Source: Micromonospora coriariae (GTDB lineage Bacteria > Actinomycetota > Actinomycetes > Mycobacteriales > Micromonosporaceae). Taken from it: 64,000 nt of DNA. Numbering within the stretch: the stretch's first letter is position 1; each line of letters starts with the position of its first letter. This document shows, piece after piece, positions 1 through 64,000 of the stretch. Below the pieces are notes generated by a model, which was not told where the DNA came from, did no database searches, and saw only the letters and a list, made by a program, of their open reading frames with translations. The position numbers and the translations under genes were made by a program. The DNA is taken from NCBI RefSeq assembly GCF_900091455.1, contig NZ_LT607412.1:1736001-1800000 (forward strand), in the 5' to 3' direction.

Positions 1-187
1 GCACGAACCCGCCCCGGTGTGCCGGCGCGCAGACCTCCATCAGGCCGGGTACCGGCAGTTCGCAGAGCTGCTGCCCGCGGGCCCAGATCAGCCGGCTCAA
101 CCACCTGCCGACCGTCGGCAGGAGCGGCCCGGCCAGCAACGCCAGCAGGCCGACGAGCAGCACCCGGCGCCGGGGGGTCCAGCTCAC
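1..187 (-). CDS. Probable sensor histidine kinase, N-terminal fragment
   Basis: Only the first 62 codons are in the window; the gene runs off the left edge. The GTG start overlaps the TGA of the upstream response regulator (GTGA), so the two are translationally coupled. The visible product starts with a short basic stretch (SWTPRRR) followed by a hydrophobic segment (VLLVGLLALLAGPLLP, about residues 9-24), as expected for the first membrane helix of a membrane sensor kinase. No catalytic domain is visible. The kinase call rests on position behind an OmpR-type regulator and is an inference; another membrane protein is possible. Confidence 0.5.
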   Translation of the reverse strand, partial: MSWTPRRRVLLVGLLALLAGPLLPTVGRWLSRLIWARGQQLCELPVPGLMEVCAPAHRGGFV

Positions 188-849
188 GCCGGGCCACCGA
201 GGCGGTAGCCGGCCTTGGGCACTGTGTGGATGACCGCCGGGTCGCCGAGCTTCTTGCGCAGGGTCATGACGGTGACCCGTACGGCGTTGGTGAACGGGTC
301 GGCGAACTCGTCCCAGGCCTGCTCCAGCAGCTCCTCGGCGCTGACCACCTGCCCGGAGGCGCGCAGCAGCACGTGCAGCACGGCGAACTCCTTCGGGCTC
401 AGCGCCAGCGCCCGGCCGTCCCGGGTGGCCACGTGCCGGGCCACGTCCAGCACCACGCCGTCCTGCGCAAGCACCGGCGGGAGCGCCGGGGTGGACCGCC
501 GGCCGAGGGCCTGCACCCGGGCGACCAGCTCGGCGAAGGCGAACGGCTTGGTCAGGTAGTCGTCCGCGCCGAGGTCCAGACCGGCCACCCGGTCCCGGAT
601 GCCGGCCGCCGCGGTGAGCAGCAGCACGCGGGTGCCCACCTGGGAGTCGGCGATGCTGCGGCACACCTCGTCGCCGGTGTGCCCGGGCATGTCCCGGTCC
701 AGGACCGCGACGTCGTACCGGTTGACCCCGATCCGCTCCAGCGCACCGTCGCCGTCGTAGCAGACGTCGACGGCCATCGAGAGGCGCCGCAGCCCCTCGG
801 CCACCGTGTCCGCCAGCAACCGCTCGTCGTCCGCCACCAGCACCCGCAC
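184..849 (-). CDS. OmpR/PhoB-family response regulator
   Basis: DNA-binding response regulator of 221 residues. The receiver domain (about 1-115) shows the acidic pair D7-D8, the phospho-acceptor D51 in VLDRDMPG, and the conserved lysine in LTKPF. The C-terminal winged helix (about 125-218) contains the typical LSPKEFAVLHVLL and VRVTVMTLRKKLG segments and ends in a KAGYRLGG hairpin. The GTG start is supported by GGGGGAG seven bases upstream. It is co-transcribed with the kinase fragment that follows. The signal and target genes cannot be read from this window. A possible autoregulatory repeat (TTAAG at 901-905, GTAAG at 912-916, 11 bp apart) lies in its promoter region. Confidence 0.92.
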   Translation of the reverse strand: MRVLVADDERLLADTVAEGLRRLSMAVDVCYDGDGALERIGVNRYDVAVLDRDMPGHTGDEVCRSIADSQVGTRVLLLTAAAGIRDRVAGLDLGADDYLTKPFAFAELVARVQALGRRSTPALPPVLAQDGVVLDVARHVATRDGRALALSPKEFAVLHVLLRASGQVVSAEELLEQAWDEFADPFTNAVRVTVMTLRKKLGDPAVIHTVPKAGYRLGGPA

Positions 850-1002
850 GTTTCCGCTCCCCCTGGTTCCGCTCGTCCGGCATACCGTCGCAGGCCGGGG
901 TTAAGGGTTCTGTAAGAACTCTGCGCCATCCGTCGCGGAGGGACCGGGCGGTTGGCGATCCGGGGTGAGCTGCGTCACGATGGGGGCCGAGGAGGTCGCC
1001 CG

Positions 1003-2280
1003 ATGGCTGACCCGTGGCTCGCCCTGGAGTTCGGCGTCGATCCGGCGGAGCGGATCGCGCAGGTCGGCGCCGCCCACGAGGCGTTCCTCGCCGCCGGCGC
1101 CGCGCCGCACCGGGTGCGGGAGGTGGTACGCCGCTCGTGGGAACGTTCGGCGCGGCTCGACCCGGAGGCCACCCCGCCGGTCGACCTGACCGACGACGCG
1201 CTGGCGGGCTACCGGGCCGCTCACCCGCTGGCCCGGGTGCTGCCGCTGTTCCGGGACCTGCTGGGCGGCATCGCACAGGACGGCGCGCACCTGATGGCGG
1301 TCTGCGACGCGTACGGACGGCTGCTCTGGGTGGAGGGCCATCCGGGAGTGCGCCGGCACGCCGAGCGGATGAACTTCGTGCCCGGCGCACTGTGGGATGA
1401 GAGGCACGCCGGCACCAACGCCCCCGGCACCGCGCTGGCCGTCGACCACAGCGTGCAGATCTTCGCCACCGAGCACTTCAGCCGGCCGGTGCAGCGCTGG
1501 ACCTGCGCCGCGGCGCCGATCCACGACCCGATCACCGGGCGGCTGCTCGGCGCGGTCGACATCACCGGCGGCGACCACCTGGCCAACCCGCACAGCCTGG
1601 CGCTGGTCCGGGCCACCGCCCGGGCCGCCGAGGCACAGCTCGCCAGCGACCGACCGGTGGAGCCGGGCGTCGCCACGGTGACCGCGCTGGGCCGGGACGA
1701 GGCCGAGCTGCGGTTCGACGGGCGGCGGATCCGGCTCGGCCGCCGGCACAGCGAGCTGCTGGTGCTGCTGCTGCACCATCCCGAGGGACGCACCGGCGAA
1801 CAGCTCGGCCTCGACCTGTACGGGGACGACCGACTGCACCCGGTCACCCTGCGCGCGGAGCTGTCCCGGCTGCGCCGGGTGCTCGGCCCCGAGCTGCTCG
1901 ACTCCCGCCCGTACCGGCTGCGGGGCACCGTCCGCGCCGACTTCACCACCGTCGCCGACCGGTTGGACCAGGGCGATCCGGCGGGCGCGCTCGACGCGTA
2001 CTCCGGGTCGTTGCTGCCCGGCTCGGACGCACCGGGAGTGACGCGACTACGCCGGCTCATCGACGGCCAGCTCCGCGCGGCCGTGCTGGCCACCGCGGAC
2101 CCGGCGCTGCTCGCGACCTGGACCGCGACGTCCGCCGGGGCCGACGACCTGACCGCCTGGCAGGCCCTGGCACGGGCGTTGCCGGCGGGCGCGCCACGCC
2201 GGCCGCTCGCGCTCGCCCGCGTCGACCAGCTCGCCGGGGAGTACGACCTACCGCGCGCAACGTGGCTGCAACGTTCCTGA
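1003..2280 (+). CDS. GAF-domain transcriptional regulator with C-terminal winged helix
   Basis: Transcriptional regulator of 425 residues. The ATG at 1003 is preferred over the in-frame start at 952 because GGAGG sits at the right distance before it. The N-terminal half carries a GAF-type sensor of the kind found in AcoR-like regulators (about 75-215; landmarks ERMNFVPGALWDERHAGTNA and GAVDITGG). The C-terminal part looks like an OmpR/SARP-type winged helix (RRHSELLVLLLHHPEG, then LRAELSRLRRVLG and SRPYRL) followed by a short helical tail with a LLPGSDAPGV landmark. It has no sigma54 AAA+ domain. It lies 48 bp upstream of the aldehyde dehydrogenase and probably controls it. The ligand is unknown. 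Confidence 0.8.
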   Translation: MADPWLALEFGVDPAERIAQVGAAHEAFLAAGAAPHRVREVVRRSWERSARLDPEATPPVDLTDDALAGYRAAHPLARVLPLFRDLLGGIAQDGAHLMAVCDAYGRLLWVEGHPGVRRHAERMNFVPGALWDERHAGTNAPGTALAVDHSVQIFATEHFSRPVQRWTCAAAPIHDPITGRLLGAVDITGGDHLANPHSLALVRATARAAEAQLASDRPVEPGVATVTALGRDEAELRFDGRRIRLGRRHSELLVLLLHHPEGRTGEQLGLDLYGDDRLHPVTLRAELSRLRRVLGPELLDSRPYRLRGTVRADFTTVADRLDQGDPAGALDAYSGSLLPGSDAPGVTRLRRLIDGQLRAAVLATADPALLATWTATSAGADDLTAWQALARALPAGAPRRPLALARVDQLAGEYDLPRATWLQRS

Positions 2281-2328
2281 AACTACCGTCGCCGTCGGCA
2301 CACCCGCACAACGACGGCGGAGGTAACC

Positions 2329-3834
2329 ATGACGCGCTACGACGCGCCCACCCACTGGCAGTCCCGTTACGACCACTTCATCGGCGGCGAGTACGTCAAG
2401 CCGCACGGCGGCGCCTACTTCGAAAACCCGACCCCGGTCACCGGGCAGACCTTCACCGAGGTCGCCCGGGGCACCGCACCCGACGTGGAGAAGGCCCTGG
2501 ACGCGGCGCACGGCGCCGCCGACGCCTGGGGGCGCACCTCGGTGGCCGAGCGCGCCCTGATCCTCAATCGCATCGCGGACCGGATGCAGGAGAACCTGGA
2601 GTCGCTGGCCATCGCGGAGAGCTGGGAGAACGGCAAGCCGATCCGCGAGACGCTGGCCGCCGACATCCCGCTCGCCATCGACCACTTCCGCTACTTCGCC
2701 GGGGCGATCCGGGCGCAGGAGGGCTCGCTCGGCGAACTCGACGACGACACCGTCGCGTACCACTTCCACGAGCCGCTCGGCGTGGTCGGGCAGATCATCC
2801 CGTGGAACTTCCCGATCCTGATGGCCACCTGGAAGCTGGCGCCCGCGCTGGCCGCCGGCAACGCCGTGGTGCTCAAGCCGGCCGAGCAGACCCCGGCGTC
2901 GATCCACTACTGGCTGTCGCTGGTGGCGGACCTGCTGCCGCCGGGCGTGCTCAACATCGTCAACGGCTTCGGCGTGGAGGCCGGCAAGCCGCTGGCGTCC
3001 TCGGCACGGGTGGCCAAGGTGGCGTTCACCGGTGAGACCACCACCGGGCGGCTGATCATGCAGTACGCCAGCGAGAACATCAAACCCGTCACCCTCGAAC
3101 TGGGCGGCAAGAGCCCGAACATCTTCTTCGACGACGTCAGCGCTGCTTCTGATGACTTCCTGGACAAGGCGCTCGAGGGCTTCACCATGTTCGCCCTCAA
3201 CCAGGGCGAGGTCTGCACCTGCCCGTCGCGGGCGCTGATCCAGCAGGGCCACTACAGCGACTTCCTCGCCGCGGCCGTCGCGCGCACGGAGGCGATCGTC
3301 GCCGGGCATCCCCTCGACACCGACACGATGATCGGGGCGCAGGCCTCCAACGACCAACTGGAGAAGATCCTGTCCTACCTGGACATCGGCCGGCAGGAGG
3401 GCGCCAAGGTGCTCACCGGCGGGTCCCGCGCGGACCTGGGCGGCGAACTGTCCGGCGGGTACTACGTCCAGCCCACGATCTTCGAGGGCGACAACTCGAT
3501 GCGGGTCTTCCAGGAGGAGATCTTCGGACCGGTGGTCTCGGTGACCTCCTTCGCCGACCTGGACGACGCCGTCAAGACCGCGAACGACACCCTGTACGGG
3601 CTGGGCGCGGGCGTCTGGACCCGGGACATGAACACCGCGTACCGGGCTGGGCGGGCCATCCAGGCGGGCCGGGTGTGGACCAACTGCTACCACGCGTACC
3701 CGGCGCACGCCGCGTTCGGTGGGTACAAGCAGTCCGGCATCGGCCGGGAGAACCACAAGATGATGCTGGAGCACTACCAGCAGACCAAGAACCTGCTGGT
3801 CAGCTACTCGACGCAGAAGCTCGGCTTCTTCTGA
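2329..3834 (+). CDS. NAD(P)-dependent aldehyde dehydrogenase (AldB/acetaldehyde type)
   Basis: Oxidises an aldehyde (acetaldehyde and related short aldehydes in this subfamily) to the acid. At 501 residues it is the usual family length. The general base is E257 in LELGGKSPN and the catalytic cysteine is C296 in [11 protein letters not shown], the signature of the E. coli AldB / ExaC group. The cofactor segment [13 protein letters not shown] is intact. The start is set by GGAGG five bases upstream. It follows a GAF regulator and its stop overlaps the start of a DUF779 gene, the arrangement often seen for acetaldehyde dehydrogenases. It could also oxidise aminoaldehydes from the polyamine genes that begin 1.5 kb away, but nothing in the sequence proves that. 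Confidence 0.93.
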
Positions 3835-4178
3835 TGTCCGTCGTCTCCATCACCCCCGCGGCGGCCGAGTTGATCCGGTCGCTGCGGGGGCGGCACGGGC
3901 CGCTGATGTTCCACCAGTCCGGCGGCTGCTGCGACGGCAGCGCCCCGATGTGCTACCCGGCGGGCGAGTTCCGCACCGGCGGGTCCGACGTCCTGCTCGC
4001 CTCGCTGGCAGTGGACGGGGTGCCGGAGCCGGTCGAGTTCTGGATGTCGACCGCCCAGTGGGAGCTGTGGAAACACACGAGGCTGACCGTCGACGTGGTT
4101 CCGGGGCGCGGCAGCGGCTTCTCCCTGGAGGCCCCGGACGGCGTCCGCTTCCTCATCCGCTCCCACCTCGCCGCCTAG
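3834..4178 (+). CDS. DUF779 family protein, aldehyde dehydrogenase partner
   Basis: Small cytoplasmic protein of 114 residues. The cysteine-rich segment SGGCCDGSAPMC (about residues 25-36) and the FWMSTAQWELWKHT block identify the DUF779 family, whose members are commonly encoded next to acetaldehyde dehydrogenases. Its ATG shares a base with the TGA of the dehydrogenase (TGATG), so the pair is translationally coupled. The function is not established; the clustered cysteines suggest metal binding or a redox or repair role for the dehydrogenase, which is inference. Confidence 0.88.
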   Translation: MSVVSITPAAAELIRSLRGRHGPLMFHQSGGCCDGSAPMCYPAGEFRTGGSDVLLASLAVDGVPEPVEFWMSTAQWELWKHTRLTVDVVPGRGSGFSLEAPDGVRFLIRSHLAA

Positions 4179-4226
4179 GTCACCCCTCTCCGGCGGCGTG
4201 GGCGGCGGAGGCATGCCGCACTGGAA

Positions 4227-4272
4227 AGCGTGATACCTCTGAGGCATCAAAATGACTCAGAGGTATCACGCT
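4227..4272. repeat. Perfect 17-bp inverted repeat between convergent genes
   Basis: AGCGTGATACCTCTGAG (4227-4243) and its exact reverse complement (4256-4272) flank a 12-base AT-rich loop. It sits between the end of the DUF779 gene and the end of the convergent G5/excalibur gene. A bidirectional terminator is the simplest reading, although there is no U-tract and the arms are unusually AT-rich for this genome. It also looks like a unit that could be dispersed in the genome. Confidence 0.75.
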
Positions 4273-4332
4273 CGGAACCCAGTCCTCCGCCGCACGGGAT
4301 GACGCTGCGTGACCGTCGGGCGCGCCGCAGGA

Positions 4333-5085
4333 TCAGTCGCAGGCGGTGCCGTCGCCGTCGCGGTCCAGGTCGTAGATGTCATCGCCGATCACCCTGATGG
4401 GTCCGCTGACGTAGGCGGGGCCGTTGCCACTGCCGCCCGAGCAGTCGACGTCACTGGCAATCGGGACACAGCCGCTGTAGTTCGGGTCGCAGTTCGCCTG
4501 CGGTGCCTTCTTCGTGCCGACAGCGACGACCTGGGTCACCGGTTGCTTCGTCACGACGGACCTGACCAGCTTCTTGGCAGTCCGCACGCCGTCGGTGGTG
4601 GTCACCTCGTACGTCAGGGTCTTGACACCGTTGACGCCCTTGGTCCGCACGACCCGCTTGCCCACGGCGAGGGACGAGTCCTTGACGGTCCGCTCGCCGT
4701 ACCGGATGGTGGCCCGCTCCGTCACGGTCGTCACCTGCACGACCGGCGCGGCCACGGCGGTGGACGTGGTCGGGGCCGGCGAGGAGGCGGCGGGGTCGGC
4801 GGAGAGGGAGGGTTCCGCCACCGGCGACAACTCCTGCGCGGGGGCCTCCTCGGTCGGCTCGGCGGGCGCGGCCACGATGGGCTGCTGCGGCTCCTCGGCC
4901 GCGGTGCCGGTCCGGGTGGGCTCCGGCTCGCCGACCAGCGCGCCGACGATGGCGGTGCCGGCGCAGCAGAGCAGCAGGATCGACAGGGCCACCGAGCCGA
5001 GAATCACGGCGAGACGGCGACCCGGGCTCGCCCGGCGGAACCAGTTCGGGGCGGCGGGCGGTCGGGGCGCGGGCGGTGGATACAT
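4333..5085 (-). CDS. Membrane-anchored G5 and excalibur domain protein
   Basis: Predicted cell-surface protein of about 250 residues. A proline-rich, basic N-terminus is followed by one membrane helix (VALSILLLCCAGTAIVGALV, about 33-52), then a Pro/Ala/Glu-rich linker, a G5-like domain (about 125-190; TVTERATIRYGERTVKDSS) and a C-terminal excalibur calcium-binding motif ending DLDRDGDGTACD with paired cysteines. Such proteins act outside the membrane and are thought to bind cell-wall material and Ca2+. I chose ATG 5085 (MYPPPAPRP); an in-frame ATG at 5124 would add 13 residues, and neither has a convincing Shine-Dalgarno sequence. It is monocistronic and convergent with the upstream operon. 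Confidence 0.82.
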   Translation of the reverse strand: MYPPPAPRPPAAPNWFRRASPGRRLAVILGSVALSILLLCCAGTAIVGALVGEPEPTRTGTAAEEPQQPIVAAPAEPTEEAPAQELSPVAEPSLSADPAASSPAPTTSTAVAAPVVQVTTVTERATIRYGERTVKDSSLAVGKRVVRTKGVNGVKTLTYEVTTTDGVRTAKKLVRSVVTKQPVTQVVAVGTKKAPQANCDPNYSGCVPIASDVDCSGGSGNGPAYVSGPIRVIGDDIYDLDRDGDGTACD

Positions 5086-5340
5086 GGTCACGGCGATGAG
5101 TGTCGTCGCAAACACTGCGTGCAATATCCGCCGTCGCGCTCGTCACCTGCGCCGTTCCGGTCCCCGCCGCTGGTCGGAGGGCGACCGCCGGGCAACCGCT
5201 CGGTCCGGGTGGACGGGCCGATCGTGCGGCACGACGATGCACAAAATACGCAAAGGGCCGCTTGTCGGCACAGTGCACGGCCGATCCACACAGGACAGCT
5301 CGGAACGACCGATGACCGTCAGGTAGACGACACCATCCCG
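5086..5340. other. Gene-free stretch upstream of the G5/excalibur gene
   Basis: About 255 bases with no supported gene. It lies between the start of the G5/excalibur gene and the 3' end of the polyamine operon, so it should hold the promoter of the former and any terminator of the latter. An AT-rich patch (ACAAAATACGCAAAGGG, about 5239-5255) is the only local composition change. I see no clear hairpin or -10/-35 pair. Confidence 0.4.
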
Positions 5341-5421
5341 TCAGCGGGCGTCGAGGAGGGGCTGTCGTGGATTCCAGGGTGGACCTCCGGCCGGCCCGTA
5401 CATGGCCCCGTAGCGGCTCAT
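5341..5421 (-). CDS. Possible 26-residue micropeptide at the end of the polyamine operon
   Basis: A 26-codon ORF whose ATG overlaps the TGA of the saccharopine-dehydrogenase-like gene (ATGA) and is preceded by GGAGGAGCG, a very strong ribosome-binding site formed by the last codons of that gene. The peptide begins MSRYGAMYGPAGG, is rich in Gly and Pro, contains PPWNPRQP, and ends LLDAR. It has no membrane segment. The overlap repeats the pattern of nearly every other junction in this operon, which argues for real translation. It could instead be a chance ORF behind a purine-rich gene end. Confidence 0.45.
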   Translation of the reverse strand: MSRYGAMYGPAGGPPWNPRQPLLDAR

Positions 5422-6620
5422 CGCTCCTCCATCCCCCAAGGCGAGCCGTACGCGTTCAGCAGGTCGAGGAAGGGCATCGGGGGCAGCGCCTCCGGGCCGA
5501 GCACCCCGACGCCGGACCAGGTGCCGGTGGCGAGCAGTTCCAGCGCCACCACCGGGTTGACCGCCGTCTGCCAGACCACCGCCTGGTGGCCGTACTCCCG
5601 CATGGACCACTCGTTGTCGACGACGTGGTAGAGGTAGACCTCCCGGGGCTGCCCGTCCGGGCCCAGGCCCCGCACCCAGGTGCCGGCGCACGTCTTGCCG
5701 CGCATCCGCTCACCGAGGGTGGCCGGGTCGGGCAGGCAGGCGGCCACCACGTCCCGCGGCGACACCTGGACGCCGCGCACACTGACCGGCGCGGTCGAGT
5801 CCAGGCCGAGCTTGTGCAGCGTCCTGAGCACCTCGATGAACTCGTCGCCGAGGCCGTACTTGAAGGTGACCCGGCGGGCCTTGACCCAGCGCGGGATGAG
5901 CAGCACCTCCTCGTGCTCGACGTTGACGCACTCGACCGGCCCGATCCCCTCCGGGAAGTGGAAGACCTCCGGTTCGGAGAACGGTTCGGTGGTGTACCAG
6001 CCCCGGTCCTGCTCCCAGACCACCGGCGGGTTGAGGCACTCCTCGATCGTGGTCCAGATCGAGAACGAGGGCGCGAAGTCGTAGCCGTCGACTGTGAGGT
6101 TCGCTCCGTCCCGGACGCCGATCTCGTCGATCTCGCTGAACAGCTCGTCGGCGGCGTACCGGGCAAAGACGTCGGACAGGCCGGGTTCGACACCGATTCC
6201 GCACAGCGCCAGCCGGCCGGCCGCGGACCAGTCGTCGGACCGCGCGAACTGCGCGTCGCCGAGCAGCACCCCGGTCTCGGCGTACGGGCGGGACGGGTGC
6301 GGCTGGGACAGCGACATCGCCATGTCCAGGTAGTCCGCGCCGGCCGCGAACGCACCGTCGAAGATCGGCATGACGAAGCGTGGGTCGACGGCATTGAGCA
6401 CGTGGGTGATCCGGTGCTCCCGGCAGAGCGCGGCGACCCCGTCGGCCGAGGACGCGTCCACCTGGGCGGCGACGAAGCGGTCCCCGTGCCCGGCGACGGC
6501 GCGCTCGGCGCGCGCGGGGTCGTGGTCGGCGACCACCATCGTGTCGAAGAAGGACCGTCGGGCGGCGATGGCTACGGCGGCGGAGCCGACGCCACCGGCG
6601 CCGACGAGCAGGACACGCAT
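5418..6620 (-). CDS. Saccharopine dehydrogenase-like NAD(P) oxidoreductase
   Basis: Protein of 400 residues of the saccharopine dehydrogenase / carboxynorspermidine dehydrogenase superfamily. The N-terminal Rossmann motif is VLLVGAGGVGSAAV (about 3-16), followed by a DHDPARAE cofactor-specificity loop and the conserved GIGVEPGLSDVFARYAADEL segment. It is encoded sixth in the polyamine transport operon, and its start shares a base with the stop of the FAD oxidase (TGATG). Lysine biosynthesis is an unlikely role here, since actinobacteria use the DAP route. From context it may act on a carboxyalkyl-polyamine or another imine-linked intermediate, which is inference. The exact substrate is unknown. 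Confidence 0.82.
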   Translation of the reverse strand: MRVLLVGAGGVGSAAVAIAARRSFFDTMVVADHDPARAERAVAGHGDRFVAAQVDASSADGVAALCREHRITHVLNAVDPRFVMPIFDGAFAAGADYLDMAMSLSQPHPSRPYAETGVLLGDAQFARSDDWSAAGRLALCGIGVEPGLSDVFARYAADELFSEIDEIGVRDGANLTVDGYDFAPSFSIWTTIEECLNPPVVWEQDRGWYTTEPFSEPEVFHFPEGIGPVECVNVEHEEVLLIPRWVKARRVTFKYGLGDEFIEVLRTLHKLGLDSTAPVSVRGVQVSPRDVVAACLPDPATLGERMRGKTCAGTWVRGLGPDGQPREVYLYHVVDNEWSMREYGHQAVVWQTAVNPVVALELLATGTWSGVGVLGPEALPPMPFLDLLNAYGSPWGMEER

Positions 6621-8041
6621 CAGGAATCAAACCCCAAACCGAGACGATCGAGAGTACGGAGCCAGAGGTCGCGCCGGCCCTCGCGCGCGTCGGCGCGGGC
6701 CAGTGACCAGCGGGTGAGATTGATGCCGACCGAGCGGACGGGTTCCGGTGGGAACGGCAGTGGCTTACGGCGGACCAGATCGAGCCCGGTCAACGGGGTG
6801 TCCCCGCCGGCCAGCAGGTCGAGCAGCACCCGGGCGCCGAAGCGGGTGGCGCCCACGCCGAGACCGGTGTAGCCGGCCGCGTACGCCAGCCGACCGCCGT
6901 ACGCGGTGCCGAAGAACGGGCAGAACCGGGTGCAGGTGTCGATGACGCCACCCCAGCGGTGGCTGAAGCGCACGTCGGCGAGCTGCGGGAACGTGGTGAA
7001 GAAGTGCGTCGCGAGGGTGGCGAAGGTGGCCGGACGCTGCTCCAGCTCCGGCGCGACCCGGTTGCCGTAGTGGTAGACCGCGTCGTACCCGCCGAAGAGG
7101 ATCCGCCCGTCGGAGGTGATCCGGTAGTAGTGGAACTGGTTGCCGGTGTCGGCCAGTCCCTGCCGGTTGCGCCAGCCGACCGCGTCCCGCTGCGCCGGGG
7201 TGAGCGGCTCGGTCATCAGCACGTGGTCGTAGACCGGCACCAGGTACGCCCGCAGCCTGCGCAGCAGCGGCGGGAAGGCGTTGGTGGCCAGCACCACCCG
7301 CCGGGCCCGTACCGACCCGGGCGCGGCGTCCGGCCCGCCTGCCGTCCGCGCCCGCAGCGCGCCGCCGTCGGCGCGCAGCCCGGTCACCCGCGTGTGCTCG
7401 TGCACCCGGACGCCGAGGTCGAGGCAGGCACGGCGCAGCCCCCACGCCAGCCTCGCCGGATCCAGCATGGCCACCCGGCCGGCGTCGAACATCCCGCCCA
7501 GGTACGTCGGCGAGTTCACCTCGGCGCGCACCTCGTCGCGGTCCAGCAGCCGCACCTGGTGGCCGTACCGGCGGGCCAGCTCCGCGTCGGCGGCGAGCCC
7601 GGCCAACTGGTACGGCTCGACGGCCACGGCCAGCTCGCCGGTGCGCTCGAAGTCGCAGTCAATGCCGAATTCGGCGACGGTGGCGGCGATGGCGTCCAGG
7701 TTCTCCCGGCCGAGACGCTCCAGCTCGCCTACCTCGTCGGGGAACCGGTCGACGCCGTTCGCCAGGCCGTGGGTGAGCGAGGAGGCGCAGAACCCGCCGT
7801 TGCGCCCGGACGCGGCCCAGCCGCAGGTGCCCGCGTCGACCAGCAGCACGTCGCGGTCGGGCTCGGCCTGCTTGGCCAGCAGGGCGGCCCAGAGCCCGCT
7901 GTACCCGCCGCCGATCACCAGCAGGTCGGCGTGCTGCGGGCCGGCGAGCGGTGGCAGCGGGTCGGGGCGGTCCGGGCGGTCGAGCCAGTACGGCAGCGGG
8001 GCCGCGTCGGCGAGCGCCCGGCCGGTATGCGGGACGGTCAT
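6620..8041 (-). CDS. FAD-dependent amine/amino-acid oxidoreductase (DAO/PuuB-like), copy 1
   Basis: Flavoprotein of 473 residues of the D-amino-acid oxidase fold. The FAD-binding Rossmann motif is ADLLVIGGGYSGLWAALLAK, followed by WAASGRNGGFCASS, typical of gamma-glutamylputrescine oxidase-like enzymes; AAGYTGLGVGATRFGARVL near the C-terminus contacts FAD. Its ATG overlaps the stop of potC (ATGA). It is a clear paralogue of the protein at 14354-15760 in the divergent unit. It probably oxidises an amine group of an imported polyamine or of a gamma-glutamyl derivative. No gamma-glutamylpolyamine synthetase is present in this window, so the exact substrate is open. Confidence 0.86.
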   Translation of the reverse strand: MTVPHTGRALADAAPLPYWLDRPDRPDPLPPLAGPQHADLLVIGGGYSGLWAALLAKQAEPDRDVLLVDAGTCGWAASGRNGGFCASSLTHGLANGVDRFPDEVGELERLGRENLDAIAATVAEFGIDCDFERTGELAVAVEPYQLAGLAADAELARRYGHQVRLLDRDEVRAEVNSPTYLGGMFDAGRVAMLDPARLAWGLRRACLDLGVRVHEHTRVTGLRADGGALRARTAGGPDAAPGSVRARRVVLATNAFPPLLRRLRAYLVPVYDHVLMTEPLTPAQRDAVGWRNRQGLADTGNQFHYYRITSDGRILFGGYDAVYHYGNRVAPELEQRPATFATLATHFFTTFPQLADVRFSHRWGGVIDTCTRFCPFFGTAYGGRLAYAAGYTGLGVGATRFGARVLLDLLAGGDTPLTGLDLVRRKPLPFPPEPVRSVGINLTRWSLARADAREGRRDLWLRTLDRLGLGFDS

Positions 8042-8880
8042 GACTGCCGGCGCGCCTGGGCGACCGGTGCCGCGCTGGCCAGCAGGTTGGCGCGGCGGGA
8101 GCGCCGGCCGCGCAGCGAGCTGAGCCCGACCAGCAGCAACGCGATCGCGAACATCGCGGTGCCGATGACGTTGACCTGCGGCGGGATGCCCCGCTGGGCG
8201 GCGCCCCAGACGTACATCGGGAACGTGACTGTGGTGCCCGCGTTGAAGTTCGTGATGATGAAGTCGTCGAAGCTGAGCGAGAAGGCCAGCAGCGCGGCGG
8301 CCACGATGCCGGGCAGCACCAGCGGCAGGGTGATCCGCCGGAAGGTCTGCCACTCGCTGGCGTACAGGTCCATGGCGGCCTCCTCCAGCCGCCGGTCCAT
8401 CCCGGCCAGCCGCGCCTTGACGGTGACCACCACGAACGAGACGCAGAACATCACGTGCGCGATGACGATCGTCCAGAAGCCCTGCGGCACCCCGGCGGAG
8501 ACGAAGAGGGCCAGCAGCGAGGTGCCCATCACCAGCTCCGGGGTGGCCATCGGCAGAAAGATCAGCACGTTGATCCCGGACCGACCCCGGAAGCGGTGCC
8601 GGACCAGCGCGAACGCCATCAGGGTGCCGAGCACTGTGGCGACCACCGTGGCGATGAAGCCGATCTGCACGCTGCGGACCACCGCGTCGCACATGTCCGA
8701 CGTGGCGCACGGCTGACGCCAGTTGTCGACTGTGAACTCGTTGAAGTCGTACGACAGCCGGCTGGACGGGCGGTTGAACGACAACCCGGCCACCACCAGG
8801 ATCGGCAGCGCCAGGTAGCCGAGCACCAGCAGCGCCACGATCATCACCCAGCGGTCGGCCAGCCAACGGGAAAGCCTCAC
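8038..8880 (-). CDS. potC: Polyamine ABC transporter permease PotC
   Basis: Inner-membrane permease of 280 residues with about six membrane helices. The first is VMIVALLVLGYLALPILVVA. The EAA-type loop that docks on the ATPase is present (EEAAMDLYASEWQTFRRITL), as expected for PotC/PotI proteins. The GTG start overlaps the TGA of potB (GTGA), and its own stop overlaps the oxidase start. A periplasmic-side segment with two cysteines (CATSDMCDAV) after helix 1 is unusual and might form a disulfide. With PotA, PotB and PotD it forms one importer for spermidine/putrescine-like substrates. Confidence 0.93.
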   Translation of the reverse strand: MRLSRWLADRWVMIVALLVLGYLALPILVVAGLSFNRPSSRLSYDFNEFTVDNWRQPCATSDMCDAVVRSVQIGFIATVVATVLGTLMAFALVRHRFRGRSGINVLIFLPMATPELVMGTSLLALFVSAGVPQGFWTIVIAHVMFCVSFVVVTVKARLAGMDRRLEEAAMDLYASEWQTFRRITLPLVLPGIVAAALLAFSLSFDDFIITNFNAGTTVTFPMYVWGAAQRGIPPQVNVIGTAMFAIALLLVGLSSLRGRRSRRANLLASAAPVAQARRQS

Positions 8881-9791
8881 AGCACCTCCTCCGTGCCGGC
8901 CCTGCGCAGGTAGCCGAAGACCACCGCGAGGATCGCCGCCATCAGCAGGAACGACAGCGCGGCGCCCTGCGGGTAGTCCAGCCGGACCAGGAACGCCGAG
9001 TCGATGACGTTGCCGATCATGTACTCGTTCGGGGTGCCGAGCAGCTCGGCGTTGATGTAGTCGCCGCTGGCCGGGATGAAGAACAGCAGCGTGCCGGCGA
9101 CCAGGCCCGGCATGGACAGCGGCAGGGTCACCCGGCGGAACGCGTGCAACGGGCTGGCGTACAGGTCGCTGGCCGCCTCCAGCAGCCGGTGGTCGAGCCG
9201 CTCCAGGCTCGCGTACAGCGGCAGCACCAGGAACGGCAGGAAGTTGTACGTCAGGCCGAGCACCACCGCGAACGGGGTGGCCAGCAACCGGCCGTCCGGG
9301 GCGAGCAGGTGCACGTCGCGCAGCAGGCCGACCAGCGCGCCGTTGTCCGACAGGATGGTCTTCCAGGCCAGCGTACGGACCAGGAAGCTGGTGAACATCG
9401 GCGCGACCACGCAGACCAGCAGCAGGTTCTTCCACCGGCCGGCCTTCTGCGCGATGGCGTACGCGAGCGGGTAACCCAGCAGCAGCGCCAGCACCAGGGC
9501 CACGCCCGCGTAGCCGAACGAGCGCAGGAACTGCGGCCAGTACGCCTGCAACACGTCCGGGTAGTTGCCGAACGCCCAGGTGAACGCGTACCCGGTGGAG
9601 AGCGAGCCGCTGGGGTCGTAGAGGCTGGCCGCGGCGAGCTGCACCAGCGGCACGCCGAAGAACACCAGCAGCCAGGCAGCGCCGGGCAGCAGCAACAGGT
9701 ACGGCAGCAGGCGGTGCCGCCCGGACCGGGCGGCCGGCGGCGTGGGCGGCGGCTGCCCCGATCCCGTGGGCACCTGGGCCAGGACGGTCAC
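8877..9791 (-). CDS. potB: Polyamine ABC transporter permease PotB
   Basis: Inner-membrane permease of 304 residues. The N-terminal Pro/Gly-rich cytoplasmic extension (about 1-30) precedes a first helix LLPYLLLLPGAAWLLVFFG. The EAA loop EAASDLYASPLHAFRRVTLP is intact. The GTG start overlaps the stop of potA (GTGA) and the stop overlaps the start of potC. It is the heterodimer partner of PotC. The order A-B-C after the binding protein differs from E. coli potABCD, where the binding protein is last; D-first order is seen in other actinobacteria. Confidence 0.93.
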   Translation of the reverse strand: MTVLAQVPTGSGQPPPTPPAARSGRHRLLPYLLLLPGAAWLLVFFGVPLVQLAAASLYDPSGSLSTGYAFTWAFGNYPDVLQAYWPQFLRSFGYAGVALVLALLLGYPLAYAIAQKAGRWKNLLLVCVVAPMFTSFLVRTLAWKTILSDNGALVGLLRDVHLLAPDGRLLATPFAVVLGLTYNFLPFLVLPLYASLERLDHRLLEAASDLYASPLHAFRRVTLPLSMPGLVAGTLLFFIPASGDYINAELLGTPNEYMIGNVIDSAFLVRLDYPQGAALSFLLMAAILAVVFGYLRRAGTEEVL

Positions 9792-10939
9792 GACGACGCA
9801 CCCACCGGCTCGTCGACCACCGGCGAGGTCCGGTCGCTGTCGGCGGCGTCCCGGGGCAGCAGGAACGCGTGCCGTGGATCCCAGTACGCCACGGCTTCGC
9901 TGCCGACCGGCACCTGAGCCGCCGCCCCGCTGTTGGCCGTGAACACCGACAGCTCGGTGCCCCAGCCGGTGCGCAGCAGGTACTGGGTGCTGACCCCGAC
10001 GTAGGAGGCATCGGTGACGACTCCGGTGACGTGCTGGTGACCCGCAGGCACCTGGTCGGCGGAGCCGACCAGATTCAGCTTCTCCGGGCGTACCCCCAGG
10101 TGGACCGGGCCACGTTCGGCCCGGGACCGGCCGGCGGGCACCGAGAAGCGCGCGCCGTGCGCCGTCACCGCCACCTCGCCGGCAGCGGTGCCGGCGGCCT
10201 CGCCGGCGAGCAGGTTGGACTGGCCGAGGAAGTTCGCCACGAAAGCGGTGGCCGGGAACTCGTAGATGTCGGCCGGGGCGCCGAGCTGCTCGATCCGGCC
10301 GGCGTTCATCACCGCGACGGTGTCGGCCATCGTCATGGCCTCCTCCTGGTCGTGCGTGACGTGCACGAACGTGATGCCCACCTCGGTCTGGATCCGCTTC
10401 AGCTCGATCTGCATCTGCCGACGCAACTTGAGGTCGAGAGCCCCCAGCGGCTCGTCGAGCAGCAGCACCTGCGGCTGGTTGATGAGCGCACGGGCCAGCG
10501 CGACCCGCTGCTGCTGACCGCCGGAGAGCTGGGCCGGGCGGCGGTTGCCGTAGTCGTCGAGCTGCACCAGCGACAGCATCCGCATGACCTCGTCGTCGAC
10601 CGAGCGGATGCCGCGACGACGCAGCCCGAACGCCACGTTCTCGAAGATGTTCAGGTGCGGAAAGAGCGCGTAGCTCTGGAACACGGTGTTGACCGGCCGC
10701 TTGTACGGCCGCAGCCGCGCGATGTCGCGGTCGCCGAGCAGCACCTGACCGCTGGTCGGCTCCTCCAGGCCGGCGATCATCCGCAGCGTGGTGGTCTTGC
10801 CGCAGCCGGACGCGCCGAGCAGGGCGAAGAACGAGCCCTGCGGGACGGTCAGGCTGAGGTCGTCGACCGCGGTGAAGATGCCGAACCGCTTGGTGAGGTT
10901 GGCCAGGCGCAGGTCGCCGGCCGGTGTCTCGCGCGTCAT
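9788..10939 (-). CDS. potA: Polyamine ABC transporter ATP-binding protein PotA
   Basis: ATPase of 383 residues. Walker A is GASGCGKTTT, the Q-loop is FQSYALFPHLN, the ABC signature is LSGGQQQRVALARAL, Walker B is VLLLDEPLGALD and the switch histidine lies in VTHDQEEAM. A C-terminal TOBE-like regulatory domain follows (about 240-375; VHLGVRPEKLNL). I chose ATG 10939, five bases after the stop of potD. An in-frame GTG at 10948 would overlap that stop (GTGA), matching the junction style of the other genes, and would add three residues. It energises uptake through PotB and PotC. Confidence 0.94.
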   Translation of the reverse strand: MTRETPAGDLRLANLTKRFGIFTAVDDLSLTVPQGSFFALLGASGCGKTTTLRMIAGLEEPTSGQVLLGDRDIARLRPYKRPVNTVFQSYALFPHLNIFENVAFGLRRRGIRSVDDEVMRMLSLVQLDDYGNRRPAQLSGGQQQRVALARALINQPQVLLLDEPLGALDLKLRRQMQIELKRIQTEVGITFVHVTHDQEEAMTMADTVAVMNAGRIEQLGAPADIYEFPATAFVANFLGQSNLLAGEAAGTAAGEVAVTAHGARFSVPAGRSRAERGPVHLGVRPEKLNLVGSADQVPAGHQHVTGVVTDASYVGVSTQYLLRTGWGTELSVFTANSGAAAQVPVGSEAVAYWDPRHAFLLPRDAADSDRTSPVVDEPVGASS

Positions 10940-10944
10940 CCCCG

Positions 10945-12129
10945 TCACGCCCCGATGACCTGCTGGAACTTGCCCTCGTACTCCTTCTCCTGCTTCTCGT
11001 CCAGGGCCATGAACACCTTGGACTTCGACAGCAGCGCATCGTCCGGGAAGATCAGCGGGTTGGCGGCCAGCTCGGGGTCGATCTTCTCCATCTCGGCCTG
11101 CGCACCCTTGACCGGGCAGATGTAGTTGACGTACGCGGCGAGCGTCGCGGCGACGGCCGGCTCGTAGTAGTAGTTGATCAGCGCCTCGGCGTTGCCCTTG
11201 TGGGTGGCCTTGTTGGGGACCATCATGTTGTCGCTGAACAGCATCACGCCGGAGTCGGGCGCGACGAACTGCACCTTCGCGTTCTCGCTGGAGAGCTGGA
11301 TGACGTCCCCGGACCAGCCGATGCACGCGGCGATGTCACCCTTGGCCAGGTCGGGTGCGTAGTCGTTGCCGGTGAACTTGCGGATCTGCCCGGAGTCGAC
11401 GGCCTTCTTGAGCTTGTTGAGCGCGTCGTCGAACTGGGCGGTGGTGAAGTTGGCCGGGTCGTGCCCGTTGGACCCGAGCAGCAGGCCCATGGTGTCGCGC
11501 ATCTCGCTGAGCGCGGTCACCTTGCCCTTGAGATCGGGACGGGTGAGCAGCTCGTCGACGGTGCGCAGCTCCTTGGTGACGCTGCCGTTGTACGCCAGGC
11601 CGGCAAGGCCGGACTGCCACGGGATGGAGATCCGGTTCTCGGGGTCGAAGGAGCGCTTGAGCAGCGACGGGAGCAGGTTGGCCTGGACGTTCGGGATCTT
11701 CGCCGGATCGAGCTTCTGGATCCAGCCGAGCCGGATCATCCGGGCCGCCATCCAGTCGGTCAGCACGATGAGGTCCCGGTCCGTGCTCTGGCAGGCCGCG
11801 AGCTGGTTCTGCACCTTGCCGAAGAACTCGTTGTTGTCGTTGATGTCCTCGGTGTACGTGACCTGAATGCCGGTCTTGGTGATGAATCCGTCCAGGCTGG
11901 GCCGCTTGGACTCGTCCTTCTCGTCCACGTCCATGTACTGCGGCCAGTTGGAGAAGGCAAGCTTCTTCTCGGTGCCGGAAAGGTCTTCGCTGACGCAGCC
12001 GGCCTCGGTCTGCTGCGCGCCCTTGGTGCCGCAGCCGGCGAGGCTGCCGCCCGTGGCGAGGAGCGCGGCCGAACCGAGAGTGCCGGTGAGCAGTCCACGC
12101 CGGGTGAGGGGCCGGAGGGGAGTACGCAT
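10945..12129 (-). CDS. potD: Polyamine-binding lipoprotein PotD
   Basis: Extracytoplasmic substrate-binding protein of 394 residues. The N-terminus has a twin-arginine pair (LTRRGLLTG) and a lipobox (SLAGC), giving lipidation at C33, so it is probably a Tat-exported lipoprotein. The mature part has PotD/PotF-type blocks such as LAFSNWPQYMDVDE, ALINYYYEPAVAATLAAYVN and IFPDDALL. It is first in the leftward operon and starts from the region shared with the Lrp-type regulator. A short purine-rich segment in its leader (rc of about 12222-12238) resembles the dispersed repeat at 61088. Confidence 0.93.
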   Translation of the reverse strand: MRTPLRPLTRRGLLTGTLGSAALLATGGSLAGCGTKGAQQTEAGCVSEDLSGTEKKLAFSNWPQYMDVDEKDESKRPSLDGFITKTGIQVTYTEDINDNNEFFGKVQNQLAACQSTDRDLIVLTDWMAARMIRLGWIQKLDPAKIPNVQANLLPSLLKRSFDPENRISIPWQSGLAGLAYNGSVTKELRTVDELLTRPDLKGKVTALSEMRDTMGLLLGSNGHDPANFTTAQFDDALNKLKKAVDSGQIRKFTGNDYAPDLAKGDIAACIGWSGDVIQLSSENAKVQFVAPDSGVMLFSDNMMVPNKATHKGNAEALINYYYEPAVAATLAAYVNYICPVKGAQAEMEKIDPELAANPLIFPDDALLSKSKVFMALDEKQEKEYEGKFQQVIGA

Positions 12130-12241
12130 GACGACTCCTAAGGGGTCATCGTCGGCGGGCGGGACGAGGGTGGCGCGCCGGCGGGAGGGTCAGGTGCCAT
12201 GGACGACTGATCCTGACATGAGGTGACCTTCCTTACAAGGG

Positions 12242-12257
12242 ATTCCGTTGCGGGAAT
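12242..12257. promoter_or_regulatory. Putative Lrp operator in the potD/lrp divergent promoter
   Basis: ATTCCGTTGCGGGAAT is a 5-6-5 inverted repeat (ATTCC/GGAAT) located about 112 bp upstream of potD and 79 bp upstream of the Lrp/AsnC-type gene. The left half plus spacer (ATTCCGTTG) recurs twice upstream of the aminotransferase (12866 and 12897) and I found it nowhere else in the window. Lrp-family proteins bind 13-15 bp imperfect palindromes, so this is a good candidate for local autoregulation and control of the uptake operon. The assignment is inferred. Confidence 0.5.
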
Positions 12258-12335
12258 AGCGATGCACGACGAAATACGCCAGACTGCGCGAGGACACACG
12301 CGCGACATCACGATTCAGGACATGGGGAGCGGACG

Positions 12336-12848
12336 ATGACGAACCGGCAGCACGAGAACGGCAACGGCGGTCGACGCGTCGCTGTCCGTGAAGGTGCCAA
12401 TCACGCTCTGCTGGATGACGTGGCCAAGCGGATCATCGAACAGCTCCAGGAGGACGGCCGGCGACCGTACGCCACCATCGGCAAGGCGGTCGGGCTCTCC
12501 GAGGCGGCGGTACGCCAGCGGGTGCAGCGGCTGCTCGACTCCGGCGTGATGCAGATCGTCGCGGTGACCGATCCGCTCCAGCTCGGCTTCCCCCGCCAGG
12601 CGATGATCGGCCTGCGCACCGACGGCGACCTGGAGGCGGTGGCCGACCGGCTGGCCGAGCTGGAGGAGGTCGACTACGTGGTCATCACCGCCGGGTCGTT
12701 CGACCTGCTCACCGAGGTGGTCTGCCGCAACGACGACCACCTGCTGGAGATCCTGCAACGACTGCGCGCGGTGCCCGGGGTGCTGTCCACCGAGGCGTTC
12801 GTCTACCTCAAGTTGCGCAAGCAGACCTACACCTGGGGCACGGCCTGA
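12336..12848 (+). CDS. Lrp/AsnC-family transcriptional regulator
   Basis: Regulator of 170 residues. After a charged extension (about 1-25), the winged helix-turn-helix occupies about 26-75 (DDVAKRIIEQLQEDGRRPY, then IGKAVGLSEAAVRQRVQRLL), followed by the RAM/ligand-binding beta-alpha-beta domain (VDYVVITAGSFDLLTEVVC). GGGGAGCGG supports the ATG. It lies between the leftward polyamine uptake operon and the rightward aminotransferase/oxidase pair and is the obvious regulator of both, by analogy with Lrp-type regulators at other polyamine and amino-acid catabolic loci. The effector is unknown. Confidence 0.92.
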   Translation: MTNRQHENGNGGRRVAVREGANHALLDDVAKRIIEQLQEDGRRPYATIGKAVGLSEAAVRQRVQRLLDSGVMQIVAVTDPLQLGFPRQAMIGLRTDGDLEAVADRLAELEEVDYVVITAGSFDLLTEVVCRNDDHLLEILQRLRAVPGVLSTEAFVYLKLRKQTYTWGTA

Positions 12849-12865
12849 CGCCACCCAGGGTGCGA

Positions 12866-12874
12866 ATTCCGTTG
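12866..12874 (+). promoter_or_regulatory. Lrp-like half site 2 (ATTCCGTTG)
   Basis: Second copy of ATTCCGTTG, followed by a degenerate right half (GGGAC). It lies just after the Lrp-type gene and upstream of the aminotransferase, 31 bp (three helical turns) before half site 3, so two regulator dimers could bind the same face of the DNA. Confidence 0.4.
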
Positions 12875-12896
12875 TTGGGACTCTAACCGCTCGCTG

Positions 12897-12905
12897 ATTC
12901 CGTTG
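12897..12905 (+). promoter_or_regulatory. Lrp-like half site 3 (ATTCCGTTG)
   Basis: Third exact copy of ATTCCGTTG, about 30 bp upstream of the proposed -35 of the aminotransferase promoter. Its position upstream of, rather than over, the core promoter fits activation better than repression. Binding by the neighbouring Lrp-type protein is inferred from motif sharing only. Confidence 0.4.
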
Positions 12906-12934
12906 CGTACTAGCCAATTGACCATCGATACCAC

Positions 12935-12964
12935 TTGCCCCCGAACCCGATACTGTGCGATAAC
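12935..12964 (+). promoter_or_regulatory. Candidate promoter of the aminotransferase-oxidase unit
   Basis: TTGCCC (12935-12940) and GATAAC (12959-12964) are separated by 18 bp, a plausible housekeeping sigma promoter. It would give a leader of about 50 bases before the aminotransferase ATG and sits downstream of the two ATTCCGTTG half sites. Confidence 0.35.
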
Positions 12965-13022
12965 CGTGGGCAGAGCGGCCGGCCTCACCCCTTTGACCGG
13001 CCCGACGACCGATGGGGCTGAC

Positions 13023-14369
13023 ATGGCCAACGCCACCGACCACCTCTGGATGCACTTCACCCGGATGGCGAGCTACTCCGCCGGCGAGGTGCCGACCATC
13101 GTGCGCGGCGAGGGCGCGTACGTGTGGGACGCGCAGGGCCGCCGCTACCTGGACGGGCTCGCCGGGCTCTTCGTCGTCAACGCCGGCCACGGCCGCACCG
13201 AACTGGCCGAGGCGGCCGCCAAGCAGGCCGGCGAGCTGGCCTACTTCCCGCTCTGGTCGTACGCCCACCCCAAGGCCGTCGAGCTGGCCGAGAAGATCGC
13301 CTCGCTCACCCCCGGCGACCTCAACCGGGTCTTCTTCACCACCGGCGGCTCCGAGGCCGTCGAAGCGGCGTGGAAGCTGGCCCGGGCCTACTTCAAGCGC
13401 ACCGGCCAGCCCAACAAGTACAAGGTGGTCAGCCGCTACATCGCCTACCACGGCACCTCGATGGGCGCGTTGTCGATCACCGGGCTGCCCGGCATCAAGA
13501 GCGACTTCGAGCCGCTGGTGCCCGGCGCGATCAAGGTCCCGAACACCAACTTCTACCGGGCACCGGAGCACGGCGACTCGCCCGAGGCGTTCGGCCGCTG
13601 GGCCGCCGACGAGATCGGCCGGGCGATCGAGCGGGAGGGGCCGGACACGGTTGCCGCGGTCTTCCTGGAACCGGTGCAGAACTCCGGCGGCTGCTTCCCA
13701 CCCCCTCCCGGCTACTTCGAGCGGGTCCGGGAGATCTGCGACGCGTACGACGTGCTGCTCGTCTCCGACGAGGTGATCTGCTCGTGGGGGCGGCTCGGCG
13801 AATACTTCGGCGCCGTGCGCTACGGCTACCAGCCGGACATCATCACCACCGCGAAGGGCATCACCTCCGGGTACGCCCCGCTCGGGGCGATGATCGCCAG
13901 CGACCGGCTGATGGAGCCGTTCCTCACTGAGACCGGCATGTTCGCCCACGGGGTGACCTTCGGTGGCCACCCGGTCTCCTGCGCGGTCGCCCTGGCCAAC
14001 CTGGAGGTCTTCGCCCGCGAGGACCTGGTCGGGCACGTACGCGCCAACGAGGACGCGTTCCGGTCCACTCTGGAGAAGCTGAACGACCTGCCGATCGTCG
14101 GCGACGTCCGCGGCGACGGCTACTTCTACGGCATCGAGCTGGTCAAGGACAAGACGACCCGGGAGACCTTCGACGAGGCCGAGTCGGAGCGGTTGCTGCG
14201 CGGCTTCCTCTCCACGGCCCTGTTCCAGGCCGGGCTCTACTGCCGGGCCGACGACCGGGGCGACCCGGTCGTGCAGCTCGCCCCGCCGCTGATCGCCGAG
14301 CAGCAGCACTTCGACGAGATCGAGCAGATCCTGCGCACGGTGCTCACCGAGGCATGGGCACGACTCTGA
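13023..14369 (+). CDS. Class III aminotransferase (polyamine/omega-amino acid type)
   Basis: PLP enzyme of 448 residues. It shows the class III pattern: FTTGGSEAVEAAWKLAR for cofactor phosphate binding, LLVSDEVICSWGRLG with the cofactor aspartate, and the Schiff-base lysine K278 in TTAKGITSGYAPLGA. The closest subfamilies are putrescine/beta-alanine pyruvate and GABA-type transaminases. The ATG at 13023 is chosen over an in-frame upstream ATG at 12903 because the family begins near MANATDHLWMHF. The next gene starts 16 bp before its stop. In this locus it would remove the terminal amino group of polyamines or of GABA-like products. Confidence 0.9.
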   Translation: MANATDHLWMHFTRMASYSAGEVPTIVRGEGAYVWDAQGRRYLDGLAGLFVVNAGHGRTELAEAAAKQAGELAYFPLWSYAHPKAVELAEKIASLTPGDLNRVFFTTGGSEAVEAAWKLARAYFKRTGQPNKYKVVSRYIAYHGTSMGALSITGLPGIKSDFEPLVPGAIKVPNTNFYRAPEHGDSPEAFGRWAADEIGRAIEREGPDTVAAVFLEPVQNSGGCFPPPPGYFERVREICDAYDVLLVSDEVICSWGRLGEYFGAVRYGYQPDIITTAKGITSGYAPLGAMIASDRLMEPFLTETGMFAHGVTFGGHPVSCAVALANLEVFAREDLVGHVRANEDAFRSTLEKLNDLPIVGDVRGDGYFYGIELVKDKTTRETFDEAESERLLRGFLSTALFQAGLYCRADDRGDPVVQLAPPLIAEQQHFDEIEQILRTVLTEAWARL

Positions 14370-15760
14370 GCGGCGACCCCGCCGGGCACTACCGGGAGCT
14401 GTCGCACTGGCTGTCCACACTGGATGAACCGCTGATCCCACGACCGGCGCTGCCCGGCGACGCGGACGCCGACGTGGCGATCGTGGGCGCCGGCTACACC
14501 GGGCTGTGGACGGCGTACCACCTGGCCCGGGCCGAGCCGACGCTGCGGATCATCGTGCTGGAGAAGGAGATCGCCGGATACGGCGCGTCCGGTCGCAACG
14601 GTGGCTGGTGCTCGGCGCTCTTCCCCACCTCGCTGACCGGCCTGGCCCGCCGGCACGGCCGGGACGCGGCGATCGCCATGCAACGGGCCCTGCATGAAAC
14701 GGTGCGCGAGGTGGGCCGGGTGGTCGCGGCGGAGGCCATCGACTGCGACTGGGCGGACGGCGGCACGGTCACCCTGGCCCGCACCGGCCCCCAGCTCGCC
14801 CGGGCCCGGGCCGCCGTGGACGAGGCCCGCGCGTTCGGCTTCGGCGCGGAGCATCTGGCGCTGCTCGATACCGGCGAGGCCGCCGCCCGCTGCGCCGCCG
14901 AGGGGGTACGCGGTGGGACGTACACCCCGCACTGTGCGGCCGTGCACCCGGCGAAGCTGGTCCGTGGCCTGGCCCGGGTGGTGGAACGGCTCGGGGTCAC
15001 CATCCACGAGCGGACGCCGGTCGCCGCGATCCGGGCCGGCGCGGCGGCCACCGCGGCCGGGACGGTACGGGCGCCGGTGGTGGTCCGGGCGACCGAGGGG
15101 TACACGCCCACGCTGCCCGGTCAGCGGCGGGCCGTGGCACCGGTGTACTCGCTGATGGTGGCCACCGAGCCGCTGCCAGCGGAGACCTGGGCGCGGATCG
15201 GGCTCGCCCAGCGCGAGACGTTCTCCGACCATCGGCACGTGATCATCTACGGCCAGCGCACCGCGGACGGCCGGCTGGCCTTCGGCGGGCGTGGCGCTCC
15301 GTACCATTTCGGGTCCCGGGTCTCCCCCGGCTACGACCGCGAGCCACGGGTCTTCGCGGCGCTGCGCCGGACGCTCGGAGAGCTCTTCCCGGTGCTCGGC
15401 CAGGACGTGCCGGTGACGCACACGTGGGGTGGCCCGCTCGGGGTGGCCCGGGACTGGGCGGCCTCGGTCGGCTTCGACCGGGCCAGCGGGCTGGCCTGGG
15501 CGGGCGGCTACGTCGGGGACGGGGTGGGCTCCAGCAACCTCGCCGGCCGCACCCTGGCCGACCTGATCCGCGGCGAGCGCACCGAGCTGACCGCCCTGCC
15601 CTGGGTCAACCACCGCTCCCGGCGCTGGGAGCCCGAGCCCCTGCGCTGGCTGGCCGTCAACACCGCCCTACGCCTGATGACCAGGGCGGACGCAACAGAA
15701 CTCCGCACCAACCGCCCCTCCCGCCAGGCAAAAACCCTCTCCCGCCTCCTGGGCAACTAA
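14354..15760 (+). CDS. FAD-dependent amine/amino-acid oxidoreductase (DAO/PuuB-like), copy 2
   Basis: Flavoprotein of 468 residues with Rossmann motif DVAIVGAGYTGLWTAYHLAR, then GYGASGRNGGWCSALFP, and a C-terminal AGGYVGDGVGSSNLAGRTL FAD contact. It overlaps the aminotransferase by 16 bp. It is paralogous to the oxidase at 6620-8041 in the opposite unit: both share the ASGRNGG block and length but differ elsewhere, so they probably act on different amines or at different steps. A role like gamma-glutamylputrescine oxidase is likely, though the synthetase that would make that substrate is absent from the window. Confidence 0.87.
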   Translation: MGTTLSGDPAGHYRELSHWLSTLDEPLIPRPALPGDADADVAIVGAGYTGLWTAYHLARAEPTLRIIVLEKEIAGYGASGRNGGWCSALFPTSLTGLARRHGRDAAIAMQRALHETVREVGRVVAAEAIDCDWADGGTVTLARTGPQLARARAAVDEARAFGFGAEHLALLDTGEAAARCAAEGVRGGTYTPHCAAVHPAKLVRGLARVVERLGVTIHERTPVAAIRAGAAATAAGTVRAPVVVRATEGYTPTLPGQRRAVAPVYSLMVATEPLPAETWARIGLAQRETFSDHRHVIIYGQRTADGRLAFGGRGAPYHFGSRVSPGYDREPRVFAALRRTLGELFPVLGQDVPVTHTWGGPLGVARDWAASVGFDRASGLAWAGGYVGDGVGSSNLAGRTLADLIRGERTELTALPWVNHRSRRWEPEPLRWLAVNTALRLMTRADATELRTNRPSRQAKTLSRLLGN

Positions 15761-15792
15761 CCCACCCCCCGGAGGCCGGGACGGCGGTGGGT
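15760..15792. terminator. Convergent terminator hairpin
   Basis: ACCCACC (15760-15766) pairs with GGTGGGT (15786-15792), with further C-rich/G-rich pairing inside. It occupies the 31-bp gap between the convergent FAD oxidase and DUF3499 genes and overlaps both ends. Confidence 0.5.
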
Positions 15793-16166
15793 CAGTGGTT
15801 GGGGGGGATCACGCGGAGGTGGCCTCGGCGGCCGGTGGAGTGGGACTGGTCGGGGTGGGACCGGTCGTGCGGGTCCTCGGGCGGCCTCGGGGCCGGGCGG
15901 GCGGCCTCGCGGACCGCCTCGGCGAGCGCCACCAGATCGTCGGTGGTGGGCGGCGGGGGCTCGAACTCGCCCTCGTGCCGGACCACGTCCCAGCCCCGCG
16001 GCGCGGTCAGGCTGCGGGCGTGCGGCTCACACAGGTCGTACGTGTGCGGCTCGGCGAAGGCCGCCAGCGGACCCACCACCGCCGTCGACTCGTTGTAGAC
16101 ATAGGTCAATGTGGCGACCGCTTGCCGGGGGCAGCCGTTACGGGAGCAGCGCCGTGGTGACCTCAC
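15792..16166 (-). CDS. DUF3499 family protein
   Basis: Protein of 124 residues, conserved in actinobacteria. It has four cysteines in two pairs (RRCSRNGCPRQA near the N-terminus, and LCEPHARSLT with nearby His), which look like a zinc-binding fold, and then an acidic/proline-rich tail. It is divergent from a metallopeptidase-like gene and close to whiB, the same neighbours as in Mycobacterium (Rv3258c-Rv3260c, from memory). The function is unknown. Confidence 0.85.
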   Translation of the reverse strand: MRSPRRCSRNGCPRQAVATLTYVYNESTAVVGPLAAFAEPHTYDLCEPHARSLTAPRGWDVVRHEGEFEPPPPTTDDLVALAEAVREAARPAPRPPEDPHDRSHPDQSHSTGRRGHLRVIPPNH

Positions 16167-16320
16167 GGCGGCAGGGTATCTCCATTACCGGGTCCGGCGC
16201 ATCGCTTCGCGTTGCGACACGCCCGTCGTGGTGATCACAATCCACCCGTCCGGCTCACGCCGCGCCACGCCAAGCGGCGCTGCCGCTGACCGGCCCGACG
16301 CGAGGGCTACCCTTTCCCTC

Positions 16321-16770
16321 ATGACGAGCCCGGAACACCGCCGCCCCGGTTCCGGCCGGCGCGCCCATCGCGACCGGCATGGGCGCGGGCTGCGTGGGCG
16401 GTTGGTACCGGCGACCGTGCCGCTGGCGCGGACCAAGGCGGAGGTCTTCGACGACCTGGTTCTGGACACCGTCGAGACGCTGGAGCGCCGGTTCGCCAAG
16501 GAGTTGGCCGGCGTCGAGTTCGCGGTCGAGGACGTCCCGCCGGACCTGAACGTGTACGACTCCGATGTGCTGGAGGACGGCGAGGTCCCACTGGCCCGGC
16601 TGCTGCCGGGCCGTCCGGGCCGACAGGAGGTCCCGCCGCGGATCGTGCTGTACCGGCGGCCCCTGGAGTTCCGGGCGATGGACCGCGAGGACCTGGCCGA
16701 CCTGGTGCACGACGTGATCATCGAACAGGTGGCGAACCTGCTCGGGGTCGACCCCGACGAGTTGGCCTGA
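16321..16770 (+). CDS. Metallopeptidase-family (zincin-like) protein with degenerate active site
   Basis: Protein of 149 residues of the small 'metallopeptidase family' (DUF1025-like) found in actinobacteria. The start at 16321 follows the family; the open frame extends upstream without support. The conserved core FDDLVLDTVETLERRF and VEDVPPD is intact. The place where active members have HExxHH reads LVHDVIIEQVANLLGVD here: only one histidine remains in the expected helix, so zinc chelation by the usual triad looks impossible. It is divergent from DUF3499 and convergent with whiB. A structural or regulatory role is more likely than proteolysis. Confidence 0.8.
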   Translation: MTSPEHRRPGSGRRAHRDRHGRGLRGRLVPATVPLARTKAEVFDDLVLDTVETLERRFAKELAGVEFAVEDVPPDLNVYDSDVLEDGEVPLARLLPGRPGRQEVPPRIVLYRRPLEFRAMDREDLADLVHDVIIEQVANLLGVDPDELA

Positions 16771-16824
16771 GCCGTCCCCGCGCGGGCGAGCCGGGCGGCC
16801 CCCACCGCCCCGACTCCGCACCGC

Positions 16825-17082
16825 TCAGGCGGCCCGCCGCTTCAACTTGCGCCGCTCCCGTTCCGAGAGCCCACCCCAGATGCCGAACCGCTCGTCGTGA
16901 CCGAGAGCGTATTCGAGGCATTCGGTCTTGACCTCGCAGCGCGAGCAGATTCGCTTCGCCTCGCGGGTCGAGCCGCCCTTCTCGGGAAAGAACGCCTCGG
17001 GGTCGGTCTGCGAGCACAGCGCCCGCTCCTGCCACTCCGGCGCGTTTCCGAGCAGGTCGGCCACCTCAAGCTGGCCGTCCAT
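16825..17082 (-). CDS. whiB: WhiB-family iron-sulfur regulator (WhiB2/WhmD type)
   Basis: Protein of 85 residues. Four cysteines C23, C46, C49 and C55 give the C-x22-C-x2-C-x5-C pattern that binds a [4Fe-4S] cluster. The GIWGG turn (about 67-71) and the basic tail ERRKLKRR follow. WhmD-type WhiB proteins control septation and cell division through the principal sigma factor. The ATG at 17082 has AAGGAGG at ideal spacing; an in-frame TTG sits one codon upstream. A promoter with an embedded palindrome lies about 110 bp upstream. Gene order with DUF3499, the metallopeptidase-like gene and fbiA/B supports the WhiB2 assignment. Confidence 0.92.
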   Translation of the reverse strand: MDGQLEVADLLGNAPEWQERALCSQTDPEAFFPEKGGSTREAKRICSRCEVKTECLEYALGHDERFGIWGGLSERERRKLKRRAA

Positions 17083-17196
17083 CAAATGCCTCCTTGTCGC
17101 GCACCGGCGTCATCGCCGCTGCAACCCCCCACGCGAAAGGCGTGCTTGTCCGTCCGGTCCCATTTTGTTGCGTTCCGTGCGAACAACCCCATTCAA

Positions 17197-17226
17197 ATTA
17201 CACGCGTGTAATGCGTGCGCCGTCAA
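17197..17226 (-). promoter_or_regulatory. whiB promoter with embedded 16-bp palindrome
   Basis: On the minus strand TTGACG (17226-17221) and TGTAAT (17202-17197) are 18 bp apart, a good sigma70-type promoter giving a leader of about 107 bases before the whiB ATG. The perfect palindrome ATTACACGCGTGTAAT (17197-17212) covers the -10 and the adjacent half of the spacer, so a bound dimer would block polymerase. The regulator is not known from this window. Confidence 0.6.
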
Positions 17227-17497
17227 GCCAAACTTGATAATGGAGTCGCCCTCCCGACACCCCCGGCCGACCACTCGGGCCGTCCAGCCTCGCAACCTGC
17301 CCTATCGATTCAGACCCCGGCCGAGTAACGCCCTCTCCGGCGAGTTGCCCGACTTTTCTGCCGTGGCGCTCCCTCGGGAGGCCACCCCCGCGACGACGGC
17401 TGGAGCACCGAACGACCCCTTCCAACAAAGCTGATCTTGGTGGGAGAAAGGTTAACGCGGCGCGGCCAAGACCGCCCGTCGAGCGGCGGACACCGCA

Positions 17498-17528
17498 CGC
17501 GCCCCGTCCACAATGTGGACGGGGCGCG
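17498..17528 (-). terminator. Terminator hairpin after the DUF4331 operon
   Basis: CGCGCCCCGTCCACA (17498-17512) pairs perfectly with TGTGGACGGGGCGCG (17514-17528) around a single A, a 15-bp stem. It begins 22 bp after the stop of the small gene at 17551-17880. There is no U-tract, as is usual for actinobacterial terminators. Confidence 0.75.
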
Positions 17529-17550
17529 ACGGACAGAAGGCGCGGTATGG

Positions 17551-17880
17551 TCAGCCAGCGGCTCCGAACCCGCTGCTCGGCCACACGAACTCGGCTATCG
17601 CTCCACCATGGACGGAAACCGTCCCCACTGGCGTACTCTCGTCCCACCAGACGGTATAGATGCCGGCCGGGAGATCGGGGTAGACCGCACTGTGGAACGA
17701 GCCGTCCCGCACCCGACGCTCCCGCACCGCCGAGTGGGTCCGCCGGTCCTCGGCCCGACTGATCTCGATTTCCCGGCCGTGCAACTCCCGGCCGGTGTAG
17801 ACGATCAGGGCGCCCGTCTCGCCGCCCAGATCGAGCACGACGGTCCCGGTCTCCGACGGCCCGTACGCGTGCTCGTGCAT
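17551..17880 (-). CDS. Small conserved-type hypothetical protein of the DUF4331 operon
   Basis: Protein of 109 residues with no signal peptide or membrane helix. The sequence alternates short beta-like segments (TVVLDLGGETGALIVYTG, VRERRVRDGSFHSAV, AGIYTVWWDES, GTVSVHGGAIAEFVW), suggesting a single beta-sandwich domain. It is the last gene of the Tat protein-DUF4331-hypothetical unit, 17 bp after the DUF4331 stop, and is followed by a strong hairpin. I do not recognise the family with confidence; similar short beta proteins near DUF4331 genes are sometimes labelled phospholipase-like without evidence. Confidence 0.7.
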   Translation of the reverse strand: MHEHAYGPSETGTVVLDLGGETGALIVYTGRELHGREIEISRAEDRRTHSAVRERRVRDGSFHSAVYPDLPAGIYTVWWDESTPVGTVSVHGGAIAEFVWPSSGFGAAG

Positions 17881-17897
17881 CCGCCGCCCCCCCGCGG

Positions 17898-19292
17898 TCA
17901 GGACGACGCCGACGGGTTGTTGAACCCGTCGTACGGCGTACCGAGGTAGGGGAAGTTCCCGAGGAACGGCGCGGTCACGTCGGCGGCGCTCAACCCCGGG
18001 GTGACCGCCAAGGCCGCAGCATCCGGGCGGAACGTCTTGTCCACCAGCGGAACGGTCACCCCGGCGATCGCCCGCAGCGCGATGCTGACCACGTCGTCGC
18101 CGACGCGCCGGCCGTTCGGGAAGCCGGCCAGGTCACCGCCCAGCACACCGAACCGGTCCGGACGCCGGCTGGGCGGGATGGCGGTGTTCAGCCGCAGCAT
18201 GTCGGCCTGCACATCGCCGGTGGCGTTCGTGAACCCGTCGATCAGCCCGGCCGGCACGCCGGTGAGCAGGATCGCCACCAGATCCGCCCGGGGCTTCTTC
18301 GCCTTGCTGAGCTTGTCCAGGTTGGGAAAGACGTCCGGGTAGAGCGCGGGCAGCAGCGCGGCCAGCTCCGGCTGCTCGACGAACTGCGCGAACCGCTTGT
18401 CCTCCGACGGCGGCAGCGAGTTCCACAGGTCCTTCTTGGACATCGGCACGATGACCTCGTTGAACAACGGGTTGCCCAACCGAGACACCTGGGTGAACGG
18501 GCCGGCGGAGGTGTCCGCGGCCGCCCCGTCGCCGAGCACCCGGACCTGCCGCCGCGACGCCGACGTCCACACGCCGATCACCGACGCCCGGTCGGCCGCG
18601 CCGTACCGGTTGGCACGCCGGCGCACCCGGCTCAGCGGCACCTGCACGGCGATGCTGTGCACGTTCATCCGGTCGGTGGCGTTGACCGGCTCCCCCTCGG
18701 CCTTGAAGACCTTCTTGCCGGCCACGTGCAACTGTTGGAACGGCCGGAGCGTACCGAGGTCGAAGATCGCCCCCAGGTCGACGAAGAAGCCGTCCGCGCG
18801 CTGCCCGGCGAAGACCCGCTCCCCGGTGGAGAGCGAGTAGGTGGCCTGCCGGACCAGCTCCGCGTACTTCGGTGTGGACAGCGGGCCGACGTTGCACGGC
18901 GGGCACTGCAGCTTGTGCGCCAACCGGTGCTCCCGGCCGTCGGCCACCCGGGTCAGGCTGTAGAACTGCCGCCGGTTCCAGTTCTTGCTGTCCAGCGAAT
19001 CGATCGGGCCCGTGTTGTAGAGAAAACTGTTCGGATTGGTGATCTCGGTCGTGAATTCGAACCGGTAGGTGACATCCGGATGGCCGTCGCCGTCGTTGTC
19101 GATATGGATCTCGTACCGCACGTCGTCGCCGAACTCGAAGAAGTTCGGGCCCCCGGAGGGGAGCTGCAACGGCACGTAGTTGGCGATCAGCGTGACCGAG
19201 TCGGGCTTGTCGGGGCTGACGAACGCGTACAGGTCGGAGCTGTCGGCGACCGGATCCTTGGCTATCTCCGGGGCCTCACGGTGGGAAGACAT
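17898..19292 (-). CDS. DUF4331 domain-containing protein
   Basis: Protein of 464 residues of the DUF4331 family. The N-terminus MSSHREAPEIAKDPVADSSD and the block DLYAFVSPDKPDSVTLIANY are characteristic. An acidic loop DNDGDGHPDVTYRFEF could bind a metal ion. No signal peptide is visible, although relatives are often exported. It lies in a three-gene unit after a small Tat-exported protein (49 bp) and before a small beta-rich protein (17 bp). The family has no established biochemical function. Confidence 0.86.
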   Translation of the reverse strand: MSSHREAPEIAKDPVADSSDLYAFVSPDKPDSVTLIANYVPLQLPSGGPNFFEFGDDVRYEIHIDNDGDGHPDVTYRFEFTTEITNPNSFLYNTGPIDSLDSKNWNRRQFYSLTRVADGREHRLAHKLQCPPCNVGPLSTPKYAELVRQATYSLSTGERVFAGQRADGFFVDLGAIFDLGTLRPFQQLHVAGKKVFKAEGEPVNATDRMNVHSIAVQVPLSRVRRRANRYGAADRASVIGVWTSASRRQVRVLGDGAAADTSAGPFTQVSRLGNPLFNEVIVPMSKKDLWNSLPPSEDKRFAQFVEQPELAALLPALYPDVFPNLDKLSKAKKPRADLVAILLTGVPAGLIDGFTNATGDVQADMLRLNTAIPPSRRPDRFGVLGGDLAGFPNGRRVGDDVVSIALRAIAGVTVPLVDKTFRPDAAALAVTPGLSAADVTAPFLGNFPYLGTPYDGFNNPSASS

Positions 19293-19341
19293 GGCGGACC
19301 AACCTCACTGGGCGGGGACAGGATGGCGAGCGGAACGTCGG

Positions 19342-19620
19342 TCAGCGCCGGGCGGCGCGCCGCAGCCGATCCGCCAGGCCGCGGTCGCGTACCTCGATCC
19401 GGGAGTCACCGACGAAGACGTCCATCGTTCCGGAGGCCGCGTCACGCAGGTGCACGACGATCGGGTCGTCGGCCCGACCGGCCGCGCCCGGAGCGTTCTG
19501 CGCGGCCGACAGGCCCGGCACGGTGAGCGCGGCGGCGCCGAGGGTGGCGCTGGCCGCGGCGGTCAACGTCTGCCGGCGGGTCAGTCGCGGCCACTGCCGC
19601 TTCCGCTGATCACTGGTCAT
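19342..19620 (-). CDS. Small Tat-exported protein of the DUF4331 operon
   Basis: Protein of 92 residues with a clear twin-arginine signal: RLTRRQTLTAAASATLGAAA followed by VPGLSAAQNAPG as a likely cleavage region. The mature part is only about 50 residues and has a beta-like segment DPIVVHLRDAASGTMDVFVG and a basic C-terminus ending RLRRAARR. The ATG at 19620 has AAAGGG upstream; a GTG at 19626 is the alternative. It is first in the DUF4331 operon. The mature domain is not recognised; the strong export signal with so small a cargo suggests a secreted partner or a carrier for a neighbour. Confidence 0.75.
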   Translation of the reverse strand: MTSDQRKRQWPRLTRRQTLTAAASATLGAAALTVPGLSAAQNAPGAAGRADDPIVVHLRDAASGTMDVFVGDSRIEVRDRGLADRLRRAARR

Positions 19621-19781
19621 GGGCACCCTTTCCGGCGGTGGCGCGAACGCGCCCGCGGGGACGGACGGGTCCGGTGCCGCCTACCGACGCCGCCGGGCCC
19701 GTGGGGGACACCGGCGGCGGTCCTCGCCGCGACCGCCACCGGCATCGCTTGGTACGGCCGGCGGCGGGAAAAGGTTCGAAC

Positions 19782-22292
19782 TCAGGGCCGGACGTGACCG
19801 TACGCGGTCGTGCGCTTGCGGGCCGGCCGACCGGCCGCCGTGGCGATCGCCCGCAACTGCTCCTCGGTCCGCGCCGAGCCGTTGCCGGAGCCGGCCATCC
19901 GGGAGATGGTCTCCTCCATCAGCGTGCCGCCCAGGTCGTTGCAGCCGCCCTGGAGCATCGCCACAGTGCCCTCGTCGCCCAGCTTCACCCAGGAGCACTG
20001 GATGTTGTCGATCCGGCCGTGCAACAGCAGCCGGGACATCGCGTGCACCACCCGGTTCTCACGCCAGGTCGGCCCGGGCCGGGCGATGCCGGCCAGGTAG
20101 ATCGGGGCGTTGGTGTGCACGAACGGCAGCGCGACGAACTCGGTGAAGCCGCCGGTGCGGTCCTGCACGCCCGCCAGCACCCGGAAGTGCGCCAGCCACT
20201 GCCCGGGATGGTCGACGTGGCCGTACATCATCGTGGAGCTGGACCGGATGCCCAGCTCGTGGGCGGTGCTGACCACCTCGACCCAGGCGGCGGCCGGGAG
20301 TTTGCCCTTGGTCAGCACCCAGCGCACGTCGTCGTCGAGGATCTCCGCGGCAGTGCCCGGGATGGTGTCCAGCCCGGCCTCGCGCAGCTGGGTCAACCAC
20401 TCGCGCACCGGCACGCCCGCCTTCGCCGCGGCGGTGACGATCTCCATCGGGGAGAACGCGTGCACGTGCATCCCCGGCACCCGGGCCTTGATGGCGCGCA
20501 CGATGTCGGCGTACCCGGTGACCGGCATCTTCGGGTCGATGCCGCCCTGAAGGCAGACCTCGCTGGCGCCGGCCGCCCACGCCTGCTCGGCCCGGTCGGC
20601 GACCTGGTCGACGGAGAGACGGTACGCGTCGGCGTCCCGCTCGCGCTGCGCGAAGGCACAGAACCGGCAGCCGACGTAGCAGACGTTGCTGAAGTTGATG
20701 TTGCGGTTGACCACGTAGGTGACGTCATCGCCGACCGCGTCCCGACGCACGTCGTCGGCGAGCCGGCACAACTCGTCGAGCGCCGGCCCGTCCGCGCCGA
20801 ACAGCGCAAGCGCGGCATCGGTGTGCCCCGGCTCCAGCAGCGCGGCCGGGTCGTCGGCGGCGAGCCGCAGCCCGGCCCGCAGGTCGTGGTCGCCAACCTG
20901 GGCGGCCGGCCCGGCGGTCACCTTCGTGGCCACCTCCACCCAGTCACCGTAGACGCTGTCGAAGTCGCCGCGGCGGTCCTCCGTACGCCCGGTGGTGTCG
21001 ATGGTGGCGTGCAGGTCGGTCCGCCCGCCGAACACCTCCTCCGGCTCCTGCCAGGGGCGGCCCTGCGGCATCGCGGACTCGACGGCCATGCCGGAACTCG
21101 GGTCGGCCAGCGCGGTCACGTGCGGCAGCAGCCGGGGGTCGAGCCAGGGGTCGCCGGCGCGTACGTACTCGGGGTAGATGGTCAGCCGCTCGCGCAGCGT
21201 GAACCCGGCCAGCTCGGTGTGCCGGGCCAGCTCCTCGATCTGCGGCCAGGGGCGCTCCGGGTTGACGTGGTCCGGGGTGAGCGGGGAGACACCGCCCCAG
21301 TCGTCGATGCCGGCCCGCAGCAGCAGGTCGTACTCGCCGGCGATGAGGTTCGGCGGGGCCTGGATGCGGGCCTTCGGCCCGAGCAGCAGCCGGGCCACCG
21401 CCACCGTGGCGGCCAGGTCGTGCAGCTCCGCGTCGGGCATCCCACGCATCGCGGTGTCCGGCTTGGCGCGGAAGTTCTGCACGATCACCTCCTGGAGGTG
21501 CCCGTACTCCCGGTGCGCGCGACGGATCGCGAAGAGCGCGTCGACCCGCTCGGCCGGGGTCTCCCCGATGCCGATCAGGATGCCGGTGGTGAACGGCACC
21601 CCGACCCGGCCCGCGTCGTCGAGCACCCGCAGCCGGACCGCCGGCTCCTTGTCCGGTGAGCCGAAGTGCGGGCCACCCGGCTCCGACCAGAGCCGGGTGG
21701 CCGTGGTCTCCAGCATCATGCCCATGCTCGGCGCGACCGGCTTGAGCCGTTGCAGCTCCGACCAGGACAGCACCCCGGGGTTGAGGTGCGGCAACAGCCC
21801 GGTCTCCTCCAGCACCGCCACCGCACAGGCGCGCAGGTAGTCCAGAGTGGAGTCGTAACCGCGCTCGTCCAGCCAGCTCCGGGCCGCCGGCCAGCGCTCC
21901 TCCGGCCGGTCGCCGAGAGTGAACAGGGCCTCCTTGCAGCCCTGCTCGGCACCCGCCCGGGCGATGGCCAGCACCTCGTCGCGATCAAGGAACGGCGCCG
22001 GCAGCCGGTGCGGCACTGTGGCGAACGTGCAGTAGTGGCAGCGGTCCCGGCAGAGCCGGCTCAGCGGGATGAAGACCTTCTTGGAGTACGTGACCACGCC
22101 GGGACGGCCGGCCTCGCGCAACCCGGCGTCGCGGATCCCGCCGGCCACCCGGAGCAACTCGTCGAGCGCGTCACCGCGGGCGGAGAGCAGCGCGGTCGCC
22201 TCGTCGACGTCCAGCGCCCGCCCGGTCGCGGCCCGACCCAGGGCACGCCGCACGCTCGCCTCGCTCGGGCCGGAGTGGGTGCGATCAACCAT
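19782..22292 (-). CDS. fbiC: FO synthase FbiC (7,8-didemethyl-8-hydroxy-5-deazariboflavin synthase)
   Basis: Bifunctional radical-SAM enzyme of 836 residues that makes the deazaflavin FO, the chromophore of coenzyme F420, from a pyrimidine intermediate and tyrosine. Both halves are present: the N-terminal CofG half with CRDRCHYC (about residue 81) and the C-terminal CofH half with CYVGCRFC (about residue 537), each giving a CxxxCxxC [4Fe-4S]/SAM site. The two halves are fused, as in mycobacteria. The gene is on the opposite strand from fbiA-fbiB but only about 1.1 kb away. In M. tuberculosis fbiC lies far from fbiAB, so the clustering here is informative. Confidence 0.95.
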
Positions 22293-22369
22293 CCGCTCAG
22301 CCTATGCGCTGCGCTCGCCCGCCCCACCGCTCCCCACCGACACCCGCACCTTCTCCCCCGCGGGGACGG

Positions 22370-23311
22370 TCAGCGGGGTGGTTGTTGGGGGTTGTCGCCT
22401 GGGTTGATGTGCTGGGTGCGGTCGGCGTCCGTGTCGCCGGGGCGGGGGATCGCCTGGGTCGGGTCGGCGGACTGGCGCGGAATCGCCTGGGTCGGGTCCG
22501 CCGACGGCGGCTGGCCGAACGGCGGCGCGGCCGGTGGGGCGGACTGCGGGGCGAACGGCGGGGCGGACTGCGGGGCCGGGTTGACCGGCGGCGGCGACTG
22601 CGGCGCGGACCCGAACGGCGGTGCCGACTGCGGCGCCGACCCGAACGGGGGCGAGGGCTGGCCGTACTGGCCCGGGTGCTGCGCCGGCGGGTATCCGCCC
22701 GGCTGGCCCGGAGCGGGCCAACCGCCGCCCGGCTGGGCTCCGGGCTGCCCCGGGGCCGGCCAGCCGCCCTGCTGCTGCGGCCAGCCCGGCTGCGGCTGGC
22801 CGTAGACGCCCGGCTGGGGCTTCGGCCGCGGCACGTAGTACAGCTTCCGCCAGACCGCGTAGACCACCCAGGCGGCGGCCGCGAAAATCATCAGCCAGGC
22901 GAACCGGGTGAGTACGCCGAGCAGCGCGTCGAGCACCTCGGCCTCGGTCAGCCGGCCCACCGTCCAGATCAGCATGGTCAGCGTGCCGAGCAGCGCGCTG
23001 ACCGCGTACTCGCCGAGGGCCATCTGTGTGATCAGCTTCGCCTTCGGCAGCACCGGCGAGACGTGGGTGGCCAGCAGCACGGCCAGCAGTGGCAGGCCCA
23101 CCGCCTCCAACCCGATGAACGTGAAGAAGGCACTGCCCGCACGCTCGGTGAACGAGATGTAGTCGTTCGGGCTGAGCAGCCGGAGCAGGCCCACGAAGAG
23201 GAACACCGCGTTGGCGCCGAGCAGCGCGAGCGCACCCAGTTCGCGTAGTGGCTTGGTCAGCTGGCGGGCCTGGGACGCGTCGGTGGACGCGGGCTCGGCG
23301 GGGCTGGTCAC
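22370..23311 (-). CDS. Membrane protein with long proline/glutamine-rich tail
   Basis: Protein of 313 residues. About four membrane helices occupy residues 25-160 (ALALLGANAVFLFVGLLRLL; AVGLPLLAVLLATHV; the segment around SALLGTLTMLIWTV; LMIFAAAAWVVYAVW). The C-terminal half is a disordered tail of Pro/Gly/Gln repeats (GQPQPGWPQQQ, PPFGSAPQS, SADPTQAIPR twice). The GTG at 23311 is chosen because GGGGGAG precedes it; the open frame has an upstream ATG at 23347. It lies between fbiC and fbiA without known F420 function. Similar tails occur in actinobacterial divisome and cell-envelope membrane proteins. Confidence 0.78.
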   Translation of the reverse strand: MTSPAEPASTDASQARQLTKPLRELGALALLGANAVFLFVGLLRLLSPNDYISFTERAGSAFFTFIGLEAVGLPLLAVLLATHVSPVLPKAKLITQMALGEYAVSALLGTLTMLIWTVGRLTEAEVLDALLGVLTRFAWLMIFAAAAWVVYAVWRKLYYVPRPKPQPGVYGQPQPGWPQQQGGWPAPGQPGAQPGGGWPAPGQPGGYPPAQHPGQYGQPSPPFGSAPQSAPPFGSAPQSPPPVNPAPQSAPPFAPQSAPPAAPPFGQPPSADPTQAIPRQSADPTQAIPRPGDTDADRTQHINPGDNPQQPPR

Positions 23312-23409
23312 GAACTCCCCCTCGGGGCATGGACGGACAGGGCGCACGTGAGCCTAGTCTCCCGGACCACCGGCGGACCGGAGGCGTCACGTGCGCGAGG
23401 ATGGTCGAC

Positions 23410-24357
23410 ATGCGCATCGTGGTTCTGGCTGGCGGCATCGGCGGCGCCCGGTTCCTGCTCGGCGTCCGGGCGTACGCCCGAGAGGTCGGCGCCGAGGTGA
23501 CCGCCGTCGTCAACGTCGGCGACGACCTGTGGCTGCACGGGTTGAAGATCTGTCCCGACCTGGACAGCGTCATGTACACCCTCGGCGGCGGCGCCGATCC
23601 CGAGCGGGGCTGGGGCCGGGTCGGTGAGAGCTGGACCGTCAAGGAGGAGCTGGCCGCGTACGGGGCGGAGCCGACCTGGTTCGGCCTCGGCGACAAGGAC
23701 ATCGCCACCCACCTGGTGCGCAGCACAATGCTCAACGCCGGCTACCCCCTGCACGCGGTCACCGAGGCGCTGGCGACCCGCTGGGAGCCGGGCGTACGCC
23801 TGCTCCCGGCGACCGACGACCGGCTGGAGACGCACGCGGTCATCGACGATGACCAGGGCCAGCGGGCGATTCACTTTCAGGAGTGGTGGGTGCGGTACCG
23901 GGCGGACATCCCCACCCACCGTTTCGTCTTCGTGGGGGCCGAGACGGCCAAGCCGGCGCCCGGGGTCCTGGAGGCGATCGGCACCGCCGACCTGGTGCTC
24001 ATAGCGCCGAGCAACCCGGTGGTGAGCGTGGCGCCGGTGCTGGCCGTGCCGGGGCTCCGGGAGGCGGTGGCGGCGGGTCCGGCCCCGGTGGTGGGCGTCT
24101 CGCCGATCATCGGCGGTGCGCCGGTCCGCGGGATGGCCGACCGCTGCCTCGCCGTGCTCGGTGTGGAGTGCAGCGCGGCCGGGGTGGGCCGGCTCTACGG
24201 CGGCCGGGCGGCCGGTGGGCTGCTGGACGGCTGGCTGGTTGCCGAGGAGGACGCGGGCACCGTGGTGCCGGAGGTGACGGTCCGCGCGGTGCCGTTGCGG
24301 ATGACCGACGAGGCGGCGACGGCGGCGATGGTCCGCGCCGCGGTGGAGTTGACGTGA
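23410..24357 (+). CDS. fbiA: 2-phospho-L-lactate transferase FbiA
   Basis: Transfers the phosphoenolpyruvate- or lactate-derived phospho moiety onto FO to give (dehydro)F420-0. At 315 residues it is of usual length. It starts with MRIVVLAGGIGGARFLLG, the nucleotide-binding loop of the CofD family, and contains VVNVGDDLWLHGLKICPDLD and SNPVVSVAPVLAVPGLREA. The ATG at 23410 is family-typical; a second ATG three codons upstream is possible. Its stop overlaps the GTG of fbiB (GTGA). FbiC, encoded nearby, provides FO. Confidence 0.94.
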   Translation: MRIVVLAGGIGGARFLLGVRAYAREVGAEVTAVVNVGDDLWLHGLKICPDLDSVMYTLGGGADPERGWGRVGESWTVKEELAAYGAEPTWFGLGDKDIATHLVRSTMLNAGYPLHAVTEALATRWEPGVRLLPATDDRLETHAVIDDDQGQRAIHFQEWWVRYRADIPTHRFVFVGAETAKPAPGVLEAIGTADLVLIAPSNPVVSVAPVLAVPGLREAVAAGPAPVVGVSPIIGGAPVRGMADRCLAVLGVECSAAGVGRLYGGRAAGGLLDGWLVAEEDAGTVVPEVTVRAVPLRMTDEAATAAMVRAAVELT

Positions 24358-25442
24358 GGCTGGAGATCCTGCCGGTGCTGGGCATCGGCCACGTGACCGA
24401 AGGCGACGACCTGGCGGCACTGATCGCCGGCGCCGCGCCCTGGCTGCGCGACGGCGACGTGCTGGTCGTCACCAGCAAGATCGTCTCCAAGGCGGAGGGG
24501 CGGTTGGTCGACGTCCCGGCGGACGGACCCGAGCGGCTCGCCGCCCGCGACGAGGTGCTGGCCTCCGAGACCGCCCGGGTGGTGGCCAGCCGGGGGCCGA
24601 CCCGGATCGTGCAGACCCACCACGGCTTCGTGATGGCGTCCGCCGGCATCGACGCGTCGAACGTGGACAAGACCCGGCTGGTGCTGCTGCCGGTGGATCC
24701 GGACGCCTCCGCCCGGGCGCTACGCGCCGCACTGCGCGCACGCTACGACCTGGACCTCGCCGTGATCATCACCGACACCATGGGCCGGCCCTGGCGCAAC
24801 GGGTTGACCGACGTGGCGCTCGGGGTGGCCGGGATGCCGGCCATCCGCGACCACCGTGGCGAGGTCGACCCGTACGGCAATGAGCTGCAGCTGACCCAGA
24901 TGGCCGTGGTGGACGAGCTGGCGGGCGCCGGCGAGCTGATCAAGGGCAAGTGCGACCAGGTCCCGGTGGCGGTGGTGCGGGGCTACCTCTCCGCCACCAG
25001 CCCGGACGACTCCGCCGGGGCGCAGGCACTGGTCCGCGATGCGGCGCAGGACCTCTTCTCGCTCGGGACCGCCGAGGCGCGGGCGGCGGGGCTGGCCGAC
25101 GCCGCCACCCTGACCGACGCTCCCGGGCCCACGCCGGCCGACCCGGCCGCCGCGCGACGTGCGATCGACGCGGTCGCCGGGGTGGTCGCCCCCGGCACGG
25201 TCTTCACCCTGGTCGACGAGGCGGACGTACGTGCCGGCCTGATCGCCAAGGTGCCCGGCTGGCCGGACGGCGCGACGGCCCTGGTGCTCGGCTCGCCACC
25301 GGCTCCGGTGGATCCGATGGACCTGGTCCGCTTCGGCGCCGACCTGCACCGGCTGCAGGTGGCCCTGGCCGCCGAGGGCGTCGGGTCGACAGTGCTGCCC
25401 CCGCCGGCCGGCAGCCCGGCCAGCGCCACACTCGCCCTCTGA
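24354..25442 (+). CDS. fbiB: Coenzyme F420:L-glutamate ligase FbiB with shortened C-terminal domain
   Basis: Adds glutamates to F420-0. The protein is 362 residues; mycobacterial FbiB is about 448 with a C-terminal FMN nitroreductase-like domain. The N-terminal CofE domain (about 1-250) is intact: VLVVTSKIVSKAEGRLVD, AVIITDTMGRPWRNGLTDVA, HRGEVDPYGNELQLTQMAV and GKCDQVPVAVVRGY. The last 110 residues keep only a trace of the nitroreductase fold (DLHRLQVALAAEGVGSTV) and lack room for a full FMN domain. The GTG overlaps the fbiA stop. Reduction of dehydro-F420-0, assigned to the FMN domain in mycobacteria, may be lost or done elsewhere. Confidence 0.9.
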   Translation: MRLEILPVLGIGHVTEGDDLAALIAGAAPWLRDGDVLVVTSKIVSKAEGRLVDVPADGPERLAARDEVLASETARVVASRGPTRIVQTHHGFVMASAGIDASNVDKTRLVLLPVDPDASARALRAALRARYDLDLAVIITDTMGRPWRNGLTDVALGVAGMPAIRDHRGEVDPYGNELQLTQMAVVDELAGAGELIKGKCDQVPVAVVRGYLSATSPDDSAGAQALVRDAAQDLFSLGTAEARAAGLADAATLTDAPGPTPADPAAARRAIDAVAGVVAPGTVFTLVDEADVRAGLIAKVPGWPDGATALVLGSPPAPVDPMDLVRFGADLHRLQVALAAEGVGSTVLPPPAGSPASATLAL

Positions 25443-25458
25443 CGGCCGGCCGGCCGGG

Positions 25459-26445
25459 TCAGGCGTCCAGCATGGCCCGGCCGAGTGGGGTCAACGTGTG
25501 CAGCACGGTGTTGCGGTCCCGGTGGCTGACCAGCAGGCCGGCGTTGCGCAACACGGTCGCGTGCTGACTGGCCGCCGCCGCTGAGATGTTGAGCCTGCGG
25601 GCCACCTCTCCCGTGGTGCAGCCGTCATCGCTGGCCTGCAAAACCGCCGCCCTGGTCCGGCCGAGCAGCGCGGCGAGCGAGTCGCGGCCGGCCGGGCCGG
25701 CCCCGTCGGTCGCCGCCAACCCGCCCAGCCGGTCCACCGGGTAGACCAGCACCGGCGGCAGCGCCGGGTCGAGCAGGGCGACCGGGGTGGCGGCGCAGAA
25801 GAACGACGGCACGAGCAGCAGGCCCCGGCCGTCCAGGTGCAGCTCCCGGCTGTGCGGGTAGTCGCGCACCTCGAGCACACCGTTCTCCCAGCGCATCGCC
25901 GGCCGGAGGCTGGTGAGCAGCCCCTCCATGCCGCCGTCGAGCAGGGCCCGGGCCCGGCGGGACCGGTCCGCCGCCACCGCGGACTGGATCCGGCTCCAGT
26001 ACGGGCTGATCGCCAGCGACCGGTACTGCTCCATGGACTCGGCGAGGTGGCGCAGCGCCACCACCTCGCCCCGAGCCAGCGCGCCGGCCGAGGACGGCAG
26101 CGGGTTCTCGGTGGCCAGCACGCTCAGGTCGCGGTGCAACCGCTCGGTCGGGGTGCTGCGGACCGCTTCCAACCCGGCGTCGAAGCCCTCGACGCTGGCA
26201 TACGGGGTGAGGAAGTCGGGGAAGTAGCCGCGCGGCGGGCTCAACGCGAAGAGCAGCCGGAGCTGGTCGGAGGCCGCGTCCTGGCGCAGCCCTCGGGACA
26301 CCGTGCGCCGCCAGTTGTCGGTCAGCGGATCACGGCCGCGGCCCTGCAACAGGTGCAGGCTGAGGACCAACTCCCAGACCGGGTCCGCCGCCGGCGCCAC
26401 CCGGGTCCGGAGGATGTCCTCGCCAGAAAAGTGGATCTTCAGCAT
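25459..26445 (-). CDS. ArsR-like winged-helix regulator with large N-terminal domain
   Basis: Regulator of 328 residues. The C-terminal 70 residues form an ArsR-type winged helix (AAVLQASDDGCTTGEVARRL, then SAAAASQHATVLRNAGLLVS and RNTVLHTLTPLG). The N-terminal 250 residues (MLKIHFSGEDILRTRVAPA, DPVWELVLSLHLLQGR) match the DUF5937-type domain that precedes such helices in actinobacteria. The ATG at 26445 has AGGAG at good spacing; the longer open frame upstream has no support. It is convergent with fbiB by 16 bp. Ligand and targets are unknown. Confidence 0.85.
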   Translation of the reverse strand: MLKIHFSGEDILRTRVAPAADPVWELVLSLHLLQGRGRDPLTDNWRRTVSRGLRQDAASDQLRLLFALSPPRGYFPDFLTPYASVEGFDAGLEAVRSTPTERLHRDLSVLATENPLPSSAGALARGEVVALRHLAESMEQYRSLAISPYWSRIQSAVAADRSRRARALLDGGMEGLLTSLRPAMRWENGVLEVRDYPHSRELHLDGRGLLLVPSFFCAATPVALLDPALPPVLVYPVDRLGGLAATDGAGPAGRDSLAALLGRTRAAVLQASDDGCTTGEVARRLNISAAAASQHATVLRNAGLLVSHRDRNTVLHTLTPLGRAMLDA

Positions 26446-26735
26446 GCAGCGCTCCTGAGCCGCCGGGCAGGGGGATGCCGGGTGGCTGTTCGACTCTACC
26501 TGGCCGGCACTTATCTCCATCTTTAAGCCTGGACTGAAAAACCTCGACGCTTCCCGGGGCGGTTCGGCATGCTTCCAGTGCCCGAGCACGGCACCCACGC
26601 GTCACGCACGCGCGCGGCGCCTGGCACCGGGACCGGGGGAGGACCGGTGATCGGGCGGCACCACGAGGGTCTGCGGCCCTTGCTCCGCAGAGGTGCCGTC
26701 CGGTCACTCCGTCGTCGCATCACCTGCTGCGCGGC
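26446..26735. other. Gene-free stretch upstream of the ArsR-like regulator
   Basis: About 290 bases. It should hold the promoter of the ArsR-like gene (an AT-rich patch at about 26505-26545 is the best candidate area). It also contains a bipartite hairpin at 26656-26698, listed separately. I see no gene in it. Confidence 0.5.
26656..26698 (-). terminator. Bipartite hairpin downstream of the 35-codon ORF
   Basis: CGGCACC (26656-26662) pairs with GGTGCCG (26692-26698) and CTGCGG (26671-26676) with CCGCAG (26685-26690), leaving an 8-base loop and one internal bulge. It lies 37 bp after the stop of the small minus-strand ORF at 26736-26843 and fits a terminator for it. Confidence 0.45.
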
Positions 26736-26843
26736 TCAGCCGACCCAGAGCGCGACCCGGTGGTCCTCGTCGGTGACCCGCGCCGGCAGCAGATCGCTGG
26801 CCTCGTTGCCGGCCACCACGAATTCGGGGACTCGCAGAGTCAC
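26736..26843 (-). CDS. Possible 35-residue small protein
   Basis: A 35-codon ORF with GTG start, divergent from the NUDIX gene. The product contains VPEFVVAGNEASDLLPARVT and ends HRVALWVG, a composition more protein-like than the surrounding shadow frames (few Arg/Ala/Gly runs). There is no good Shine-Dalgarno, so it might be leaderless. A hairpin 37 bp downstream is consistent with a transcript ending there. I do not recognise it. It could be a chance ORF. Confidence 0.35.
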   Translation of the reverse strand: MTLRVPEFVVAGNEASDLLPARVTDEDHRVALWVG

Positions 26844-26882
26844 CGCGCCAGCGTACGGAGCGCGCGCTCGTAGAGTGGCGGG

Positions 26883-27500
26883 GTGCCCGACACCGCGCTC
26901 ACCGGACCCCCCGCCCACCCGACCGACCCCGACACGTACGCGGCGCTGCACGCCGACGCCACCGCGCTGCTCGACGGCTGGCGGCCCACCAGCCCCGCCG
27001 CTGCCGCCGCCCGGGACCGGACCCGCGAACTGCTCGACGGCGGGCCCGTCACGATGAGCCGGCCGCACCGCCCCGGGCACGTCACCGCCAGCGCGCTGGT
27101 GCTGGACGCCACCGGCTCGCGGGTGCTGCTCTGCCTGCACGTCAAGTTCGGGCGCTGGGTGCAGCTCGGCGGGCACTGCGAGCCGACCGACCGGACCCTG
27201 GCCGGCGCCGCGCTACGCGAGGCCACCGAGGAGTCCGGGATCGCCGGCCTGCGCATCGACCCGGTGCCCATCGACGTGGACATCCACCCGGTGGGCTGTC
27301 AGGGAGGCTCCCTGCACCACGACGTCCGGTTCGCCGTGCTCGCCCCGCCCGGTGCCGTCGAGCAGGTCAGCGACGAGGCCGAGGCGCTGGGGTGGTTCCC
27401 GCCGGACCGCCTCCCCGAGCCACTGGCCGGCGGGACCGTGCAACTGGTCGCGCCGGCCCTCGCGGCCCTCAGACGTAGCCCTCTTCGCCTCGCTCCTTGA
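26883..27500 (+). CDS. NUDIX hydrolase
   Basis: Protein of 205 residues. After a helical N-terminal extension (about 1-60), the NUDIX fold carries the full box: GGHCEPTDRTLAGAALREAT followed by EESGI, with the REx2EE core that binds Mg2+ and cleaves nucleoside diphosphate-linked substrates. The GTG at 26883 is used. Its last 32 bp overlap the 3' end of the convergent mannose-1-phosphate guanylyltransferase gene. The substrate cannot be told; family members of this type are often housekeeping phosphohydrolases. Confidence 0.9.
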   Translation: MPDTALTGPPAHPTDPDTYAALHADATALLDGWRPTSPAAAAARDRTRELLDGGPVTMSRPHRPGHVTASALVLDATGSRVLLCLHVKFGRWVQLGGHCEPTDRTLAGAALREATEESGIAGLRIDPVPIDVDIHPVGCQGGSLHHDVRFAVLAPPGAVEQVSDEAEALGWFPPDRLPEPLAGGTVQLVAPALAALRRSPLRLAP

Positions 27501-28560
27501 GCTCGTCGACCAGGGCCTTGACGTCCTGGGCCCGGTCCCGTGGGCAGACCAGCACCGCGTCCGGAGTGTCCACCACGATCAGGTCACGCACCCCGAGGGC
27601 GGCCACCAACCGGCCGGACTGCGGCACCACCACCAGGTTGGAGCTGTCCCGCAGCAGCACCCCCGGCTTGGCGTCGGCGCCGAGCACCACGTTGCCAGAC
27701 GCGTCGGCCGGCAGCACCTCGCCGAGGGTGTGGAAGTCACCGACGTCGTTCCAGCCGAAGTCACCCGGCACGGTGGCCACCCGGCCCGCGGTGGCCGCGC
27801 CCTCCATCACCGCGTAGTCCACGGAGATCTTCGGCAGGGTCGGCCAGACCGTACCGAGCACGTCGTCCTGCTCCGGGGTGCCCCAGGCGGCGGCGATCGC
27901 GGTGACCCCGGCGTGCAGGGCCGGCTGCTGGCGGAGCAGTTCGGCGAGGAACACGTCCACCCGCCAGACGAACATGCTCGCGTTCCACAGGTGCCGGCCC
28001 GAACGGACGTACGCCTCGGCCACCTCGGCGGCCGGCTTCTCCTTGAACTCGGCCACCGGACGCCATGGGGCGTCCTCGGTCGGATCGCCGGTCTCCAGGT
28101 AGCCGTAGCCGGTCTCCGGCCGGGTCGGGGTGATCCCGACCGTCATCAGCATGCCCCGCTCCGCGCCACGGACCGCCTCCCGGACCGTCCGCACCCAGCT
28201 CTCCGGGTCGCCGATCAGGTGGTCGGCCGCGAAGCTGCCCATCACCGCGTCCGGATCGCGCAGCGCGATCACCGCGGCGGCCAGCGCGATCGCCGCGCAG
28301 GAGTCCCGGGGTGAGGGTTCGACCAGAATGTTCTCCTCCGGCAACCCGGTCAGCTGCCGGGCCACCGCCGCGACGTGCGCGGCTCCGGTGACCACGAGGA
28401 TGCGGTCCGGTGTGGTCAACGGCGCGAGCCGCGCCACGGTCGCCTGGAGAAGCGATGCGTTGGAGCCAGTCAGCGGATGGAGGAACTTGGGGTGACCAGC
28501 TCGGGACAACGGCCACAACCTCGTGCCGCTGCCACCTGCCGGGATGACCGCATAGAGCAT
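27469..28560 (-). CDS. manC: Mannose-1-phosphate guanylyltransferase
   Basis: Makes GDP-mannose from mannose-1-phosphate and GTP for cell-envelope mannosylation. It has 363 residues. The nucleotidyltransferase signature is AVIPAGGSGTRLWPLSR (residues 4-20); the metal-binding block MGSFAADHLIGD and FGWNDVGDFHTLGE are typical. The ATG at 28560 is the family start. Immediately upstream is a GT4 glycosyltransferase on the same strand. Location near whiB/fbiAB matches mycobacterial manB (Rv3264c, from memory). Confidence 0.93.
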   Translation of the reverse strand: MLYAVIPAGGSGTRLWPLSRAGHPKFLHPLTGSNASLLQATVARLAPLTTPDRILVVTGAAHVAAVARQLTGLPEENILVEPSPRDSCAAIALAAAVIALRDPDAVMGSFAADHLIGDPESWVRTVREAVRGAERGMLMTVGITPTRPETGYGYLETGDPTEDAPWRPVAEFKEKPAAEVAEAYVRSGRHLWNASMFVWRVDVFLAELLRQQPALHAGVTAIAAAWGTPEQDDVLGTVWPTLPKISVDYAVMEGAATAGRVATVPGDFGWNDVGDFHTLGEVLPADASGNVVLGADAKPGVLLRDSSNLVVVPQSGRLVAALGVRDLIVVDTPDAVLVCPRDRAQDVKALVDELKERGEEGYV

Positions 28561-28622
28561 CCGCACATCATGCCCGACGGACCCCGGCAGGGTGGGCGGC
28601 TCGCCATCCGGCGCCCGGACGG

Positions 28623-29768
28623 TCACGAGCGGGCGCGGCTCCACGCGGCGATGTGCACCTCGGCGCTGGACTCCCAGGTGAACTCCTTGGCCCGGTCGAA
28701 ACCGGCCTTCGCCAGCGACAACCGGCGCTGCTCGTCGTCCAGCAGGGCGGCCAGGTCGGTGCCGATCTGCTCCGGATCCTCCGAGGTGTACGCGACGGCG
28801 TCGCCGCCCACCTCGGGCAGCGAGAGCCGGGGCGTGGTCAGCACCGGGGCGGCGCAGGCCATCGCCTCCAGGATCGGCAGCCCGAATCCCTCGCCGTAGG
28901 AGGGGTAGGCCGCGACCAGCGCGCCGCCGAGGAAGCCGGGCAGGTCGCCGTAGCGCAGGTAGCCGGGGCGCAGCAGCCGCAGGTGGGACGGGACCTCGGC
29001 CACCGCCCGATCGATGTCGTCGTCGTGCCCCTGCCCGCCGGCGATCACCAGGGCCGGTGGGTCGACCCGGTCGGCCACCGCCTTGGCCCAACCGCGGATC
29101 AGGTTGGGTACGTTCTTGCGCGGCTCCTTGGCGCCGAGGAAGGCGACGTAGCTGCTGTTGCCCAACCCCAGGCGGGCGCGCACCCGGGCCTTCTCCTCCT
29201 CGCTGGGCGCGTGGAAGGCGGCGTGGTCGACCCCGTGGTAGGCCACGTCGATCCGCGTCGGGTCGGCGTCGAGCAGCCGGATCAGCTCGTCCCGGGTGGC
29301 CTTGCTGGGCACGATCACCCGGTCCGCCCGGCGCAACGAGGTCTTGATGGCGCTGCGGAAGAAGGTCCGGCGGGACTTGTCGTAGTGCTCCGGCTCGGTG
29401 AAGAACGTCGCGTCGTGCACGGTGACCGTGACCGGGCACCCCGCCCGCAGCGGGCAGGTGTAGAAGGGCGAGTGCAGGACGTGCGCGCCCACCTGCTGAG
29501 CGAGCAGCGGCAGGCCGGTCTGCTCCCAGGCGAGCCGCGCCGGGCGGTGCGCCACGGCGGCCGGGGCGGGGATGATCTCCGCGCCGGGCAGCATCCGCGT
29601 GTACCGCTCGAGGTCGGTGCGGAGGCTGACCACCGCCAGCTCCACCCCCGACCCACACACCTTGCCGAGGGCACCGAGCAGACCATCGACGTATCGACCG
29701 ACACCACCACGGTCGGCGGGGACACTCGTGGCGTCGATGAGCACGCGGGGCGGGCGACCGGCGGTCAC
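28623..29768 (-). CDS. GT4-family glycosyltransferase
   Basis: Retaining glycosyltransferase of 381 residues with GT-B fold. The N-terminal domain opens PRVLIDATSVPADRGGVGRY. The donor-binding domain has VAFLGAKEPRKNVPNLI and the E-x7-E motif within SYGEGFGLPILEAMACAAP. The GTG at 29768 has AGGAG seven bases upstream. It lies 62 bp upstream of the GDP-mannose-forming enzyme, so a mannosyl or related transfer in glycolipid or polysaccharide assembly is likely, but the acceptor and donor are not proven. Confidence 0.88.
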   Translation of the reverse strand: MTAGRPPRVLIDATSVPADRGGVGRYVDGLLGALGKVCGSGVELAVVSLRTDLERYTRMLPGAEIIPAPAAVAHRPARLAWEQTGLPLLAQQVGAHVLHSPFYTCPLRAGCPVTVTVHDATFFTEPEHYDKSRRTFFRSAIKTSLRRADRVIVPSKATRDELIRLLDADPTRIDVAYHGVDHAAFHAPSEEEKARVRARLGLGNSSYVAFLGAKEPRKNVPNLIRGWAKAVADRVDPPALVIAGGQGHDDDIDRAVAEVPSHLRLLRPGYLRYGDLPGFLGGALVAAYPSYGEGFGLPILEAMACAAPVLTTPRLSLPEVGGDAVAYTSEDPEQIGTDLAALLDDEQRRLSLAKAGFDRAKEFTWESSAEVHIAAWSRARS

Positions 29769-29922
29769 GGGGCGACTCCTTGCACTGGCGGGTCTGTGGG
29801 GAACAACACTCCGGGGGCCAAGCCTACGCCGGAGCACGGGGCCGACGCTGACTGCGACCCGACGGTACGCCGACTTGTCATCGTCTTCGAGTACGGCCCA
29901 CAGGGGCGTATCGTTCGCGCCG

Positions 29923-30612
29923 ATGGCCGACAACATTGCCCGGGTGTTCGCCGACGCGATCGCGACCGACCCGACCCGACCGTTGCTGACCTGGTACGAC
30001 GACGCCAGCGGCGACCGCACCGAACTCTCCGGCGCCACACTGGCGAACTGGGTGGCGAAGACCGCCAACCTCCTCGTCGACGAGGTGGCCCTCGCCCTGG
30101 GTGATCCGGCCGGCGTGCTCCTGCCGCCGCACTGGCAGACCGCGGCGGTGCTGCTGGGTTGCTGGTCGGCGAAGCTGAGCGTGGTCGACACGCCGGGCGA
30201 CGTGGACGTGCTCTTCGCGGCGGCCGACCGGCTCGACGAGGCGCAGTCCTGGTCCGCCGGTGAGCGGTACGCCCTGGGGCTGTCGCCGCTCGCCGCCCCG
30301 CTGCGGCAGGTGCCGCCCGGGTTCGCCGACTACGTGGTCGAGGTTCGCCGGCACGGCGACCACTTCACCCCGCAGCCCGGGCCGGGCCCCGCCGACACTC
30401 CCCTGCTGGCCCGCGCCGAGGCCCGCGCCACCGAGCTGGGCATCGCGCCCGGCGCCCGGATTCTGGTCGACGCCGCGGCGTACCCCGACCCGGTGGACTG
30501 GCTGCTGGCCCCGCTGACCCGGGCCGCCACCGTCGTCCTCTGCGCCAACCTCGACCCCGCACGGCTGTCCGCACGGCTGAACGCGGAACAGGTCACCCAC
30601 CCGCTGCCGTGA
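29923..30612 (+). CDS. TIGR03089 family protein (truncated acyl-CoA synthetase-like)
   Basis: Protein of 229 residues. MADNIARVFADAIATDPTRP and PLLTWYDDASGDRTELSGAT resemble the start of AMP-dependent acyl-CoA ligases, but the ATP-binding P-loop and C-terminal domain are absent. This matches the TIGR03089 family, conserved across actinobacteria as a short ligase-like protein of unknown function. It is divergent from the GT4 gene and convergent with acetoacetyl-CoA synthetase. It is not a frameshift remnant: the whole family is short. Confidence 0.85.
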   Translation: MADNIARVFADAIATDPTRPLLTWYDDASGDRTELSGATLANWVAKTANLLVDEVALALGDPAGVLLPPHWQTAAVLLGCWSAKLSVVDTPGDVDVLFAAADRLDEAQSWSAGERYALGLSPLAAPLRQVPPGFADYVVEVRRHGDHFTPQPGPGPADTPLLARAEARATELGIAPGARILVDAAAYPDPVDWLLAPLTRAATVVLCANLDPARLSARLNAEQVTHPLP

Positions 30613-30616
30613 CCCA

Positions 30617-30643
30617 CCACCCGCCAGCGGTCAGGCGGGGGTG
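30617..30643. terminator. Possible shared terminator hairpin
   Basis: CCACCCGCC (30617-30625) can pair with GGCGGGGGTGG (30633-30643) with a small bulge. It lies in the 18-bp gap between convergent genes and runs into the end of the acetoacetyl-CoA synthetase gene. Confidence 0.4.
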
Positions 30644-32610
30644 GCGTCGGGGGCGCGGCGTTGGGCGAACGCGACGAAGGCCGTGAGGGACTCGGGATTG
30701 GCCAGGGCGCCCTTCGCGGCCGCCGAGTCGACCGGGGTGCCGGTGAGGATCTTCTTGACCGGGACCTCCAGCTTCTTCGCCGAGAGGGTGCGGGGCACGG
30801 CGCGCACCTGATGGATCTCGTCGGGCACGTGCCGGGGAGAGAGCGCCGTACGCAGCTCGCGGCAGATCTTCGCGCGCATCGGGTCGTCCAGCTCCAGACC
30901 CTCGGCGAGCACCACGAAGAGCAGCAGCTCGCCGGCGCCGCCCTCGTCATCCTCCAGGTGCACGACGACCGAGTCGACCACCTCGTCCAGCCCCTCGACC
31001 ACCGAGTAGAACTCGGCGGTGCCCAACCGCACCCCGCCACGGTTGAGAGTGGCGTCCGAGCGTCCGGTGATCACGCAGCCGCCCCGGTCGTTGATGGTGA
31101 TCCAGTCGCCGTGCCGCCAGACGCCCGGGTAGACGTCGAAGTAGGCCTCGGAGTAGCGGGTGCCGTCCGGGTCGTTCCAGAAGGCCACCGGCATGCTCGG
31201 CATCGGCTCGGTGATCACCAGCTCACCCAGCTCGCCGATCACCGGGGTGCCGTCGGCGGAGCGAGCCTCCACCTTGGCGCCCAACGCCCGGCAGGCGATC
31301 TCGCCGGCGTACACCGGCAGCAGCGGCACCCCGCCGACGAAGCCGGTGCACACGTCGGTGCCGCCGGACAGGGACTGGAGTTGGAGGTCGTCGCCGACGG
31401 TCTCGTACACCCAGGTGAAGCCCTCGGCGGGCAGCGGCGCACCGGTGGAGCCGACGGCGCGCAGCGCGGACAGGTCGGCGACCTCCCGCGGCACCAGCCC
31501 GGCCTTGCGGCAGGCCAGCAGGAACGGTGCCGAGGTGCCGAAGTACGTGGTGTCGGTCTCCGCCGCCAGCCGCCACAGCCCACCCAGGTCGGGGTGGCCC
31601 GGGTTGCCGTCGAAGAGCACGATGGTCGCGCCCACCGCCGGGCCGGAGACCAGGAAGTTCCACATCATCCACCCGGTGGTGGTGAACCAGAAGAACCGGT
31701 CGGCCGGGCCGAGGTCGTGGTGCAGGGCGAGCATCTTCAGGTGCTCCAGCAGGATGCCGCCGTGGCCGTGCACGATCGGCTTGGGCAGCCCGGTGGTGCC
31801 CGAGGAGTAGAGCACGTACAGCGGGTGGTCGAACGGCACCGGCGTGAACGTCAGCGGCTCGTCCGTGGGCGCGGCCAGGTCGACCCAGCCCAGGGCGTCC
31901 TGCGGAGCGGCCTTCGGGTCCAGGTAGCCGATGCTGACGGTGTGCCGCACCGACGGCAGGGCGGCCCGGATGGCGGCGACCTCGGCGCGCCGGTCCACCG
32001 GCTTGTCGCCGTACCGGTAACCGTCCACGGCGACCAGCACTGTCGGTTCGATCTGCTGCCAGCGGTCGGTGACGCTGCGGGTGCCGAACTCGGGCGCGCA
32101 GGACGAGAAGATCGCGCCCAGGCTGGCGGTGGCCAGCAGCAGGACGTACGTCTCAGGAATGTTCGGGGCGTACGCCGCCACCCGGTCACCGGCGGTGACG
32201 CCGAGTCGGCGCAGCCCGGCCGCGACCCGGCGGACCTGCTCGCGCAACTCCCCGGCGGTCAGCGTGACCGGCGCCCGGGTCTGCCCGTGCGCGATCACCA
32301 CCGGGTCGTCGTCGGCCCGCCCCGGCATCCGCAGCACGTTCTCCGCGTAGTTCAGCGTGGCCCCGGGGAACCAGCGGGCACCGGGCATCCCCCGCTCGGC
32401 CAGCGTGGCGGTCGGCGGGGTGTGCGCCACCACCTCGAAGTGGTCCCAGATGGATCGCCAGAACCCGTCCAGGTCGGTGACCGACCAGCGCCACAGCGCG
32501 TCGTAGTCAGCGAAGTCCAGGCCGCGGTGCTCCCGCAGCCAGCGCAGGTAGCCGCCGATCCGGGACCGCTCGCGTACGTCCGCCGGCGGCGTCCACAGCA
32601 CATCACCCAC
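30631..32610 (-). CDS. Acetoacetyl-CoA synthetase
   Basis: ATP-dependent ligase of 659 residues converting acetoacetate to acetoacetyl-CoA. Length and N-terminus (VLWTPPADVRERSRIGGYLR; FWRSIWDHFEV) match the AACS/AcsA-like group. The AMP-binding loop is LYVLYSSGTTGLPKPIVHGH, the ribose-binding segment is WRHGDWITINDRGGCVITGR, and the C-terminal KKLEVPVKKILTG carries the catalytic lysine region. The GTG at 32610 is supported by GGAG six bases before. It links ketone-body or leucine catabolism to acetyl-CoA; the nearby acyl-CoA dehydrogenase may belong to the same metabolism. Confidence 0.9.
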   Translation of the reverse strand: MGDVLWTPPADVRERSRIGGYLRWLREHRGLDFADYDALWRWSVTDLDGFWRSIWDHFEVVAHTPPTATLAERGMPGARWFPGATLNYAENVLRMPGRADDDPVVIAHGQTRAPVTLTAGELREQVRRVAAGLRRLGVTAGDRVAAYAPNIPETYVLLLATASLGAIFSSCAPEFGTRSVTDRWQQIEPTVLVAVDGYRYGDKPVDRRAEVAAIRAALPSVRHTVSIGYLDPKAAPQDALGWVDLAAPTDEPLTFTPVPFDHPLYVLYSSGTTGLPKPIVHGHGGILLEHLKMLALHHDLGPADRFFWFTTTGWMMWNFLVSGPAVGATIVLFDGNPGHPDLGGLWRLAAETDTTYFGTSAPFLLACRKAGLVPREVADLSALRAVGSTGAPLPAEGFTWVYETVGDDLQLQSLSGGTDVCTGFVGGVPLLPVYAGEIACRALGAKVEARSADGTPVIGELGELVITEPMPSMPVAFWNDPDGTRYSEAYFDVYPGVWRHGDWITINDRGGCVITGRSDATLNRGGVRLGTAEFYSVVEGLDEVVDSVVVHLEDDEGGAGELLLFVVLAEGLELDDPMRAKICRELRTALSPRHVPDEIHQVRAVPRTLSAKKLEVPVKKILTGTPVDSAAAKGALANPESLTAFVAFAQRRAPDATPA

Positions 32611-32754
32611 TGCTCCACCCTCCCCTGGCCCGGCACGACACTGTGAATGGGCCGTGGCGCCATCTTGCCCTACCTGGAAGCGCCATTCTGCGCACCGGGT
32701 ACGAGCACCGACGCGTGCCCACCCCACACTCCACGCCCCCAACCCATGTGGGAA

Positions 32755-32837
32755 GAAGGAAGGGCACCTTCTTAACGCCTGGAGTTGTACAGGGGCCCCC
32801 TATTAACAGCTGGCGTTAGTAAGGGGCCCTTCCTTAC
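32755..32837 (-). repeat. Dispersed palindromic repeat, copy R1 (long form)
   Basis: Read from the minus strand it begins GTAAGGAAGGGCCCCTTACT four bp after the thioesterase stop. The outer arms (about 25 nt: 32755-32779 and 32812-32837) are near-perfect reverse complements, with GGGGCCCC-containing sequence between, so it can fold into one long hairpin. It shares its 5' arm and GGGGCCCC core with copies at 61088 and 62201. It probably terminates the thioesterase transcript. Confidence 0.8.
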
Positions 32838-32840
32838 ACC

Positions 32841-33359
32841 TCAGCCGGCGCGGTGGGCCTGGATGGCGCGGCGGCGGGCGAGGCGATGCGCCCGGCGGAT
32901 CTCGGCCTCCCGGTACCGGCGCTCGTCCTCCGGCGTCTCCGGGAGCACCGGGCGGACCGTCCGCGGCGCCCCGCCCACGTCCACCCCGACGAAGACCAGG
33001 TACGCGGTGGCCACCCGGACCGGCGCGTCCTCGGCGGAGTCCCACCGTTCGGCGACCACCCGTACGCCCACCTCCATCGAGGTCTGCCCGGTCCAGTTCA
33101 CCTGGGCGTGCGCGTGCACCAGGTCACCGACCCGTACCGCCTCGGAGAAGACGATCTCGTCGATCGCCGCCGTCACCGCGGTCCCGCCGCTGTGCCGGGC
33201 TGCCGCGGCCCCCGCCACGTCGTCCACGAACTTCATCAGGACCCCGCCGTGCACGGTGCCGTACAGGTTCACGTCGACTGCGGTCATGATCTTGCTCAGG
33301 GTGACGCGGGAGTACGACGTCGGCTTGCCGGTCGGAGCGGCGGAGAGGTGCTCGGTCAT
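32841..33359 (-). CDS. Acyl-CoA thioesterase (hotdog fold)
   Basis: Protein of 172 residues of the BFIT/YciA-type hotdog thioesterases. NLYGTVHGGVLMKFVDDVAG holds the hotdog helix and catalytic Asp. AIDEIVFSEAVRVGDLVHAH and VNWTGQTSMEVGVRVVAE complete the fold. A basic C-terminal helix follows (RYREAEIRRAHRLARRRAI). It hydrolyses acyl-CoAs to free acids; the chain length is unknown. Its ATG is 23 bp from the divergent membrane protein gene. Confidence 0.9.
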   Translation of the reverse strand: MTEHLSAAPTGKPTSYSRVTLSKIMTAVDVNLYGTVHGGVLMKFVDDVAGAAAARHSGGTAVTAAIDEIVFSEAVRVGDLVHAHAQVNWTGQTSMEVGVRVVAERWDSAEDAPVRVATAYLVFVGVDVGGAPRTVRPVLPETPEDERRYREAEIRRAHRLARRRAIQAHRAG

Positions 33360-33382
33360 GCCGGAAACGGTACGGTGCCCGG

Positions 33383-34048
33383 ATGCGACATCTCTGGAGC
33401 TTCCTCGCCGGGCTGGTGGTGGTGCCCATCACCTGGGTGCTGGTCACACTCGGACAGGACGGGTCGAGCCGGACGGTCGACCGCTGGGTGGAGATCGGCA
33501 CGTTCAACACCGCCAACCTGATCGAGCCGGCCGTGTACCTCGGTGTCGGCGGTGTCCTGCTGGGCCTGCTCGGCACACTGCGCGTCTCGCCGCTGGGCCC
33601 GCTGGTCGCCGGGCTGCTGCTGGTCACCCCGTACGTCGGGATGTTCGTGGCGCCGTTCGAGGTACGGGATGCGATCCCGCACGGGTGGAAGGTGTTCGGC
33701 GACCCGCTGCCGCTGCGGCTTCCGGTGGAGAACGGCACCCTCTTCCTGATCGGCCTGCTGCTGCTGATGGCGGCGTTCAGCAGGCAACGTTGGCAGCAGT
33801 GGCCGCGTCCGGTGACCGAGCCGGCCATGGCAGCGGCGCCGACGGGTGGCCCCCGCAGCGACGACTTCACCCTGACCGACTGGCCACCCGCCGAGCCCGC
33901 CGAGCGCGACACCACCCCGCCCACCCTCGGTTACCCGGCCGATCCGACGCCGACCGACCCACTGCCCCGCCGGGTGGGTGGCGAGTCGCCGTGGTCCGCG
34001 CCGCCGCGCGGCCAGCCGCGCCCCGAGGACACCACCGAGATCCGCTGA
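33383..34048 (+). CDS. Four-helix membrane protein, unknown function
   Basis: Protein of 221 residues with about four membrane segments (LWSFLAGLVVVPITWVLVTL; VYLGVGGVLLGLLGTLRV; LGPLVAGLLLVTPYVGMFV; TLFLIGLLLLMAAFS) and a disordered, proline-rich cytoplasmic tail (about 145-221) containing TLTDWPP and TLGYPADPTPTDPLP. It is divergent from the thioesterase and convergent with the efflux pump. I do not recognise the family; it looks lineage-restricted. Confidence 0.75.
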   Translation: MRHLWSFLAGLVVVPITWVLVTLGQDGSSRTVDRWVEIGTFNTANLIEPAVYLGVGGVLLGLLGTLRVSPLGPLVAGLLLVTPYVGMFVAPFEVRDAIPHGWKVFGDPLPLRLPVENGTLFLIGLLLLMAAFSRQRWQQWPRPVTEPAMAAAPTGGPRSDDFTLTDWPPAEPAERDTTPPTLGYPADPTPTDPLPRRVGGESPWSAPPRGQPRPEDTTEIR

Positions 34049-34052
34049 CCGT

Positions 34053-34080
34053 GGGGCGGGCCGGGCGATCGGCCCGCCCC
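34053..34080. terminator. Bidirectional terminator hairpin
   Basis: GGGGCGGGCC (34053-34062) and GGCCCGCCCC (34071-34080) form a perfect 10-bp GC stem with an 8-base loop, five bases after the membrane protein stop and before the end of the convergent efflux pump gene. Confidence 0.7.
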
Positions 34081-34099
34081 CAACCCGGAACCCGCCGTG

Positions 34100-35392
34100 C
34101 TAGTGCAGTGCGACGGCCAGGTCCGCATCGACGGTGCCGAGGTCGGCGCGGGGAACGACGAAGAGCATGACCAGCGTCGCGGCGGCCATGCCGCCCGCGA
34201 TCACGATCGCCATCGGCACGCTCCCGGTGCCGAACAGGCCGACCAGCGGCGCCGACAGCGCGCCGACGCCGAACTGCACGGCGCCGAGCAGCGCGGCGGC
34301 GGTTCCGGCGGCCTCGCTGTGCCGGGTCATCGCCAGCGCCGGCGCGTTCGGCAGGGCCAGGCCCGCCGCGGCGAGGACCAGCCACAGCGACGCGAGCAGC
34401 GTGCCCAGACCACCGAGGCCGGTCGCGGCGAACATCACCAGCAGCAGCCCGGCCGCGGTCCCGGCGATCAGGGCGCTGATCAGGATCTGCTGCGGGGTGT
34501 AGCGGCGCAGCAGCCGGACGTTGAACTGGGTGGCGCCGATCAGGCCGACCGCGCCCGCCCCGAAGGCCAGCCCGAACTGCTGCTCGTTCAGGCCGTACTG
34601 CTCCTGGAGCACGAAGGACGAACCGGAGACGTACGCGAACAGCGCGGCCATGGCCAGCCCGGCGACCAGCACCAGACCGACGAACGCCCGGTCGTTGAGC
34701 AGCCGCCGGTAGTCCCGAATGGTGGCCCCCACCCCGCCGCGCCGACGGCGGGTCACGGGCAGGGTCTCCGGCAGCCGCAACGCGGCGACGACGATCAGCA
34801 GCGCGCCCAGCACGGCCAGCGCCGCGAAGACGCCCCGCCACTCGGTCCAGCGCAGCAGGCCACTGCCCAGGGTCGGCGCGAGGATCGGGGCCAGCCCCAT
34901 GACCAGCATCAGCCGGGAGAAGATCCGGGCGAACGAGGCGCCGCTGAACAGGTCGCGCACGACCGCGGTGGCGACCACTGTGGCGGCCGCCACGCCGAGC
35001 CCCTGGAGCACGCGCAGGGTGCCGAGCACGGCGATGTTGGGCGCGAAGACGCACAGCACGGACGCCACGACGTGCGCGGCCAGCCCGGCCAGCAGCGGCA
35101 CGCGCCGGCCCACCACGTCGGAGAGCGGCCCGATCAGCAGCTGGCCCAGCGCGAGGCCGAGCAGCGTGCCGGTCAGCGTCAACTGCACCGCGGTCTCGGT
35201 GGTCTGCAGGCCGGCCGTGATGGCGGGCAGGGCCGGCAGGTACATGTCGATGGTCAGCGGCCCGACCGCGATCATCGCGCCCAGCACGAGCACGAGTTGC
35301 GCCCGCTGGCGGTTGCTCATCAGGTCGCCGGGCAGCACCTCCCGCTCGGAGGCGGTGTCCGGGGCGGTCTTCTCCACCAACTGCTTCATCAT
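34100..35392 (-). CDS. Bcr/CflA-type drug efflux MFS transporter
   Basis: Drug:H+ antiporter of 430 residues with twelve predicted helices. After a cytoplasmic N-terminus (about 1-30), helix 1 reads LVLVLGAMIAVGPLTIDMYL with the DxYLPALP block typical of Bcr/CflA. The MFS loop 2-3 motif is IGPLSDVVGRRVPLL, and motif C in helix 5 is LMLVMGLAPILAPTLGSGLL. Substrates of the family include bicyclomycin, chloramphenicol-like drugs and sulfonamides; the substrate here is unknown. A palindrome at 35536-35560 upstream may be its operator. Confidence 0.9.
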   Translation of the reverse strand: MMKQLVEKTAPDTASEREVLPGDLMSNRQRAQLVLVLGAMIAVGPLTIDMYLPALPAITAGLQTTETAVQLTLTGTLLGLALGQLLIGPLSDVVGRRVPLLAGLAAHVVASVLCVFAPNIAVLGTLRVLQGLGVAAATVVATAVVRDLFSGASFARIFSRLMLVMGLAPILAPTLGSGLLRWTEWRGVFAALAVLGALLIVVAALRLPETLPVTRRRRGGVGATIRDYRRLLNDRAFVGLVLVAGLAMAALFAYVSGSSFVLQEQYGLNEQQFGLAFGAGAVGLIGATQFNVRLLRRYTPQQILISALIAGTAAGLLLVMFAATGLGGLGTLLASLWLVLAAAGLALPNAPALAMTRHSEAAGTAAALLGAVQFGVGALSAPLVGLFGTGSVPMAIVIAGGMAAATLVMLFVVPRADLGTVDADLAVALH

Positions 35393-35535
35393 CTCGATCT
35401 CTCTGCGTGGCTTCGGACGTCGTTGGGCGTGCCCGACGTTGGGCAGCGAGTGGATGGCGAGGCGGGGTCGCGGCGGACGCGCGGCCAGGGTGAACGGAAT
35501 GGTCGATCAGGCTCGGTGATTCTCCCTTCCAACCA

Positions 35536-35560
35536 ACATCGTTGACCCGCTCAACGATGT
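35536..35560. promoter_or_regulatory. 10-bp inverted repeat upstream of the efflux pump
   Basis: ACATCGTTGA (35536-35545) and TCAACGATGT (35551-35560) are exact reverse complements spaced by CCCGC. It is about 145 bp upstream of the pump start. Arm length, spacing and composition resemble TetR-family operators. No regulator gene is adjacent, so the repressor would be encoded elsewhere. Confidence 0.5.
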
Positions 35561-35589
35561 CGGTGTGTGGGGACTCACGTACGAACGCC

Positions 35590-35623
35590 GACCGCCTCAC
35601 CGCCGGGCGGCGGTGAGGCGGTC
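35590..35623 (-). terminator. Terminator of the acyl-CoA dehydrogenase gene
   Basis: A perfect 16-bp stem (35590-35605 with 35608-35623; arms start GACCGCCTCACC) with a 2-base gap, 25 bp after the dehydrogenase stop. It is strong enough to end transcription without a U-tract. Confidence 0.75.
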
Positions 35624-35648
35624 GGTCTCGAAGTCAGGTGGCGGGCGC

Positions 35649-36818
35649 CTAGACAGCGCCGCTGAGCAGTTGTCGCGCCATGACGATCCGCTGCACCTGG
35701 TTGGTGCCCTCGTAGATCTGGGTGATCTTGGCGTCCCGCATCATCCGCTCGACCGGGTAGTCCCGCGTGTAGCCGTACCCCCCGAGCAGCTGCACCGCGT
35801 CGGTGGTGATCTCCATGGCGGCGTCCGAGGCGAAGCACTTCGCCGCCGCGCCGAAGTAGGTCAGGTCCGCGTCGCCGCGCTCGGACTTGCCGGCCGCGGC
35901 GTAGGTGAGCTGCCGGGCCGCCTCCAGCTTCATGCCCATGTCGGCGAGCATGAACTGGACGCCCTGGAACTCGGCGACCGCCTTGCCGAACTGCCGGCGC
36001 TCGGCGACGTACCCCTTGGCGTAGTCGAGCGCGCCCTGCGCGATCCCGATGGCCTGGGCGGCGATGGTGACCCGGGTGTGGTCGAGGGTCTTCATCGCGG
36101 TGGCGAAGCCGGTGCCCTCCGCGCCGATGATGCGATCCGCCGGAATGCGTACGTTGTCCAGGTAGACCTCGCGGGTGGGCGAGCCCTTGATGCCGAGCTT
36201 CTTCTCCGGGGCGCCGAAGCTCACCCCGGCATCGGACTTCTCGACCACGAAGGCCGAGATTCCCCGGGACCGGGCCGTCGGGTCGGTGACCGCGAAGACG
36301 GTGTAGAACTCGGAGACGCCGGCGTTGGTGATCCAGCGCTTCACCCCGTTGAGCACCCAGTGATCCCCGTCACGCACCGCGCGGGTGGTCATCGAGGCCG
36401 CGTCGCTGCCCGCCTCCGGCTCGGAGAGGCAGTACGAGAACATCGCGTCCCCAGCCGCCACCGGCGTCAGGTAGCGCCGCTTGAGCTCCTCGGAGCCGGA
36501 CAGCAGCAGCGGCATCGTGCCGAGCTTGTTGACCGCCGGGATCAGCGAGGAGGACGCGCAGGCCCGCGCCACCTCCTCGATCACAATGGCGGTGGCCAGG
36601 GCATCCGCGCCGGCGCCGCCGTACTCCTCGGGGATGTGCGGGGCATGGAAGTCGGCCGCCCGCAGAGCGTCGTAGGACGCCTTCGGGAACTCACCGGTCT
36701 CGTCGGCCTCGGCGGCGTGCGGAGCCACCTTCGCCGTGCAGACCTCCCGGACCGCCTCCCGGATCGCCTCGTGCTCCTCCGGCAACCGGTAGACGTCGAA
36801 CGACTCGCCTGCGGCCAC
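35649..36818 (-). CDS. Acyl-CoA dehydrogenase
   Basis: FAD enzyme of 389 residues that introduces the alpha-beta double bond into acyl-CoAs. It has [20 protein letters not shown] (acyl-CoA/FAD site), [15 protein letters not shown], and the C-terminal [20 protein letters not shown]. The catalytic base is probably the glutamate of [15 protein letters not shown] (about residue 367). The GTG at 36818 is selected because AGGAGG lies six bases upstream; an ATG nine codons earlier precedes that site. It is monogenic and divergent from the sugar-nucleotide dehydrogenase. Confidence 0.92.
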
Positions 36819-37067
36819 GTTGGCCCTCCTCTTCACCGCTATCATGCGCAGTCTGTAGCCTCCGCTGACCGCGACCGCGCAGACTGAAGGATAGCGACTG
36901 CAGTTCAGGTGGATGTTACCGGCGCGTAGGTACAGGTTCGACGGAGCACCCCGGCCGCCGAGCGATGATGGAAGACAGACAATGAGCCACCCCTCCGGTG
37001 CCCGGCCAGGCGCCGCAGCAGAATGCGACGCGACGAAGCGCCGCCAGTGCGAGCGGAGAAGACAGGC

Positions 37068-38495
37068 GTGACGATCCCCTATCCCACCATCCAGCCGACC
37101 CCCGCCATCGCCACGGTGTCGCCGCCCTCGGGCGCGCCCCGTCCGCGGGTGACGTTCCTGGGGACCGGTTACCTGGGTGCGACGTACGCCATCTGCTACG
37201 CCGAACTGGGCTACGAGGTGCTCGGCTTCGACGTGGACGCAGACAAGATCGCGATGCTGAACGCCGGTCAGGTGCCGATCCACGAGCCGGGCCTGGACGA
37301 GCTGCTCAAGCGCAACCTGGCCGCCGGCCGGCTGCGGTTCAGCACCGACATCGCGGAGACCGCCGAGTTCGGCGACGTGCACTTCATCTGCGTCGGCACC
37401 CCCCAGCGGGCCGACGGAATGGGCGCCGACCTGTCGTACGTCGAGGCGTCGGTGACCAGCCTCGCGCAGCACCTGACCCGCAAGTCGCTGATCGTCGGCA
37501 AGTCCACCGTGCCGGTGGGCACCGCCGACTGGGTGGAGCAGCTGGTCGGCAAGCACACTCCCAACGACCTGGGCGTCGAGGTGGCGTGGAGCCCCGAGTT
37601 CCTCCAGGAGGGCTTCGCCGTCGACGACGTGCTGCGCCCGAACCGGATCGTGGTCGGCGTGAAGAGCGAGTGGGCCAACGGCATGCTCTACGCCGCGCAC
37701 AAGGGCGTGTTCGACCTGGCCGCCACCGAGGACCGCGAGGTGCCCCTCGTGGTCACCGACTTCGCGACCGCCGAACTGGTCAAGGTCGCCGCGAACGCGT
37801 TCCTGGCCACCAAGATCTCCTTCATCAACGCGATGGCCGAGGTCTGCGAGGCCTCCGGCGGCGACGTCACCCAGCTGGCGCGGGCGATCGGCTACGACCC
37901 GCGGATCGGCAACCGGTTCCTCCAGGCCGGCCTCGGCTTCGGCGGCGCCTGCCTGCCCAAGGACATTCGGGCCTTCCAGGCACGGGCTCAGGAGCTGGGT
38001 GCCGGGGAGGCACTGCGCTTCCTGCACGAGGTCGACCTGATCAACCTGCGCCGCCGTACCCGGGTGCTCCAGCTCGCCGCGGACCTGCTCGGCCGCCGCT
38101 CCGGGCCGGCCGGCCCGGACTTCTCCGGCACCCGGATCGCCGTGCTGGGCGCCACCTTCAAGCCCAACACCGACGACGTCCGCGACGCCCCGGCGCTCGC
38201 CGTCGCCGCGCTGCTGCAGAAGGCCGGCGCCGACGTGCACGTGTACGACCCGCAGGGCACCGAGAACGCTCGCCGCGCGGTACCCGAGCTGACCTACGAG
38301 ACCGGCATCAACGAGGCGGTCACCGGCGCCGACCTGGTGTGCGTCCTCACCGAGTGGGCCGACTTCCGCAACGCCGACCCGGTCGCCCTCGGCGAGCTGG
38401 TCGCCGGCCGCAAGGTGGTCGACGGCCGCAACTGCCTCGACTCCGCACTGTGGACCCAGGCCGGCTGGGAGTACCGGGGCATGGGCCGCCCCTGA
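37068..38495 (+). CDS. UDP-glucose/GDP-mannose dehydrogenase family protein
   Basis: NAD-dependent four-electron oxidation of a sugar nucleotide to the uronate. It has 475 residues. The Rossmann motif is [20 protein letters not shown], the catalytic cysteine lies in [11 protein letters not shown], and the C-terminal UDP-binding domain opens [23 protein letters not shown]-glucose 6-dehydrogenase is most likely. The GTG at 37068 (after GGAGAAG) is preferred; ATG 37023 would add 15 residues. It is followed after 150 bp by the giant membrane protein, possibly co-transcribed. Confidence 0.9.
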
Positions 38496-38645
38496 CGGAT
38501 CCCACCCATCGGCCGGTCGCGGAGTACATCTCCGTGGCCGGCCGGTGTCGTTGTTTGCCCCGGACCCGCCGACAAGTGTCGAAATCCGCGCCAGCTTTGG
38601 GCATGCTGCGACAGTGGGAGTCCACAGTGCGGGTGGAGGGGTGTC

Positions 38646-41600
38646 GTGGCGACGTTTCAGTGCTCCTCGTGCGGCCGGGAGATCAAACCGGCCGTCCGCT
38701 GCCCGCACTGTGGGGCCGATCAGGCCCAGTGGGTCGAACACCTGGCCGACATCGAACGCTCGATCGCGGAGATGAAGGCGCGCGACGCCGCCATCGCCCG
38801 CGAGCAGCGGCAGATCGCCGCCAAGATGCAGGCCGCGCTCTTCCAGCGGGACATCCTCGCGCACGCCGGTGAGGAACGACTCAAGCAGGCCACCCGGCCC
38901 CGGCGGGTGCTGCGCCGCCGTCCCAGCCGCCGGCCACCGACCGCCGCCACCGGCGCCCCACCCCGGGTGCCCCGTCAGGGCACCCCACCCATCGGGGAGG
39001 ACCCGCCGCCGCTCCCGCCCCAGGCGTCCTGGCTCGATGCGGACGACCCGGAGCACCCACCGGAGGCGTCCTCCCGCGAGGTGCAGAACATCCCCCTCGG
39101 GCTGGGCGCGCTGCTGCTCGGGGTCGCCGCGGTGGTCTTCGCCGCGGTGGCGACCAGCTCGATGGACGCGCTGGCCCGGCTCGGCATCCTGCTCCTCGCC
39201 ACGGTACTGATGCTGCTCGCCCCGCCGGCGCTGGCCCGACGCGGGCTCACCTCGACCGCCGAGACGATCTCCGCGGTCGGCCTGCTGCTGGTGCCGCTTG
39301 CCGGGAACGCCCTGTGGGCGGTGGACCGGATCGGCAACGGCGGGGCCTCCGGCGCGATCTTCGCCGGGGTGATCTTCGCGGTCACCGCCGTTGTCGCGTT
39401 CGGATACGCCGGCTGGACGGGCCTGCGTACACCCCGGTTCGCCACCGTGCTCGCCGCGCAGCCGGTGCTGCCGCTGCTGGCCTACGACCGGGTCACCGGG
39501 CCGGGCGGCTGGGCCCTGGTGCTCACCCTGGTCGCAGTCCTCGACCTCTGGCTGACCCGCTCCGCAGTGACGGTGGAGCGACCCGTCCGGCAGGACCTGC
39601 CGGACCCGGGCACGCCGTCCGCGCCCCGGCAACGCGCCGCCGAGAGCCGGCCCGAGGGCGACCCGGAGGAGGCCGCCGAGCTGATCGACGCCGGCCCGGG
39701 GGCCGCCGACACCCGGCCGGTGCGCCCGGTGCCCGGTCTGCGGGAGCTGATCTGGCTGCTCCACGGGGTGGCGGTCGCCGTCGCCCTGGCGTACGCCGTC
39801 ACCGCCCTGCTCCGGGCGGAGACCGTGCCGGCGGCGACCGGTGCCGGGATGGCGCTGTTGCTGGCCGCCACGGTCGGGTTGGGCGGCGCGCTGGTGCTGC
39901 GCCGCCCACCGCTGCCCGACGTCGCGGCCGGCATCCTCACCCTGGCCGTGATCGGGACGCTCGGCCGGATCGCCTCGGTGGCGCTGCCCGGCCGGGCTCT
40001 GCTGCTGATCGCGGCGGTCATCACGGTGACCGGGCTGGCCGTGCGCGCGGTCCCCGAGGCCGCCCGGCGCGGCCCACAGGTCGCCTCGGCGGTGGCGCTC
40101 ACCGTCAGCGGACTGGTGGTCGCGGGGGGCGCGCTGCGCGCCGGCGTGGCCCCGGTCCGGGCGTCGCTGCCGGCCTGGGGCGCCGACCTCGACCGGTATC
40201 CGGCCGAGTTGGCCGCCGCGGTCGGCCCGACGACCTGGCAGCTCGCAGCCGCCGCGTTCCTGCTCACCATCGCCGCGGTGCTGGCCCTGCCGCCGGACAT
40301 CCGCCGCGAGTTCGCGGTCGCCGGGGCGGCACTGACCGCGCTGGCCGTGCCGGCCTCCTTCGGTCTCGGCTGGGCGTCGGCACCCTGGCCGATGGTGCTC
40401 ACCGCCGTCGGCATCGGGGTGACCGGCCTCTCCGCGCGGACCAGCCGGGCCGCGCTGGCGCACGCCGTCGGGGCCGCCCTGGTGGGCCTGCTCGGAGCGG
40501 GCGCCAGCCTGGCCGGGCCGACGCTCACCGCCGCGGTCCTGCTCACCCTCTTCGCGGCCGGCGCTCTGGTCGCGCTGGCACCCCGGGTCCGGATCGCCTC
40601 GGCCGCCGCCGACACGGTGACCGCCTGGGCCGCCGGGGGCGCCGCGTTCGCGCTGCCCGGGGCCGTCGCCGCGTTCGTGGCCGCCACCGTACCCACCGAC
40701 CCGACCCCCACCCCGGCCAGCCTGCGCGAGGTGACCGTCCCGGTGCTGGCCGCGAGCTTCCTCGCGGTCTGCGTGACCCTCGGCTACGCCGCCGTGGTGC
40801 AGGTGTCCCAACGGCGCATCCCGGCGCCGCTGTCCGTCGGCACCGGACTGGGCGCACTGGTGGTCACCGCCGCCGCCTTCGGCGCGCCCGGAGCGACAGT
40901 CGCCGACGCCTGGGTCGGCGCCCTGCTGCTGGTCGCCGCTGTGCTGCTCTTCCTGGCACCGTCGATCGACGCGGGCCGCCGCTCCGACCTCACCCTGGAC
41001 GGCTCGGACCTGGCCGCCGCAGCGGTCACCACCGCCCTGATCGCCACACTGGTCCGGATCGCCGCCGTGCTGACCCCGGGCGGGCAGTTGGCGGTGGCCG
41101 CCGGCCTGGTGCTGCTGGTCGCCGTCGGCGCCCGCGCCATGCCCGAGGAATGGCGGCGCGGGCCCATTCTCGGCATCACCGTCGGCGGCCTGCTGATCGG
41201 CGTACTCGCCGGGTGGACGGCGCTGCGCGGGGGACTCGGCGTGCTGGCGACCCCCGGCCCGATCTGGGACGGCGACCTGAGTGGCTGGCCGGCCGCGCCG
41301 ACCGGTGGCGCCACCTGGCAGGCCCCGGTCGCGTTGGCCCTGCTGTCCATCGCCGCCGGCATTCTGCTCCCCCCTCCGTGGCGGTGGGACGTGTCCGGCG
41401 CCGCGGTGGTGCTGGCCACGATCGGCGCGCCCACCGCGTTCGACCTGCCCTGGTGGTCACCGGTCCTGGTCGGCGGAATGGTCGCCACCGTCTACGGGAT
41501 GGCCGCGGTGGCCACGGAGGAGGCCCGCGCCGGACTGTCCCGGGCCACCGTGGCCGGAGTGGTCGCGCTGCACGCGGCCGGCGCCGGCCTGGTCCGGCCG

Positions 41601-43541
41601 TGGACCACCGCGCTGGCGCTGGGCAGCATCGCGCTGATCGGCGTGGTGGTGGCCGCGCTGGCCCGCGTACTGGCCGGCCCGCAGGTGACCGACATCGCGA
41701 CCGAGGGGATGCCGCCGCACCTGGTGCAGATCGGCGGTGCGGCGGCCGGCGCCGCGCTGCTGGCTCTGCCCGGCGCGGTGGCGGCTCTGGCCGCCGAATT
41801 CGAACACTCGGCACAGGTGGTGCTGACCGCCGCGCTGGCCGCGTCCAGCCTCGGCCTGGCCGCCGTGGCCGCGGTCCGCAGGCACGTCCCGCAGTACCTG
41901 CCGTGGGTCAGTGTGGCAGTGGTCGGCGGGGCCACCATCAGCGCGCTCGCCGCCATCCCCACCGGCCTCGCGTCGGGCGTCTACGCGGCCGCCGCGGCGC
42001 TGCTCGGCGTACTGGCCGAGCTGGTCCGCGCGGCCACCGTGCCGCCGGCCGGCTCGGCCCAGCCGGTCCGGCGCTGGGCGGTCCTGCTCGACGGCGCGCT
42101 ACGGCGGTTGCCGGACGACCCGGAGCGGCGGCGGTGGCGGGTCAGCCCGTCCGCCGGCGCGCTGGCCGCGGCGGCCCTGCCGACCGCCCTCGCGCTCGCC
42201 TCGATCACGCCTGCCCTGGTCACCGCCCTGGTCGATCCGCACCGCACGTTGACCCGCATCTGGGAGGGACCGCCACCGGAACTGCTCAGCCCGCCACCGG
42301 ACGTCGTCGACCCGACCCATGTGCTGACCGCGCTGCTGCTCACCGCGACCGCGGCGCTCGCCGCCACCGGGTTCAGCGGCGGACGGCGATCCCGGGCCGT
42401 GCCGGTGGTGCTGCCCGGCGCCGCCGTCACGCTGCTGATCACGCCCATCGCGCTGGGCAACGGTTGGCCGGCAAGCGCCCTCGCCGCGCTCTCGGTCTTC
42501 ACCATCGCGATGCTCGGTCTCGCACTGACCCCGCCTCCGCCGCTGGTCGAACCGGCCCGCTCGCTGCGGTTGGCCCGGGTGCTGGTCTTCGTCATCGGCC
42601 TGGCCGCCGGGGGCGCCGGGCTGGCCGGCAGCCTGGCCACCCGGGAGCTGACGCTGTTCACCCTCGGCGGCGCGGTCGGCGTGGGCGTGGTGGCGGCGCT
42701 GTACGGCGCCACCCAGCGGGCCCGCATCCTCGGCTGGCTCTTCGCCTCGCTGATGGCGCAGCTCTTCGTGCTCACCGCCGGCCTGGTCGCCGGGCTGGCC
42801 GCGGTCTGGTCCGCGTTCGGGGTCCTCGCGGTCGGAGCGGTCCTGCAGGTGTTCGCGGCGACCCTGCCCCGACTGCGCCGCCCGGAGGCCCAGCGCGAAG
42901 CCGCGACCGTGGAGTGGAGCGGGTACGCGGCCGCGCTGATCGCGCTGGCCCTCGCCTTCGACTCGCCCCGGCACATCGCCGCCCTGCTGGCCGCCTGGGG
43001 CGCGGTCCTCGGGGTGGCGGCGACGCGACCCGGTCGCCGGCCGGTGGAGCGGCGAATCCTGTTCTGGGCCGTGGTCGCCTGCGAGATCACCGCCTGGTGG
43101 ATCCTGATGCGGGTCGCCGACGTGGCGCTGCCCGAGGCGTACACGCTGCCGTTCGCCGCGCTGGCTCTGCTGGTCGGGGTGTTGGAGCTGCGCCAGCGGT
43201 CGGACATGAGCAGTTGGGTGGCGTACGGGCCGGCCCTGGTCGCCGCGTTCGTGCCCACTCTGGCGATCGTGCTGGCCACCGAGTCCAGCACGCTGCGGCA
43301 GATGCTGCTGCTGCTCGGCGCGGTCGCGGTGCTGATCTTCGGCTCGTCCAGCCGGCAGCAGGCGCCGGTGATCGTCGGCTCGTCGGTCACCGCGATCACC
43401 GCGATCCACGCGCTGTTCAGCCTCGGCCCGTGGCTGGCACTGATCCCGGTGGGCATCCTGCTGCTGATCCTCGGCGCCAGCAACGAGCGCCGCCGCCGCG
43501 CCCAGGAACGCCTGCAGACGGCCCTACGCGGCATGAGATGA
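38646..43541 (+). CDS. Giant (1631 aa) zinc-ribbon polytopic membrane protein
   Basis: GTG start with GGAGG six bases upstream. Residues 1-25 form a zinc ribbon with two CxxC knuckles ([10 protein letters not shown] and [10 protein letters not shown]). Residues 28-80 are a charged coiled-coil-like helix ([20 protein letters not shown]). Residues 85-145 are basic and proline-rich. Residues from about 150 to the end hold several dozen hydrophobic helices. It resembles actinobacterial proteins named after SCO7613. The hydrophobic part is built from repeats of about 330-365 residues (equivalent points near 531, 894 and 1225). No transport or catalytic motif is visible. It lies 150 bp downstream of the UDP-glucose dehydrogenase gene. 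The function is unknown. Confidence 0.85.
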
Positions 43542-43707
43542 ATTCGAGGGTCCCTGCGGCGTGCGTGGGTGGGCACCGCAAGCGTGCCAGGTACGCGCGC
43601 CGGCTCCGGTAAGCGTGGGGGTGGGTGCGCCGGCAGCGGTGAGCGTGGAGCCTGGCCAACCTTCCGGACAAGATGACGCACCACAGCGGCCAAGATCCGC
43701 ACCACAA

Positions 43708-43753
43708 CAGGGAAAGTGCTGCCTCTGAAGCGCCCGAGGCAGCACTTTCCCTG
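43708..43753. repeat. Perfect 18-bp inverted repeat (terminator or dispersed palindrome)
   Basis: CAGGGAAAGTGCTGCCTC (43708-43725) and its exact complement (43736-43753) flank a 10-base loop. It is less GC-rich than surrounding DNA and shares CCTCTGA at the stem-loop edge with the 17-bp palindrome at 4227-4272, so both may be members of a genome-wide palindrome class. Confidence 0.65.
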
Positions 43754-43860
43754 AAAGTGCGCAAGACCCGGGCACCCCACAGACACCCCGCTGGCCGGTG
43801 ACCCGACGAAGGGCAGCGCCAGCAGGACCGCGACACCCGGTCGGACCCGTCGGCGCACAG

Positions 43861-43932
43861 GGTTTCGGGGGGAGCCCGCCCGCGGAGGGATCAAGCCTGA
43901 CCGCCCGGAGCGGGCGGGCTCCCCCCGAAACC
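43861..43932 (-). terminator. Long perfect hairpin downstream of purE
   Basis: A 23-bp perfect stem (43861-43883 with 43910-43932, arms rich in GGGGGGAGCCCGCCC) with a 26-base loop, 45 bp after the purE stop. It could terminate both purE and the convergent membrane protein transcript. Confidence 0.65.
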
Positions 43933-43968
43933 CCACGGCCGAAACCCCACGGCCAACACCCCACGGCC
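43927..43968. repeat. 14-bp tandem repeat, three copies
   Basis: GAAACCCCACGGCC occurs twice back to back (43927-43954), followed by AACACCCCACGGCC (43955-43968). It overlaps the right arm of the adjacent hairpin and ends 9 bp before the purE stop. It looks like local slippage expansion. Confidence 0.8.
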
Positions 43969-43976
43969 AGCCGAGA

Positions 43977-44525
43977 TCAGCTGATACTCGCCCGGAGGGC
44001 GGCTTCCTTGGTGGCCACCAGCTTCTCCAGGTCCTGCTGGTAGGTCGTCATCTTGGCGCGCAGGTGCTCGTCGGCCGCGCCGAGGATCCGCACGGCGAGC
44101 AGGCCGGCGTTGCGGGCATTGCCGATCGAGACGGTGGCCACCGGGATCCCGGCGGGCATCTGCACGATGGACAGCAGCGAGTCCATGCCGTCGAGGTGCT
44201 TCAACGGCACCGGCACGCCGATCACCGGCAGCGGGGTCACCGAGGCCACCATGCCGGGCAGCGCCGCGGCCCCACCGGCACCGGCGATGATCACCTTGAG
44301 ACCCCGGTCGGCGGCGTCACGGCCATACTCGATCATGGCGACCGGGGTCCGGTGCGCCGAGATCACCCGGACCTCGTACGGCACCCCGAAGTCGTCGAGC
44401 ACCTCGGCCGCGGCCCGCATGGTCGGCCAGTCCGAATCACTGCCCATGATCAATCCGACCGTGGCCACTCCGGTACCCCCTCCGTTCGCGACCGCGGGGC
44501 TCGCGGGCTCACGCTTCGCGGTCAC
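43977..44525 (-). CDS. purE: N5-carboxyaminoimidazole ribonucleotide mutase PurE
   Basis: Converts N5-CAIR to CAIR in purine biosynthesis. It has 182 residues. The class I PurE core is intact: [24 protein letters not shown] (catalytic His), [14 protein letters not shown] and [19 protein letters not shown]. The GTG start overlaps the purK stop (GTGA). The first 20 residues before VATVGLIMG are an unconserved extension, and an internal GTG could be the true start. Confidence 0.94.
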
Positions 44526-45697
44526 TCGTGCCCCTCGCGCAGCCAGCGCACGGCCCGCGCGGCCCGCGCCCGTACGTCGTCCAGGTCGTCACCGAGCACC
44601 GTGACGTGCCCGATCTTGCGGCCGGGCCGCACCTGCTTGCCGTAGAGGTGCACCTTGGCGCCCGGCTCGGCCGCGAAGAGGTGGTGCAGCCGCTCGTCGA
44701 TCGACATCCCGCCCGGCTCGCCGCCGAGCACGTTGGCCATCACCACCACCGGCGCGGCCAGCGCCGTGTCACCCATCGGGTAGTCGAGCACCGCCCGCAG
44801 GTGCTGCTCGAACTGGGAGGTCCGGGCCCCCTCGATGGTCCAGTGCCCGGAGTTGTGCGGACGCATCGCCAGTTCGTTGACCACGATCGCCGGCCGGCCG
44901 GTCGCGTCGCGCACCTCGAAGAGTTCCACCGCGAGCAGGCCGACCACGCCGAGCGCGGTGGCCAGGTCGATGGCGAGCTGCTGGGCGGTGACCGCCAGTT
45001 CCTCGTCCAGGCCGGGCGCCGGGGCCAGGACCTCCACGCAGATGCCGTCCCGCTGCACCGTCTCGACGACGGGGTATGCGGCCACCTGGCCGAACGGCGA
45101 GCGGGCCACCTGCACGGCCAACTCCCGGCGCAGCGGCACCCGCTCCTCGACGATCAGCCGGGTGCCGCCGGCGAGCAGCGTCCGCGCCAGCTCGGTGGCC
45201 TGGGCGGCGTCGTCGACCAGCCAGACCCCCCGGCCGTCGTAGCCACCCCGGGCCGCCTTGAGCACCACCGGCCAGCCGACCTGCTCGCCGAAGCCGACCA
45301 GGTCGGCGGGCTCACCCACCGGCTGCCACGCCGGGTTGGGCGCGCCCAGCTCGGCCAGGCGTTCCCGCATGACCTGCTTGTCCTGGGCGTGCAGCAGCGC
45401 GTCCGCCGGCGGGTGCAGGGTCACGCCCTCCGCCGCCAGCGTGCGGATGTGCTCGGTGGGCACGTGCTCGTGGTCGAAGGTGACCACGTCGCAGCCCTTG
45501 GCGAAGGTGCGCAGTGCGGCGAGGTCGGTGTGGTCGCCGTACTGGACGTCGGCGGCGACCAGCGCCGCGCCGTCGTCGGGGGCGACCGCGAGCACGCGCA
45601 GTGACTGGCCGAGGGCGATCGCGGCCTGGTGGGTCATCCGGGCCAGCTGGCCGCCACCCACCATGCCGACAACAGGCAGACCGGTACGGGAATCCAT
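44522..45697 (-). CDS. purK: N5-carboxyaminoimidazole ribonucleotide synthase PurK
   Basis: ATP-grasp enzyme of 391 residues that carboxylates AIR to N5-CAIR, the substrate of PurE. The N-terminal motif is [20 protein letters not shown], the ATP-grasp block is [20 protein letters not shown], and [20 protein letters not shown] is characteristic of PurK. It is upstream of and overlaps purE, the usual bacterial pair. Confidence 0.95.
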
Positions 45698-45848
45698 AGC
45701 GCGGCCAGCCTATCCGGGCCGCCGGTGCGGCCCCCCGCAGGGCCGGCGCTCCCACCGTCGACCCGTCCGGGCGCTGCCCCCGACGCGAACGAAGGGGCGC
45801 AAGCGACCTCGCGGGCGCTACACGGGGCAACCATCGGGCGGGGGACGC

Positions 45849-47885
<2,037 letters not shown>

Positions 47886-47959
47886 CCGACGACCATAACC
47901 AGCCCGGGTCGGTCACGCCGGGCGGTCACCCGCCGAGCATGCCGGAGCCGGGCTGGCGG

Positions 47960-50491
47960 TCAGGAGGCGCCGTCGGCGCGGAGCCGGAAGACGTTCGACT
48001 CCGCCGAGTCCCGCAGCGACCCGAGCACCGCACTGATCTTGTCGGCCGGCATCGGCTTGAAGAAGTGGTAGCCCTGCGCGGAGGTGCACCCCAGCTCGGC
48101 CAGGGCCAGCCGCTGTTCGGCGGTTTCCACCCCCTCGGCCACCACCCGCAGCCCCAGCTCGTGGGCGAGACCCACGGTGGTCCGGACGATCGCCGCCGCC
48201 TCCGGCGAGTCCGCCATCCGGATCACGAAGGAGCGGTCCACCTTCAACTCGTCAACCGCGATCCGGGTGAGGAAGGTCAGCGAGGAGAAGCCGGTGCCGA
48301 AGTCGTCCACCGCGAGCTGCACACCCATCGACCGGAGTGTGGCCAGCACCTCGTCGATGACCTCCAGCTCGCTCATCACCACCGTCTCGGTGATCTCCAG
48401 GACCAGCCGGCGCGGCGGCACCTGGTGCCGGCGCAACGCGTCGGCGATCTCCGCCGGCAGCCGGGGATCGAGCAGGCTACGCGCCGACAGGTTCACCGAG
48501 ATCGGGACGTCGAGCCCCTCCCGGGCCCATTCGGCGGCCACGCCGAGGGCCTTGTCCAGCACGTACCGGGTGAAGGTGCCGAGTTGCTCGCTGTTTTCCA
48601 CAGGGCGGATGAAGTCGGCCGGGCCCAGCCAGCCGCGCCGGGGATGCCGCCACCGGATCAGCGCCTCCACACCGGTGGGCGCGCCGGTGGCCAGGTCGAC
48701 CGCCGGCTGCAACGCCAGCACCAGCTGGTCGTCGACCTTCAGCGCCTCGCGCAGCTCGGCCAGCAGGGCCAGTTGGTCGGTGCTGGCCGCGTCCCGGGTG
48801 CTGTCGTACGCGGCGACACTGCCGCCACCCTCCTTCGCCTGGTACATCGCGATGTCGGCCCGGCGCAGCAGCTCGGTCAGGTCGGCGGTGCCGGCGTCGG
48901 CCACCACCACCCCGACGGAGACTTCGATCGACATCCGCACCCCAGCCACCTCGGTGGGCGCGGCCAGCCGTTCGGCGATCTCCCGGGCCTGGCGCAGCGC
49001 GTGGGCCATCGGTGCGGCCCGGTCGCCGAGCACCGGCACCGAGGTGAGCAGCAGAGCGAACTCGTCGCCACCGAGCCGGCCGAGCAGGTCACCGGGGCGG
49101 GCCAGCGCGCTGAGCCGGTTCGCGGTCAGCCGTAGCAGTTGGTCACCTGCGGCGTGCCCCAGCGTGTCGTTGACTTCCTTGAACTGGTTGATGTCCAGCA
49201 GCAGCAACGCCACCGGGTGGTCGTGCGCGAGCTGCCGCAGCGCCTGGTCGCCCTTGCCGAGCATGGCGGCCCGGTTGGCCAGCCCGGTGAGCGGGTCGTG
49301 CACCGCCTCGTACGACGACCGGGCGGTGACCAGCCGCAGTTCGCGGTGGGTCGCGGCGTCGTGCAGCGCGGCGGCGAGCGCGTCGCCGAACGCGGCCACC
49401 GCGTCGCGTTCCCGGGCGGCGGGCGGGGCGGACCGGGGGAACCGGACCCGCAGCCGACCGACCGGCGCGGCACCCACTGACAGCGGACGGATCAGCTCGT
49501 CCTCGCCGGGTTCCGACCGGTCCGGCGGGCCCACCTCACGGTCGACCAACTGGCCGCCGGCGTCGCCCCGGTAGCGGCGCCACCGGCCGTCGGCCCGGGC
49601 CACGTCCACATCGACCAGCTCGGCGTTGAACAGCGCCAGCGCGCCGGTCACCGCCGCGCTCGCCACGCCCCGCTCGTCGAGCTGGTTGAGGGCCGCGGTG
49701 GCCTCGGCGAAGGCCCGCCACGTCCGGCGTTCCTGGTCGGCGCGCAGCCGGAAACGGTAGGTCTGCTGGAGCAACCAGAGCAGCGGTGGGAGCAGCAGCA
49801 ACCAGCGCGGGTCGAGCTCCAGCAGCGCGACCACCACCAGGCCGACCGCCACGTTGCCGACGAACATCAGCAGCTTGCCGCGCAGCGCGGCGAGCAGCGG
49901 CGGCCCGATCGGCAGCCCGTGCCGCAGGCCCAGCGTCACCCCACCGAGCCAGGCGGTCACCAGGAGGTACGTCACCGAGCCCGCGATCACGGCCAGCGCC
50001 AGCATCGGGGTGGGCGCGGCGAGCAGCGGGTGACCCAGCGCGGTGGCCACGGACACGGCCAGCGCCGACGCGGCGGCCAGCGACGCGGCGATCCGGACGA
50101 TCTCCAGCATCGGGCGGCGGTCGTTGTGCAGGGAGAGCACCGTCCAGGCCAGCCCGGCGCCGAGCAGCGTGGCCGACGGCAGCCAGCCGGCCGGGGCCAG
50201 GTAGAGGCAGACGATCAGCGCCGCCTCGCCCCAGGTGATGCTGACCATGCCGGCGGCCGAGCGGAACCGCAGCCGTGCGAACTGGGCGACGGCGAAGACG
50301 GCGACGGCTATGCCGAAGCGGGCCGGACCGCCGAGCGGATCGTCGGCCGGCAGCCTGTGTGGGAGGGTCAACCCGACCGCCGCGGCGACCAGGGCGGTCA
50401 GCGTCACGGCAGCGGTGAGCACGAGCAGCCGGGTCGGCATGCCGCGCACCCCGAGCCGGTCGAACGGGTCGCCTGCCGGACCGGAGGTCAT
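47960..50491 (-). CDS. Membrane-bound bifunctional GGDEF-EAL protein (c-di-GMP turnover)
   Basis: Protein of 843 residues. About eight membrane helices fill residues 18-245, followed by a GAF-like region (about 250-375). The GGDEF domain (about 385-560) has an intact GGDEF motif in RLGGDEFALLL and an RPGD inhibitory site five residues before it. The EAL domain (about 575-830) keeps the catalytic set: GVEALIRW, VNLSARSLLD, LEITETVVM, DDFGTGFSSL, ELKVDRSFVI, VAEGVET and SAQGYHFFKP. Both synthesis and hydrolysis of c-di-GMP are possible. The N-terminal membrane domain would sense an unknown envelope signal. It sits between the YyaL-type gene and the mca block. Confidence 0.93.
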   Translation of the reverse strand: MTSGPAGDPFDRLGVRGMPTRLLVLTAAVTLTALVAAAVGLTLPHRLPADDPLGGPARFGIAVAVFAVAQFARLRFRSAAGMVSITWGEAALIVCLYLAPAGWLPSATLLGAGLAWTVLSLHNDRRPMLEIVRIAASLAAASALAVSVATALGHPLLAAPTPMLALAVIAGSVTYLLVTAWLGGVTLGLRHGLPIGPPLLAALRGKLLMFVGNVAVGLVVVALLELDPRWLLLLPPLLWLLQQTYRFRLRADQERRTWRAFAEATAALNQLDERGVASAAVTGALALFNAELVDVDVARADGRWRRYRGDAGGQLVDREVGPPDRSEPGEDELIRPLSVGAAPVGRLRVRFPRSAPPAARERDAVAAFGDALAAALHDAATHRELRLVTARSSYEAVHDPLTGLANRAAMLGKGDQALRQLAHDHPVALLLLDINQFKEVNDTLGHAAGDQLLRLTANRLSALARPGDLLGRLGGDEFALLLTSVPVLGDRAAPMAHALRQAREIAERLAAPTEVAGVRMSIEVSVGVVVADAGTADLTELLRRADIAMYQAKEGGGSVAAYDSTRDAASTDQLALLAELREALKVDDQLVLALQPAVDLATGAPTGVEALIRWRHPRRGWLGPADFIRPVENSEQLGTFTRYVLDKALGVAAEWAREGLDVPISVNLSARSLLDPRLPAEIADALRRHQVPPRRLVLEITETVVMSELEVIDEVLATLRSMGVQLAVDDFGTGFSSLTFLTRIAVDELKVDRSFVIRMADSPEAAAIVRTTVGLAHELGLRVVAEGVETAEQRLALAELGCTSAQGYHFFKPMPADKISAVLGSLRDSAESNVFRLRADGAS

Positions 50492-50616
50492 CGACCTCCC
50501 CCGTCAGCCGACCGACCGACGACGGCACGGCGGGCGGCCGGTGCTGTGACCGTCATCGGCGCCCCCTTCCGCGCACGGCTCGGGACTTTTGGTCCCCCCG
50601 GCGGAAGGCTAAGCCA

Positions 50617-50652
50617 AACCGGGTGGTCGCAACAGGGGGCGACCACCCGGTT
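50617..50652 (-). terminator. Terminator of the mca-small membrane protein unit
   Basis: AACCGGGTGGTCGC (50617-50630) and GCGACCACCCGGTT (50639-50652) form a perfect 14-bp stem with an 8-base loop, 20 bp after the stop of the small membrane protein gene. Confidence 0.7.
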
Positions 50653-50672
50653 CGGCGTGAATCATGCGCGGA

Positions 50673-50966
50673 CTACCCGTTCCGGTGCTGCTGGTGCCCG
50701 TTGGGAGCGGGCGTGGAGGAATCACGCGCTCCGGTCCCGTCTGTCGGATCGGCGACTGCCGCTTCGGCCCTGGTCGGGTCGGTCGGCGACGTCTGCTGCG
50801 GAAACCGGTCGGGCAGCCGGCGCAGCCGGGCGTTCATGTTGCGGATCAACAGGATGGTCGCGGTGGCCAGCAGCAGGATGAGGAACAGGCCCATCGGACC
50901 GGCCAGGCCACCCGTGCGGGTGTCCCCGAAGTTGTTCTCCGCGAGCACCTGGGCAGCGGTCAGCAT
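50673..50966 (-). CDS. Small single-pass membrane protein downstream of mca
   Basis: Protein of 97 residues: short N-terminal segment (AENNFGDTRTGGLAGPMG), one membrane helix (LFLILLLATATILLIRNMNA, about 27-46), then a basic linker (RLRRLPDRFP) and a disordered Pro/Thr-rich C-terminus. Small proteins of this pattern follow mca in many actinobacteria (Rv1083 in M. tuberculosis, from memory). It is 48 bp after mca on the same strand. The function is unknown. Confidence 0.85.
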   Translation of the reverse strand: MLTAAQVLAENNFGDTRTGGLAGPMGLFLILLLATATILLIRNMNARLRRLPDRFPQQTSPTDPTRAEAAVADPTDGTGARDSSTPAPNGHQQHRNG

Positions 50967-51014
50967 GGCGTTCCTCCGATGTGCGGTTGGTTACCAGAGT
51001 AGCCCCGCGTGGAA

Positions 51015-51896
51015 TCAGCGCGCGTGCGCCGTCTCCCGCACTCCCGCGAAGAGATCGGACTCGGGCATCGGGCTGTCCACCACCGAACGGGCGAGCTCGA
51101 AGTCCTCCGTCGGCCAGGCACGCTGCTGGAGCTCCATCGGCACGTGGAACCAGAAGCCGTCCGGGTCGACCTGGGTGGCGTGGGCGCGCAGCGCGTCGTC
51201 GCGGACCGGGAAGTGTTCGGCGCACTCCACCCGGGTCGTGATCCGGGGGCCCTTGTCCGGCCGGTCCTCCCAGCGCTTGAGCCACTCCTCGTAGGGCGAC
51301 TCCTGGCCGGCGGCCAGCATACCCTCGTGCAAGGCCATGATCTTGGCCTTGGAGAAGCCGATGTCGTAGTAGAGCTTCAGTGGCTGCCACGGGGCGCCCA
51401 GCTCCGGGTAGCGCTCCGGGTCGCCGGCCGCATCGAACGCGGCCACGCTCACCTTGTGGCACATGATGTGGTCGGGGTGCGGGTAGCCGCCCTCTTCGTC
51501 GTACGTGGTGACCACGTGCGGACGGAACTCGCGCATCAGCCGCACCAGCGGGCCGGCGGCCACCTCGACGTCCTGGAGGGCGAAGCAGCCCTCAGGCAGC
51601 GGCGGCAGCGGGTCACCCTCGGGCAGCCCGGAGTCGACGAAGCCGAGCCAGGCCTGGTCGACGCCGAGGATCGCCCGGGCGGCGTCCATCTCGGCGCGGC
51701 GGATCTCACCGATGTTGGCCCAGACGTCGGGGCGGTCGAGCTTGGGGTTGAGCACGCTGCCGCGCTCCCCGCCGGTGCACGTCACGACCAGGACATCCAC
51801 GCCCTCGGCGACGTACTTCGCCATGGTCGCCGCACCCTTGCTCGACTCGTCGTCCGGGTGCGCGTGGACGGCCATGAGACGCAGCTGTTCTGCCAA
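51015..51896 (-). CDS. mca: Mycothiol S-conjugate amidase
   Basis: Zinc amidase of 293 residues that cleaves mycothiol S-conjugates during detoxification. The metal-binding motif [13 protein letters not shown] and the [16 protein letters not shown] block (second His ligand) are intact, as is [19 protein letters not shown] use the TTG at 51896 because GAGGAG lies eight bases before it; a GTG at 51905 is too close to that site. Gene order with greA and the small membrane protein matches mycobacteria. Its presence implies the organism makes mycothiol. Confidence 0.94.
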
Positions 51897-52093
51897 CTTC
51901 GGCACTCCTCGTCTGTGCCGGCCGGTGGACCCGACCGGGCTCGACCGGCTGACCTGCCGGAATCCTCCGCACCCGCCGCCGATCGGCACCACGGGTGCCC
52001 GACCTGCCATTCCTGCCGCTGGGCCGGGCTGGGAGGATGGACTCTGTCATTCTTGCTGATGCGGCCGACAACAACGCCAGGAGATACCCGCCG

Positions 52094-52534
52094 GTGACCG
52101 AGACGCACGCCACAATTTCACCGGACGCGCCGGTTTTCCCACCCGGCCGCTACGGCCGCCGTCGGGCGACCGGTGGCAGGCGCCGCCGCACCATGCTGGC
52201 CGCGCTGGTGCTGCTGGTGCTGGTGGGAGCGCTGAGCCTGATCTCGTTCCGGCTCTACCGGCAGTACGGCGACCCCGTCTACGACGCCCAGGTGATCACC
52301 TACACCGACATCACGGACAATCAGGTGCTGGTCGACTTCCGGGTGACCGTGCCACCGGGCGGATCGGCGGTCTGCGCGCTGCGCGCACGCGACCGCGCCG
52401 GCGCCGAGGTGGCCCACGAGGAGGTCACGGTGACCGCCGAGCCGGGTGACCGGCACGTGACCGCGCGGCACCGCCTGACCACCACCGCGCGGCCGTTCAT
52501 CGGCGAGGTGCTGCGCTGCCGAGCCCCGGCCTGA
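52094..52534 (+). CDS. DUF4307 single-pass membrane protein
   Basis: Protein of 146 residues. A basic cytoplasmic N-terminus (PPGRYGRRRATGGRRRR) precedes one membrane helix (MLAALVLLVLVGALSLISF, about 35-53) and an extracytoplasmic beta-rich domain (VLVDFRVTVPPGG, AVCALRARDRAGAEVAHEEV, VLRCRAPA) with two cysteines. It matches DUF4307, conserved between mca and greA in actinobacteria. The GTG at 52094 has AGGAG ten bases upstream. The function is unknown. Confidence 0.87.
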   Translation: MTETHATISPDAPVFPPGRYGRRRATGGRRRRTMLAALVLLVLVGALSLISFRLYRQYGDPVYDAQVITYTDITDNQVLVDFRVTVPPGGSAVCALRARDRAGAEVAHEEVTVTAEPGDRHVTARHRLTTTARPFIGEVLRCRAPA

Positions 52535-52703
52535 GCCGCCCGGACAGCACCGCGGCCGGCCGCCGTGACGGGCCCGTACGGGCACCTGCCGCCCGGTGTT
52601 GGATGCGGACACCAGCGGTGATCGCCGACACCCTGTGTCGTACCGCACTGGTAACTTGGTAGTTCACCTGTCAGCCAGCCACGCACAACTGAGGAGAACG
52701 CCT

Positions 52704-53201
52704 GTGTCCACTGGCAACGAGGCGCCCGCCACCTGGCTGTCCCAGGACGCGTACGACCGCCTCCAGGCCGAGCTCGACGAGCACATCGCCAACCGCCCGG
52801 CAATCGCGGCGGAGATCAACGCCCGGCGCGAGGAGGGCGACCTGCGGGAGAACGGCGGCTACCACGCCGCCCGCGAGGAGCAGGGCAAGGCCGAGGGCCG
52901 GATCCGCTACCTGCAGGAGCTGCTGCGCACCGCGAAGGTCGGCGAGGCGCCGACGACGGACGCGGTGTCCCCCGGCATGGTGGTGACGATCTACTTCGAC
53001 GACGACACCGAGGACACCGAGACCTTCCTGCTCGGCTCCCGTGAGATCGCGGCCACCACCGACCTGACCGTCTACAGCCCCGAGTCGGCGCTCGGCAAGG
53101 CGATCCTGGGCGGTCGGCCCGGGCAGACCTGCACCTACACGGCACCGAGCGGCGCCGACATCAAGGTGACAGTGGTCAGCTTCGAGCCGTTCTCCGGCTG
53201 A
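52704..53201 (+). CDS. greA: Transcription elongation factor GreA
   Basis: Protein of 165 residues that rescues backtracked RNA polymerase by stimulating transcript cleavage. The N-terminal coiled coil has the acidic tip REEGDLRENGGYHAAREEQG with the conserved D and E that coordinate Mg2+, and the C-terminal FKBP-like domain (VSPGMVVTIYFDDDTEDTET onwards) binds the polymerase secondary channel. The GTG is supported by GAGGAG. It is convergent with ilvA and shares a hairpin with it. Confidence 0.94.
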   Translation: MSTGNEAPATWLSQDAYDRLQAELDEHIANRPAIAAEINARREEGDLRENGGYHAAREEQGKAEGRIRYLQELLRTAKVGEAPTTDAVSPGMVVTIYFDDDTEDTETFLLGSREIAATTDLTVYSPESALGKAILGGRPGQTCTYTAPSGADIKVTVVSFEPFSG

Positions 53202-53242
53202 TCGCCACCGGCAACACCACACGCCGAGGCGTACCGCCGCCG

Positions 53243-53268
53243 GGCGTGACACCAGCGGGTGTCACGCC
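53243..53268. terminator. Shared greA/ilvA terminator hairpin
   Basis: GGCGTGACACC (53243-53253) and GGTGTCACGCC (53258-53268) form a perfect 11-bp stem with an AGCG loop. The ilvA stop codon is inside the stem. It can act for both convergent genes. Confidence 0.75.
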
Positions 53269-54482
53269 TCGCCGGCGAAGACCACCTGGTATCCGCTGGC
53301 TCGCAGCGCGCTGATCAGCGTGTCCGAGTGCTCGACGCCCCGCGTCTCCACCGACAGCGCCACCTCCACCTCGCCGAGGCTGAGGTGCGGGTTGGCCCGC
53401 TGGTGCTCCACGTCCACCACGTTGGCCCGGTGCTCGGCGATCTGGGTGAGCAGCGACGCCAACTGCCCGGGTCGGTCCGAGCAGCGCACAGTCACCCGCA
53501 GGTAGCGACCCGCGGCGGCCAGACCGTGCTCGATCACCCGCAGCATCAGCAGCGGGTCGATGTTGCCGCCGGAGAGCACCGCGACCACCGGGGCCTCCAC
53601 CTGCACCACACCGGCCAGCAGCGCGGCCACGCCGACCGCGCCGGCCGGCTCGACCACCTGTTTGCCCCGCTCCAGCAGCATCAGCAGCGCACGGGAGATG
53701 TCCTCCTCGGAGACCGTGACGATCTCGTCGACCAGCTTGCGGACGTGGCTGAAGGTGAGCTCCCCCGGCCGGCCGACCGCGATGCCGTCCGCGATGGTCG
53801 AGAAGGCGGGCAACCGGACCGGTTCCCCTGCCACCAGTGAGGGCGGGAAGGCCGCGGCGCCGGCCGCCTGCACACCGATGATGCGGACGTCGGGTCGCAG
53901 CGCCTTGGCGGCCACCGCCATGCCCGAGATCAGACCGCCGCCGCCCACCCCGGTGATGATGGTCCGCACGTCCGGGCACTGTTCGAGAATCTCCAGCGCC
54001 ACCGTGCCCTGGCCGGCGATCACGTCCGGGTGGTCGAACGGGTGGATCAGCACCGCGCCGGTGCGCTCGGCGTACGTGTGCGCGGCGACCAGCGCCTCGT
54101 CGACCGTGTTGCCGGCCAACTCGACCTGCGCGCCGTACCCCTTGGTGGCCGCCACCTTCGGCAACGGCGCGTTGACCGGCATGAAGACCGTCGCGTGTGT
54201 GCCGACCAGTCCGGCGGCCAGCGCCACGCCCTGCGCATGGTTGCCCGCGCTCGCCGCGACCACACCGCGTTCCCGCTCCGCCGCCGACAGCCGGGAGATC
54301 CGCACGTACGCGCCGCGCACCTTGTACGAGCCGGCGCGCTGCACGTTCTCGCACTTCAGCCACGTCGGCCCACCCAGCGCCGCGCTCAGCGGCCGGGAGG
54401 GCTCCAGCGGGGTGGTCCGGGTGACGCCGGCGAGGAGTTCCCGCGCGGCTCGCACGTCGTCGAGACCGACCAGTTCCGTCAT
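53262..54482 (-). CDS. ilvA: Threonine ammonia-lyase (catabolic/short type)
   Basis: PLP enzyme of 406 residues converting threonine to 2-oxobutanoate. The Schiff-base lysine is K54 in QRAGSYKVRGAY. ASAGNHAQGVALAAG and TGVGGGGLISGMAVAAK bind substrate and cofactor phosphate. The C-terminal 80 residues form a single ACT-like domain (LRVTVRCSDRPGQLASLLTQ). This single-ACT form, about 400 residues, is common in actinobacteria. The ATG overlaps the stop of the upstream DUF4328 gene (ATGA). Confidence 0.92.
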   Translation of the reverse strand: MTELVGLDDVRAARELLAGVTRTTPLEPSRPLSAALGGPTWLKCENVQRAGSYKVRGAYVRISRLSAAERERGVVAASAGNHAQGVALAAGLVGTHATVFMPVNAPLPKVAATKGYGAQVELAGNTVDEALVAAHTYAERTGAVLIHPFDHPDVIAGQGTVALEILEQCPDVRTIITGVGGGGLISGMAVAAKALRPDVRIIGVQAAGAAAFPPSLVAGEPVRLPAFSTIADGIAVGRPGELTFSHVRKLVDEIVTVSEEDISRALLMLLERGKQVVEPAGAVGVAALLAGVVQVEAPVVAVLSGGNIDPLLMLRVIEHGLAAAGRYLRVTVRCSDRPGQLASLLTQIAEHRANVVDVEHQRANPHLSLGEVEVALSVETRGVEHSDTLISALRASGYQVVFAGEA

Positions 54483-55408
54483 GCCCCGATCGTGCCACCC
54501 GACTCCGGCGCCCCCTGCGGCGACACCGGGGTCGTCGGAGGCAACGCGGTCGGCACGGGTTCGCCCGGCACCGGCGCGCCGAGGACCGGGGGCGCCGGCC
54601 AGCCCGGGGCGGCGGTCGGCCAGCCCGAAGCGGCGGTCGGCCAGGCCGGCATCGCGCGGGCGATGCGCGCCTCCTGCATGGTGGAGATCCGCCGGACCAG
54701 CACGATCAGCGCCCCGGCGGCGATCACACAGGCCACCGCGGGCACGGCGTTGCGGAGCAGAGAGTCCGGGTAGTAGTCGAGGTACGCCTGGTAGTCGGCG
54801 TCGGTGGAGGGGTTCTCCGGCAGCTTGTCGTACGCCCGGCCGTCGAGTCGACTGACAAACCGCTCGCCGACGCTGAACACCAACCAGGCGGCCCACCAGA
54901 CGTACACCAGGTCCGGCGTGAACCGCCGCCAGAGGCTGTCCCGGGCCACGTTCGCCACCACCCGGGCCGGCACCACGAAGTTCGCGAACGGCACCAGCCA
55001 GCCGGCGATCGCCCAGCCGGCCCCGAGCGTCGGCAGCGAACCCGGGAACGCCTCGATGTTCTTCCGCGCCCGCCACGTCCAGATGATCACCAGCACGGCG
55101 GCGGTGAGGTACGCGGCCACCATGGGCAGCGCCATCAGCGCCTCGATGACCACCGCGGCGAGCAGCAGATTCGGGTCACCGTCGGCCCGGGCCTGCCGGG
55201 CCATCACCAACCCCACCAGCGGAGCGAGTGCCGCTACGAGGTACAGCACAGCGGTCGCGCCGACCGCGATGCCGGCAGCCAGGCCGATGCCGCGTACCGA
55301 GTAGGTCGGCAGCCCCGGAGTGACGGAGGGCTGACCGAACGGCGTGTAGCAACGCTGGCATTCGTGGTGCTCGGGGGACATGGCGTCCCCACAGGTCTGG
55401 CAGCGCAT
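54479..55408 (-). CDS. DUF4328 membrane protein with N-terminal zinc ribbon
   Basis: Protein of 309 residues. Two CxxC pairs at the N-terminus (MRCQTCGDAM and HECQRCYTPFG) form a zinc ribbon, followed by about six membrane helices (IGLAAGIAVGATAVLYLVAA; AAYLTAAVLVIIWTWRARKN; and others) containing the family block GSLPTLGAGWAIAGWLVPFA. The cytoplasmic tail is Pro/Ala-rich with repeated TAAxGWP units. It is directly upstream of and overlaps ilvA, though no metabolic link is evident. The zinc-ribbon-plus-membrane design recalls the giant protein at 38646. Confidence 0.87.
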   Translation of the reverse strand: MRCQTCGDAMSPEHHECQRCYTPFGQPSVTPGLPTYSVRGIGLAAGIAVGATAVLYLVAALAPLVGLVMARQARADGDPNLLLAAVVIEALMALPMVAAYLTAAVLVIIWTWRARKNIEAFPGSLPTLGAGWAIAGWLVPFANFVVPARVVANVARDSLWRRFTPDLVYVWWAAWLVFSVGERFVSRLDGRAYDKLPENPSTDADYQAYLDYYPDSLLRNAVPAVACVIAAGALIVLVRRISTMQEARIARAMPAWPTAASGWPTAAPGWPAPPVLGAPVPGEPVPTALPPTTPVSPQGAPESGGTIGA

Positions 55409-55454
55409 TGATGTCCCTCGGGTCCGCGCGACGATGCGCGCACACCGTAGACGA

Positions 55455-56864
55455 TCATGCGGTGGCCGGCGACCCCGTTCCGACCCGGGGATAGCCGGGG
55501 GCGTGTCGGGACCACGGCGCGGCCATCTCGAACTGACCGGCCACGCCGAGCAGCAGCAGCTCCGAGCCGGGCGGACCGACCAACTGCACGGCGACGGGCA
55601 GCCCGTCCGGGCGGCGACCCACCGGCACCACGATCGCCGGCAGACCGGCGATGTTCCACGGTGCCGCGTACGGGGCGTACCGGATGTTGGCCGCCATGTT
55701 CGCCCGCCAGGACCGGTCGGACCAGCGTGCCGCCTCCGGCGGCGCGCTGGCCAGCGCCGGGGTGAGCAGCAGGTCGACGGAGTGGTCGGTGAAGAAGTCG
55801 GTCGACCGCTGCCGCCAGGCGGCCCGGTCGGCCTCCCGGACGTAGCCGCGACGCTGCGCCCACTCGCCCAGCGCGACGTGGCGCCGTGTACGCCGTTGCA
55901 GGTCGCGCCGGTCCAGCCCGGCGGCCCGGACGTCGGCGGCCGCGGCGGCGAACCAGGTGGCGATGCCCTGCAGGCCGAGCGAGGTCGGATAGACCGGATC
56001 GGCCGGCACGGTGTCGTGCCCGGCGGCGGCCAGCAGCCGGCCGGCGGCGGCCACCGCGTCGCGGTTGGGTGCGTCCGGCGAGACACCGCGCACCGGGGAG
56101 CGCAGCGAGACGCCCACCCGCAGCCGCTGCGGCGGGACCAGCTTCTCCGGTCGCCGACCGGCGAGCACCGAGAAGCTGACCGCCGCGTCGGCCACCGTGC
56201 TGGTCAACATGCCGTGCTCGGTGAGGCCGAACCAGTCGTCCGCGCCGAGCTGGCACGGAACCACGCCCCGGCCGGGCTTGAGCCCGACCAGCCCACAGCA
56301 CGCCGCCGGGATCCGGATCGACCCGAGGCCGTCGTTGCCGTGCGCGATCGGCACCAGCCCGGCGGCCACCGCGGCGGCGGCACCGCCGGAGGAGCCGCCG
56401 GGGGTACGCCCGCTGTCCCAGGGATTGCGCGTCACCGCACTGTTGTCGTCGGTGAGTGCCCACAGCCCCAGCTCGGGCATCCGGGTCACGCCGAGGATCA
56501 CCGCGCCGGCGCCGCGCAGGCGGCGCACAACCTCGTGGTCGGCCTCCGCCACGTCGGTGCGCACCGCGGCGGAGCCGTTCCAGGTGGGAAGGCCGGCGAC
56601 CGGAGTGTTCTCCTTGACCGCCACCGGCACCCCGGCCAGCGGCAGGTTCGCCAGGTCCTCCTGCTCGTCGACCTTCTCCGCCTCGGTGATCGCCTCACCG
56701 CCGCGCACGGCGCGGAACGCGGCCAGCTCGCCGTCGGCCCGCGCGATGTACTCGAGGTGGTCGGCGACGACCTGGGTGGCCGAGACGTCTCCCCTGCGTA
56801 CGCCCCGGGCGATCTGCTTGGCGGTCGTCCCGACCCAGGTCGCCATGATGTCCTGCACGGCCAT
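55455..56864 (-). CDS. Amidase-signature family hydrolase
   Basis: Protein of 469 residues with the Ser-cisSer-Lys triad of the amidase signature family: the lysine in PLAGVPVAVKENTPVAG, and the GRTPGGSSGGAAAAVAAGLV block with both serines. GLKPGRGVVPCQLGADDWFG follows. The start is AQ-type (MAVQDIMATWVG). It is not GatA, since no gatB or gatC is nearby and the C-terminal region differs. It is 12 bp upstream of the metB stop on the same strand, so probably co-transcribed with metB. The substrate is unknown. Confidence 0.88.
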   Translation of the reverse strand: MAVQDIMATWVGTTAKQIARGVRRGDVSATQVVADHLEYIARADGELAAFRAVRGGEAITEAEKVDEQEDLANLPLAGVPVAVKENTPVAGLPTWNGSAAVRTDVAEADHEVVRRLRGAGAVILGVTRMPELGLWALTDDNSAVTRNPWDSGRTPGGSSGGAAAAVAAGLVPIAHGNDGLGSIRIPAACCGLVGLKPGRGVVPCQLGADDWFGLTEHGMLTSTVADAAVSFSVLAGRRPEKLVPPQRLRVGVSLRSPVRGVSPDAPNRDAVAAAGRLLAAAGHDTVPADPVYPTSLGLQGIATWFAAAAADVRAAGLDRRDLQRRTRRHVALGEWAQRRGYVREADRAAWRQRSTDFFTDHSVDLLLTPALASAPPEAARWSDRSWRANMAANIRYAPYAAPWNIAGLPAIVVPVGRRPDGLPVAVQLVGPPGSELLLLGVAGQFEMAAPWSRHAPGYPRVGTGSPATA

Positions 56865-56876
56865 CCTCCCCAGCGG

Positions 56877-58019
56877 TCAGCCCAGTGCCTGCTCCAGATC
56901 GGCGAGCAGGTCGTCGACCGTCTCGATGCCGACAGACAGTCGCACGAGATCGCCGGGAACTTCAAGCGGCGAGCCGGCAGCACTTGCGTGTGTCATCCGG
57001 CCCGGGTGCTCGATCAGGGATTCCACCCCGCCCAGCGACTCGGCGAGCACGAAGAGCTTCGCCCGGTTGCAGATCTCCACCGCGTGGTCCTCGCCGCCGG
57101 CGGCCCGGAAGGAGATCATGCCGCCGAACCGGCGCATCTGCTTGACGGCCACCTCGTGACCAGGGTGCGAGGGCAGCCCGGGGTAGATCACCTGGGCCAC
57201 CTTGGCGTGCCCATCGAGGTATCCGGCGAGCCGCTCCGCGTTGTCGCAGTGCCGGTCCATCCGTACCCCGAGTGTCTTGATGCCGCGCAGGGTGAGCCAG
57301 GCGTCGAACGGCCCGTTGACCGCGCCCATCGCGTTCTGGTGGTAGCGCAGTTCCTCCCCGAGCGCGGCGTCGGCGACGACGAGCGCGCCACCCACCACGT
57401 CGGAGTGCCCGCCGATGTACTTGGTGGTGGAGTGCACCACGACGTCCGCGCCGTGCGCGATCGGCTGCTGCAGGTACGGCGAGGCGAAGGTGTTGTCGAC
57501 CACCAGCAGCGCGCCCGCGTCGTGCGCCACGCCGGCCAGGGCGGCGATGTCGGCGATGCCGAGCAGTGGGTTGGTCGGCGTCTCCACCCAGACGATCTTC
57601 GTACGGCCCGGCTGCACGGCGGCCCGGACAGCCGCCGCGTCGGACACCTTGGCCGGCGTGAACTCCAGGCCCCAACGCTGGGCGACCCGGGCGAAGAGCC
57701 GGTACGTGCCGCCGTACGCGTCGTCCGGGATGACCACGTGGTCGCCCGGCTGGCAGACGGCCCGCAGCAGGGTGTCCTCGGCAGCCAGGCCGCTGGCGAA
57801 GGCGAGCCCCACCGGCCCGCCCTCGAGCGCGGCAAGGCACTCCTGGAGCGCGTCGCGGGTCGGGTTGCCGGAGCGGCTGTACTCGTAGCCGAGCCGGGGC
57901 GCGCCGACGGCGTCCTGCGCGTACGTGCTGGTCTGGTAGATCGGTGGAATCACCGCGCCGGTGCGGGCCTCAGGGTCCTGACCGGCGTGAATGGCGAGCG
58001 TCTCGAAGCCGTGGTTCAT
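56877..58019 (-). CDS. metB: Cystathionine gamma-synthase/gamma-lyase
   Basis: PLP enzyme of 380 residues of transsulfuration. YQTSTYAQDAVG and YEYSRSGNPTRDALQECLAA near the N-terminus and the Schiff-base lysine K200 in VVHSTTKYIGGHSD are diagnostic. NRAKLFVLAESLGGVESLIE and HPGRMTH are conserved. Synthase and lyase cannot be separated by sequence here. With cbs (62261-63631) it completes transsulfuration. The gene order greA-...-metB-...-cbs parallels mycobacterial Rv1080c-Rv1077. Confidence 0.93.
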   Translation of the reverse strand: MNHGFETLAIHAGQDPEARTGAVIPPIYQTSTYAQDAVGAPRLGYEYSRSGNPTRDALQECLAALEGGPVGLAFASGLAAEDTLLRAVCQPGDHVVIPDDAYGGTYRLFARVAQRWGLEFTPAKVSDAAAVRAAVQPGRTKIVWVETPTNPLLGIADIAALAGVAHDAGALLVVDNTFASPYLQQPIAHGADVVVHSTTKYIGGHSDVVGGALVVADAALGEELRYHQNAMGAVNGPFDAWLTLRGIKTLGVRMDRHCDNAERLAGYLDGHAKVAQVIYPGLPSHPGHEVAVKQMRRFGGMISFRAAGGEDHAVEICNRAKLFVLAESLGGVESLIEHPGRMTHASAAGSPLEVPGDLVRLSVGIETVDDLLADLEQALG

Positions 58020-58087
58020 TCTGGTGAGGCTAGTGCCCCGCCCGGCGCTTCGGGGCGGGGCCGGGCAGCCGGCATTAGCCTGGACCG

Positions 58088-58537
58088 ATGAGCGGGTGCG
58101 TGTTCTGCGGAATCGTGGCCGGCGAGGTGCCCGCGTTCCGGGTGGCCGACGAGCCGGACGGGGTGGCGTTCCTGGACACCCGCCCGGTCTTCGCGGGGCA
58201 CGTGCTGGTGGTCCCCCGGGTCCACCTGGTGACCCTGGCCGAGCTGCCGGCCGACCTGCTGCCGGGCTACTTCGCGCTGGTCCAGCGACTGGCGGTGGCG
58301 GTGGAGACCGGTCTGGGAGCCGGTGGGACGTTCGTGGCGATGAACAACAAGGTGTCCCAATCGGTGCCGCACCTGCACACCCATGTCGTCCCCCGGACCA
58401 GGGGGGACGGGCTGCGCGGGTTCTTCTGGCCGCGTACCCGCTACACCAGCGATCAGGACGCCCGGGACATCGCGGCCCGGGTGGCCGACGCCCTGCCGCG
58501 CCCGCACCGCCGGCCTGACTCCAGCCTGGGCGGGTAA
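58088..58537 (+). CDS. HIT-family nucleotide hydrolase/transferase
   Basis: Protein of 149 residues. The histidine triad is HLHTHVVPR (H95, H97, H99). A zinc-like CVFCGIVAGEVPAF segment opens the protein, and LDTRPVFAGHVLVVPRVH is typical of HinT/Fhit-like proteins. They hydrolyse nucleoside phosphoramidates or AMP-lysine. It is divergent from metB and 54 bp upstream of msrA. Confidence 0.92.
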   Translation: MSGCVFCGIVAGEVPAFRVADEPDGVAFLDTRPVFAGHVLVVPRVHLVTLAELPADLLPGYFALVQRLAVAVETGLGAGGTFVAMNNKVSQSVPHLHTHVVPRTRGDGLRGFFWPRTRYTSDQDARDIAARVADALPRPHRRPDSSLGG

Positions 58538-58591
58538 GCAACCTGGGCCCGCCGGCGTTGCATACGGCAGAGGTACGAGAGGAGTTCCACC

Positions 58592-59254
<663 letters not shown>

Positions 59255-59278
59255 CCGCCAGCCACCCGCACGACCACG

Positions 59279-59308
59279 ATGCCCGGCCGCCGAGAGGTGG
59301 CCGGGCAT
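59279..59308 (+). terminator. msrA terminator
   Basis: ATGCCCGGCC (59279-59288) and GGCCGGGCAT (59299-59308) form a perfect 10-bp stem with a 10-base loop, 25 bp after the msrA stop. It separates msrA from the leader transcript that starts near 59372. Confidence 0.75.
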
Positions 59309-59335
59309 TCCCGTCCGGCGTGTGATCGAAATCCG

Positions 59336-59365
59336 TTGCCGAGCCCGCCGGGGACTCGATAGCGT
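59336..59365 (+). promoter_or_regulatory. Candidate promoter of the rnz leader
   Basis: TTGCCG (59336-59341) and TAGCGT (59360-59365) are 18 bp apart, giving a predicted start near 59372, only a few bases before the extended Shine-Dalgarno sequence of the micro-ORF. Confidence 0.5.
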
Positions 59366-59371
59366 GGCGGT

Positions 59372-59596
59372 ACACGTGAAAGGAGGTGGTCCAGACTTGT
59401 ATAGCAATCGGACTCGTGAGGTGGCTGTCCGCTAGCCGCTGTCCTCGACAGTGATCGGTCCGCCGCGAGGCGGGCACCAGTACCAACGTCGAGACCGTGT
59501 GGCAGCGGTGCGGCGAATCCACGACAGCCACCCGACCCCCGGGGCGCCGGCCCAGTCCAGCCGGCCCGTGCGAAAGCGCGGAGCGCCCCGGGGGTC
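59372..59596 (+). ncRNA. Structured leader RNA with micro-ORF upstream of rnz
   Basis: Predicted transcript of about 225 nt between msrA and rnz. It starts just after a promoter-like pair, carries a 15-nt extended Shine-Dalgarno and a 12-codon ORF, then small hairpins (CTGTC/GACAG near 59440; CCGCC-GCGA-GGCGG near 59465 with a GNRA-type loop), and ends with a perfect 14-bp hairpin (59534-59547 with 59583-59596). The arrangement resembles an attenuator or a discrete small transcript. rnz begins 54 bp after the last hairpin. The boundaries are predictions. Confidence 0.5.
59397..59435 (+). CDS. 12-residue leader peptide MYSNRTREVAVR
   Basis: TTG-initiated micro-ORF preceded by GAAAGGAGGTGGTCC (59378-59392), which can pair with nearly the whole 3' end of 16S rRNA. 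The peptide is MYSNRTREVAVR followed by TAG; it contains no run of one amino acid that would suggest a classical attenuation peptide. An in-frame GTG at 59376 could start a longer 19-residue version, but the ribosome-binding site then lies inside the ORF. I regard the TTG start as likely. Confidence 0.5.
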   Translation: MYSNRTREVAVR

Positions 59597-59649
59597 GCTT
59601 CATCTGCCGGCGGCGGCCGGGCCGGTCAGCTCAGCCGGAGGAGAGCACC

Positions 59650-60579
59650 GTGTCGATGCGCGAGCTGGTGGTGCTCGGGACGGCCAGTCAGGCACCGACC
59701 CGGCGGCGCAACCACAACGGGTACGTGCTGCGCTGGGACGACGAGGTGATCCTCTTCGACCCGGGCGAGGGCAGCCAGCGGCAGCTCCTGCACACCACGG
59801 TCACCGCCACCGACCTGACCCGGATCTGCGTCACCCACTTCCACGGCGACCACTGCCTCGGTCTGCCCGGCACCATCCAGCGGCTCTCCCTGGACCGGGT
59901 GGCGCATTCGGTCGCCGTGCACTTCCCGGCCGGCGGCGCCGAATACTTCGCCCGACTGCGGCACGCCACCTCCTTCTACGAGACCGCCGAGCTGCGGGTC
60001 GAGCCGATCGAAGCCGACGGGCAACGGATCACCCTGGGGTGCGGCACGCTGGAGGCCCGCCGGCTGCGGCACCCCATCGAGACGTACGGCTACCGGCTGG
60101 TCGAGCCGGACGGCTACCGGATGCTGCCGGAGAAGCTGGCCGCGTACGGGATCGCCGGACCGGCCGTCGGTGAGCTGATCCGCGTCGGCCACCTCGACCT
60201 GGACGGACGTCGCGTCACCCGGGACGAGGTGAGCGTGCCCCGGCCGGGGCAGCGGTTCGCCTTCGTGATGGACACCGGCCTCTGCGACGGGGTCTACGCC
60301 CTCGCCGAGCACGCCGACCTGCTGGTCATCGAGTCGACGTTCCTGGAATCGGAGGCCGCGCTCGCCGCCGAGGTCGGCCATCTGACCGCGGCGCAGGCCG
60401 CCCGGGTGGCGACCGAGTCCGGGGTACGGCGACTGCTGCTCACCCACTTCTCCCAGCGGTACCCGGACCCTCGCCGGTTCCACGACGAGGCGCGCGAGCA
60501 CTTCGACGGCGACCTGATCATCGCCGAGGATCTGACCACCGTGCAGCTCCCACCACGCCGGGTAGCCTCGGCCGGGTGA
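59650..60579 (+). CDS. rnz: Ribonuclease Z (tRNA 3' endonuclease)
   Basis: Metallo-beta-lactamase-fold endonuclease of 309 residues that removes 3' trailers from tRNA precursors. The zinc motif HFHGDH (H63, H65, D67, H68) is intact, and FAFVMDTG and [10 protein letters not shown] supply further ligands. The GTG at 59650 has GGAGGAG six bases upstream; the in-frame open region upstream is leader. The stop overlaps the GTG of the acetyltransferase gene (GTGA). The upstream leader RNA may regulate it. Confidence 0.93.
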
Positions 60580-61091
60580 CCGTCACGCTCCGCCCCGCCA
60601 CCGGTGACGACCTGATGGAGGTGGGTGCCCTGCACCAGCGCTCCCGGGTCGCCACGTACTCCTCCTTCCTGCCCGCCGAGGCGTTGGCCGACCCGACGCC
60701 GGAGGCGATGGGCCGGTACTGGACCGAGCGGTGGACCTGGGAGCAGGACACCCACCGGATGACCGTGGCGGAACGCGCCGGGACGCTCGTCGGGTTCAGC
60801 TATCTGGGCCCGGACGACGAGGACGACCCGTCCACCGGGCTGCTCAACGCCCTTCACCTGGACCCGGCCGAGCAGGGACGGGGCACCGGCCGCACGCTGA
60901 TGGTGGACGCGCTGGACGCCATGCGGGCCCGGGGCTGGCGGCGAGCGGTGCTCTGGGTGCTCCGGGACAACACGCACGCCCGGGCCTTCTACCAGCGGGG
61001 CGGCTGGACCCCCACCGGCGTCGAACGCGAGGAGCACATCGGCGCCGTCCTCACCCCCCAACTCCGCTACACCCGCCCGCTGACCGTGTAA
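60576..61091 (+). CDS. GNAT-family N-acetyltransferase
   Basis: Protein of 171 residues. The acetyl-CoA binding motif A is [20 protein letters not shown] (Q/RxxGxG/A form), followed by [20 protein letters not shown] and FYQRGGW. The GTG overlaps the rnz stop. The TAA stop is the beginning of dispersed repeat R2, so the repeat may have supplied the stop codon. The substrate is unknown. Confidence 0.9.
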
Positions 61092-61142
61092 GGAAGGGCA
61101 CCTTATTAACGCCCCCGGTTGTACAGGGGCCCCTTCTTAACA
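61088..61142 (+). repeat. Dispersed palindromic repeat, copy R2
   Basis: Begins GTAAGGAAGGGCACCTTATT at the acetyltransferase stop codon, runs through an 11-bp variable segment and ends with GGGGCCCCTTCTTAAC. The first 27 bp are identical to the reverse complement of R3. Together with R3 it flanks the protease gene in inverted orientation. Confidence 0.85.
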
Positions 61143-61211
61143 CGGCACCGCTCGATGTTCGCTGTCGGCGGATCAGGGCATGCCGGAGCGACGGGCGGCG
61201 TTGCCGGGTGC

Positions 61212-62168
61212 ATGGACACCGATCACACCAGGTCCGGCCCGGCCGAGGAGGCCGCGCTGGACGCGTACTCCCAGGTGGTCACGACCGTGGCGGCCCGGGT
61301 GCTGCCCAGCGTGGCCGCGCTGTCGGTGCGGACCGCACGCGGCGCGGGCGCCGGCTCCGCTGTCACCGTGGGCACCGACGGCCTGCTGCTGACCAGCGCA
61401 CACGTGGTGCAGGGTGCCGCCGGCGGCTCGGCGGCGTTCGGCGACGGCACGGAGACGACGTTCCGGGTGGTCGGCGCCGACCCGCTCTCCGACCTCGCCG
61501 TGCTGCGGGTCGACGAGACCACCGTGCCCCCGGTGGAGCTGGGCGACGCCGACGCACTGCGGATCGGCCAACTGGTGGTGGCCGTCGGCAACCCGATGGG
61601 GCTGGCCGGTTCGGTGACCGCCGGGGTGGTCTCCGGGCTCGGCCGCTCGCTACCCGCCCGGGACGGGCGCGTCACCCGGCTGATCGAGGATGTGATCCAG
61701 ACCGACGCGGCGCTGAACCCGGGCAACTCCGGCGGCGCGCTGGCCGACTCCGCCGGACGGGTGATCGGCGTGAACACCGCCGTCGCAGGCTACGGACTGG
61801 GGCTGGCGGTGCCGATCAACGCCACCACCCGACAGATCATCGCCGAGTTGACCAGCGCCGGCCGGGTCCGCCGCGCCTGGCTCGGCGTGGCCGGCGTGCC
61901 CGTTCCGTTGCCGCCCGAGGTGACCGCACGTACCGGTCAGCGACGCGGGCTGCGCGTGGTGGAGGTGGTGCCGGGCAGCCCGGCCGGGGTGGCCGGTCTC
62001 TACCTGGGCGACATCATCCTCAGCGCCGGCGGACGAGCGGTGGCCGACGGGCAGGGGTTGCAGCGATTGATGCTCGGGCCCGCCATCGGCACCCGCCTGC
62101 CGGTGACCGTGTTGCGCAAGGGCGCGTTCGTCGACGTCGTCGCGGTCCCTACCGAGCTGCGCGCCTGA
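61212..62168 (+). CDS. HtrA-like serine protease with PDZ domain, no membrane anchor
   Basis: S1C-type protease of 318 residues. The catalytic triad is H64 (LLLTSAHVVQG), D94 (PLSDLAVLRVD) and S173 (NPGNSGGALAD). A C-terminal PDZ domain occupies about 225-315 (GLRVVEVVPGSPAGVAGLYL). Typical HtrA proteins have a signal peptide or an N-terminal membrane helix; this one begins directly with a charged segment (MDTDHTRSGPAEEA), so it appears cytoplasmic unless it starts upstream. The open frame extends back into repeat R2 (TTG 61119), which I reject. It is flanked by inverted repeats R2 and R3. Confidence 0.88.
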   Translation: MDTDHTRSGPAEEAALDAYSQVVTTVAARVLPSVAALSVRTARGAGAGSAVTVGTDGLLLTSAHVVQGAAGGSAAFGDGTETTFRVVGADPLSDLAVLRVDETTVPPVELGDADALRIGQLVVAVGNPMGLAGSVTAGVVSGLGRSLPARDGRVTRLIEDVIQTDAALNPGNSGGALADSAGRVIGVNTAVAGYGLGLAVPINATTRQIIAELTSAGRVRRAWLGVAGVPVPLPPEVTARTGQRRGLRVVEVVPGSPAGVAGLYLGDIILSAGGRAVADGQGLQRLMLGPAIGTRLPVTVLRKGAFVDVVAVPTELRA

Positions 62169-62172
62169 CGCT

Positions 62173-62200
62173 CCCGGCCGCCGGGTGTCCGACGGCCGGG
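62173..62200 (+). terminator. Protease gene terminator
   Basis: CCCGGCCG (62173-62180) and CGGCCGGG (62193-62200) form a perfect 8-bp stem with a 12-base loop, five bases after the protease stop and directly before repeat R3. Confidence 0.65.
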
Positions 62201-62257
62201 GGCGTTAACAAGGGGCCCCTGCTCTACACAGGGCGTTAATAAGGTGCCCTTCCTTAC
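62201..62257 (-). repeat. Dispersed palindromic repeat, copy R3
   Basis: Read on the minus strand it starts GTAAGGAAGGGCACCTTATT three bases after the cbs stop codon, followed by an 11-bp variable segment and GGGGCCCCTTGTTAACGCC. It has the same orientation relative to its upstream gene as R1 and R2. Confidence 0.85.
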
Positions 62258-62260
62258 CGC

Positions 62261-63631
<1,371 letters not shown>

Positions 63632-63703
63632 GGTGTGCCCTTCGTTGCGGCGCCGGCGATGGCGGCCGGGCAGACGTTTCCTCGCCGCCCAGGGTACGTG
63701 CCG

Positions 63704-64000
63704 TCAGGGCACCAGCCCCCCGGGGATGACCGAGCTGCGCCGGGCCTCCCACTCCAGGAAGCGGTCGGTCTCGGCGAGGACGCTCCCGGCCAGCCAGGTG
63801 ATCATGACCGCGTCGTCGGCCAGCCCGAAGATCGCCAGTGGGATCTCGGGGAGCAGGTCGATCGGCGAGACGATGTACGCCGTCGCCGCGGTCATCAGGG
63901 CCAGCCGGAGGCCCCCGTCGTACTGCCCACGGGCGGTGGCGCGGATCATCCGGGGCAGCGCCGCCAACCGGGCGCCCAGCGACGGCCCGCCGCGTGCCCC
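63704..64000 (-). CDS. DUF1232 (YkvA-like) membrane protein, 5' end outside the window
   Basis: Visible part is 98 codons. The family core AYIVSPIDLLPEIPLAIFG followed by LADDAVMITWLAGSV is clear, with one or two short membrane segments. The frame stays open to the right edge, and the residues before the internal TTG at 63967 (GPSLGARLAALPRMIRAT) look like family sequence, so the true start is beyond base 64000. The function is unknown; it is adjacent to and on the same strand as cbs. Confidence 0.82.
   Translation of the reverse strand, partial: GARGGPSLGARLAALPRMIRATARGQYDGGLRLALMTAATAYIVSPIDLLPEIPLAIFGLADDAVMITWLAGSVLAETDRFLEWEARRSSVIPGGLVP

Follow-up and report, generated by a model that had tools for sequence, protein, structure and literature searches.

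The Ms_IGR-5 family has been filed as an sRNA since about 2013. It seems to be a small switch that is translated, contains a pseudoknot in a revised fold and has a wider range. We analysed a member in a 64,000-nt stretch of Micromonospora coriariae DNA (the window, to which unlabelled coordinates refer). The family itself has been described before; its translated frame, the revision of its fold and its wider range appear to be new, as far as the open-licence literature shows. We slightly favour, at little better than an even chance, the reading that the RNA is a ribosome-gated switch in which the act of translation, not the peptide, matters.

The RNA belongs to the Ms_IGR-5 family

Using cmscan, we found that positions 59372-59603 (+) match RF02471 (Ms_IGR-5) over the complete model (1-184), with 96.5 bits (E 2.3e-20) against a gathering cut-off of 45 bits. 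Nothing else in the 64 kb window scored above a cut-off, and the RNA therefore belongs to a known family, which Rfam lists as sRNA. Passages that mention the family describe an sRNA from a cold-stress transcriptome that IGR-5 overlaps in M. smegmatis (PMC10454040), an Ms_IGR-5 RNA seen by RNA-seq in S. lividans (PMC8079986), an sRNA transcription unit in S. avermitilis (PMC8780764), and ribosome-protected reads on the homologs of M. abscessus and M. smegmatis (PMC4974804); the authors of the last caution that footprints on sRNAs may stem from other RNPs. Neither the ORF, nor the H2, P3 and pseudoknot elements described below, nor a range beyond Actinomycetota was found in the open-licence titles, abstracts and passages naming Ms_IGR-5 that were searched. 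The features of the locus are given in Table 1.

Table 1. Features of the Ms_IGR-5 locus in the window
Feature	Position	Strand	Remarks
Promoter-like site	59336-59365	+	-35 TTGCCG 59336-59341; -10 TAGCGT 59360-59365; 18-nt spacer
Whole sRNA, RF02471 (Ms_IGR-5) member	59372-59603	+	cmscan 96.5 bits; fold z -5.95
SD1, GAAAGGAGGTGGTCCAG	59378-59394	+	17-nt complement of 16S 3' end; few nt from the putative RNA 5' end
Micro-ORF TTG...TAG, MYSNRTREVAVR	59397-59435	+	12 codons; stop 59433-59435; in the family, stop at core+15 and start at SD distance
Pseudoknot strand 1, GGACT	59410-59414	+	codons 5-6; covariation z 8.3, 0/10000
SD2, internal SD-like GAGGTGG	59418-59424	+	9 nt separate GAGGTG from the stop codon; putative anti-SD role
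H2 5' strand, GGTGGCTGTC	59420-59429	+	ORF codons 8-11; 10 bp in MFE; z 10.8
P3 5' strand	59430-59443	+	last codon and stop codon; z 15.8, 0/900
Hairpin, 7 bp, GCGA loop	59458-59475	+	lineage-variable; window fold
P3 3' strand	59501-59515	+	followed by conserved AATCC 59516-59520; MFE and covariation
H2 3' strand, GACAGCCACC	59523-59532	+	before terminator arm; MFE and covariation
Terminator-like arm	59533-59597	+	13-bp stem, two inner hairpins; window fold
Pseudoknot strand 2, AGTCC	59554-59558	+	apical loop of terminator arm; covariation
rnz (RNase Z)	59650-60579	+	next gene, judged outside the system

The RNA is encoded independently of rnz

The RNA lies in a gene-free gap of 395 nt (59255-59649) between msrA (58592-59254) and rnz (GTG start at 59650), in agreement with an earlier sequence-only reading of this DNA. 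The elements which that reading had listed were all present where it placed them, with corrections to the lengths of the SD and of the stem before rnz, and its interpretation was partly supported. It had considered a leader peptide tied to RNase Z. A leader controlling rnz in cis would require conserved linkage, and adjacency and co-direction are indeed found in Micromonospora-type loci; however, these are the only 4 of 227 loci with rnz immediately downstream, and the search located no rnz in the vicinity of the RNA in the remaining loci, save for one distant hit. Other groups have different neighbours (by heuristic ORF choice, with gene names and group labels read from the sequences): mycobacteria and their kin have a class-IV aminotransferase-like gene, a YgfZ-like gene and a conserved gene on the minus strand, Streptomyces-type loci have a PAS-type gene, and gyrA and ligA each occur in one deep group. 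In the window, the terminator-like arm and a separate rnz SD intervene. Given the scarce linkage to rnz and the RNA's own promoter-like site and terminator-like arm, a cis-acting rnz leader is very improbable. Leaders of either rnz or msrA were rejected, as the neighbours across loci do not support them. The RNA is, judged from its sequence, a stand-alone gene independent of rnz.

A promoter-like site and a 17-nt Shine-Dalgarno sequence

The promoter-like pair previously proposed is present upstream of the RNA, with a spacer of 18 nt (Table 1). Of 147 family loci, 81 have the motif TTG-N20..24-TANNNT ahead of the SD, compared with a mean of 2.65 in shuffles. The transcript probably starts near 59372, the first base of the Rfam match.

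SD1 pairs over 17 nt, with one G.U, with the 16S 3' end of the same genome, which reads ...CTGGATCACCTCCTTTCT; the tail segment opposite SD1 is ...CTGGATCACCTCCTTTC. Pairing with nearly the whole 16S 3' end had been claimed over 15 nt. The 14-mer AAAGGAGGTGRTCC has five copies in the 6.93 Mb genome, namely three antisense of the 16S genes, this site and one elsewhere, and a reversed-pattern control gave no match genome-wide. Within the window, the next-best anti-16S run was 13 nt, with wobbles. Because the 14-mer is so rare, the SD is not a chance string. The sole other non-rRNA copy of AAAGGAGGTGGTCC (L195; 5121840-5121853 of the genome, minus strand) is followed by none of ATG, GTG and TTG over the next 13 nt. 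In several loci of other phyla (L211, L216-L222, L238, L117 and L146), the SD seems to be directly preceded by a short inverted repeat, GGGNN..GGACCC, which might form a 5' hairpin or serve as an operator.

The reading frame is kept while much of the peptide varies

The TTG-started ORF of 12 codons was exactly as proposed in the sequence-only reading. Its GAGGTG core occurs in 70/70 RF02471 matches; the core is no independent proof in loci from our named-genome pattern scan, which demanded GAGGTGRC. We counted starts and stops in 142 distinct 5' segments out of 150 (L079, L087, L106 and L149 included). A stop was located at core+15, the fifth codon after the GAG of GAGGUG, in 136 of these (TAG 103, TGA 24, TAA 9). 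When one sequence was taken per 70%-identity cluster, the stop lay exactly at core+15 in 77 of 82 clusters, and a frame beginning with ATG, GTG or TTG was open through the core in register 0 in 64, compared with 4 and 7 in the other registers.

Canonical start codons were found 126 times in the SD window; 111 were in register, and 109 of these reach the core+15 stop. The 134 assigned ORFs are 12-15 codons long and start most often with TTG (58), followed by ATG (39), CTG (16), GTG (11), ATC (5), ACG (2), ATT (2) and ATA (1), the 26 near-cognate starts (CTG, ATC, ACG, ATT, ATA) being our own assignment. No start was assigned in eight segments (L056, L061, L062, L065, L079, L105, L117 and L146); in L117 and L146, a GTG lies just outside the start window used. 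A different frame runs over this core in L056, L061, L062 and L065; it stops at core+14, within one base of the usual position, and starts from ATT in L056 and from TTG in the other three.

Among 77 loci from the phylum scans described below, 62 have a canonical start and the core+15 stop (10-19 codons), nine end 1-2 bases off in another frame, and one lacks the core. The remaining five have the stop without a canonical start, and all five carry an in-frame ATT 5 nt after GGAGGTG. This set is not fully independent, because the stop was already contained in the training segments of the search model R1; seven of the loci (L216-L222) are also near-identical. An in-frame ATT 5-6 nt after GGAGGTG, with no canonical start, was seen in L041, L042, L045, L056, L249, L256, L257, L262 and L264. 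Such ATT starts recall IF3-sensitive starts such as that of infC.

A conserved short frame with an SD, as expected of a translated (dual-function) sRNA, is therefore present. As for conservation of the peptide, the frame and stop are kept and the N-terminal part (residues 9-12 from the C-terminus) varies widely. Since some lineages also use another frame, we read this pattern as selection on translation and termination rather than on the peptide.

Long-range helices and a pseudoknot overlap the frame

The predicted fold of 59372-59603 reached -127.2 kcal/mol (z = -5.95), and 0/200 shuffles were as stable. H2 (10 bp), P3 and the terminator arm all form in this minimum-free-energy (MFE) fold. 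The perfect stem noted earlier before rnz exists but comprises 13 contiguous base pairs (59533-59545/59585-59597) rather than 14, and the GNRA-type hairpins are there with GCGA and GAAA loops. Several relatives (e.g. L085, L093 and L102) have a T run after the terminator-like stem. Because the MFE fold pairs GGAC with GTCC of the SD in place of the pseudoknot, the evidence for the latter is covariation.

The family alignment kept 144 of 150 rows, 139 of them with the stop. The rows dropped were L079, which resembles a chance hit within coding sequence, L087, L106 and L149, whose 3' part is odd or truncated, and two duplicates. Covariation was assessed by strand exchange, in which 3' strands were swapped among one sequence per cluster. 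H2 gave z 10.8 (0/10000), or 13.3 (0/900) with bulges allowed, and the pseudoknot, between GGAC of codons 5-6 and GUCC of the terminator-arm loop, gave z 8.3 (0/10000). For P3, z was 15.8 (0/900), and the controls in the bulge-allowing run were at -1.6 and -0.6. Six control pairings, including the SD:ORF helix of the Rfam model (0.5), ranged from -0.0 to 1.4; four of the six are weak tests, because the SD involved hardly varies.

In a plain alignment of 42 sequences, H2, P3 and the pseudoknot together contained 77 double-change cells, compared with a shuffled mean of 25.5 (0/500), and their covariation score was 0.294 versus 0.123 (0/500). Double-change pairs numbered 9 versus 6.2 (5/500) and further pair types 28 versus 24.1 (2/500); these shuffle statistics keep shared descent. 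Sliding the partners by 1-3 columns lowered pairing from 85.8% to 26-40%, a comparison that favours the counted structure, which is the window's own fold plus the knot. In the pseudoknot, 91.9% of cells were paired, and its columns 53/201 used GC (11), CG (10), AU (5) and UA (4). Some H2 pairs fit poorly, with 24/42 sequences unpaired at columns 68/162 and 13 and 14/42 at 60/171 and 61/170, partly due to alignment shifts. Covariation analysis, which had been suggested as a check, thus supported H2, P3 and the pseudoknot. Judged from sequence, codons 5-6 and 8-11 of the ORF and its stop codon take part in these long-range pairings.

Among the phylum-scan loci (50 clusters, other phyla), P3 held with z 10.9, while H2 was weak, with z 3.4 and 3.7 against controls of -0.3 to 3.0 (composition 3.0, one cross 2.9). 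An earlier H2 control in these loci (z 3.3 against 3.6) was unclean, as it contains the pseudoknot strand. Plain folding of 82 loci left the SD unpaired with a mean probability of 0.38, and the 5' strands of P3 and H2 paired downstream with means of 0.51 and 0.62.

Two further pairings lacked covariation. The Rfam SD:ORF helix was pairable in 86.5% of cells with 0 double-change cells, showed no excess over shuffles and was absent from the window MFE; its SD strand is nearly invariant, which leaves the test little power. The local SD:GGAC hairpin H1 (z 0.0) likewise showed no covariation in a test of little power, though it occurs in the window MFE.

Distribution across genomes and phyla

At E 0.001, RF02471 matched 70 of the 396 genomes sampled from the phylum, once in each; the score exceeded the cut-off in 35 of them. 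R1, a sequence-only model of the 5' part of the RNA built from 40 sequences, matched 143/396 genomes, and 140 of these had a single match. The vague impression of similar strings in other actinobacteria, recorded in the sequence-only reading, was thus borne out, and conservation extends well outside close strains, with relatives in genomes titled as other phyla. Phylum names here are record titles, and the non-actinobacterial ones all belong to metagenome-assembled genomes. The named-genome pattern scan gave at least 120 stretches, 80 of them among the matches listed, and among the matches listed were records titled Acidobacteriota/Bryobacterales, Zixibacteria, Sumerlaeota, Deltaproteobacteria, Nitrospirae and Planctomycetaceae.

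Phylum scans with R1 (centre genome counted) gave 31/199 genomes around a Bryobacterales-titled centre, 36/118 around a Zixibacteria centre and 16/149, several of them weak, around a Planctomycetaceae centre. Deltaproteobacteria- and Nitrospirae-titled centres gave 3/198 and 3/148, low rates which indicate that R1 does not fire everywhere. L105 and several Planctomycetaceae-centred matches are weak and may be chance. RF02471 scored above cut-off in L102 (titled Zixibacteria, 55.9 bits), L242 (50.2) and L237 (45.8). The RNA of L115, titled Acidobacteriota, resembles Acidimicrobiia copies and probably lies on a misbinned contig, so such contigs do occur. In three Bryobacterales-/Acidobacteriia-titled loci (L096, L108 and L129), an rpmE-like gene (bL31 by sequence reading) starts on the same strand, 256-304 nt after the SD. 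A link to phages was rejected, as no match was found in a phage collection, and none in viral contigs with a stricter pattern.

A possible ribosome-gated switch and its alternatives

H2, P3 and the pseudoknot use letters of the ORF, stop codon included, so that the fold and translation would exclude each other. Frame, fold and independence of rnz are read from the locus and its relatives; ribosome gating and its output are what we infer. The idle RNA would fold shut. Once the SD captured a 30S subunit, translation could start, and the ribosome would open the helices as it advanced to the stop codon. When the stop codon occupied the A site, the distance from GAGGUG to the P-site codon would be 6 nt, as is normal for an SD; GAGGUG may then pair again with the 16S tail and hold the terminating ribosome. 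Meanwhile, the 3' strand GACAGCCACCCG, which resembles the 16S anti-SD, would stay free for a target or a nuclease; it could capture other mRNAs through their SDs, or the stability of the RNA could depend on whether this strand is exposed. In L096, L108 and L129 (Acidobacteriota-type), GAGGUG is kept and its likely paired strand is CGGCTGCCTC or CGGTTGCTTC rather than of the CACC type, which hints at a second role of GAGGUG beyond pairing, in loci found by a pattern that demands GAGGTG. If the ribosome is the ligand, the RNA would be a direct read-out of free ribosomes or of initiation quality.

Alternatively, the RNA might be a decoy whose SD captures 30S subunits and thereby lowers global or selective initiation, the ORF being a run-off. 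The long complementarity to the free 16S tail that a 16S decoy calls for is present (17 nt) and almost unique in the genome, and weak or near-cognate starts are frequent among the 134 assigned, the near-cognates by our assignment. Nevertheless, a decoy could do without a conserved stop, helices and a pseudoknot, and the single match per genome (in 70/70 and 140/143 genomes with any match) does not point to high dosage; we consider this reading unlikely.

We give little credence to the short peptide as the product, either as a micropeptide or as an arrest peptide. The assigned peptides do share E and V (134/134), A or T next (129) and T two before E (109). However, the invariance of E-V follows from anchoring the frames by GAGGTG, which encodes these residues, and the codons concerned also serve as paired strands. 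Residues 9-12, counted from the end, differ among the peptides, and the same core is read in another frame in some lineages. An ordinary non-coding, trans-acting sRNA with an incidental ORF would fit the Rfam classification and the transcription unit described for S. avermitilis in the passage of PMC8780764 on this RNA, but the conserved frame and stop and the SD complementarity to the 16S 3' end argue against it, and we regard it as equally improbable.

Comparison with other systems

Along with the ribosome-gated switch, we suggest a broader idea, held tentatively and with rather less than even confidence. The RNA would represent a ribosome-sensing class found in Actinomycetota, Acidobacteriota and Zixibacteria, with sporadic members elsewhere and mostly a single copy per genome, with the ribosome as the ligand that opens a pseudoknotted fold. 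Its members would combine a super-complete SD, often weak starts, a frame of 10-19 codons and an internal SD at the stop, with translation kept and not the peptide, and the alphaproteobacterial sRNA CC2171 would be their counterpart.

Extended SD pairing and non-canonical starts are shared with conserved, regulated sites in S. aureus, where, according to PMC13009471, a small uORF controls a downstream gene; the window RNA, in contrast, has no conserved downstream gene. It resembles the dual-function, peptide-coding sRNAs treated in passages of PMC5521070 in being an sRNA with a short, probably translated frame, but differs in that the frame is kept while much of the peptide is not, and in that coding and folding strands coincide. 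Neither Ms_IGR nor CC2171 is named in the main text of PMC5521070.

Membership of the window RNA in the CC2171 family (RF01867) was rejected, as it scored 14.9 bits (E 0.66) against a cut-off of 75 bits, and RF01867 had no match in 15 other-phyla loci at E 0.5. CC2171 likewise has a 5' SD with a near-complete 16S complement, and it appears to be another RNA built on this principle. It differs in its ORF, an open frame of 24-26 codons starting with [V/M]SHC in five of six loci, and in having a helix at the ORF start; in the Rfam model, the start region pairs with the strand just before the terminator. Two of the six CC2171 loci scored above the RF01867 cut-off, three scored 68-70 bits and one had no match. 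In L283-L287, which are alphaproteobacterial plasmids or chromids, CC2171 lies from position 1501 onward and is filed as an sRNA.
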